A DNA stretch of 64,000 bases from Carallia brachiata (lineage: Eukaryota > Streptophyta > Magnoliopsida > Malpighiales > Rhizophoraceae). Under the pieces are notes generated by a model, which was given only the letters and a program-made list of their open reading frames with translations, did not search any database and had not been told where the DNA came from. The DNA lies in NCBI GenBank assembly GCA_021464245.1, contig JADCRB010000029.1:2817813-2881812 (forward strand). The letters are read 5' to 3'. Below are positions 1-64,000 of the stretch, in pieces. Position 1 is the first letter of the stretch. Each line of letters opens with the position of its first letter. Position numbers and translations under genes: made by a program.

Positions 1-476
1 AGTTACAACTGCCAGGAAGACCTATTTACTTGCCATTCTTAAGTCAAAACTAGATGATGATCGCTAGTCAAGATCTCTGGCTGCTAGTTGAACAAAAAGG
101 TTACATCGACCCAAAATTAAACGAGGACTCATAAATTTAATCTCATTTATTAAGCGTAGTTGACACTTTTTTTAATGATTGATGGACTAATTATAATTCA
201 CAGTTAAAATTGAGTAGTGTAGATCAACGTCTAATCTCTTTAATTATCTAATTTTTGTGTAAAGACACTTTGTAAAACTAAATGTTGAATTTGATACGAG
301 CTCATCGGCTTCCCATTCTTGTTGAAAACACTTTGTCTGATTGACTATTCAAGATCCCTTCGTTTTTGGCTGGCACAAAGTTCGTGCTATCAGCTTTGAA
401 CGCATTGTCTTTCCGTCGTTCTTAAAGACACTTTCTTTCGACTGTGATTTTATTAATGGATAATAATAAATATTCT
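1..476. other. AT-rich intergenic DNA
   Basis: No open frame with plant codon character, no splice-linked exons and no transposon termini are visible. The only structure is a succession of A/T runs. Confidence 0.5.
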
Positions 477-605
477 AAAAATCGTGTTATGAAATATCCT
501 AAATTATAATTATAGAAAAATTATCAATCTTTTTAATACTGTTAAACAAAAAGATAATAATTTTTTTTTAATCATATATTTTATGATATTTTATAACACG
601 ATTTT
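477..605. repeat. Small palindromic MITE-like element
   Basis: The left end reads aaaatcgtgttatgaaatat and the right end is its inverted complement with one change (atattttataacacgatttt). The spacer is about 90 bp and AT-rich. This is foldback architecture typical of a miniature inverted-repeat element. I could not see a clear target duplication, so the superfamily is not assigned. Confidence 0.55.
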
Positions 606-853
606 GAAAATGTATTAATATCAACTGGCATGAAATATCAAATGTTGCCTGAGGTAGGTGGTTGTGCTTTGGCATCGCCATGTGATCTGAAACTAGCTAT
701 AGCTAGTGATCAACTGGCTTGTCTTTTTAAGTGTTGGCCGGCAGCATTAACGAAACCCTTTATATATAGGAATAGGAATACTCCTACTTTTTTTTTTTTT
801 TTTTCTGTTTTTATTATAAGAACGGAAGCACCTGTGAGGACCATACTTTGAAG

Positions 854-1294
854 CATGGTTGTAAAATCAGACGGACAGGTTGGTGGTCCGGTCCGGTTCA
901 AAATAAAAATTGAAGGAAACTCGGACTAGTTAGAACCAATCAAAATCGGTCAAGAACTGGTAAAAATCGGTTAAAACCGGACCGGTCCAACTAATTCAAG
1001 CAAATATAAAAATTCAAAAATTTTAATTTGATCCCACATTTTGTTTAAATTATAATTTGAGCTCTAACTTTATTAAAATTTTTAATTTAGTCCTAAATTT
1101 ATCATAACTTTCAATTTAATCCTTAAAACTAAAAAAATTAATATTTAATCACTATATATATATATATCATTAATTTAAATTACTTTTATACATATATATA
1201 TTATTAAATACCGGTTCAAATACTGATTCGACCGGTTGAATCTTGACTTACTAATATTCCTGATTCGATATCCGGTCCGATTCTGACAACTTTG
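854..1294 (-). mobile_element. hAT-type MITE, copy 1 (441 bp)
   Basis: The element is flanked by a perfect 8-bp direct repeat CTTTGAAG (846-853 and 1295-1302). The ends are inverted: catggttgtaaaatcaga on the left and, read from the right, caaagttgtcagaatcgg. An 8-bp duplication with CA-starting termini is the hAT signature. The ends are rich in CCGGT motifs and the middle is A/T-rich, with no coding capacity. It is related in reverse orientation to the copies at 27499 and 45704. Confidence 0.85.
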
Positions 1295-1302
1295 CTTTGA
1301 AG

Positions 1303-4300
1303 TTTGAACACCTTTTTTGAGACCAATTAGATTCAGATTTAGATTTTTTTGAGAATTATTTTTACTGAGGATAGTTCGGGACCTACATTTTTATAATAGA
1401 TTAAAGAGGGAAAGGAAAAAAAAAAGTAAGTAAGAAAATAAAGGAAAAAGAGAAAAGAGGAAGGAAGGGATTTTTTTTTTCCATGTGTTTGGAAAAGGAT
1501 GACGTGGCAAAAAAAATTTGTTTTAAAAAGGGAAGAAAATGAGAGAAAGATAATTATATTTGTTAAAATTTCAATGTTAACCTTATACATTAATTTTAAT
1601 AAAAAGAGTTAATATGGATAAACTGGGTATTTTAAAAAATAAATAAAAAAATTAATAATTTCTACTCAATTTGAGAAAAATTAATTTGGTAAGACAGAAA
1701 TTTTCCCTCCCACAATTCAGTAATGTGCAGTGGACATCACTTCATCAGTCGCGCATCAAGCAGATCGCATGTCAAGCAGAACAGGCATAAACATTTCTAC
1801 TAAGCGTCTGTTGGACAATTAGTAGTCTGTCTCAGGTGGACTTCTGACTTCTGAGTCTTTAGGTGACAAAACCTGTGTGGCGTACAGTGCTCCAATAAAG
1901 TGAAGATATCAGCGCAGAAAATTGCCGTACGTTTCATAGTTGTTGATAATCATGCGTCTTTATAACTGATATTTGTAGTTTCACCTCTCAATTTGTTAGA
2001 AATCTTATTTGGAGAAATAAGTTTATTTTTAATTAAATATAATTTATTTAATAACAATTAATAATTTTTTTTTTCTAATTTAACAATCTAACAGCCACTA
2101 AAAATGTGCCACTAAGTTTTTCCATTCTCCCTCTTCTAGTCTTTTTTTCTTTGGCTCTTGGTACACTTGTTTTTGTTTGTCATTTTTTTGGGAAATAATT
2201 TAGGTGGATGATCGAGACATGGGAGTTGGTAAAGCATTTGTGTTACAACGCTACAAGTATGTGGCAAGACCAATCTGACCATAAAAATATGAGCAACATT
2301 TTCATTGATAAAGCTTATGATTTGATAGGGAAAGTTTTTTTAAAAAATGAAACTCAATTTCTATTCGTCGTTTCATATTACTTTTGCACCCTCATGTGCA
2401 AATAGTTGGCATCAGCCAACCACCAAACAAGATATTATTGGCAAGAAACTGTTGATGTAATAAATAATACAATTTTGATTGTCGGACCAGAGAAGAGACA
2501 CAGGCGACAGGGGAGAGAGAAAGAGGGATAAGAGATAGTGAAATTTACAATAGATCGTACTAATTTTTTATTTTTATTTTTTTTTAATATTTTATGTGTA
2601 CATTCGATAAGTTTAGTGTATAATAGATATAAAAATAGAAAATTTGTAAATGTTCATGTGCAACAAGCTCAAGCTAACGTAAAATATATATATTATGTGT
2701 ATAATAATTAAAATTGATGTGTAACATATTTAAAGTTGACAACGTATAACAAGTTAAAATTAAAAATTAAAAAAAAAAAAGCAAAAACAGTCAAATGCCT
2801 GCATTGCTCCTGCGGCCTGATACCTCGTCCGAGTATCAAGACTCTAAAGAGTATTTAATACTTTTAAATGCCGGAACTCAACCAATAGCATTTAACGATT
2901 TAGCATCTACTTGACCCATAGTTTTCATTTTTCTTTGAAAGGGCAAAAGAAAGACTAGTATACTCACTCACCAATTAACACATCATTAACACTAAAATCA
3001 GTTAATTTATATCAACACAGAATCCATTAGATCCACACAGATTTCCTTATATCGAATATTAAATAGATGTGAACAAAACTAATTTTTCTTTAAGGCAAGT
3101 CACCAAGATATCCCGAAGAATACACCATTAATACCAGAATCAGTTTGTATGCATCAGCTCGGAATTTCTTTTTATGAGGTAGTGAGGAGAGCTGTTTACT
3201 CTATATGAGTAAAGAATTCATCGTTAATAAAAACAAACTGTTTTTTTTTTTTATTATTAAAACTCGTTGAATCATAAGTCATGAGTTATGTAGTTCTCCC
3301 AACTTTTTTAAATCTCACACCTCCACACAATATCAGAATTTAAGATATTTAACATAGAAATCTGAATTCTTATTGATTTTGATTTGGCGAGTGAGTATTC
3401 TTTCTGTATGTTTCTCCTTTTTCTTAGCTAAACAAAGATTTGGCGGTTATCGGATTGCAATTTTTCCATAATGAAGCGCAAGTCAAAGACTTTGAATTCT
3501 GCCTATGTGAAGGCAAGCCTGTTTTACTAACCTTGAAAGTTGAAACTTCCATGCGCTTCTTATGTCAACACATTTTTCTTTGGCGGTGGCGAGAAATCGG
3601 ATTTGGCGTTCACGTTGCTTGTTGGTACATGCCACATGACGTCAATAGTGAGAGATACATCAATGTCTTCACTATTGCAACAAGGACACGATTATGTAGA
3701 TATGTAAGATAAATAATGTTCTATATGATATTTAAGGGTATTTTATTAAATAATATAAATAATGTTCTATATGATATTTAAGGGCATTTTATCAAATATT
3801 ATTTATTTGATAAAATTATAAATAATTTAATAAATAAGTTAAATATTTAAATATTATTGGTTGTGAAAAAATATGACTTTTTATTAATCTCTTTAAGTCA
3901 AAAATCATATCTTAATAATAGACAACTCTTGAAGTCTATAAATAATAGGAGTCTGATTTTCTCTCTACCCCTTACAATATCTTGATAAACATTTGATAAT
4001 ATTAGTGTTAAAATTATAAACACTTACCGATGTATTCCTATCATTAAGGAAGGAGTCTAGGGAGAGAAACTATTTTCTATTAATTTTCCGCACTAAAAGT
4101 TGCTTCAAGTATCATAAAGGTTGAGGTACGTTTCTCTTTTTATTTCTGTGTGATAAATATGAAGTTCTACGATCCATTATTAAGTTATTTTATGCCCAAT
4201 TGTTAATGAATAAGTATGATTTCAATTATGTCTTACAAGGCAAGCAATCTGCGTTACGTGGAAAACATACAATCAATTCAATAGTTTATTTCCTTTTTTT

Positions 4301-5351
4301 TTAAATTCAATACATTTTTTACGATCTAATGGTTCAAATCTTATATTTCAATTTTGTACTTACAAAGTACCCCCAAATGGCACTCCTTACAAAGCACCAA
4401 AGTAAGTACATCTAATAGATTATTTGTTTTTCTTTTTCTCTTTTTTTTTAAATTCAATTATTTAACGATTAATATTACTTTAATTTTACTTTAATTTTAT
4501 ATAATATTTTCCTAAAATATATCATAAAATGGATTACAAATATATTATAAATGTGGATTCCTTACAGCAAATAGTACTGTGACTGTGATTACAAACATAT
4601 TTGCTGTGAGAACATTTATGTAAAGGAATCCGCAAATTGAACAAAATTGAAAAAAAGAATTACAAAAAAAAAAAAAGAGTATTTGACTATCATAGAGGAA
4701 ATTAAATTCTCTCACTTTGGATAGAATTGAAAGCCACTTGCAAGATGAGATTTTACAAATTCTTCATAAAGAAGATAAAGGGATGTTGACTAACTAACTT
4801 ATTTTTATAATAACCTCTTATTTCGCCTCATGTTTAATATTATAATGATTTAATTTTATCACAATGTCTTAGACTTTAGATTAGTTCAAAAAAGAGTTAG
4901 AAGAATTGTGAAAATTAAAATAGGGATTGCGTGAAAATCACTAAACCAAACTGTCTCCATATATTTGACCCAAAAGATACATTCCATATAAATGCACTGT
5001 TGTATAGTACTCACACTAAAAAAAGAAAAACCTTGTTCACAGAGTCTTCCCTTTAAACATCTAATTCTTTTTTTTAATTAGTTATAACTAAGACTCAATT
5101 ATTTTAATTTTAAAGACGACTCTAATAATTTTTTATCTTCTTTAGCAACGACGGCGTGGTGGTCGAAACGATCACTATGAAGTCACACACATTGATAAAA
5201 TCACAAACGAAGAATCATCAAGCATTGAACTGAGAAGCGAACAAACAGCGGGAGCTAATAGTTTTGTTCGTTATTTCCATGTGCTATGTAACTTTTTCAC
5301 AAATCTATATGACGCTAGCATTGGTTGTATGTCCCTAGAGCTGTTTATATA
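1303..5351. other. Gene-free intergenic region
   Basis: About 4 kb of AT-rich DNA. Open frames here (for example 2208-2405 and 3440-3712) are short, lack recognisable domains, and the second has no ATG. Between about 3920 and 4140 there is a stretch with a TATA-like tataaata and mixed composition that might be an old LTR or SINE relic, but no partner repeat or terminal motif was found. Confidence 0.4.
3709..3800. repeat. Tandem duplication, 2 x 46 bp
   Basis: Two adjacent near-identical 46-bp units, each starting ataaataatgttctatatg, at 3709-3754 and 3755-3800. They differ by a few substitutions near the 3' end. This looks like a local slippage duplication. Confidence 0.7.
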
Positions 5352-5509
5352 GTCGCATACACTCTGGCACGCCGAAGCCTATCTCATTTAGGGGATGCCG
5401 TTTGGACTAGATCAAGCTTTCCTTGTGTCTTTTCGTTGTTGGATAAAGACGTACCTGACCTTTCGGCATAATTGAATTTCATGTTTTCATTCTCAAAAAA
5501 AAAAAAAAA
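5352..5509 (+). mobile_element. 5'-truncated LINE relic (RNase H end plus poly-A)
   Basis: One frame from 5352 to the TAA at 5469-5471 reads VAYTLARRSLSHLGDAVW and onward. This resembles the C-terminal end of the RNase H domain of plant L1-type LINEs (the pattern A-x-x-LARR-x-LS). It is followed by a short 3' UTR and 15 consecutive A residues at 5495-5509. Upstream sequence may continue the element but is too decayed to read. It lies on the opposite strand from the large LINE at 30948-36768. Confidence 0.6.
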
Positions 5510-6258
5510 GAGAAGAAGGGTTTTTAATTATATCGAAAGAAGATTAATTAATTGTTTAAGTTATACTTAACACCAATGTTTTAGATATTGCTTTCGACTC
5601 TTCAATATATAAAATTTAAATCATAATTTCTGTTAAAACCATGTGACCATATCCAGCACAAAGTTCATCAGAAAATCAAAATGAAAGAAACAAGTTTGGG
5701 AAAGATTTATCAGTTAATAGTCTTAAAATACCCCTGTATATCTGAAACAAAAAAAAAAAAGGGGGAAATATCCCTCTATTTGGCAAGTTTTAACTATTTG
5801 CGATTTTGTCAAGGCAAGAATTTGTTTGGTTAATTTATATTAATTTAACGAGAATTCTTAATAAAATAGCTAACATTGACAGCAATATTAAAAAACAATA
5901 CACTCCGTGCTAATCCATTATAGAGAGTGCATCTTAGGCCTTCTTTAAGTGAATTGAATGAACATAACATATATTTATTTGACTCATTAATAAGTTATGC
6001 AGATAAAGTTCAATAAAATTTTATTCATTAATATAGAAGTCAATACAAACCATAGGTCAAAATGATCTCTTTTAATGTAGACATAAATGTGTTTCTTGTA
6101 ATTCATATAAACTCCATTCATTATATATATATATCGTAACTAACGTAAGTTTTGAGCAAGAGAAAAGGATTTTGGTATCTTAGGAATTAACTTAGCTCAA
6201 AGAGAAAAAGACGAAGTAGAAAGGGAAAGACAGAGATAGAAAGAATGAAGAAACGAAA
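5510..6258. other. AT-rich intergenic DNA
   Basis: No genes or element termini recognised. It contains a short (TA)n run near 6124-6134. Confidence 0.4.
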
Positions 6259-6408
6259 GGGACATAGATGAGTGAATACAAAGAATGTGAAAAACGATAA
6301 TATCAAAAAATATGAAAATTAGGAATCTGAATAGGGACATAGATGAGTGATATACAGAGAATGTAAAAAACATGATATCAAATAATATGAAAATGAGGAA
6401 TCTGAATA
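6259..6408. repeat. Tandem duplication, 2 x 75 bp
   Basis: Two adjacent copies (6259-6333 and 6334-6408) both start gggacatagatgagtga and end aggaatctgaat. They differ by scattered substitutions. Non-coding. Confidence 0.75.
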
Positions 6409-6780
6409 TTTATTTTTTTGATTTTAAAATATGATTTGTAAAAGAATCAATTTTAAATTTGAAAATAAAATGAATAAAGCGACAGTCATCAAACAAAATT
6501 TTCCTTACCCACATAAAAATTAATCAAAAATTCAAAAATTGCAGTGATACCATATAGACCCTTAATAATTAATTTATGGATGACTATATGACTTAGGTTC
6601 AATCATACAAGGTAGATAAATTTTACTAAAAGATAAATCTACTTACCGAAAATAACATTATAATTAAAACCTCAAATAAAAGTACTAATCACATTTGTCA
6701 AGTTCATTGACGTAATGAATGTAAATTCTTAATTAAGGTAATACTCACAAAAATCCAAATTCATTTCTTTTTCGTTCTTA

Positions 6781-7118
6781 ATTAAACATCTTGGGCGGCT
6801 GTGCTCTGGCACGCGCAAGACAACCGCCCAAAACAACAGCTACAAAACCCATCGTCGCGGCGCTTCGTAGCCGAGCCGAACCCTAAACAGCATAGAAGGC
6901 CAGGCAAACGAAAACGTAAACGTTTCCGAATAAGTACGGCCAGAACAGCGAGGCCACCCGCCGTCCTTGGTGAGCTGGAGGTGGCGGGACCCACCTCACG
7001 AGCGGCTGCCGCTTGCCGCATAGGCCAGAGAGCCAGACGCGTGGCAATTGCTGTAAGTCCTGAACTGGCCAAAGCACCTTTTTCTGTCGTCTCTGCATTG
7101 CAAGACTCTTATTTTTAG
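6781..7118. other. Isolated GC-rich block with telobox-like motif, function unknown
   Basis: A 330-bp GC-rich island stands out in AT-rich DNA. It is open in several frames on both strands, but the long frames begin with GTG or TTG rather than ATG and match no family I recognise. It contains a telobox-like aaccctaaa at about 6879. It could be a captured gene fragment, a relic first exon, or an upstream regulatory or transcribed region. From 7119 to about 7500 it is followed by degenerate A/G-rich repeats of the form gagagaaaa. Confidence 0.3.
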
Positions 7119-7948
7119 AATATGTTTGGAGTGTAAGAAAAAGAAGAGAAAGGAGAAAAAATAAAAAATAAAAAAAAAAAAAAAATAAATTATTTAAAAT
7201 GATAGAAAAATTGAAAGAAAGAAAGTAGGTGAAAGAAAATATAAATAATAATTTATCAGAGAAAAAGTGCGAGAAAATAAAATTGTTTGGAGTGATAGGA
7301 AAAAAGTGAGAGAAAAAAAGTATGGTAAAAGAAAAGGTAAATATAATTTATGAGAGAAAAAGTAGAGAGAAAATAAAATTATTTGCAGTGGTGTAAAAGG
7401 TAAGGAGAAAGAAAAATATAAAAGAAAAATAAATAATAATAATTATATTTTTCTTTTTCTCTCTAATTTTTTTTCACACCAAATATAGCATTAGGATAAT
7501 AAATAAAAAAAAAGATGGGAAGACCGAGAGAGGCAAATAAAAAGATGTCTATAATATAATAGTAAAAAATATTTTATAATGATATTAATATTTTATAATA
7601 AAATATAATATGATAGTTTTTTATATTATGTATTATTAATTTTATTATAAAAATAATTATAATTATTATATTATTAATATTTTTTCTGTTTATTAACCTT
7701 TGTTTATACACCTGCATCCAATAAATAAAAGACAATAAGTAGGAACAATTAGCTAACAGTCGAATACTGAATAATGTTAAATGAATTATAACGAATATAT
7801 AATTGTTATTTAAAAGTATATTACATAATATAATTTATAAAAAATAAATAAATAAAAATCCTGCTTTTCCAGTTCTGCCCCTGTGGTCCCCACTTTCACA
7901 ACGCACTGCTGGTCGCGCTCATTCCAAGAACACCACTTTTTTTTTCTC

Positions 7949-7955
7949 TATAAAT
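7949..7955 (+). promoter_or_regulatory. Probable TATA box of the GOGAT gene
   Basis: TATAAAT lies in a C/T-rich context about 30 bp before a CT-rich leader that begins near 7980. The following leader, rich in TCTC repeats, is typical of plant 5' UTRs. This places transcription start at roughly 7980, about 720 bp before the start codon. Confidence 0.6.
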
Positions 7956-8139
7956 TGAGCTCGCTGGGTGCGTAGAAAAACGCCTCCGCTCTCGCCCTTG
8001 CTGGCTGTCTCTGCAAGAGTGCTCTCTTTCTCTCTCTCTCTTTATTTCTTCTATTCGCTGTCTCGTTGTTTCTTCTCTATTTTTCGTTGTTTTGTTCTTT
8101 TTAAGTTGTGACTAAAACTCAAACTCGAGATAGACTGTT

Positions 8140-8642
8140 ATGTCGAACTGTCCTGTCCAGTAAGTTCATTGGATCTTTGTTATTTTGTTTAGCCTACCTT
8201 ACGTAGGACTTCCTTTTCTCTATTCTTACCAAGTTGGTGGTTGTGGGGGTTGGTGGATCTCCCTTTAAAAGAAAGTTGGAGATTCTCTTAGATTTATTTT
8301 GAGTTTCTAAATTAATCACCAAAAAATTTTGTGAGGAAAGAAGTCTTATCTACCTTGGATTGGATCCCATTCTTTTCGAGGTCTCATTGGAACTCAAATC
8401 ACTTTGGTTTTGATGTTATATATATATATATTATATATAAGAAAGAAATAATAAAATGGAAGTAGAGAGATTTTCGTTAATGATTTTCTCCTGATATTTC
8501 GGTTCTGTTTTTTTTTTTTTAAATTCTCAGAGAGTTAGTTTTTCGTTATCTATTTTTTTATTTCTTTCATTTGTATCTTAACCAACAGAACAAGAAAAGC
8601 AAACACACGAGCACAGAGAGAGAGAGAGAGAGAGAGATTTAA
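8140..8642 (+). promoter_or_regulatory. Leader intron and upstream ORF of the GOGAT gene (predicted)
   Basis: A donor-like GTAAGT at 8160-8165 and a strong acceptor at 8529-8530 (long T tract, then aaattctcag) predict a 371-bp 5' UTR intron. Removing it deletes ATGs near 8411 and 8456, leaving the main ATG at 8703 preceded by only one upstream ATG, at 8140. Unspliced, that upstream ORF is 7 codons and stops at 8161-8163. Spliced, it runs 43 codons to the TAA at 8640-8642. This is an inference from sequence only. Confidence 0.45.
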
Positions 8643-8702
8643 TAAAAGCAAGATTGGTTCTTACCATTTGTCGGTTTCGGTTCTGTTTCGCTCATCTGTC
8701 TA

Positions 8703-19998
<11,296 letters not shown>

Positions 19999-20400
19999 AC
20001 TTCATACTTTGATACTCATACTATGCTGAAAAGAAACAGAACTGATGCAATGTAGGCCAGTTATCCTGTCATCTACCACCTAGAGAAGATCACAAGAGGG
20101 AATGAATCATCTTCAGAAACAATTGAAAGGATATGCAATTCCCACTTGAGAAACTGTAAGGAAGGTTGTGCGGACGAGCGGTGACAAGCAATGATGACTG
20201 CGGGGCTGGTACAGGAAGTAGGAATTGTTGTTTTCTTTTTTTTTTTGTAATGCGTCTGATAGCTTGCAGATAAGCTATGTTTGATGTTTTAGCTCCTGTG
20301 GTGTTACCAAGGAATAATCCACAGTTTTGTTTTTGAGATGCTTGATTGAAATATAACAGGGTAAATTTTCAAAAGCGATCTTTCCATGACTTGTTCTCCA
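19999..20400 (+). other. Probable 3' UTR of the GOGAT gene
   Basis: Mixed-composition sequence follows the TAA. A T-run and GT-rich tract occur near 20230-20290 and A/T-rich signals near 20310-20360. The gene is convergent with the minus-strand gene ending at 20655, so the two 3' ends lie only a few hundred bases apart. Confidence 0.4.
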
Positions 20401-20654
20401 GTGCAATAACATTCTTTTCTACACACCTAAACAATGTGAACTTGTGAACCATGCAACTTTCTTCCATTTACAAATGCTCAAAACCCATATGAGCACTTAC
20501 CGAGCAACAGATGGTTATTTAAGTATTTCGTCAGGAATTCAACATATTATGCAACAGATGCAAATGAAAGTTCACACTTGGTACAGCAAAAGAACGGATC
20601 CAATGTTAGCCTTATTTTACAAGCCTTCATCAGCATGAATTATTAGCCGCAGTC

Positions 20655-23600
20655 TCAGAAGCAGCCACCAAGCTGCAGAGATGAATAATTTATGCATATC
20701 AATATCAAGTCCAGAACAAGAACTGTATTAATAAGATGACAAAGGGAGAGTAGGCATTATATTGGTTATCTAATTGACCTTAACAAGAGATATGCAAGCA
20801 TTCTTCAACTATGTTTTATTAGTCAAACTAGCGGAATGTTTGATCATCCAAAAAAAACTAACCAAAACATTTTTTTTCAAGAAAAATTCTTTAAATTGCA
20901 AAGTGGGATGAGATGCCTAACTCTTTTTTATATTAAAATATTTCAATTGAACCTTTCAAAAGTGGACATATTGCATATATGAGCTATGTTTCAAAACTTG
21001 CCCAAAAAAACAAATAAACGATCAAATTATTCTTTCCTGCATTACAAAACTGAATTTATTTTCTCTAATAAAGTCAATCTCTTTAAAATGGGGATGGGTA
21101 TTAGTTTGATTTTACTTGATTTTGACTTAGATAAAGTAGATTATAAATATAAATATGTTACAGAGACTTGGGGTATTTCATATACAATAATCCTTCATTT
21201 CTGTCACTTCAAACACAATAACACTTGATTTCCAAACATTATAAGTTACAACATACCGCACGCGGTGATCCCATATCACACCCAATGAGATCACCCCAGT
21301 TGATGTGATCAATACGGTAATGAAATCACCGGGGTGACCTATAAAATAGCTATCAAATAGGCATGTCAAGTCCAGGAAACAAGACAACTAGACAACTTTT
21401 TGCAACATGTTCTACTTTTGTTTTTCCAGTGAGTGGTATTTAGGTCATTTTACTCGTCAAGTTGGCACACTAATATAAATTTTGTCTTTATACCTGGTTC
21501 AAATAGCCTGATTGGTATTTCAAACAATTTTTTATTATAACTGATTAGCATCATATACTGTAGGTTCAAGGTACTATCATCTCAATAGTTCATACTCCAG
21601 GCAAGATATTCAATTATGCACGAGAAAGATTTTTTTTTTACCAGAATAGCTTCTATTTCCCTCTCTGTAACAGGTGTACGTTTAGGCTGAAGAGATGCTT
21701 TTCCCCCCACAGCAGTGTTCAATGGTGGCGCTGGAACATCTGATTTTGACATGAAACCTTGGTGAGTGACCTCATCAGAGGATGCTGCTTGAGTTAGAGT
21801 AGTACAGGACCAATAAACAAAAAAAACAATGAGTCTTGGAGCATGTCTTTATTTATACCCAATAAAATGCAAATAACATAGAGCAAACTGTGTTATTATA
21901 AAACACCAGCAGCCATGCTTTTACGATGTTGTGCCATTTAACATTGACTTCTTCTCTTGTGGTATGTTTAAACAATTTTAAACACAGATTACAACTTTCT
22001 TGGAATATGACTGAGTTCATCCCCATAGTTTGAGCATCGACATAAATTAGGTTCATTTCCACTGCAACAGATAAGCCACTACTAACATCAGATTTCCTTT
22101 TCAAGTTGATGAAGCATGAGAACTAGACGACAGAGGGATGAAGAGAATAAATAAATGCAGGCATGTCAGAATAAAGTAGGACTCAGGCAAGACAAAAAGC
22201 TCAACAAGTTGCAATGTGCACCATACAGATTTTGTCAAAATGAAAATTCAGCTCCATGATATTGAATTTTGCATTATGTGTTCAGCTCAATCATTGCAAA
22301 GGTACCATTATGTCACAAAATCAGCCAGTGATTATCAATGCAAATTCTGTGCCCACACAAGCAATACAGACTATTTCTCTATACAACCAGCAAGCAATGT
22401 ATGTGAAAGTTGTGCCCTCACGGCTAATATAGCCTACTACTCCAGAGAGCGATCAAGCAACATAGCCTATTTCTTCAGAGAAAAGATATATTGCAGACTA
22501 CACCACAGATGAAATTAAGAAAGTTTGACTTCATAGAAGCAGTTCCTAAGGTGGTAAGGCCCATTCACACAAAGTGAAGGATTGGGGAACAAAGTGGATT
22601 GGTCTGCTCACTAAGGGAGGAGCTCCAGCCTAAGGACAGTCCTTAGGCCAGACACAGGTCTGAGGAAAGCCCGAAGAAGGTGGGCTTCATTATCCTTCTA
22701 ACTATTTTAACTGTTGATCTCCATGGCCCTTGTAAAAACTTCAATAGATCCTTTCATTGGTCCTATTTTACCTATAAACTAAGCGAATGAAGTGTCTAAA
22801 AAAGAACTCCCTATCATGGTTCCCTTGCCCAGAGTCTGCAATTAATAGTTAAACAAGAGTATTTCTGTGTAGCACTATAAATTTCCAGCAATACGTTCGT
22901 TAACATGTACAGAGATCAACGGCAAACCTGCTCCTATACTTTAAGCCACTGAAACTTTCTTCATTAGGTTTAACCCTAATGCTTCTTTAGCCTTCTCTCT
23001 ATATTGTTGTAATTGTCCTCAGATTAAACCATTCCTAGAAGCAAAATCTCGGTTTTTATCATGTTTGATTAAGCATGTGTTCCAATATTTTTCTCCAAAT
23101 CCTTGTCCCTTTTCTGTAGGTTGCCTTAGCATGCCCTGCACACCCTTTTGTTCAGTCTTTCTAAACAATAGAAGAGTGGAGACTACTTCTCTGCCATAGC
23201 TTTCTGCTTAAGGTCGGCCTGGAAGGCACCAAAATCTGCTAATTACTTGACTCAATTTTAAAAACTCCTAAAGCGGAGACTGACCTATAACAGGAGAAAT
23301 ACCAAACTTTTCCTCCTTGCAATTGCATGTAAATACAAAAACACGTAATTTGCAAAGAACACGAAAAATACATAAATTGCTCAGCAACGACAAAGTTTGT
23401 CATCACAATTGTCTAATGCTTTAAATTCAAGAAACCCCACCACAAAAAAAAAAAAGAAAAGAAAAAACAATTGTCTCAGTTTGATGCAAAGGTTTAACAA
23501 ATACAATGGCTAAGCAGACCCCATTTTGCGAAATTGAATCAAAAAGGCTGAAGCTTTTTTCTCATCATCAAAAGCTGCCAAATTGTAAGCCTTTTATTTA

Positions 23601-23819
23601 TGACTTTTATACTTGTTTCAGGTGAGCTCTTGTTTTTTTTTTTTTCTTTTATCCTCCAAAAAGAAAAGCAGAAGAGAGAAATAGGAAGTAAGGAAAAGGA
23701 GTAACCTGAGGAGGAGGAGGAGGAGGAGGAGGAAGAAGAAGAAGCAACTTTCGGATGTCGCTCTGGAAACTTGATGCGCGGAATTCTCCTCATTAGCTGC
23801 CCTCCTCCTCCTCCTCCAC

Positions 23820-23823
<4 letters not shown>
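20655..23823 (-). CDS. KGD4/MRPS36-like small subunit of the 2-oxoglutarate dehydrogenase complex, 3 exons
   Basis: Exons on the minus strand are 23823-23706, 21784-21642 and 20672-20655. Phases agree and give 92 residues. The N-terminus has a glycine run, then MRRIPRIKFPERHP. A 12-serine run follows. The C-terminus reads PVTEREIEAIL joined to LGGCF and stop. This two-ended pattern (I-K-F-P-x-R near the N-terminus, E-x-E-x-I-x-x-G-G at the C-terminus) matches KGD4/MRPS36 of animals and yeast, which ties the E3 subunit to the E1-E2 core in mitochondria. The last exon encodes five residues plus stop. The intron 1 acceptor is a tandem AAGCAG that could add or omit one alanine. An in-frame upstream ATG at 23874 would translate the GA repeat, so I prefer 23823. 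Exon joining and the family call are inferred from motifs. Confidence 0.68.

Positions 23824-23851
<28 letters not shown>
23823..23851. repeat. (TC)n microsatellite in the KGD4-like leader
   Basis: About 14 TC units lie directly upstream of the chosen ATG (minus strand), so the transcript carries a GA repeat just before the start codon. A GAG/GAA trinucleotide run at 23709-23742 encodes the serine tract of exon 1. Confidence 0.85.
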
Positions 23852-23854
<3 letters not shown>

Positions 23855-23905
23855 GCTATGCGCCTGTGGGACATTAAGATAAGCGCCAACTACTAGGACA
23901 TCCAT

Positions 23906-25393
23906 AAAACGGAGAGAGCAAGACGTGGATACAATTAGAGGGGGAATTAGAGGGAGATTGGAGGATTGAGTTAATCAAATAATATTTAATTTTTTTATTT
24001 TATAAGTTCAATATATAATGGACCAAATAACTGTGTATATTCACTGCATTTTTTTTTTTTTTGAAAAAGATAAACAAAAATGGATGAGATAAAAAATAGC
24101 ATGATCAGAATAATTTTTTATTATTTGATATGGTAGTCTAATAGTAATTTGATATATTTTTTTAACTCATTGTCCAGTTCGAGTACCACTAACACTGATA
24201 TGAGCTTTGACTTCTAAATTATTCAGTAATGACCATGATTTACGCGTCTTTAGTTATAGATTCGCCTAAATTATATAACAATGACCGTGAGTTACGTATT
24301 TTTAATTACATATTCAGTAATTATCGTAACTAATTTAGAAGAGTCACGCTCAATCCCAACTATACTGGAGTGGTGGATCGACCTTTATAACAGTTATTAA
24401 ATGAGTCGTTCAAACAAAAATTATTTCAATATCGGTCTGATGATCAATATATTAACAATAATTTTTTTTTATAAAAAAAATAAATTAAAAAAAAAACCTG
24501 CCTAGTAATACTTATTCAAGTGCTTAAAAAGCATAAGAGATGTAAACTAATCACATTATCTAGCAACACAAATAAATGAATAAAAAAAAAAAAAACTATC
24601 CATTATTTTGCTGAAACAAATAATTGACATAATAAAAAAAAAAACTGTCCAACTGCTGTCTCTCAGATTGGATCATATTGTCCCATTAAATATTTCTGCC
24701 TAGTTGTGTTTTTTTTAAAAAAATTAAATTTACATACAGACCAAAAATAAATAAATAAATTTACATGCTCCAATACAAGAATAATCTGTTTTTCTTTTTC
24801 TTGAGGGGCCTAAGCTCTCGGTTATTATAACGAAATTTATAATTCAATCTTCCACAAAAAATAAAAAATTATTAACATGAGACAGTATCCAGCATGACAT
24901 ATAATGAGTATTTCAATGAGTATTCTCTTTCCTGATTTATAGGAATAACTATGTATTTAAAAATTCAAAATATGTTTATTACTCACAAATAACTTTTTAC
25001 CACCTAAGGTGAAGTGGTGGTTCAAAAATAATTCGACATACTTCTATGTTTGCAACTTGAATTTGAGTTTTTGCATCCACGATTCTCCTTTGGTAAAAAG
25101 CTGGATGGTTGCTGAAATGACTAAAAATTATAATGCAGTGGTAGATTTCAGATTCAATAATCGTTATAATCTTTTGCAGCGGAGCTTGCTCTTTTGAGAG
25201 TGGTTGAATGTGACGGTTTCAAACAGAAATTACTCTAATCATAATTAATAAATTTAATGTTTGACATAATTATGAGTTTTTTTTAATAAAAAAAATTATT
25301 AACTTATTATTATTATTATTATTATTAATCATTTTTTTTATTAGTTTGGATTTAATTTAACCAGGCCCCACCCACATTTTGCGTGGGTTGTAT
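23906..25393. other. Intergenic spacer between divergent KGD4-like and SDHAF4-like genes
   Basis: About 1.5 kb of AT-rich DNA with A and T runs and a (TTA)n repeat near 25300-25327. It presumably contains both promoters. On the minus strand a CACGTC motif occurs at about 23922-23927, close to the KGD4-like leader. No other gene was seen. Confidence 0.45.
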
Positions 25394-25401
25394 TGGGCCC
25401 A
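25394..25401. promoter_or_regulatory. Site II-type (TCP) element TGGGCCCA
   Basis: The palindromic TGGGCCCA lies about 140 bp before the SDHAF4-like ATG. TGGGCC/T site II elements are known to be enriched in promoters of plant nuclear genes for mitochondrial proteins. Use as a promoter element here is an inference. Confidence 0.45.
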
Positions 25402-25540
25402 CTAGAAAAAGACCAATCTTTGGAGCAAAAATCAATAAGAAGTTAAATTGGAATACTCCGGTAAATAAGGGCTAATTTTGTGTAGTGTATGGGGGATTAG
25501 GTTAGGTCCGTTAGGAGCAGGAGCCTCCCAGGAGAAGAAG

Positions 25541-25894
25541 ATGGCAAGAAGCAATCTGGTCCGTCTGTTCACATCCATATCAAGCATCCCCATACCAAAA
25601 CCAGCTGGATCCGAATTGGCTGCTTTGCAGTACGCTTCGATTCGGCTCGTGAGAGCCGAAAGCAGCAGCAGCAACATCAAAAGGCAACAAGAAGAAGCCA
25701 CCAAGCATAATCACGAAGCCGCTGAAAAGAACAACAAAAATAGTCAACAAGAAGAGGAAGAAGAAGATGATGATGATGGAGACGGAGGCGATGATCATGT
25801 GAATAAAGAGACAGGGGAGATCGGTGGGCCCCGTGGCCCCGAGCCTACTCGATACGGTGATTGGGAGCGAAATGGTCGCTGCTATGATTTTTGA
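25541..25894 (+). CDS. SDHAF4: Succinate dehydrogenase assembly factor 4, mitochondrial (DUF1674)
   Basis: Single-exon ORF of 117 residues. SDHAF4 binds the flavinylated SDH1/SdhA subunit in the mitochondrial matrix and promotes its assembly into complex II. The N-terminus ([14 protein letters not shown]) is basic and hydroxylated with no acidic residues, as expected for a mitochondrial presequence. Residues about 45-85 are a low-complexity Q/E/D-rich linker. The last 30 residues carry the family signature: [20 protein letters not shown], then [10 protein letters not shown], which is the conserved C-terminus of DUF1674 proteins. The chosen ATG follows ggagaagaag. The frame is open further upstream but has no earlier ATG that improves the presequence. 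It is divergent from the KGD4-like gene. Confidence 0.93.
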
Positions 25895-27498
25895 TCTCTC
25901 TCTCTCTCTCTTTTTTTTATGAATAATTTTCTTGGTGTTTTTTTTGGTCCTTTTTGGTGTTCTGATGACTGACCAATTGAAATCCTGTAGGAATAAGAAT
26001 GAAATGTTTGTTTGACAATTACGAAATGGTTTAGCTGGTGGATGAGCTGGGGTTTGATTTGTCTGATGTTCTTGTTCTTATGCTGCAATAATGCTTTTAT
26101 TTTTTTAATAAAAAAAAATCACTTTACGATAGGATAGTTATTGAATCTTTAGATTGGGCCGATCTTTTAGACATGGGTATTCTCATTTAACTTTTTATAG
26201 AGAAAATTCATTATCAGAAACGGACTTATCTTAAATGTAATTAAGATATTAACAAATTTTAAATTTATATTGGTTCGTTCTAAATATCTTATTAGTTGAG
26301 GCTTAAATTTAAATTAATATTAAAAATAATATATTAAAATATGACTAAATTGTCACTTTTAATGGTCATTAATATTATTGTCATATTGTTCTTTTAGTTA
26401 TTAAATTAATCACTCAATAAGATTAGATGTGGTTACCATATTTTAATTGGTTCACCAACTTGCCGCTAGAATGTTTCAGCAGTGAATTCTTTTCACCAAA
26501 AATTGATTGAAAACGTGATTTTTGGCATCGGTTAAAAAACCAAAAAATTGTTCCTTCAACTCAACAATTCCCTCTGTCCAAGTGCAATGTTTTAATTAAA
26601 TTGGCAGATTTTTTTGACTCGGCTAGGCTTCGCTTAGTGAACCATATTCAGAATAGCTTGCAATTTGCAGCTCAAAAATTTTTTCCACCCCATTTTTGGC
26701 AGAAGAGCAGCATAATTTAGCAAACTTAGCATGGCATGACGCAAGTTTTCTTGGTTCATTGGTCATTGCTCGGCCAGGGCTACGCGTTACACAAATTTAA
26801 GGGCAGCCATTTACTTCCTTCTAATATTCTTAATCGTTCAGAGTGGAAGTGAAATTGGAGGCAAAGCTTTCTGAGACAAGATTTAATCAGATTTTAGGCT
26901 TCATTTTCAAACCGGGGTCAGCACTCCAGTTGGACTGGAGAATCGGTCCTATTCAACCGGATAATAAATCAAAATGAAAAATCCGCTTAAACTGAAGTAA
27001 ACCGGATTGATCCTTTGATCCATTGACTCGATAAACCATTTGGTTAGTTTCCAAATCCAACGAATACTGGTTTAACCCTAAAGTTTAGATTGTAGCAACC
27101 GGTTAAATTTCTTTTTTTTTTTTTTTAAATTCTAAAAATGGGTGAAGAGAGATGGTGTCTCTACGGACTCACTAAAGAAGATTATGCGATTTAATCCACC
27201 CTAAGTAGGTCAGACTGGTACATGCTGAACTTGCGATTGAGCAAACCACTCAAGTTTAGTCCAAACTCGAATTGTTCTTGACTTTAGGGTGTCACGTACG
27301 TTTAACCCCACCGTACACTATAGCAGCATTCAAACCTAGGACCTTATAGTCGGCACATTCGTCATTTACTATTAGACCATAACATACAGTAGTTAAATTT
27401 CTAAATATACTAAACCTATTTTCTCTTTGCCTCTTGATAACTCATTCTCCTTACAATCCTTGCTTTGTTTTTTTTTTTTTCTCTTGTAGACCCAAGAC
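25895..27498. other. Intergenic region downstream of SDHAF4
   Basis: The probable 3' UTR lies within 25895-26110 and includes a CT repeat and AATAA-type signals near 26086-26110. The rest is AT-rich with no gene. The stretch 27120-27400 has ordinary base composition and may be a decayed repeat, but no partner copy was seen in this window. Confidence 0.4.
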
Positions 27499-27850
27499 CA
27501 AGGTTGTAAAAATCAGACCGGATATCGAACCGGAAACATTAGTAGGTAAAAGTTCAACCAGTCGAACCAGTATTTGAACCGGTATTTAATAATATATATA
27601 TTTATAAAAGTAATTTAAATAAATAATATATATATGTAGTAATTAAATATTAATTTTTTTAATTTTAAGGATTAAATTGAAAGTTTTGATAAATTTAGAA
27701 CTAATTTGAATATTTTAATAACCTTAAAGCTTAAATTATAATTTAAACAAACTTTGAGATCAAATTAAAATTTTTGAATTTTTATATTTTACTTGGACCG
27801 GTTGGATCGGTCCGGTTTTGACCGGTTCTGACCGGTCTGAGTTTCAGTTG
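27499..27850 (+). mobile_element. hAT-type MITE, copy 2 (truncated)
   Basis: It starts caaggttgtaaaaatcagac, like the termini of copies 1 and 3. It follows them through the A/T-rich core (gaaagttttgataaattta) and the CCGGT-rich region near 27795-27840. The distal inverted terminus and a matching 8-bp duplication are missing, so the copy is truncated or diverged at its right end. Confidence 0.7.
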
Positions 27851-30800
27851 GATCAGTCCCTCTCTTTCTCTAAGTCGAGGTCGAAAATCACCCATTGATA
27901 TCCTTATTTAATCTCTCATATAGAGAGAACTTACTATCCAACAACTAGTGGATTCAAACGTGACTCCACCATAACAAATTACTAAATTTAAAATTCGAGA
28001 GCCGATCCACCAGTCCTTCAAGCCCAATTATTAGGCAAGGAAACCCATATATTGTAATACATGAGGCGAATATCAACCTGAGAATTTGAAACTGAGTCAG
28101 TTATGTAGAATACACGTCAGAATACTACTCAGGTTACTATCTCAGATGGTGTGACAGCCAAAAGTTCAACCTTAATGCATTAGCTCATGTCATTACCGCC
28201 AAAATTTCATTTGTTCAAATAGTGAATAATTTCATGGTTGTCCATGATTCCTTATAATTTTTTATTTTTCAAAAAAATTGTATTGTAGGTATATTAATAA
28301 TCATATATGTAGATTAAAGTTGAGATTTACCTTTTGTTATCTTCATTTAACTATCTCTTATAGCTCTTTCACACTCGACTGTTGTATTAACATATTGTAA
28401 ACCCATTGATATTCGCAAACTTGTTTAACTGCGACTCAACAAATCCTCCTTTATTGAAGAGCGGGCAATGGCCTAAGAGCTTGAATCCCAGTAAATGTAG
28501 AAGAGAACTATCAGAATACTAGATTATTATCTCAGACGGTAATTCAAAACCTTTTTTTTAATTAAAAAAAATTACATAGTATGTATGCCGGTTATCGCAC
28601 CTATAAATTGAAGTTGGGACTACTTACTATCTCATTTAGTTATCCTTATAAGTTAAACTCACTACTTAAATAATGTTAAATTTAAATAAATCTCTTTTAA
28701 AATAATTATGATATTAACGAGTTTAAAACCAATCATAAGAGTTGGGCAGGTAAATGTAATTTTTATTGGATTATCACATTGTTCACCAACAACTTCTACA
28801 ACCCAAAAATAGTGGATTCCTACTAAAAAATAGTGCTAGGCTAGAGCCCATGACTGCCTAAGCATAACGACAACACTTGCTCAATATGCTTGTGTGAAAT
28901 GGATACGAGCCCAAAGAGCAACTTTTGACGGTGGAACAAAGTTCAGTTCATGTACCAATAATTTATCCGAGAGGAAGAGCAAGTTGGTTGGCATGGAGGC
29001 TTTCTGTGGATGTGGGGTTTAATTAGCGTATTTGACGATTTTTGGGTAAGCAAGACAACGGGATATATTTAACGAAACATACGAGAGATATGCAGTTAAT
29101 TTAACAATATTCAATAATTTATCTGTTATTTTTTGAATTTAATATATTTTTTACAATTTAATTATTCATATTACTTTGTGTCCATTCGTATCACTTTGGA
29201 TCCATCGCATGCCTTGACTGTGGTCAGTGGATTAAATGAAATTGGCGAAAGGTAGAGGGAGAGTCGTGGAAGGGGAGGGGCGCTTTCTGTTTGCGTTTAG
29301 TTTGGGCTTGTGTTTTCCTCTTTGAGCATTTTTTTTGGTTGTGTTATGTGAAGACCAACTCAAATAAATTGGAACAATAACCTTTTATTTCGTGATAATA
29401 CATCCTTGTGGTTGTGTAATGTGAATTGAAATATTAACTTTCTATTCGGTGATAATACATTTTTAATTTGGAGAATGTTATTTAGCAGAAGAAGAAGCCA
29501 CGGATGACACAGAAAAATAGTTTCAATAACTTTGGAGATAATTGATTACCCTTCTTTTTTTCTGCAAAAAATAAAACTCAAGTACTTTTTAGTATTACTT
29601 TAAATATATTTAGTATTATTTTAAATTTTTATTTTTTAAAAATTTTTTTTACGAGAACTAAACCCTAGTACTTTGGGTTTTCCTAAATATATTTAGTGGT
29701 ACGTTAAATTTAAAAAAAAAATCAAAAGTTTTAATTTTCTTAAATAAAATAAGAAGGAACAATATGTTTAAAAAAAAAAAAAAGTTGATGTCGTGCGGAT
29801 TCGTGACGTTTGATTCGTGAGCAAAAGCATTGTCCTTTTAATTTTAGTTAAAAAGTGTCAAGACAAAGGAGTATTTTAATAGGATAAAATAAAAATTTTA
29901 ATCGGAATAAAAAAGAAATTTTAGTTGTGCCACAATGGGCAATAGCATGAAATTTACTTAAATTACTCAAAGCGTAATATCAAAATTTGTTTAATAAAAG
30001 AGCTATACTTGAGTAAAATCAAAATGAGCTCATTTGAACTTTTAAACAACTCATTTAATAATTGTTTAAATCTCGATTTATAAAGTCATTATAATATGTT
30101 TGATATGTCTGTTTGAGTCTCGGAAGGAATTTCTTTGTAAAAATAAAAGTGAAATTGCATATATTTGTACTTCCTCAGACTCAAGAAATATGAAAGTTTT
30201 ATATACTGAAACATTGTTTTATTAAAATTACATGCTTATGTTTTAATTAGTTAGTTTTGTTATAGTAAATATGTTTCAATCAGTTTATTTTATATTTATA
30301 ATAATAAATTTATAATTTTGATTATTTTTGTTAATACTATGAAATTAAATGAAATGTTCATGAAAAATTCTAGACTCAATTTGATAAAAGATAAATTTGG
30401 CTTGGCTCGACTTAGAATAATGATATTTCACGCAAAAAGAAACCATACGAAAATAACAAAACGTCGAGATATGGAATTTTTTTTTTTTGTAAATTCAAAA
30501 CCCAAGACGTGATTTTTATTTTTTTTGATTTTTTTAAAATCATGATGTTAAGTAATATTTTTATTTATGGTAACACTAAGTATTATTTAGAATTTATTTA
30601 TTTATTATAAAGATTATGTTTAGGGTAACATTGCATACTACTTAAGATTTATGTTTTTTCTTTGTAAAAATTTAGTTTTTATAAAAAAAAATTTAGGACC
30701 CAAATCAAAACATAACAAATTTCGTGCGTTTTTTTTTATCCCTCAACTTATTGACTATAAACGAACTTGATTTAAATATGGCAAATTTTGGTTATGTTGA

Positions 30801-30933
30801 CTGCCGGACTTGTGTACAGCTCCATACTTGAATGCCTGGCATTGCTTCTTTGTCGATGGCTTTAAAGATGGGCTCCGGCTGAATATTTCGTGCCCCATTC
30901 GCCGGAATTATCCATAACGGTCGCTGGCTCGCT
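27851..30933. other. Gene-free intergenic region
   Basis: About 3 kb, AT-rich, no coding exons recognised. It includes an imperfect tandem duplication of about 71 bp at roughly 29337-29464 (units sharing ggttgtg.aatgtgaa and gataatacat) and decayed repeat-like text at 27870-28560. Confidence 0.45.
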
Positions 30934-30989
30934 CCCTAAATAACCTTTTTTTTTTTTTTTTTGAGAAAAAAAGGATTATGAAATTATTA

Positions 30990-33900
30990 TTAATTGTTGG
31001 TCGTTACATCAGATGAAATAATATCAAAAATAGAACCATGGTTGGCTCTATTACACCGCAAGACACCCTCATGTGCAAGTGAAATTTTCGCCACAGCATG
31101 AGCAGCGCCGTTGTACTGTCTTTTAGTGTGTTGGAAAGCACAGGTTGCAAAATTGGAAGAAAGGAATTTGATGTCTTCAATGAGAAGGCCCACTAAATTG
31201 TTTGCTGGATGGCTTGACTTTATCCCATTGACCACGGTAAGGCAATCAGATTCGACAATAATCTTTTGTAAGCTGCTTTCCACTGCCTGTTGAAGTGCAG
31301 TCCTGATGGCTGCAGCCTCTGCAATTTCCGGGTCCCATGTGCACTTTAGCCCCTTCCCGAGGACCATTAGTGGCTCATTATTTGGGTAGCGAAAAACCAC
31401 GCCCAGGCCAACCCGCCCCCAACCAGTAGCCGCATCAGTGTTGATCTTCACATGATCAGCTGGAGGTGGTTGCCAGCCTACTTGGATTTGCTGCACCTCT
31501 GTTTCCTGTGTCCTTATTGAGGCTCTCTTGGAATCCTCATGAAATCGAAGGGCAAAATGTAATACACTCTCTTGATCACCGGTCTTCCCTTCCATAATAA
31601 AGGAATTGCGAGCTCGCCAAATCGCCCAGGCTATCATGGCCACCCGCTCAATTGAATCACCATCCATCTGAAGGGTTATTGTTTGGAACCAGTCCTGGAA
31701 TTTATCTTGCTGAAACGCTTGAGCTCTTAATCCAAGGGGGCTCATGAACCAAACTCCTTCTGCCCATTGACAATAGAGCAAGGCATGCATAGTAGTTTCT
31801 CGCCCCATTCCACACCGCTGGCATGTCGGATCTATAGGCACTCCTTTCCGTTCTAAATTTGCTGTCGTTGGTAAAAATTCTTTGGAGGCACGCCAAAGGA
31901 AGTGTTTGATCTTACCCGGAATAGTCAGTCTCCATATATGATTCCATTTCCTTGTAGAAGCCGTTGATGAGGAGCCAACATCTGGACCAGTATATCCTCC
32001 GGAGTCTTTGGCCAGTCTATACGCACTCCGAACTGTGTATTTACCCATGGTATCATAGTGCCACACCAGTTTGTTTGCCACCCTTCTCAGGCTCAGCAGC
32101 AATGACAGGATTTGGGCGCATTCATCAGGCATGAAAAAATGGCGCACTAGGCTCTCACGCCATCTCCCTGTATCTTGATCAATTAGAGCGGCAACAGTGG
32201 TGTCAAATAACGGCAGTCGAGGTGAAAGAATTTTGAAACCATTTTGGCTGGGAAGCCATGGGTCGCTCCATATATCAATATCTTTGCCATCACCCCCTCA
32301 TCGTATGCCACGACGACCAGAGCTCTAGATTCACAATACTTCTCCATGCATAACTAGGATTATAACCCAACTTTGCATCCAGAAGACTATCCTTGGGGAA
32401 ATAGCGAGCTTTGTAAATCCTAGCCAACAAAGAATCTGTAATAGTGAGTAATCTCCATACCTGCTTACCGAGCATGGCCAGATTGAAAGAATAAAAATCT
32501 CTGAAGCCCAGGCCACCATCCCTTTTGCTCCGAGCTAAACGATCCCACGATGCCCAATGAATCTTATTTCTGCCCTCCTTACTACCCCACCAAAACCGGT
32601 TAACTAGCTTAGCAACTTCATTGCAGAAATTTTTTGGCAATAAGAAACAGCTCATGAAGTAAGTCGGGATTGCCTGTACCACAGCTTTGATTAACACTTC
32701 TTTCCCGGCTCTAGACAGCAGTTTTTCATTCCATCCATTCAGCTTTTTCCTGATACGGTCCAAGAGTAAATCGAAGGTCTTCTTTTTTGAAAAGCCAACA
32801 GTCATCGGAAGTCCCAGATATTTGTGCGGACGCTCTACAGCCTTAACACCGAGGCAGTCTTCGATAGCATTTATCTGTGATACGAACATTTCGGCTAAAA
32901 GAGAGCTCCGTCTTTTCCAGGTTGATTTTTTGACCAGAGGCATTTTCATACTGGGAAAGAATATCCTTTAATTTTTGGCACTCTTGTACCTTTGCAGCTG
33001 AAAAGATCAAACTGTCATCTGCAAAAAATAGATGGGGACTATTGGGGCTCGACGGCAGATGCGGACTCCACTGATGCTTCCAGTGTGGGCAGCTGAACTC
33101 AATAAGGCCGAAAAACCTTCTGCACACAGGAGGAATAAGTATGGCGATAAAGGGTCCCCCTGTCGCAGGCCTCGAGATGGATAGAACACAGGACCAGGTA
33201 CAGAGTTAGTCATCATAGAGTAAGAGACTGTGCGAACACACCGCATCACTAGCTGTACCCAGTTATTTGCAAAGCCCAGCCTCAACATAGCCTGCTCCAA
33301 GTATAACCATTCAACCCGATCATACGCCTTGCTCATATCAAGCTTAAGAGCCATTGTACTAGTATTGCCTTTGTACCTGTGTTTCATGCTATGAAAAATT
33401 TCAAAAGCCACCAAAGCATTATCAGTGATAAGGCGGTTAGGAATAAACGCACTTTGATTGTCTGATACCACATGAGTTAAGAGAGGCTTTAGTCTGTTAG
33501 CTAGTACTTTCATGACCAATTTGAAGACCACGTTGCACAAGCTAATGGGTCTGAAATCTTTGCATGACTCTGGGTTTGCCACCTTAGGGATCAAACAAAT
33601 GTGCGTGTGATTGATAGATGATGGATCACCACCATTGTTTAGAATGTCTAGCACTGTTTGTGTCACATCATGCCCAACAATATGCCAACAGGATTGAAAA
33701 AAGAGAGCAGGCATTCCGTCTGGACCAGGGGCCTTTAATGGGTGCATTTGATGGAGAGCTTCCAAGACATCTTGCCCAGTGAAAGGTCGGCTTAATTCCG
33801 CATTCATCGCATCAGTGACTTTCGGCACAATGGCATTAAGCACCGGGCTGAGGCCACCGGCACCTTGGGAGCAGAAGAGATCCTGAAAATAAGACAAAAA

Positions 33901-35062
33901 TTCAGTGGCAAATTCATCAATTCTAGTCAAAATTCTGCCATCCTCTGAGCGAAGCCGGCGAATATGGTTACACTTTTTTCTTGCTGATGCACGCCCATGG
34001 AAGAAGCTGGTGTTTCTGTCTCCCTCTTTGAGCCATAATTCTTTAGATCGCTGAGCCCACATTATTTCTCCCTAGCCATGCTTCATCTATTGCGGCCTGG
34101 TTTTTCTTTAAATCTGCTATGGCAGCTAAGGATGGGGGAAGCTTCTCCAAGTCCATCTACTTTTTGCGAAGCTGCCTTATTGTTGTATTGACATTACCAA
34201 AGGCTCGTTTTTCCCATTCTGATAGATAGCGGACACATAGAGAAATTTTGGCCGAGATATCATGTCCTTGGTTAATAAGCCGAGCCTGCATCCATGCATC
34301 CGAAATAATATCCACACAAGAAGGTTCACGAAGCCACATACCTTCAAACCGGAATATCTTCCGCCTCTGTGTCTGTTCTGGGAATTAGTGGTCAAGTTAA
34401 TTAGTAACGGGTTGTGATCAGACCCGAACCTCGATAAGTGATCAACTTGGACGCCTGGATAGAGCTCCAAAAAATCTGAGGATGAGACCACGATCCAGGC
34501 GTTCTTGGACATTGTCTGATGCTACCCGGCCATTTGTCCATGTGAACTCCACCCCACGGTATCCCAAGTCTTGCAATCCACAGGTCTCTGTAGCTTGCTT
34601 AAAAGCTTCCATGAACTGCATAGGTCGTGGTCGACCTCCTTGCTTCTCATAGGAATACATAACCTCATTAAAATCACCACAACATAACCAAGGTTGCGAG
34701 GACTGCGACATAAGAGAATTAAGGAGTGACCATGTCAACCCCTTGTTGCTATCCTCTGGCCAGCCGTACAGGCCCGTAAATCTCCATACCACCGGCTGCA
34801 CACCGTCTTGGACTGAGACATCTATGTGATGGCTATAAAAAGTTTGCAGGGAGATAGATAGTGATTCTTTCCATACCAACGCAATCAACAAAAATACCAT
34901 GTGGAAAATTCAATTTAGTCTTTAATGAATCCATTTCAGAGGAGAATAATCTTGTTTCCAAATGAAAACAAGAGTGGGAGCTTGAAGCTGTAACAGCTTT
35001 TTTATTCTGCTAACTACGCGAAGGTTCCCAAGCCCCCGGCAGTTCCAGCATAAGAGACTCAT
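30990..35062 (-). pseudogene. LINE ORF2: endonuclease, reverse transcriptase, zf-RVT, RNase H (frameshifted)
   Basis: Starts MSLLCWNCRGLG, the usual opening of the plant L1 APE-type endonuclease. The GDFNEV and SDHNPLLI endonuclease motifs are at about 34680 and 34410. Reverse transcriptase follows in 34062-33007 (APGPDGMP, FRPISLCNV, KLDMSKAYDRVEW, GLRQGDPLSPYLF), with the catalytic FADD box in a different frame at about 33025. Then come LPMTVG, the zf-RVT motif with CQRCGMGRETTMHALLYC (about 31800) and an RVT_3 RNase H (KINTDAA at about 31430, ESD at about 31245). At least four frameshifts or stops interrupt it, for example near 34940, 34480, 33030 and 32290. Confidence 0.9.
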
Positions 35063-36618
35063 GGCTTTCGGCAGGGTTGCGTCGCAGCCTCTGCCGATTG
35101 TAGTACGTTGTGGGAAGAAAGCAAAAGAAAATCATTGGGCTTATTCTTGCTAGGGTCTGAGGGTGCTTCCATTAGTTCTTCTATGTCATGTGGCAACTTG
35201 TGTTTCCCCAGCAAAGAAGAGTATTTGCCTGCCTGTGACTCTCCTTTATTACGTGTGTCATGCTCGGTCTTCACCAAATTGATTTTACGGGCACCCTTAT
35301 TTTTAACATCGTGCTTCACATTTGAAGGTACATTGGGGGCAGTGCAGCTAATGTAAGAAGAGTCAATATTCTCGCTATTGCCTTTGGTGAGATCAGATGC
35401 TGACATGGCATGGGCCCTAGTACTTGATGAAGAGGCTGAAATTAGGGAGCCCTCAATTGGTCCATCGTGCGCAGCTGTAATATCAACATTGTTTTTAATT
35501 GCCGTTTCTACTCGGCTTGTAGAGTTTGGCATGGATTTTGTTACCTAGGAAAAGGCGGGCCTTGTTTTATTCCAGAACACTCAGTGTCCATATGTGTAAC
35601 AGTCATCTTCACAGTAGTTGAGTTCTTTCTTAGGAGTTGAGACAGGATCTGCCAGTCAGCAAAATTATGAGGCTTGGGATCTTGGATTGAAAGCTGATTT
35701 ACTAGCAATACCATCCATCGCAATTTGCGCCGCAGAATCTGGAATTAAGATTTGGCTTCCCGTATTGGTTGCTCCAGCCTCTGTGGCCGCCGACGAGCCT
35801 TCCGGCTGGTTCCCTGCCGTTGCTTGCTGCCCTGCTTCTTATTACCATCTACAGCCTTAGAAAGTGCCAATCTCGTGCTTGTTCTCACCTCTGGTTCTGA
35901 TTTCACCACTGTTCTCTTCATAGGAGATGCCGCAGGTTTTCCGAATACGGCATCTTTGAAGTTGTGCCGCCCCATCATCCTCTGTAGTATCATCCAGCAA
36001 CTCACAATCCCTATTAAGATGACCTATGCAGCCACAAAAATAGCAGAAGTTGGGCAGCCGTTCGTATTTGAAGTTAATCCATATAGTGTTGCCATTGCGT
36101 TGACGAATGAAAGCACCCTTGACAAGGGAATTGCGCACGTCAAAAAGGACTTTGAAGCGAAGGAAACGGCCCCATTGCCCAATACTGTCTTCGTTAGCCT
36201 CCAAAAACTCTCCAATTCTATTTCCAAAAGCCACGGCTGATGACTTCGTCATAGCATAACGAGGAAGATCATAAGCTCTGACCCAATAGGGTACATGAAA
36301 GAGATTTACCTTTGAGGGTTGTTCATCTCTTGCCATCTCCTTCAGTATTAGAACCGATTTGTCAAATGACCACGGTCCACTGTCTAGAACAAACCTCATG
36401 TCCCGGGGAGAAGAAAAGTGAAAGCTGAATAGGTTTCTATCAAGTTCCTTCGATTCCATAGCTTTCTTTGGCTTCCACACTAGATTCATGGTATTGAAAA
36501 GAGCTTTCGTGTTGAAAGGTTTATCAGTCCACAGGCTACCCAATAGGCAGTAATCAGTTTGTTTTGTCTCCTCCTCTCCATCATGTTCACACCCAAGGTC
36601 TATTACTACTTCCTCCAT
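35059..36618 (-). pseudogene. LINE ORF1: DUF4283 RNA-binding protein with CCHC zinc knuckle (frameshifted)
   Basis: Starts MEEVVIDLG. The DUF4283 region includes WKPKKAMESKEL and GPWSFDKSVLILKEM, followed by the zinc knuckle CYFCGCIGHLNRDC (CX2CX4HX4C). The frame then shifts by one near 35950 and returns by about 35535, so the first and last parts share one frame over 1560 nt. The stop TGA at 35061-35059 overlaps the ORF2 ATG as ATGA. In L1-type elements ORF1 packages the RNA into a ribonucleoprotein. Confidence 0.85.
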
Positions 36619-36782
36619 TACTCACTGGCAAAAACAGAGGGCAAGGTCCAGTAAATAGACGAGGAAACTCTTAGATCAAGAGAGAAAAAACCCTACATAT
36701 GGGTAGACTTATCTGTATATAACAAAGGGGAACTCTCACGGGAGAGAACTCTCGGAGAGGGGAGGGTCCCCTAAATAACCTT

Positions 36783-37569
36783 CCTAAATCTTTGTTTTGG
36801 GATTACTCTTTGGGCTATTATACACAAACAAACAATAAAATTTTAATTTAAAATTTAATTAGATATTTTTTTCTATTATTTAAAGAATTTGTGTTGCAAC
36901 ATCTTAATTTATTTTTACTTGACAAGCAACCTGCCGCACTTCTCTTTCATATGAGTTTAGAGTGAAAACTTCAAAAGTCCGCACATCGAATTTTAATTAT
37001 ATTAATTCAATTTCAAGCTTACAAATTTACAATAGATATATGAGCATTAATTTTACTTTTGTTCTAATTTAAATTTCAATTCGCATTAACATTAAACTAA
37101 CTCTCTATTATCATTCGAAATGAGAGTTTAGTGGCTAGTCAGTATATTTTTATTAATCTGACTTATGTTCAAAGTTTTTTCTGCAATCTCTTAATTATAA
37201 TATTAGTGTGCGTTGTAGTGCGATATTAAATTTTAAATTCGACATTTGTATAGTCATTCTTTATAAAGAAATTAAATATAAGCGTTAACCGATTACCACG
37301 ACGTACGAAAAGCATGCACGGTAGATAAATCCACGCCCATTTTTGGAATCTAAATCTGGTATGTACTTTTTTTTTTGAGAATTAAACCTAGCATGTACTT
37401 TTTTTTTAACCAGTAAATCCAGAATGTACTTGAAATTTGATAAATTTTCCTCCCCTTTTCTTTTGGCAAAGGTAAATTTGTAATTAATGCAACTCATTTA
37501 TTATTATCTTATCTTTTACGAAACAATTCAAACAAAATTACAAAAAAAAAAAAAAAACTCACACCCCCC
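36783..37569. other. Intergenic region and WRKY gene upstream region
   Basis: AT-rich with no gene. The distal part presumably contains the WRKY promoter. No clear cis-element clusters were seen apart from the TATA box listed separately. Confidence 0.45.
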
Positions 37570-37577
37570 TATATAAA
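37570..37577 (+). promoter_or_regulatory. Probable TATA box of the WRKY gene
   Basis: TATATAAA lies after a C-rich run, about 390 bp before the ATG and immediately before a leader full of CTCTCT repeats (37628-37750). The leader contains a two-codon upstream ORF (ATG ATC TAG) at about 37787-37795. Confidence 0.6.
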
Positions 37578-37957
37578 TCACCAAAGCAACACGTACTGAG
37601 TCCATCTGTCTCTAACCGCTCACTCTTCTCTCTCTGTCTCTCTCTCTCTCTCCCAAAACTGCCTCTGTTCTGTTCAAACTTTACCTGTTCAACCTCTGCA
37701 ACTAAAACACCATCATTTCTCTCTCTACTCTCTCTCTCTCTCTCTCTCTCACAGTTATTTTCTGTTTCATTTGTTAGTTTCGGCTCCATGATCTAGAGAG
37801 AGAAAGGGAGCTGAAACTTCAGTCAGTCACTGACAGACAGACAGACAGACAACCATTGTCATCACCAACCACCAATCGCGGGCCGCCGCGCCACTTTTTC
37901 TCAAATGACAGTCACGTAACTCTAACACTTCCCCTCCCTTGTAAAAACTCACATCCG

Positions 37958-38418
37958 ATGATGGACCCCACTCCTCCTTTAATTCCCGACGCCGATTGCA
38001 AAAACGACGGCGTTGGTGATACAGACGACGGCGCAATTCGCGGAGACGATGGCGCGTCTAACAACAACAACAACAACAACAACAACACAGCGGTGGTGCT
38101 GGTCTTAGGGGGAGCATTGCGGAGAGAAGAGCCGCGAAGTTCGGGTTCAACGCCGACAGGATCAGCACCCCGCGCTTCCGGACAACCGCCACCGTCAGCC
38201 CGCTGGCTTCACCGTCGCCCTCGGCTCGCTCCCCTTGTCTAACCATCCCGCCGGGCATTAGCCCCACGGCTCTCCTCGATTCGCCCATCCTGTTGCCCAA
38301 TTCTCAGGTAATTTGATTGCCTTTTCTTTCTTTAATTATTTTCATTTCCATGATATTTATTTAATTATTTTCCTATTTTCACCGCGTCGATTGTTAATGA
38401 ATCTGGAGCAATAACCAC

Positions 38419-38450
<32 letters not shown>

Positions 38451-41400
38451 GACTCTAGAATTGATGATAGCTTGATGCGCCGTCGCCTTGTTGATTAGTG
38501 GAAAATGTGGACTGAACTTCTGCCGGTGATCTTGCTGGCCTCCTATTTGTTGGATTGTTTGTTAGAAAATTCTGCATATTGAAACTGGGTCTCTATCACT
38601 AGTGGTGAAGGGCAGTGGCGGTGGGGATGTAAATGATGACTTTCGGATCTCAATTTCTGTTTCTTTTTTTTTTTTTTTGAAATGTTTTAGACCAAATCCA
38701 CACTTTGGTTGAGGTTTTGGTTCTGGAATTTGATTTAGGATTTAAAAACAATTATTGCCACCGATGTTGGTGAATCGTTTGCGGGGGTAGCTGATAGGCA
38801 GCATGGGGTTTGGCTGTTAGTTTTTGACCGGTAAGATTATTGCTAGAGGAGGCCGCCCTTGTCTTCCTTAAAAACTCCATTGATAGTCACTGGTGACTAC
38901 CTTTCTTCCTTTTTAATTTTTTATCCGTTTTTTTTTTGGCTTATCTCTTGATAGCTTATTCAAGTTCACTTGATGGAATTATCATATTGGATTGGCCATA
39001 TGTATTATCTCGTGATTTCTTATGGCATCTTCTTCACATTCTACAAGTTTTGGTAATTAGCCAATAATGCAGTCGAATGCCCTTGTTGACAATCCATTGA
39101 TATGATAGCGTCTTCTGTCTTTTGAAGCCAAATATGTTTGCCACGATTTTCAATGTTAAAAACAAAAACCAAAATTCTGGAAAAGAAACTAAAATAATGG
39201 GAGGAAGCTGTAAGTGACCTGATAAAAATGCTAGAGAACTTCGAAATATGGCAATTTATACTGAAAGATGCAGTGTGCCGGTTATAATTTTTGGCTTTTT
39301 GAGGTCTGAGGTGGGGCTACTTAAAACTGATCCTGGTCCTTTTTTTTTTTTTTTTTCCGGCACATTTATACGATGCAAATGCCTTCTCCAAACTACTGAA
39401 CTGGTAATGTTGTTGTCCATTCTAGTTCTCCCAGTCACTCTTCCCTCAACTTGCTGTAATGCTGCAGTGATTGATTGCAATGCTTCTGAAACATATCTCT
39501 ATGGGCTTGAATTTCTGCTCATTCATATCGCAATCCATTTGATTCTGAACATTTTCTCTATGTTTGATTTAAGGAGCATAGGTTGTACGCTTCTGAACAT
39601 CTTATAAACTGAGGTATGAGAAGAGACAATTTCAGATTATTAATAAGTGACATCCTTTTCTTTATGGATATTTTGTTAGAAGTCATTCTTGTGCTATGTG
39701 CGCATGGGATTTGATAACCTACTTTTGCTATAAGAATGCAAAACAAAGCATCATTCAACTAGCCTTCTAGTTAGGCACCAAACTCACTAGAAAACAGGAG
39801 ATAAGAGAAGAGCTTCTTCAACTTATGCTTATATTAATAGAAACTCAATAAAATCAAAATTATCTAAATTTTCTCATGGATTGCTTTCTTAAAATCATCA
39901 ACTAATGTTTGTTTCAGTAATTTCTTCCCAGACTGCTTTAAGTGTATCCTAATTTTCTTCTATGATATGTTCTTCTTGGTGCACAGCCATCTCCAACAAC
40001 TGGAACCTATCCATTACCCCTAGTGAATTATGAAACTTCACTGGTGAGTATGCTTCCCTGTGCTAATGGGGACAGGAGCAGCAATGGTGGTTCCTGCTTC
40101 ACATTCAAGCCTCATTGTAGTCCTGATCGCTTGCCAGGCTTTTCTAACTGTGGTCAGGTACTTATTTAACTTTTTTTTTAAAATTTTAATGTGATTGGTT
40201 GAGTGCTATGGATCTTACTTTTTAGTAAAACTATTTTAAGGATTTTGCTTGAATGATGTTAGGTGTCAGAATAATAAACTGTAGAGCCTTATCTAAACCA
40301 CTAAATACATGTGACGAAGGGACTGCTGAGAGTTATATGTTGCTCACCAAAACCAACGTATGTCAAGAAAAGACATCCTAAAGTAGCCATTGATTTGACC
40401 TAATTCAACTCGTAAACATTCTGTATGTTGCATCCATCTAAGTATCTAACACGACGAGGGACCCATGTATAAGTTGGAAACCCTTAGTTGCCAAAATTAA
40501 TATTACACAGGCTACAAGACTACCTTATTTTTCGGCCGTATCATCAGTGATATAATAGAAACTTGTTAGCTTTTGCATGCTATTTTATTTTTTTATGTGA
40601 ACCACACTCATACTTGTGTTAGTGGTTTGACATTTTTTAATTTTTGTAAGTTTGCATACAAGACAGGAGCATGGTTGCTGGTTGGCAGAAGAATGGATAA
40701 CAATTTAATGAACCCGTTTCACCCCATTTTGATTTGTTAAATGTATACAACTCAACACAACTCAACTCTGGATTGTAACAATCTAAACATGATTACTAGT
40801 AGTCATGTTCATTGGGAATCCTATATTTAATGTGTGCTTCTTCTTTGCATGCACACTATTCTTCTTATGCCATTGATGTTTTATTTGGAAGCCAGGCCAT
40901 AAAGATTTGTTTCTCTGTGGGTGTTCCTGACCTCTCTAGAGATGAGAAATGAAACCAGGCTAATTTAATCATTTGTAGCAGTTACTGCAATTTCAATTCA
41001 TGACAAATCTTAAATGATCCATCTCCTTTGCATAGATATATAACTTCAGGCAAGGTGCCAGCTCGCTAAGTCTCTGAAAAAGATGGTAGATGTTTCATAT
41101 TTAAGCAGGTTCATTACCCTTCAAACAGAGGGAGAAGGGATCTTTGAATTACTTCTGAAATTCAAAATTGAATACTCTTTTTTTATCACATACACTGTAC
41201 CAGGATTCAATAAATATGTTACGAAACTAAGAAAATTGAAATCGCCCATCTCTGTATGTTAAACACTTTCTTTTATGTGATTTGAATGTGTTTGTTACAC
41301 TTATGCACACATTCATGGGCTGTGCATTTGTGGGCACACGTGCTTCATAAATATACATTGCTTACTGTTTCAAATAATGTTTGCATGTTTGTTGGCGTAA

Positions 41401-43772
41401 TGTAGGTTGCCCTTAATCAATGCTTAAATTCATACCTATACTTTGCCTTCTCTGTTCACAGGAAATTGACATTGCCTGTCAAGCTCTTGTCTCAGTAAAA
41501 ACTCCAATGGATTTTGAATTTCCAGCAGACTTTTCTAGTGAAGCTAATTTCAAGAGCTGCACGGAGGATGGGATTCCTGAAGTGAAAGACACAGATAGCA
41601 TGGATGTAAATGTTGACTTGAGAGAAATTCAAATGCATGGTTCTGATGTTGCTAGTAATCAAACCTTTGTGCAAGGAGAACCTGTCCATGGGGAAGATAT
41701 TGGCACACATCATCCTCTGCAAGAGCAGAAGGCAACATTTCCTGCAACAGGACTCGGAAGAACTTCAGAAGATGGATACAATTGGAGAAAATATGGCCAG
41801 AAACAGGTGAAAGGTAGTGAATATCCAAGAAGTTACTACAAGTGTACCCATCCAAGTTGTAAGGTAAAGAAAAAGATAGAGCGCTCTCATGATGGCCAGA
41901 TTACAGAAATCATCTATAAAGGTGCTCATAATCATCCTACGCCCCAGCCTAGTCGTCGAGCACAACTGGGATGCACTTCTTCACTTGACGAAATGGCAGA
42001 GATGGATAAAAGTAGTGAAACATGTGTCAAAGCTGAAGGTGGACCCATTTGGAAAAATATGCTATCAGGGCCCAAGGATATTAAACTTGGTTCTGATTGG
42101 AGGGTTGATGGTCTGGAAAGGACATCTTCAACATCTGTTGTGACTGAGCTGTCAACCTCCCAAGGCAAACTTATGGGAACATTTGAATCAGTTGAAACTC
42201 CAGAGCTTTCTTCCACACTTGCTAGTCACGATGATGCTGATGAAGCTGGTGATGATGGGGCCACCCATGGAATGATGTCACTGGGAGTTGGTGCTGATGA
42301 TGATGATGAGTCAGATTCAAAAAGAAGGTACGTAACTATATATAATTTTTGGCATTTTCTATTGAAGACTGCATTACAATCAGTTTGCAAATGTTCCTTT
42401 TTTTTTTCCAGAAAAACAGAGACATGCATGGTTGAAACAAGTCTAGCATCAAGGGCTGTCCGTGAACCAAGAGTAGTTGTTCAAATAGAGACTGAAGTGG
42501 ACATACTTGATGATGGATATCGCTGGAGGAAATATGGGCAAAAAGTTGTCAAGGGGAATCCAAACCCTAGGTATATTTCTCTTTCAGTGTCTTCAATTTT
42601 TGCGTGTGTTCCCACGATCTTATGTGCTTTTCTGTTCAATTGGCTCTTTAGACCGGTATTTACACCCCCTACCGTATTCTGAGACTTGGTAAGGGCTACA
42701 AGACAAATTTTGCTGTCTCAGAGTTAAACATGTTTACATTTTTGTGAAACAGAATCTCTGTGAAAACAAGGTTGAGACTATGTACATCTGATCTTTCTTC
42801 AGACCTCCCAGTATAGGAGGCTTGTGCACTGTGATGTCTAGAATTAAAAATTTGGGGCAATTTTTGCTCAGTTGATTATATATTTATTATTTTGTTTCCT
42901 TTCCTTTTCCTTTTCAGAATGCAAAGATATGCAGTTTTTTCCTCCTTTCTGTTTGAGTGTTCTTGTGTTATTTTCTCATGACGTAGGTCAAATATATAAA
43001 TTTTAATAGTTCTATTTCCTTCTAATTATACAACAGGAGCTATTACAAATGCACTAGTGCCGGATGTTCTGTCAGGAAACATGTGGAGAGAGCCTCCCAT
43101 AATCTGAAATATGTGATTACAACGTATGAAGGGAAACACAATCATGAAGTGCCTGCTGCGAGAAACAGCGCTCATGGTAGCTCAAGCAGCTCTCATTTAC
43201 CTCAGGCTAGTCTCAACGCACAGCCTTCCCTAGCATTAACCAGAAACACAAATGGGCCAAAGTCTGAGACACAAGTTCAAGATTTGGCCCCGAGTTTTGA
43301 TAGAAAGCAAGCATTCAACAATTTTAGAAATACCCCAGGGTACTTGAGACCCAGTTTCTCTGGAAATTTCAATAATGAAATGAAGCTGGGGGCTTCTTCA
43401 ATTTTCCCGATGAAGTGCCCATCTCTCCAAAACACCTTACCATATGGCTCTATTGGGTTCAATCCTAACCACGGTGCTTCCCCTTACCCTGGTTCTATTG
43501 CCTCACTCGTGCCGGATTTTCCAATGCCAGTACCCTCCAGCCTACAAACATCTGCCAGTCTTTCTTTCCCTGGCGTTGGTTTCAACAGTAATGGGAAACC
43601 GGCTAGTCAAGTTCAGCCTTTCCCCTCAGGCCTGTTCATCAGACCTAAACAGGAACATGGGGATGATAATCTTTATAATGCTGGGCCATGCATCATTAAC
43701 CAGGTAAATATGTCTTCAATCTCATCATCGCCAGGAATATATAACAGCAACATGGGAAATTTTCCATCTTGA
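37958..43772 (+). CDS. Group I WRKY transcription factor (WRKY2-like), 5 exons, frame break in exon 1
   Basis: Nuclear DNA-binding protein recognising W-boxes. Exons: 37958-38307, 39987-40157, 41462-42327, 42412-42570, 43037-43772. Corrected length is about 759 residues. The first WRKY domain ([11 protein letters not shown], zinc finger C-X4-C-X22-HNH) is near residue 281. The second ([13 protein letters not shown]4-C-X23-HNH) is near residue 500 and is split by the conserved intron after NPNPR. Exon 1 carries the group I motif [16 protein letters not shown]. The frame from tandem ATGs at 37958/37961 runs through an Asn run encoded by (AAC)n, but the conserved part ([14 protein letters not shown] onward) is offset by two bases, consistent with a 2-base gain at the end of the AAC run near 38088. 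Either the allele is broken, translation starts downstream, or the base calls are wrong. WRKY20-type is an alternative subfamily. Confidence 0.9.
38061..38090 (+). repeat. (AAC)n microsatellite at the WRKY frame break
   Basis: Nine AAC units encode an Asn run and are followed by acacagcggtgg. The conserved WRKY reading frame immediately downstream is +2 relative to the Asn frame, which points to slippage here. A separate (TAA)n repeat lies in intron 1 at about 38418-38450. Confidence 0.75.
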
Positions 43773-44024
43773 ACAAGCTTGTTTTGCCTTCAAAGTAGGT
43801 TCAGAAGAAATTGGATTCTTAGCCTCTAGAAATTAAATCTCTTTTGCAATGCTGCTTTTATTTCTGTCGGCAATAAATTTTTCTTTTGCAAATTTTTCCC
43901 CCATATTTATGTTAAAGCGCCTTTTATTTCTTATAGCAAATCAATACAGAATCTGGATTTTATTCATATAGTTTTCAATTGTATCCACAGTACCTTATTT
44001 TTACAGGGTACACACATAGGCGCT
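43773..44024 (+). other. Probable 3' UTR of the WRKY gene
   Basis: AT-rich tail after the TGA, with AATAAA at 43872-43877 as a possible polyadenylation signal. Confidence 0.45.
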
Positions 44025-44099
44025 CCCCCCCCCCCCCCCTCTCTCTCTCTCCCCCTCCCTGCCTCTCTCTCTGTCTCTCTGTCTCTCTCTCTCTCTCTT
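44025..44099. repeat. Poly-C and (CT)n microsatellite
   Basis: A run of about 15 C residues is followed by an interrupted CT/CTGT repeat. Such a tract is prone to length polymorphism and sequencing error. Confidence 0.85.
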
Positions 44100-44481
44100 G
44101 TGGGTCTTAATGATCCTGGAACTTATTTAAACAGGACATGGTGGGCGTGAAATTTATATACTAATCAGTCCTTGCCATTTAATGATTTTCTGTGGTTTTT
44201 GCAATTCTTACTCTGTTGCACTAGCTTTTTTACATTATTGGCCAAATAAACAAGAATTTGAATAAATAAATAAAAGGAGCAATATCACAAATATTGAATG
44301 TAAATAGGTAAATTAATAATAAAAAGAATTTGTGAAATTTTTGAGGAATCATCGTTTTCATTCGCATTCAAATTTCTTTGTCAGTGGAGGCAAAGATGAA
44401 ATTTGATTTGTGACAAACATAAGTACTTATATTATATTATACCCAATTAGTGGATTTCAAATAAATCCCACTACTGGCCGG

Positions 44482-44685
44482 ATGTCAAAGACCACTGTGT
44501 TCGCGCCGGCGGTCCAACAAAGAGGCGAAGTAGTGGTATCTTTCTTTCCATTACGAACAACACGCTTCGCTTGCTCCCTCCCCGTGTCCACTAGCACTCC
44601 TGTCCAGAGCGAAGAGAAGGCGAAAAAGCGCCGCCGAAGCAGCATGAGCGGGCTTTTATTGCTACGTAACAATAGAGCAGGATAG
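44482..44685 (+). CDS. Small ORF of unknown function (67 aa)
   Basis: ATG ORF in the GC-rich block. The N-terminal half is rich in S, T, V and R and low in acidic residues, like an organelle-targeting peptide. The C-terminal half has a basic KAKKRRRSS stretch. There is no recognised domain and no adjoining exon with a clear splice match. An overlapping minus-strand frame (44921-44457) is also open, so coding status is uncertain. I cannot assign a function. Confidence 0.15.
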   Translation: MSKTTVFAPAVQQRGEVVVSFFPLRTTRFACSLPVSTSTPVQSEEKAKKRRRSSMSGLLLLRNNRAG

Positions 44686-45329
44686 CATTTTGCGCCCACA
44701 TGTTTGACTTTGAGGGTAAAAAGCTCGCTTGTTATACGGGATCTGACGCATCCAGCAGAGCAAAGCAGCGTTCCATTCTTTTCGGCGGCATCCTTCCGCA
44801 TTGGCGGCGAGTAGAGTGCCACAATGCCATTCATCATTTTTGATATACATAAGCCAAATCGAGTAATTGGCCAGACTATAAATAATGTTCGAAATTTGAA
44901 TTTACAATCAATAACCCGCATTCCTGGAGATGATAATGATTAATTAACTGGTATTCAGTAAAGGTTCAGTGGATCTTTGAAGTTGAATACATTGCTTCAA
45001 AATAAGCCCTAAAAACTTGAAATTTTTTTTCGAAGTTGTACTGACTGTCCAAAGTAATTTATTTATTGAAATTATGTTAGAAAAGAGGTCGGAGATTAAA
45101 GGTTTGTTTGTTTTGTGAAAAACATAATTTTAGATCATATTTTCCAAGTTCCCTACTATGTGGAACAAAAAAAAAAAATTTGGTCAAAAGAAAGTCTAAT
45201 TAAATCAACAATAAATTTGATTATGTTTTAGAGGAAAATCACATTCTATTTTGTAATTGGGATGTCATTTTCTCAACTAGAATTATTTTTCCTTTTTCCT
45301 TCAAATGGGCCAAATCACCATATTCTGCT

Positions 45330-45625
45330 TGGCCAACTGTAGCTATCACCATCCACCACCATTGTCGCTGCCGCCCACTACGCCATACCACCAGACGATT
45401 GCCATTATCGCGGCTACTGCCACTGTCACCAACTCTGCACCATTGCCGTCACCATCGCCACTGGCCCCACCACCATCGCCACCGTTGCCGCTGACGCCAC
45501 TGCCACTGCCACCGCCACCACTACCCCGCTGCCGCCACCGGCACAACCTCCGCCCTGCCGTCGCCAACAGCACTTCGTTAGCACCACCACACCCACTGGC
45601 GACGACAATTACGGCAGCTTCGGAA
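45330..45625. repeat. CCACCA/GCCGCC-rich low-complexity tract
   Basis: Degenerate trinucleotide repeats of C, A and G that would read as Pro/Ser/Thr on + or Gly/Val/Ala on -. The composition explains the long open frames on both strands, and I do not consider them genes. The tract ends about 40 bp before the Mutator-like element. Confidence 0.65.
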
Positions 45626-45703
45626 TGTTTAGATTTAAATGTCTTTTTCAACTACATTTTTAAAAAGGTTAATTACTTAAAAAATCATTAACTTTATATG
45701 AAT

Positions 45704-46177
45704 CAAGGTTGTCAGAACCAGAATGAATATTTAATCGAAAATATTAGTGGGTCAAGATTCAACCGATTCAACCGGTCGAATCGGTATTTATTAATATATA
45801 TATGTATAAAAGTAATTTTAAAAAATAATACTTATATATGATTATTAAATATTACTTTTTTATTTTTAAGAATTAAATTGAAAGTTTTGATAAATTTAAG
45901 ACTAAATTGAAAGTTTTAATTAAATTTAAAGTTCAAATTATAATTTAAATAAACTTTGGGATCAAATTATAATTTATGAAACTTTTATTTGGTTTGAACC
46001 GGTTGAACCGGTTCGGTTTTTCACCAGTTTTTACCGGTTTCGACAGGTTCTTGACCGATTTTGACTGGTTCGAGTTAAGGGTCAAAAGTTACCATGAATC
46101 GGCTCGGACCTTTGGCCGGTCTGGTCACCGGTTGAACCGGTCAGACCGGCCGGTCCGGTCTAGTTCTAACAACACTG
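45704..46177 (+). mobile_element. hAT-type MITE, copy 3 (474 bp), nested in the Mutator-like arm
   Basis: A perfect 8-bp duplication ATATGAAT flanks it (45696-45703 and 46178-46185). The ends are caaggttgtcagaaccag and, read from the right, cagtgttgttagaactag. The opposite Mutator-like arm (near 57080-57090) has the same sequence with a single uninterrupted copy of atatgaat, i.e. an empty site that confirms the insertion boundaries. The termini are CCGGT-rich. Confidence 0.9.
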
Positions 46178-46340
46178 ATATGAATTAACAAATGTGTCAT
46201 GACCTTAAAAAATTAACAATTTGGGGTCCGCAAAATTTTTTTTCTAACAAATATATTACACCGCGTTAAATTTCGTTAACGAAAATCGTTAAAATAAGTG
46301 AAGTGATACCCTGATTAAGTAAAAATGATGACATGTACAT

Positions 46341-47190
46341 TGTAACGTTTAAATTTCGAGTCTAAAACAATTAAACTCGAAAATATAAAAAATAAATTAC
46401 AAATAAAAATTTAAAAATAAAAGAAAATTTACGTGGGATCGATCTCCGTAGATCCTCCGATTAGTGTTCCTTTTTTTGACTCCGTCAAGGGTTGCACGAG
46501 CTTGATCTTGACAGCAGTGAATTCCATAGATTTTTCTTGAACTGGGTAGACTGAAACTGGATCTGGTTTGGACATTTAGACTACGGTTAAGAACCGCAGA
46601 GACCTGATCTGAGCCGATCTGGTTTAATTTCACCGAGGGTCGAAGGGAATTGTTCTCGGATGAGCTGCCTAGATTTTACTGAGGGCCGTATGAGGCTTAA
46701 TCCCAGCCGGATTTGTAGTAATTTGATATTTTTAGATCTATATTTTCAAAAATTTAGATTTAGAACGATCAGAGAATATAAACTTAAAAATAACTTTAGA
46801 AATGGACACAGCAAATTTTTTGGATTTATCCTTGAAATATCTCTCAAAAAGGAGTTAGGAGAGTATACTGCAGAGTAAAAATACGTAGGAAAAGGAGAAG
46901 TTTTCTTGAGAGATTTTCAAAATTTTGTTTTTTTCTCAAATTCTCTGTATTTTTCTGTTTACAGATTTGCTGAATCTGGATTGATTTGAATGAGGGGAGC
47001 AAGGGCCTATATATAGGGTTTCCCCTCTTGTGTTAAAGCATGCGTGTGAAAGGAATAAGTCGACTTTTCCGTGTGAAAGGAATAAGTCGACTTTTCCGTG
47101 TGAAAGCACGCGTGCGAAAGGAATAAGTTGACTTTTCCATGTGAAAGCAATAAATGGACTATTGACTTTTTTTTTTTTTTTATGTTTACA
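46341..47190 (-). repeat. 3' LTR of the Tat element (850 bp)
   Basis: Near-identical to 56000-56820. It contains three units of a roughly 28-bp repeat (gtgtgaaaggaataagtcga and related) near 47044-47140 where the other LTR has two, which accounts for most of the 29-bp length difference. It ends in a long T tract before atgtttaca. Confidence 0.92.
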
Positions 47191-48114
47191 AATGCCCCCA
47201 CTTCAAAGGTCGGTAAGGAAGAACTTTGCAGACGTGATCCGCACTGAGTCTTGAAGTCCAGTTTGAAACTTGAGATGTCCTGATAAACATTGAATGTTGA
47301 AGTCTTCTATCTTTAGTTAGCCTGCTGTTATTGGATCGCAACAGGAATCCGATACGATCTTGAGAAAGTTAGCAGCCTAGCCAATATAAAAATTGACATT
47401 CTAGCTCCAGGTGCGATCGAGCTTCCATAGCTCGCAAAGGCTAACAAAGGTTCTTTGAAGTTCCAAAACTCTGGTGAGGATGATCCGGTAGGCAAAAAAC
47501 TTGAACATCCCCAAGAGGAAGGCCCAACACTTTAGAACTTTAAGACATGCACACAGAAGACTGACTGTAGTGATGACTCCCGAGTCTGCTCCGACATAAG
47601 GAGAGTAGTTGGAACTTTCCTGTACGTCGTCGCATCTAAAGGAAGATTAGGATGATTGCAGCGTCTCATCCCTCTGTGGTAGATGTGAACTAAAGAGAGT
47701 AGTTGGAACTCCATGACACCGATGACGTTGGAGACTGAGTTTCAAGGGCTTTTAGGGATCCCTTGAGGAAGACTACTCCTTCTTTTCTTAGCTCGTGCGC
47801 CTCCAACTTCTTGATCAAAGAACTTCCTGGGACAAGTGCAGAGACTAGCCATTTTCTTTTGAGAAGAAGAAGAACTGAGGGGTGAGTATTATGGCTCGAA
47901 CATGCAGGATATATATACATAACATAAAGATGTTTTTTTTTTTTTAAAGTAAAAAAGGAGGTACGCAGAATCGAGTAGGGTCCTCCACGTCCCTTTCCCC
48001 CATAAGAGACAAAAGAGGCAGCGGCTGACGCGGGTTACGAAAGTCGTTACCGTCTGCTGCAGAAGTCGTTGCCGTGTGCTGCAGAAGTCGTTGCACCTTA
48101 TCTTGTCAGCCGTC
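47191..48114 (-). other. Tat element 3' region between the WOX-type ORF and the 3' LTR
   Basis: About 920 bp without a recognised protein. Short frames (47714-47532, 47920-47690) match nothing I know. Purine-rich segments and a repeat of cagaagtcgttgcc-like text (about 48030-48095) are visible. It would form the 3' UTR of a sense transcript over the WOX-type ORF. Confidence 0.5.
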
Positions 48115-48726
48115 CTAGTGGGGCCCGAGGCGCAGCTCTAGGTCAAGCTCGGCCTCGTCTGGTAGGCAAATGATGTTGACGTCGCCTTCCAGCTGGTTGA
48201 TACTGCTGGAATATTCTAGAAAGAGTGACAAAGTTTCGCCGGAATGACTCATTTCTTCTAGAAAAGTTCCTCCTAGACTTAAGTACCTAGGAGGGATGAA
48301 CCTTTGGCTGACTCCGTGAGACCACCAGGACCAGTATGCATGCTCCCATAGGCTACGACTTTGATGAACATACCGTGGAGAGACCATTGCAGTGGTAGAA
48401 CTCGAGTCTGCTTCATTTGAGGGTGAAACTGTACTGGTGAGATCTACTATAGGAACGACAGACTGTGCTTTGGAAATAACATCTCTCAGCACCACTCTTT
48501 CCCTATTTCTCCGATTCTGGAACAAAAAATATACATTTTTTCCTTCGACTGCCCCTAGCGGGCGCAGTCGTGAGACAAGTTGGAGAATCTGTGATGAGTT
48601 GGGGATAATACCTTCATTGTTGTAGAAGAACTCCTCCAAAATTTGCAGTTGCGCCATAGTTGGGTGCCACCTTGTACGGGGTGACCTTTCTTCTTCCTTG
48701 TTTTGAGGTTCTGCAACTGGTTCCAT
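48115..48726 (-). CDS. WUSCHEL-related homeobox (WOX) protein ORF carried inside the retrotransposon
   Basis: Uninterrupted 203-residue ORF on the element's coding strand, between integrase and the 3' LTR. Residues about 18-78 form a WOX homeodomain: TRWHPTMAQLQILEEFFYNN (helix 1), a second helix around SSQILQLVSRLRPLG, and recognition helix EGKNVYFLFQNRRNRERV. Asn51 and Arg53 equivalents are present (FQNRR), but the near-invariant Trp48 is Leu. Residues 165-169 (TLSLF) resemble the WUS-box and residues 194-200 (LDLELRL) an EAR repression motif, in the same order as in WUS-clade proteins, which act as nuclear regulators of stem-cell identity. It is shorter than WUS and has no intron. It is probably a captured host gene copy. 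Function as a transcription factor is inferred only. The pol genes beside it are broken while this frame is intact. Confidence 0.85.
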   Translation of the reverse strand: MEPVAEPQNKEEERSPRTRWHPTMAQLQILEEFFYNNEGIIPNSSQILQLVSRLRPLGAVEGKNVYFLFQNRRNRERVVLRDVISKAQSVVPIVDLTSTVSPSNEADSSSTTAMVSPRYVHQSRSLWEHAYWSWWSHGVSQRFIPPRYLSLGGTFLEEMSHSGETLSLFLEYSSSINQLEGDVNIICLPDEAELDLELRLGPH

Positions 48727-48936
48727 CTTTCTTGTAGCAGAGGAGTAAAGGTCTGGTATGTGGTGAAGATCGGTTGAGACTTAGGTTAGGTTTCAGACTC
48801 AAACCCTCCGTTGCTTTTATATTTTTGGGCCGTTCACAGTTTATACTCATGCGGGCTAGGAGTTGGATTGGATTTTGAACTTGGGTTCTGAACTTGTGTC
48901 TGGAACTTGGGGTTTTTGGATTTCGATTTTTTTGGA

Positions 48937-49000
48937 TTGGATTTGGGTCGAGTGTTTGGGTTTTGGACTTGGATTTGGGTCGAGTGTTTGGGTTTTGGAT
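48937..49000. repeat. Tandem repeat 2 x 32 bp in the Tat 3' region
   Basis: Units at 48937-48968 and 48969-49000 share ttggatttgggtcgagtgtt and the following gggttttgga, differing only at the last base. Looser copies of the same theme extend to about 49100, followed by a T-rich tract to 49230. Tat elements commonly carry tandem repeats between pol and the 3' LTR. Read on the minus strand, this tract lies directly upstream of the WOX-type ORF. Confidence 0.8.
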
Positions 49001-49233
49001 CTGGATTTAGTTTTCGGGCTTTTGAGTTGGGCTTTGTGTTTTCTGATTTGGGCTCAAGTGTTTGGGCTTGGATTTTCGGGTTTAGATTTTCGCTTGGATT
49101 TTCAGATCGGGACTTCAGAACTTTTTTTTTCTTATTATTTTTTTTATTTTTTTCTATTTTTGATTTTTGATTTTTTTTTCTTTTTTTGATTTTTTTCTAT
49201 TTTTTTGATTTTTTTTTTCTTTTTTCAACATAT

Positions 49234-52200
49234 TTACACATAATACTGTTTCAAAAATTTACCATTGATTGGGCCAATTCGGATGCCTTCTTGGTCTGAG
49301 AGCATGTAAGCGTTGTGAGTGTAGGCCTCCTGCACTAAGTATGGCCCGTCCCATTTGGAAGTAAGCTTGTCACCAGGCCGATGCTTCATGTTGATGGGCC
49401 GTCGTACTGCAAGAACAAGGTCTCCAACTTGAAAAGATCGAGGGCGGACCCTGCGGTTGAACGTGTTGGTGAATCGGGCTTGGTAGCACTCAAGTTGCTG
49501 TTGTGCTTCAAGCCTCCTTTCATCGAGGGCTTCTAACTCATCCAGACGTAGGCGAGCATTCTCCTCCTGTGTGAGTCCTTCCAGAACAACCATGCAGAGA
49601 GATGAAATCTGTGTTTCCAAAGGCAGTATTGCTTCGACACCGTAGACAAGTGAGTATGGCGTTGCCTATGTTGGAGTCCGGTAAGTTGTACGATACACTC
49701 ATAATGCCTCTGAAATTCTGTCATGCCAATCTCTTTTGGATTTAGAGACTACCTCCCGCAATAGGTTGCATAAGGTCTTATTGAATGCTTCGGCCAAATC
49801 GTTAGCCGGGGCATTGTATATGGATGACTTGTACTGCTTGAACTTGAACTTCTCGCAGAGCTTGTCGATCAAGCTGTTGTAGAACTGCTTGTCATTATCA
49901 GTGATGATGAATCGAGGGACTTCATAGCGATAGATCAGCTGAGTCCGAATGAAATTGGCAACATGCTCCTTCTTTACCTCTCTAAGTGGAACAGCTTCGA
50001 CCCATTTTGAAAAGTAGTCTGTTGCTGCGAAGATGTAAAGGTGACCCAGGGATGACTTTGGCAAGGGCCCCACTAAGTCAAGACCCCAAGCTTCAAAGGG
50101 CCAGGACGAGACAGTTGGATGCAGTGGCTCCGGTGGTTGATGTATGTAATTCGCATGAAATTGACAAGCTTGACAGGTTTTAGCAAACTCAATTGAATCA
50201 CGTACCATGGTTGGCCAGTAGTATCCCATCCTTCTGAGTTGGAAGTGAAACTTAGGCCCCGATTGATGTCTGCCACAAACACCTGAATTTACTTCAGCGA
50301 GAGCTTGTTTTGCCTCTTCATTGTCTAGGCAGCGAATCAATACTCAATCAAAAGATCTTCGATACAAAGCATCTTTGAGATATATGAAGCGGGGAGCTCG
50401 TCGTTGAATTTTTGTCTTATGATGACGATCTTCGGGCAGCTTCCCGTGCTGTAGGTAGTCAATGATTGGTTGGCGCCAATCTTCGTTCTCCGCGAGACGT
50501 ACAGATACCGCGTTGGCTGCTGTAATTTCTCCATCATCCTTCTGCGGCACTATCCATTTCTGGCAGACGGCAACAACTGTAGCTTGGATTTCTGACTTTG
50601 CAAGAGAGGTGGCCAGGTTAGCCAATGCGTCTGCCTAAGTGTTTTCTCGTCGAGGCACATGCTCCAAAGTGATGCTTTCAAATTCATCCATTAGCTGTCG
50701 AGCACGTTGATGGTAAGGCGCAAGGTCCTCTTTCTTCACATCATACAACCCTGTAAGTTGGTTGATGACGAGCTGGGAATCTCCATGGACTTCTATAGTT
50801 GGAATCTTCATATCGACAGCCATTTGAAGACCAATGATCAAAGCCTGGTATTCAGCAACATTATTTGAACATAACTCACCGAGAATGATAGCATATGGTA
50901 GTATTTGTCGTTGAGGAGTGACAAACACTATGCCGGCACCAGCACCATCACGCCTTGCTGCACCATCAAAGAACATCGTCCATGGTGGCAGTGTCTCAAT
51001 GTAAAAGACCTCTTCATCTGGAAGATCATCTGTGAACTCCCAATCGACGGAACGGGTGATCTGCAAGGAAGTCTGCTAGAGCTTGTCCTTTGACTGCTTT
51101 TTGAGGCACGTAGACAATGTCGTAGCTTTGTAGGATTACTGCCCACTTGGCAAGTCGTCCTGACAAGATTGGTCTAGATAAGATATATTTGACAGGATCA
51201 GCTCTGGCAATGAGACGTACCGTGTGAGCTGCATGTAGTGCTCAGCTTGTCAATGGCAAAGAACAGTGCTAGACATGTCTTTTCAATGGGCGAATAACTC
51301 AGTTCCGGACCGTTTAGTGTTCTGCTCAAGTAATACAGGGCAACTTCCTTTCCCTGCTCGTTTTCCTGTGCAAGCAAGGCTCCCAAAGATCTTTCCTGCG
51401 CTGCAATGTAGAGAATCAACGACTTTCCTTGAATTGGAGCACCCAGGACTGGTGGATTGGAAAGGTACTTCTTTATGCTCTCAAAGGCTTTGCTGCAAGC
51501 TTCGTCCCACTCGAAGTTGACATCCTTCTTCATCAACCGATGGAAAGGTTGACATCTCCCAGCTAAATTGGAGATGAAACGGCGAATGTAGGCCAGCTTT
51601 CCTTGTAGACTTCGCAGCTCGTGCAGGTTTTTAGGTTCAGGCATCTTTTGAATTGCCTCAACCTTTGACTGATCAACTTCGATTCCACGATGGCGCACCA
51701 CGAACCCAAGAAACTTTCCTGATGTGACACCGAATGCACACTTGAGAGGATTCATTTTGAGCTGATGCCTGAAGTCTTTCGAACACTGTCTTGAGATCCT
51801 CGAGGTGGTCTTTGCGCTTCTTAGTCTTTACAACTAAGTCATTAACATAACATTCTACAATCTTGTGCAGCATGTCATCAAAAATTTTTTGCATGACACG
51901 CTGATAAGTGGCGCCAGCATTTTTTAATCCGAATGACATAACTTTGTAGCAGTATATACCTTTTGGGGTGCGGAATGCCGTCAACTCTTCATCTTCTGGT
52001 GCCATTCTGATTTGGTTATAGCCTGAAGAACCATCCATGAAAGACAATGCTTCGTGACCCGTTGTTGCATCGACTGTGATCTCCGTTATTGGCAATGGAA
52101 AGTCATCTTTCGGACAGACCCTGTTAAGATCTCGAAAATCAACACATACCCTCAACTGTCCATTCTTCTTTCTTATCGGGACTATATTGACAATCCATGT

Positions 52201-53702
52201 TGGGTAAGTGACCTCTCGGATTAAGCCAACATTGATCAGCTTGTTAACCTCCTCCTCGATTTGTGGAATGAGTTCCGGGCAGAACCGTCGTTGTGGCTGC
52301 TTGATAGAACGAACACCCTTCTTTACTGCTAGACGATGCACCGCAATTTTCGGATCAAGTCCAGGCATTTCTTTGTAACTCCATGCTAACACGTCCCTGT
52401 ATTGACTTAATACCTGAACATATTCTTGCTCTTTTTCTGCAGTAAGTAAAGCACTTACAAATGTGGGTCGGGGATCTTCGGAGAGCCAAGATTGACTTCC
52501 TTGAGTTCATCAACAGTTGCTTGGCCACCATCTTCAAGTTTCGGGGGAGCCTCTTTTACTTCGCCGTCTGATGAGTCGGAATCATCCTCCTCGCTAATTG
52601 TGACATGAAATGTGGAGCCCCTGACTTTATCTTCTTTGTTTGACTGGATAAGCCTGTCTTGTTTGGTGGTGGTGTGATGGCACGTGCATCAGCTCGGCTT
52701 CGGATTTTAGCGTGATCCGCACAGGTGACTTCTTTTGATAGCCTAAGCCAGGTCGGGACGTTGAAGATTGAGAAATGACATCACTTGTGGATGGCAGTGT
52801 ACCCATTGTGCTTGGGTTTGAGAAGTCATAGCCCGCCTTGGCCAAAAGCTTGTATGCATTAGGATCGAATCCTTCGTGTGTTCTTCTTTCTGGAAGTGAG
52901 CCACCTTTGACTGCCCCCGTGTGTGGTCTGACGAAGCCTTTTAATGGTTTTGAGGACAAAACCAGCTCAATCTTTGGTATTGGCAGAGTGTGAGTCTCCT
53001 TCAAGTTGTACAGTTCCTTGTGTCCTCCTTCCTGTTTGAAATCAATACAATAAGAGAAAGGAGGTTGACCTGCTGAGCGTCGTGACTTCGGCACATAGCG
53101 TAGGACTGGAGTGGAGCTCGAAGAAGCAACATCCCTCGGACGAAGTTCAGCAGGCTGTGGCAGCTTTTCATTTGTCGGATCCTGAGGTTGAGCATTGACA
53201 GGTTCTTCGACAGCTTTTCCCTTTTTGTGGATGCCCCCAGTCCAAGTAGCTTTGATGGAATGATCTCCAGATTTTCTGTGTCGGTGTAGAAGACTGCATC
53301 CGCCAAATGTGATTCAGCATCATCAAACTGCTTTAAATCAGCATTGACCTTTTGAACGCCACCATTGTAGTACTTGAAGCACTGATGCAGGCTTGAGAGC
53401 ACAACTCCATTTCCATGAATCCACGGTCGTCCTAGCAACATCTTATATGTGGTACGTGCATCAATCACATGAAATAGAGTGCTAGAAGTGAGATTACCGA
53501 TAGTTAACTCCAATCGAATCATCCCAATTGCTTTCTGTCCTCCTTGATTAAAGCCATGAATCATCAAGTGGCTGTCTGGTAATTCATCAATGCCAATGCC
53601 AAGCTCCTTTATGGTGGATTTTGGGATAATATTGACTGCCGAGCCATCGTCGATCAGAATACGTCGGACCTTCTGCTCTCTCACATAGCTTGATACATAC
53701 AA
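49234..53702 (-). pseudogene. Tat pol: protease, RT, RNase H, archaeal-type RNase H, integrase (degenerate)
   Basis: Protease at about 53665 (ILIDDGSAVNIIP). Tat-type spacer with FDPNAYKLLAKAGYDF at about 52850. RT in 52392-51673 (RVCVDFRDLNRVCPKDDFPL, FMDGSSGYNQI), where the catalytic YVDD box reads YVND. Gypsy RNase H in 51755-51198. A second RNase H in 51066-50635 (FFDGAARRDGAGAGIV, EVHGDSQLVINQL). Integrase in 50340-49699 (GLDLVGPL, ITDNDKQF, AEAFNKTL: the D-D-E triad) and its C-terminal part in 49620-49234 (VGDLVLAVRR, WDGPYLV). Stops and frameshifts separate these blocks, so no functional polyprotein is encoded. The frame ends GKFLKQYYV and stop, a typical end for this group. Confidence 0.9.
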
Positions 53703-53840
53703 CGGCCGATTGTGGGGTTTGGACCCCAGCAGGAGATCTTCATATGAAAATGAGATAGCGGAGTAACATCCGACATGATTTTGGTCCGCCTGCTGCTCCG
53801 CTGAGTTAGAATCATTTGATGGCTGTGATTCAGCTGAGGT

Positions 53841-55708
53841 TTAGAGTGTATTGCTGACTTGATTTTGCCACACTTCTGTTGATTGCAAAGCTATAAACAG
53901 CTGAGGGTTAGCGAGAAGGGTTTGGAGAGCTTCATATACCTTCTCCGTTGTCGACTTTTTGTTGTTGAGCGGCTCCTCCTTACAGTGTGTCACTTCTTCT
54001 GATGGTTTTGAAGTGATGGTGGTCTGGTTTGCCGAGGTTATGCCTTCCTGGTCCAGAATGATTTTATTCTGGCTTTTGAGCTTCATGATTAGCTCCTTTA
54101 GGACGAAACATTTCTCGGTTGGATGACTTACTATGCGATGATATTTGCAGAATCTTGGATCGCTGACTCGATCCTTTTCATTGGGCCGCTTGCACTCTGG
54201 GAGTTCGATCAGCCTCGCCTCCAAGAGTTGTTCAAGAATGTCGGGAACGTCTGAGTCGGGGAATGGATACTGCTTCTGCTCCAACTCTCGCAATGTCACT
54301 TTCCTTCTTTCCTGTTGTTTTGGTTGAGTTATTTGAGTCGGATGATTTACCTTAACTTTGGCTCCCACTTTTACTGGTGCGGCTTCAACAGTCATCACTT
54401 CTTTTCCTTTTCCGGAACTGTTGGGTTTCTTAATCTCCCTTCTGCCTCCTTACTTGTCCAACTGGATGGGAACCGTACCCCCAGAAGTCTGGATGCTTAT
54501 CTCATATCATGTGCGCGGGTCGCCAGTTCTTCGAGGGTTCGAGGTTTAATACCCTGCAGGATGTATAACAGCTCCCAATGCATTCCCTGGATGCACATCT
54601 CCACGGCAGAAGTCTCCGTCAGGCGATCTTTGCAATCCAAGCTGAGGGCACGCCATCTGTTGATGTATTCGACAACGGGCTCTCCTTTCCTTTGTTTGGT
54701 GCTGGTAAGCTCCATCATACTTACCGTCCTTCGAGTGCTGAAAAATTTGTTGAGGAACTCTCGTTGTAGCTGTTCCCAACTGTCGATTGATTCCGGTTCA
54801 AGATTTATGAACCAGGTAAAAGCGGTCTCCTGAGTGAACGAACAAACTGCTTTACCAAGAGATCCCGTAAGTTCCTGCGTTGTTGCAGGTTTCAACGAAG
54901 TGGGCGATGTGTTGTTTGGGATGCCTCGTCCGTCGAATTGTTCAAATTTGGGCGGCTGGTAGCCCAAAGGCATGTGAGACTTTCGATCCATCTGGTGTAC
55001 GGTTTGACATACATCTGATCCTTAGAAGGATGTAGCTTGTTGCAGTCGGATCGTATTGGCTATCATTTCCTGCAACTGTTGAACAGATAGCGAAGCTATA
55101 GAATTTGAGGGTGGCAGCTGTGTAGAACTACCTGGTCGCTTTTCTGCAGTGAAGACGTCGGCTGGTGTGGCTTCTGGAGTGAAACCAGGTGGATATGGTT
55201 GCTCCTCGCGGATCTCAGGATCAATTTGGATTAGGGCCTTTCCTTTGAGAGCGGCGATCTGTTGATCTTTTTCCTCCATGACTCTGATCAGCTGCAAAAT
55301 TTTGTTTTCCAATTCTGAAATTCTTTTTTTTGTGCTGGTTGTGTTGGTCATCATGACGGCAACAGATGAGGCTCCGCTAAAGACTGAGGGAGAGAGTTCT
55401 TCTGATTCTTCTGTGTGGATCTCTATAGAATGAGTCAGATTCTGTTGAGCGGGCTTCGTCGTGTTGCCCCCGACTTCGATCGGGGTGAGTGATCGACTCC
55501 TCCATGCGACAAGAGAGTCAGGGGAGAGATCTTGTTGCTGTGCGAGCTGTGGACTCTCCATTTCGATATTTTGTTGAGTTTGGACGGCGAGAAATCGTGT
55601 CCGTCCACGAGTTTCTGGGCCTGCGTACCCAGGTAGGGTAGTTGATGCAGGCAATGAAGCCATTGCCTTCTTGTTGGTACCGGCAGCTGTACTTCTCTTT
55701 GGTGCCAT
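53841..55708 (-). pseudogene. Tat gag (degenerate)
   Basis: Begins MAPKRSTAAGTNKKAM with a coiled-coil-like segment (ISELENKILQLIRVMEEKDQ). An in-frame stop at about 55022 precedes the retrotransposon gag domain at 54991-54497 (WFINLEPESIDSWEQLQREF, WRALSLDCKD). A frame change then leads to 54398-53841, which carries CKYHRIVSHPTEKCFVLK, a metal-knuckle-like motif seen in Tat gag. It would form the capsid of the particle if intact. Confidence 0.85.
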
Positions 55709-55726
55709 TTGAAGTGCTGGATACCT

Positions 55727-55940
55727 GTAAATTTTTTTTTTAACTTTTTTTTTACTTTTACTTTTTACCTTTTTTTCACTTTTTACTTTTTACTTTTTAC
55801 TTTTTTTCACTTTTTTTTACTTTTTACTTTTTTTCACTTTTTACTTTTTACTTTTTTTCACTTTTTTTACTTTTTATTTATTTTTTCTTTTTTTTTTCTC
55901 TCGGCTCCCCTTTTACCTTTTTCTTTTTTCTTTTTTTTTT
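55727..55940. repeat. (TTTTTAC/TTTTTCAC)n low-complexity tract in the Tat 5' leader
   Basis: A long pyrimidine tract with regular TTTTTACTTTT units lies between the 5' LTR and gag (A-rich, AAAAAGT repeats, in element orientation). Confidence 0.8.
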
Positions 55941-55999
55941 GTTGCTTTAAGGGACAGGAGATGAGAGGTGAAGATATCTCACCGAACGTGCTAAAAATT

Positions 56000-56820
56000 T
56001 GTAACGTGTAAATTTCGAGTCTAAAACAATTAAACTCAAAAATACAAAAAATAAATTACAAATAAAAATTTAAAAATAAAAGAAAATTTACGTGGAGTCG
56101 ATCTCCGTAGATCCTTCGATTAGTGTTCCTTTTTTTGACTCCGTCAAGGGCTGCACGAGCTTGATATTGATAGCAGTGAATTCCACAGATTTTTCTTGAA
56201 CTGGGTAGATTGAAACTGGATCTGATTTGGACATTTAGATTACGGTTAAGAACCGCATAGACCTGATCTGAGCCGATCTGGTTTAATTTCACCGAGGGGT
56301 CAAAGGGACTTGTTCTCGGATGAGCTGCTTGGATTTTACTGAGGGCCGTATGAGGCTTAATCCCAGCTGGATTTGTAGTAATTTGATATTTTTAGATCTA
56401 TATTTTCAAAAATTCAGATCTAGGACGATCAGAGAATATAAACCTAAAAATAACTTTAGAAATGGAAACAACAATTTTTTTGGGATTTATTCCTGAAATA
56501 TCTCTCAAAAAGGAGTTAGGAGAGTATACTGCAGAGTAAAAACACGTAGGAAAAGGAGAAGTTTTGTTGAGAGATTTTCAAAATTTTCTTTTTTACTCAA
56601 ATTCTCTGTATGTTTCTGTTTACAGATTTGCTGAATCTGGATTGATTTGAATGAGGGGAGCAAGAGCCTATTTATAGGGTTTCCCCTCTCGTGTGAAAGC
56701 ATGCATGTGAAAGGAATAAGTCGACTTTTCCGTGTGAAAACATGCGTGCGAAAGGAATAAGTCGACTTTTCTGTGTGAAAGCAATAAATGGACTATGGAC
56801 TTTTTTTTTTTATGTTTACA
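56000..56820 (-). repeat. 5' LTR of the Tat element (821 bp)
   Basis: Partner of 46341-47190. Scattered substitutions and one repeat-number change separate the two. Its outer edge is followed by tgcat, where the matching Mutator-like arm and the other flank have tacat, so the g is probably a later mutation. Confidence 0.92.
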
Positions 56821-57127
56821 TGCATAAAACAAAACGTCTATTTAGTTGAATAAATGGATTGGGCCTATAGTCCATTTAATCAAATAATCTCTTCATTTGA
56901 AATGGATTCTAAATGGGCGTTTTGTTTTATGTACATGTTATCATTTTTACTTAGTTAGTGTGCCACTTCACTTATTTTAACGATTTTCCTTCACTAAATT
57001 TAACAGTGTGATATATTTATTAGAAAAAAATTCTATAGAACCCAAATTGTTAATTTTTTAAAATCATGATATATTTGTTAATTCATATAAAATTGATGAT
57101 TTTTTAAGTAATTAACCCTTTTTAAAA

Positions 57128-58427
57128 TTTATAGTTTTCATATTCATGTAACAAATACAAGAAAACAAAACTACCTATTTTTATATTAGAAAAAAAGGCC
57201 AAAAGAGAATGTATTTTTTTCTTTCGAAACAAATGGACTCTAAATCTTCAAATCTTCTTTCACGTGACTGTAATACAACTTTTTATCCCGCTTAAAAGAA
57301 AAGAAGTTTTTTTTTAACAACAAAAAAATATTTCGCGTCATAGCGGTTATCAGATCCTTGGAATAGAGGCTTAGACTAGAGGATGATTTTTGTCATTTTA
57401 TGACTTCCATTCAATCTCTTTCAAAAGGAGGACATATCACCAGAATATTACTGGATCTAAATGAGTCTCTTCTAACTCTAACCATGATATTAATGAATTT
57501 GGAACTCTGACGCTGTGTTCAATCTTTTGTCATGTCATTATGCAGCCACCAAGTTTTAGCTGTCAGGGAAATACACAGGTGTAGATGCCCGAAACCGAGT
57601 TAAAAAGCAACTTCTAATAAATAAGTTTTGGACTAAAATATTCTTATAATATTACCTTTGTAAATAGAAATATAAATAACAATAAGAAAATATTAATTTA
57701 ACCAAACACTTCAATTTTATTTTTATCATGAATAATAGTAATTAATAATTAGCAATTAGTAATAAATAATCAGCAATCATAAAAAAAACCAACAACGAGT
57801 GAGCTAAACATACCCTTTATTTTATCATGGATATTAAATTTCATTATGGATTTAGCTAAACTAAATGAAACCTTGCAATATTCCTAACAAGTTTCATGTA
57901 TGATATCCCACATTAATGGGTAATATCCATATAAATTTTGAAATGTTGACTACCGTTTAAAGCAATTAACAGTTTCCTTTCTAGAAATTATTCAACATTT
58001 ATCTATATATATATAACCACAACAAAAACGTGATACATGGCGGTTTTCCATCTATTTAAAGGTGGCAACAATCTTCTAATCTTTGCACCAAAAAAAAAAA
58101 AAACAATCTTCTAATCTACGAAGCAAACGAAAGGTGTGAGGTAATCAAAATACGAATTTTCTATCATCCAATCTTCTTGACTCTTTTTTTTTTTTTTGCA
58201 AAAAAATCATAATAATAATAATAACAAATCACAATTTATATTCAAATTATTCTAGATTATTTATTTTAGAGTTCATGAGTGTGCCTTATCGGTTTAATAT
58301 AATTTTACAAGTGACATTAATCTCGCATGCTCTAATAAGAGGCAAAAATCAAATTGGTTTGACATATAGTTTGCAATCTTATGATTTTTAACCAAATGGT
58401 GACTAATATTGTAACCCAGGAATTTGA
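57128..58427. other. Intergenic region upstream of the neprosin gene
   Basis: AT-rich. No gene and no element termini identified. T-rich tracts near 58180-58200 lie upstream of the next gene. Confidence 0.45.
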
Positions 58428-61400
58428 ATGGCGCAAAAGGATATTGTATTTGTGCTTTTTCTATGCTGTCTATTTTCAACCCTTGGTGTAGCAAGAGGGA
58501 GGACTTTCGAAGATTCAGAGTTGGAGGAGGAACTTAAACGTTTAAACAAGCCAGCAGTTGAGATTATTCAGGTCCGAAAATATGCTCTATTTATTTATCT
58601 TTAAATATTTTTTTTATAATTTAATTTGAAATTCACAGTTTATGAGAATCTAAAGAGTGGGGAATTAAACTCCCCACAAGAGCTTTGTTCCTAAAAGACG
58701 ATACAATTTGTCAAGATTATTCATCTTTTACTGTGTGAAGACATTAAGCTTTGATTGTCATGTTTTAACATCAAACTCCGATAATAGAGGACTACAGCAC
58801 TTGGGAAGATGATCTTTGAACGTAAAATCTCACTTTCTAAGCCAAATCCAAGGCATCAACAGCTAGAATACGTGAAATGTGAGTAAATTAATCTATCAAA
58901 ATAATTATAGGTGCAACATCTAATATTATGTCTAATAAATTAACATTTATAAAATTATACATGATAAAAAGCAACATTATAAATTTGTTTGTTGGTTTTA
59001 AAACCACATGGCCACCGAATTTTGCTGAAATAAAAAAAATCTTCGTAAAAGGCAAGAAAACAATTTTCTCATATTGTTATGTCCATATTAGCAATATAAT
59101 CAAAGATATAAATTGAAAGTACAAGGTTAATAAGGCATAAACATGTCATGTTCCAACAATATATACAAATTTGTAGTGACATCTAAGTCATGAAACTGAC
59201 GGAAAGATGGTTTTTATTTTGTTGACAATTTTTTTTGTAATTTTGTAAAACTTCTTGAAGAGTTTTTTTAAACTAAACTTCAATATCGCACTACTTAATT
59301 GGGTCTATCAATAAAAATAATTATAGCTAAGTCATCATATTTAATGGATGTTTTATTGATTAATGAAAATTCATGTTGCCAATCATACTAGAAGTCAGGC
59401 TGAACAATAAGAAGATATTTAATCAATGCTCTTTGTAATTAGCAGACAAAATATGGAGATACATATGGTTGTGTAGATTTCTACGAACAACCTGCATTTG
59501 ATCATCCATTTTTGAAAGATTATAAGTACAATTACAAGGTATGTTTCTTCTACTTCTTTTCACGTCTCTTAAATTATTTATATTGACCTGTTATTTTCAA
59601 TGTATTAAGAGTAAGCCTTACATACAGATGCCGAAAAGCAAGATGAATAGAGATTCTTCAGATTTGTTACACCCAAAAAATATTTGGTTAAATGGCAAAG
59701 GATGTCCTGATGGCACAGTCCCAATCAAGAGGATTACCAAGGATGGTCTAATTAGAGCTAAACAAGCAGCAAATGTGTATGGCTCTAAATATAATTCTCA
59801 AACTGCAGACAATCCTGGTGTTCATGTGAGTTACGTTGATTTTCACATATCTTTTATTAAAGCACTAATGTATTTTTTTGAGAAATTGAGGTGATGGTCC
59901 AAAGATTTTTTTTTTCTCTGTTTTCTTAGAAAGTTCATCCATGCATACATAGACAGGGACGGATCCAAAAACAATTTTGAGGAGGGGCAAACTTTTTATG
60001 TATAAATATGTAACAAAATTAATATAGATGATAAAAATAAAAATTATATTAATTATTTTAAATAATAAATATCATAATAATATCTCATAAGTTCTAATCT
60101 TTTAAATTATTTTATAAAATCAAATGCATTTTTTATATAAATAATAATTTAATTATTTAATCAATTATCTCTAATGTGATTTTATAATAGAATTTTTATC
60201 ATGTTCATTGTAAAAAAAATTGTTTATTATAAATGTTATATCTTGTAAAATGGAAGTCAATTTTATAAACAAATATACGTTGGATATATTACACATTTTC
60301 AAATATTTGTTTTCCTTTTTAGTAATATCCTTTGCAAATAATTTGCTTTATTAATAGTAAAATACTAAAATATTTATTTAAAAAATCGCTAGTATAAATA
60401 TGAGAAAAGTTTATTCAAAATTTTAAAATAAATGAAAATAATATTAATTAATACATACAAATGAGAATATAAAGGAATGATTTTGAGAGCAAAGAATGAA
60501 ACCGGTTGTTATTGAAAAAAAAATAAATAAATAAAGAAATAAAAAGAAAACCAAAAAGAAAAAAATATAACCAAAAAAGGGCTGGAGGGGCGCGAACTTA
60601 CAACTTGAGAGGGGCAAAGTGACACTCGCCACTGGGCCAAGTTACAATTCCTTTCATTTTGTAGCTACAATAACATATATTTGAAAAACTGAGGAGGGGC
60701 AACTGCCCTGCTCTCAAGTTAGATCCGTCCCTGCACATAGATGCAACATCATCTTATTTAAGTTGAATTTTAGAATTTTTAACTATTGAGATCCAATATT
60801 TGGATAATTTAGTTCGAAAGATTTAATTTCAAGTCAACATAAATATAGCATGATATGTCATTTATTACATATGGATATTGATACTCTGTATTAATCATAG
60901 TATTTATATCTGCATTGATTTGCTTTTGTAATTTAATTCTGAATGATGCAGTATGCTGTAGTTCGAACATATGGTAATAATTATCGAATCAATGGAGCTG
61001 GAATGAACACCAGTAATATAACCCAATTGTCCAATACAATCAATTCAGCGGTAGTCATATGTTGCTCCAAAATGGTGACGATAGTATCGAAGTTGGATGG
61101 ATTGTAAGTCAACTTTATTGCTAAATTTTTCATTTTCATGATTGTGTGACTTTGGATGTAAGCTAATAATAATATGTATTTAGTTTAAAGATCTACCTAT
61201 AATAAATAAATTTAAAATATATATAAATGTGAATTGTTCTTGATCTATCTATTGAAATCTTTTATCAATTTTGTTGCAAATTGTCAGGTCCACCCAAAAC
61301 TCTACAAGGATAATCAAACTCGATTATTTATATTTACAAAAGTGAGTATGGTGCAAATAATATTTATCAATTTGGTGACACAACATGATTAGTTTACATA

Positions 61401-62144
61401 ATAAGTAAATTTGAATGCTGCGTTTAATTTCTTTTTTTCTTTTTTCCCTCCTTACAGACGCAGAAAGGACAATGCTTTAATACTGATTGCCCAGGATTTA
61501 TATATTTCAATACAGAAATACCTCTTGACAGTGTTTTCTATAATGTCACACCAAGTGGTGGGCTTATATATTTAGCAAATTTTTTTATTTATAAGGTAAG
61601 TTAAAATTCTTTAAAATTTAATTAATACATTGTAATGAATCCCTTGCATCAATTTCGTCTCGGACAAGATATATTTTGTTACTTTTCATAATATATATGA
61701 AAATTTATAAGCTCGTCAAATTCGGTTATAATTTTTTCCCTTTTACGATTGTAACTCTAATTTTTTTAGGATGCACTCAATGGAGATTGGTTTCTTAATG
61801 TTCGGAATGACGAGCAGCTTGGATCTTGGCCCAGTAAAATATTTGGTAGTTTGTCGGACACTGCAAACTACGTGGAGTGGGGGGGAGAAACATATAGTCC
61901 ACCAGGAGTTCCTAGTCCGCCAATGGGTGCCGGTGGTCCTAAGCTTATATATGATCCACTTCGTACTGCATTTTGTTCTATGATCGAAGTAGTCGACGCA
62001 AATCACAACGTAGTTTATGCAGAAGATCTGGAAGAGTTCGTAAATCCCTTTGACTACTACTTTGTAAAGAACTATGGCAAAATGCGTGGTTTCTACAAGA
62101 CCATAGCTTTATTTGGAGGCGCAGGTGGATACACAGGAGAGTGA
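58428..62144 (+). pseudogene. Neprosin-family (DUF239) secreted protein gene, 7 exons, one frameshift
   Basis: Exons: 58428-58571, 59446-59538, 59628-59825, 60952-61103, 61288-61341, 61458-61595, 61770-62144, corrected length about 384 residues. The N-terminus has a hydrophobic signal peptide (residues 6-20). An activation-peptide part follows (YGCVDFYEQPAFDHPFLKD, then IWLNGKGCPDGTVPIKR). The neprosin domain includes YAVVRTYGNNYRINGAG, IEVGWI joined to VHPKLYKDNQTRLF, TDCPGFIY, and YVEWGGE near the C-terminus. Neprosins are glutamic-type peptidases secreted to the apoplast or digestive fluid; many plant paralogues are uncharacterised. Exon 4 is 152 bp but should be 153. The conserved frame is lost near 61013, so the uncorrected frame stops at exon 4. 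All other exons are phase-consistent. It is either a recent pseudogene or a base-call error. Intron 3 contains a 780-bp hAT-type element. An alternative exon 3 acceptor would add six codons. Confidence 0.8.
59954..60733. mobile_element. hAT-type non-autonomous element in neprosin intron 3 (780 bp)
   Basis: Inverted termini cagggacggatcc and ggatctaacttg-side tgagatccgtccctg-like end (reading gatccgtccctg at 60722-60733). Flanks are tacataga (59946-59953) and cacataga (60734-60741), an 8-bp duplication with one mismatch. The interior is A/T-rich with no transposase. It is a different family from the CCGGT-rich copies. Confidence 0.85.
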
Positions 62145-64000
62145 TGCATGTTTTTTTCTCATTGACTTTTACATTATTATTTAATTAATGTCATTATGAG
62201 AGAGATGAAGATCAGACCATCAAATGAATAATGTATTATTGAGTCTATGAATCTATTCAACGTGCTTTAATGATGATTAGGCTTTGTGTTTTTATATAAT
62301 TAAATTAAATATTGGACAAAAAGCCAACGTGATACCAGAACTCAACTGGAAAATTGGTGATCTTAAATTGATTATTCGGTGATATAATTAATTAATAGCA
62401 GTAAGAGGTTAAATGACAAGAAAATTTATTATGTGATTTATAAGTTATCCTCACAATTCAATTACTTGTTTGCTCTTACTCTCTCTTAGCCTTTTATTTT
62501 TTAATTCGATTGGCACTCAATTAATTCGTTACTCCCCTTCTCTCTTAGCATCATTTTCTCACTTGCATTTTCTCATCGTACAAGCTCTTCAATGTACAAT
62601 TTAGAATGATGATAAAAAGGAAATTAATAATGATTATCAGCCTAAATTAGCAAAAATCCTCACCTGCAAGCTATGATTTATGAATACAGATATGAGGACA
62701 CTGATACAATACAATGCATGCATTTACACAGCCTAATTGTTAGAAATTTAAGACACAAATATGTCGTGGACACGATTGTATGATTGTAATTAATATATTT
62801 GATAATATTGACTTAATTATTTTTAACAAATTTAGTCTTTTCTCAACATATAATTTATAATAATAATTATGTTACATTACGTTATCAATAGTATTTTGTT
62901 AAGAATTTTAAAGGAATATATTATATTTAAGAAATTATAAATTAAAAAAGTTAAACGAAATTGATAGAATAAAAGATATTTATTGGTTATTAATTTTTTA
63001 CTATCAAACTATTCATTGATATGTCTTTGGAAAATATTGTTATGCGTATAATCTTTAAGAAATTTAAAACTAATTTTATATATGTCTAATACACATTTCA
63101 CACATTAATTAAAAGAGTACCAATACATATACCGAATTTTAATATCCCGATTGGTGTCCTAAATGTAATAAAACTGATTATTTTAGCAATAAGACTGATA
63201 ATTTTTGCAATGAAAATTAAAATTATTATTTTTTCATTACAAATATTATCATTCTTATCATAAAAACAATCAATTTTGTTTAATTCGAAAAATCAATTAG
63301 GAAACTAAAATTTATCACATCAACATTTTCTCTAATTAAAAATGTCTAATACATGCATTAAAAGTATATAACAAGCGTATTATATTTGTCTGACACGCAA
63401 ATTAAAAGTGTTTAACATATATGTCTAATATTTATTTTTTTTAAATTTTTTTGTGAGACACATTTTAAAGTGTTCTTCAAGTGTTTGACACATGTTTTGA
63501 GAACAACGGGCAAATGCCATGTTTGTCATTTGACACGTGTGTTTGATACTATCAGGTATTATTCTAAAGTTGTCTATACTTTCTAGCACTGGAGCATGGC
63601 TTTAGCATGCAAACTTGAGATAGCTTTGGCTGCCAATAGGCTTCTGTTTGCGGCAAAAATTTCTCAAAAAGCTTCTTTTGCTGCAAGGCACGCACTCCTG
63701 CATGTTGAGGAGGTGGACAATTAATAGTTGGAAAATTTATTTTGGGTTAAGAAAGTTTTGAAGAAAGTTAGATTAAATTTTTGGTCCAATTATTCACTTG
63801 CTCGAATGAGCTTTTTGCAGTTGATTGGTAAAATTGTTTATAAAATTTGATTTGGGATGCTTCACAAAAAAGTAGGCCTAAAATATTACAAGGGGACGAC
63901 TACACAGCTGAACCACAAAAGAGCCACCAACGCCACTCGGATAGGTGGCAAGCTGTGTTAGCTCAGGCATGTGGAGGGTATTTGCGTCATTTACTACACT
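62145..64000. other. Intergenic region to the end of the window
   Basis: A likely neprosin 3' UTR to about 62240, then AT-rich DNA. The stretch 63590-64000 has more even composition, but no ORF, exon chain or repeat termini could be supported. Confidence 0.4.

Follow-up and report, generated by a model that had tools for sequence, protein, structure and literature searches.

The window, that is, the whole 64,000-nt stretch of DNA analysed here, contains a 10,480-bp LTR retrotransposon that lies on the minus strand and has a single pair of LTRs. The 5' LTR (56000-56820, minus strand, 821 bp) and the 3' LTR (46341-47190, minus strand, 850 bp, beginning with TG and ending with CA on that strand) are 94.6% identical, with 44 differences over 819 aligned bases (K2P 0.056). 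An age of about 2-4 million years follows if plant substitution rates are taken as 0.7-1.3e-8 per site and year. The 5-bp flanks, TACAT and TGCAT, represent a target duplication with one change. A likely polypurine tract, the purine-rich GAAGTGGGGGCATT (47191-47204, minus strand), adjoins the 3' LTR, and no obvious TGG start of a primer binding site was seen after the 5' LTR, at positions 55940-55999 of the minus strand. Inverted repeats (46178-46340 and 56929-57088, 80-86% complementary) bound the stretch occupied by the element, and a short palindrome-like sequence marks its right edge (56821-56940); the insertion site thus appears to lie within a foldback or MITE-like element.

The internal part of the element, likewise on the minus strand, contains a gag region made of two ORFs (54497-55708; PF03732, E 8.3e-15, in 54497-54991), a protease-like stretch (53001-53702; PF13650, E 0.0021, below its cut-off), reverse transcriptase (51673-52392; PF00078, E 1.5e-24), a first RNase H (51198-51755; PF17919, RT_RNaseH_2, E 3.3e-21), a second RNase H (50635-51066; PF13456, E 4.4e-22), and an integrase in two pieces (49234-50340), with H2C2 and rve domains and an SH3-like C-terminus that scored below its cut-off. 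The second RNase H, a mark of the Tat lineage, matches structures listed in the PDB as ribonuclease H1/HI, Rv2228c, and ST0753, which we take to be RNases H of the archaeal type. An aRH between RH and INT is described for the angiosperm Ogre/Retand subclades of Tat (PMC6317226), and the order RT, RH, aRH, INT on the minus strand fits this rule. The Tat lineage, proposed in a preliminary description of this DNA, is therefore borne out by the presence of both PF17919 and a second RNase H, PF13456, between reverse transcriptase and integrase. The gag-pol part is broken into ten ORFs of at least 120 codons spread over three frames, and autonomous transposition of this copy is therefore very unlikely. 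Two A-rich tracts were noted on the element strand, one after the integrase (49112-49230) and one in the leader before gag (55719-55940).

The integrase is followed by a spacer (48727-49233, minus strand), in which the A-rich tract precedes a TATAAA sequence located 95 nt before the ATG of an additional ORF, with no other ATG in between. As a candidate internal promoter, TATAAA was rejected, since it occurs twice in the 507 bp, a count matched by 259 of 2,000 mononucleotide shuffles and thus not above chance. The ORF itself (48115-48726, minus strand) is intact, running for 203 codons from ATG to TAG, and lies on the coding strand of the element between integrase and the 3' LTR, in agreement with the preliminary description in both length and location. 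Between this ORF and the 3' LTR, at positions 47690-47930 of the minus strand, a TATATATAT stretch is followed by a 36-codon ORF, which starts with ATG and encodes the basic run AKKRR, and by overlapping small ORFs; these sequences may be what is left of a second accessory gene. Three small ORFs downstream of the 203-codon ORF had no match in Pfam.

Residues 17-77 of the 203-codon ORF scored as a homeobox in a profile search (PF00046, E 8.3e-8, 32.4 bits versus the curated cut-off of 22.9). A phmmer search of the PDB at E <= 1 matched two different sequences: WUSCHEL, at E 5.2e-15 over residues 17-78, and STENOFOLIA, at E 4.2e-12. The earlier reading of the ORF as a WOX protein of the WUS type is supported. 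WUSCHEL (WUS) is the plant stem-cell master gene. The homeodomain (48493-48678, minus strand, residues 17-78) contains the one-residue insertion characteristic of the WUS type, at residue 35 (Y54 of WUS). An AlphaFold2 model based on a 12-sequence alignment has three helices, with pLDDT of ca. 84-89 across residues 21-70, and a Foldseek search with this model returned seven matches at E <= 0.001, all of them WUS or STENOFOLIA homeodomains, with the WUS homeodomain as the best. The model indicates compatibility and is not independent proof, because WUS relatives are present in its alignment. A poor model made from the single sequence (pLDDT 41.3) was set aside. Antisense reading of the locus was rejected as well: the frame opposite the ORF codons is full of stops, and the other plus-strand frames there are open for at most 77 codons.

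Downstream of the homeodomain, the ORF encodes a WUS-box-like TLSLF (48220-48234, minus strand, residues 165-169) and an EAR-like LDLELRL (48127-48147, minus strand, residues 194-200, with LDLEL at 194-198), found in the WUS order and at the residues where they had been reported. The two are 29-31 residues apart. The reference sample came from a profile search that passed 3,451 proteins, the best 120 of which (plant or unnamed proteins) were used; a pattern recovered the homeodomain in 115 of the 120 and five were dropped. There were 89 homeodomains of a longer form and 26 of a shorter one; "WUS-type" refers here to the longer form and is therefore a grouping by length itself. By source name, within the best 120 of 3,451 matches, the longer form was found in 29 of 29 WUSCHEL and in none of seven WOX5 proteins. 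TLxLF was present near the end of 71 of the 89 WUS-type proteins in this sample, and was followed by LxLxL, 28-73 residues further on, in 69 of the 71. The proline usual after the WUS-box is replaced by leucine in the ORF. When residues 85-203 were shuffled 20,000 times, TLxLF arose in 34 shuffles, LxLxL within the last 20 residues in 391, and both in order in none. Against a profile of the 71 WUS-type C-termini, the C-terminal part of the ORF scored 2.7 bits, and 136 of 5,000 shuffles scored higher. Beyond the two short motifs, the profile thus gives no convincing sign that the C-terminal part is homologous to WUS.

The probability that a random ORF merely resembles a homeodomain by chance is negligible in view of the PDB and Pfam E values and of a gapless alignment with WUS that contains 30 identities in 60 residues, and this explanation was rejected; the absence of ordered motifs from the shuffles agrees with the earlier opinion that chance resemblance is unlikely. 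The gapless alignment has a score of 165. Alignments with the other members of the comparison set, consisting of Arabidopsis WOX homeodomains and STENOFOLIA, required one to three gap positions and scored 110-141; the difference arises because the ORF shares the one-residue insertion, Y54 in WUS. In the WUS homeodomain, this insertion forms a pi-bulge (PMC7203112). The Met-Glu start of the ORF is also found in all 12 rows of the 12-sequence alignment.

The phylogeny of the homeodomain (67 columns) was less definite. Under a mixture model (79 rows), the ORF had a saturated branch and fell among WUS, WOX1-5, and STENOFOLIA, with support of 98/90 for its separation from WOX9/11/13. Under a simpler model (24 rows, including 10 of the 89 WUS-type and five of the 26 WOX5-type homeodomains), it joined WOX9/11/13 at 88/75, on a very long branch. 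None of the placements compared on the 24-row tree was rejected, with p-AU values of 0.179 for the ORF with WUS, 0.273 with WOX5, 0.266 with WOX1/STF, and 0.078 with WOX13. Trees of the homeodomain alone, therefore, did not place the ORF with WUS, while a clade with WUS was not rejected. We rank WUS first because of the Y54 insertion, the Met-Glu start, the WUS-box, and the EAR-like end, and not because of the tree.

The homeodomain of the ORF is strongly diverged. It is identical to WUS-type homeodomains from the best 120 of 3,451 matches at 24-29 of 59 positions, while unique WUS-type homeodomains from the same sample share at least 45 of 59 positions with each other (mean 53.5 of 59). The much lower identity of the ORF shows that its line has accumulated far more change than is seen in WUS across the sampled plants. 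The changes are unevenly distributed: in a comparison with the 89 WUS-type homeodomains from the best 120 of 3,451 matches, the ORF kept 23 of 36 WUS-invariant columns and the consensus residue in 5 of the 23 others (Fisher p 0.0016). The 31 changes in the homeodomain had a mean BLOSUM62 score of -0.03, versus -0.62 in the neutral null, where 34 of 2,000 replicates were as mild. In simulations of neutral substitution to ca. 50% homeodomain identity (200-250 substitutions, with substitutions alone and no indels), 0.15-0.4% of ORFs were left stop-free. The open frame, the kept columns, and the mild changes together show that selection acted on the protein along much of its branch. The ORF, though much changed, thus evolved under protein constraint somewhere on the branch, and this constraint may have acted either after capture, in the element, or earlier, in a host paralogue.

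A simulation covering the time since the present insertion (17 substitutions) left ca. 52% of neutral copies stop-free, and so the intactness of the ORF since insertion is no evidence of selection. Survival by chance over this period is in keeping with passive transduction, in which the element would recently have taken up a transcript from a host paralogue of the WUS type that was already divergent and evolving fast, and would now carry it as a passenger with no function for the element. This rather unlikely, though serious, alternative is also in line with the results of searches for relatives, in which only one copy was seen and no relatives were found in databases. When the ORF alone was compared with 5.8 billion proteins, 188 candidates were obtained, none at E <= 0.01; the homeodomain region gave 11 candidates in the same collection, none at E <= 0.1. 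The collection contains WUS of many plants. By our estimate, a relative of 112-355 residues with more than ca. 60% identity would share several five-residue words with the query, and so no close relative seems to be present, genomes left out of the collection and unannotated genes aside. The lack of a close host paralogue in this collection speaks against passive transduction, with the reservation that the host's own proteins may be absent there. Within the window, the sequence outside the element gave no blastn match to it at 1e-3, and tblastn with the ORF recovered the ORF itself and one chance match of 11 residues (47480-47512). Nothing was found in viral contigs with the ORF, the reverse transcriptase, or the 12-sequence alignment, or in prokaryote contigs with the ORF, as expected for a plant gene.

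The origin that we favour, giving it somewhat better than an even chance, is that a Tat element of the Ogre/Retand type captured a WUS-type host gene. The capture would most likely have proceeded through RNA, because the ORF is intronless while WUS genes contain introns. The captured gene would then have been carried in sense between integrase and the 3' LTR as an accessory ORF, and would have diverged far under protein constraint, part of which may have acted while it resided in the element. Alternatively, a retrocopy or a fragment of a host WOX gene could have inserted after integration of the element, in which case the ORF never moved with it. The single copy is compatible with such an event, and the A-rich tract at 49112-49230, between integrase and the ORF, could be taken as its trace; that tract, however, is 5' of the ORF and not 3', as a poly(A) retrocopy would require, and a similar A-rich tract is present in the leader of the element. 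Repeats in the window were searched for with a minimum length of 40 nt. Because the ORF is, in addition, on the pol strand and at a site where extra ORFs are frequent in Tat elements (PMC6317226, PMC11963269), we regard late insertion of a retrocopy as improbable.

If expressed, the product of a WUS-type gene captured by the element would read DNA with the residues used by WUS. R38, N90, and R94 are the base readers of WUS, and Q89 is so less clearly (PMC7203112); all four are kept in the ORF. K82, N83, R96, and R100, which contact the backbone, are likewise unchanged; two other backbone contacts differ, with Phe in place of Y86 and Arg in place of K92. W39 is also kept, and H91 and A93 are altered. 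The ORF has Leu (residue 68) in place of W87, which does not vary among the 89 homeodomains of the WUS type and the 26 of the WOX5 type from the best 120 of 3,451 matches. W87 is a residue of the homeodomain core, and its substitution is the main ground to doubt that the homeodomain of the ORF is stably folded. Two further WUS positions are changed, S36 to Arg and F101 to Asp. In WUS, S36R increases the affinity for TAAT six-fold, and F101A leaves DNA binding in place, mainly by the monomer (PMC7203112). The ORF product is thus predicted to bind TAAT more strongly and to dimerise less. It is expected from its sequence to be a nuclear homeodomain protein, and it may repress its targets via the EAR-like end, which we assume to link to TOPLESS. 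As a whole, the product resembles angiosperm WUSCHEL in the Y54 insertion, the Met-Glu start, the nine kept residues listed above, and the succession of TLxLF and LxLxL near the C-terminus; it differs in the low identity of the homeodomain, in S36R, W87L, and F101D, in length (203 residues versus 293 in Arabidopsis), and in being encoded by an intronless ORF inside a retrotransposon. Even as the result of a plain capture, it is a natural, strongly diverged WUS-type homeodomain in which two of the three substitutions sit at positions already probed in WUS.

A captured homeodomain might serve the element, through its own transcription, nuclear retention, or target choice, and not host development. 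Such a role is compatible with the capture that we favour. The additional domains that plant Gypsy elements retain often have RNA- or DNA-related functions (PMC9289625), and DNA-binding proteins are the predicted products of many antisense ORFs in Retand elements (PMC11963269). We consider it unlikely that the homeodomain serves the element: the predicted DNA-binding ORFs of Retand are antisense whereas the present one is in sense, and neither LTR contains an excess of TGAA, TAAT, or G-box sites. TAAT is scarce in the LTRs, with six sites in 46341-47190 and seven in 56000-56820 versus 12.6 and 12.0 expected from dinucleotide shuffles (297 of 300 and 289 of 300 shuffles, respectively, had as many or more). 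Autoregulation via LTR sites was rejected, as there is no excess of WUS-type sites.

Tat elements that carry host-type genes as accessory ORFs are already known. Elements of the Tat family (Ogre-sister) from Phalaenopsis likewise contain one acquired host-type domain in an ORF of its own, AlkB/2-ODD, which is an RNA demethylase and not a transcription factor; two species yielded 38 and 23 consensus sequences of them, and their protein is active in vitro, while here there is one copy (PMC9289625). The same source describes Ty3/gypsy elements with a B3 domain, in Aegilops tauschii, and others with a YgdH domain of the LONELY GUY family, which it links to cytokinin activity; the latter occur in Citrus and, if the n5 filter is lifted, also in Populus (PMC9289625). 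Both kinds, too, carry domains of plant developmental regulators, from protein families other than WOX. Retand elements with TRP28 ORFs are similar in having a long region between pol and the 3' LTR and an extra ORF predicted to bind DNA, and differ in that the ORF is antisense, contains another domain, and is present in 97% of the clusters there (PMC11963269). In maize Bs1 and other transductions, host gene sequence is included in an LTR element, usually in sense; Bs1, unlike the present element, contains pieces of several genes, and no stem-cell regulator is named in the available portions of these accounts (PMC7264820, PMC13317346). REXdb counted extra ORFs of at least 250 codons and would thus miss an ORF of 203 codons (PMC6317226).

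The string "homeo" does not occur in the main texts of PMC11963269, PMC7264820, PMC13317346, PMC9289625, PMC11728184, and PMC6317226, and a search of titles and abstracts of the open-access literature gave no WUS-type ORF in a retrotransposon among the top matches listed. The preliminary description knew of no Tat element encoding a stem-cell transcription factor; within those limits, this still holds, and the WUS-type cargo appears to be new.

Plants do not set aside a germline early, and inherited transposon insertions must occur in cells that descend from the shoot apical meristem. An element carrying a relative of the gene that defines those stem cells would make it testable whether transposons steer plant stem-cell fate to the benefit of their own spread. 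A Tat family could, in principle, keep a WUS-derived transcription factor as a working accessory gene that shifts precursor cells of the shoot or germline to a stem-cell-like condition and thereby makes its transpositions heritable. This scenario is speculative and quite unlikely; if it is true, a Tat family with such a gene would be a plant counterpart of retroviruses with host growth regulators.

Several other features were observed in the window. Exons of a glutamate synthase gene, which we take to be of the ferredoxin type, are present on the plus strand at 13465-16867, and exons of a gene with two WRKY stretches (within 41420-42682) at 41420-43772 of the same strand. These two genes, together with the type of the retrotransposon, point to a plant as the host. 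Reverse transcriptase, zf-RVT, and RNase H-like RVT_3 domains, located in separate ORFs on the minus strand at 30990-34062, probably belong to a LINE-type non-LTR retrotransposon.
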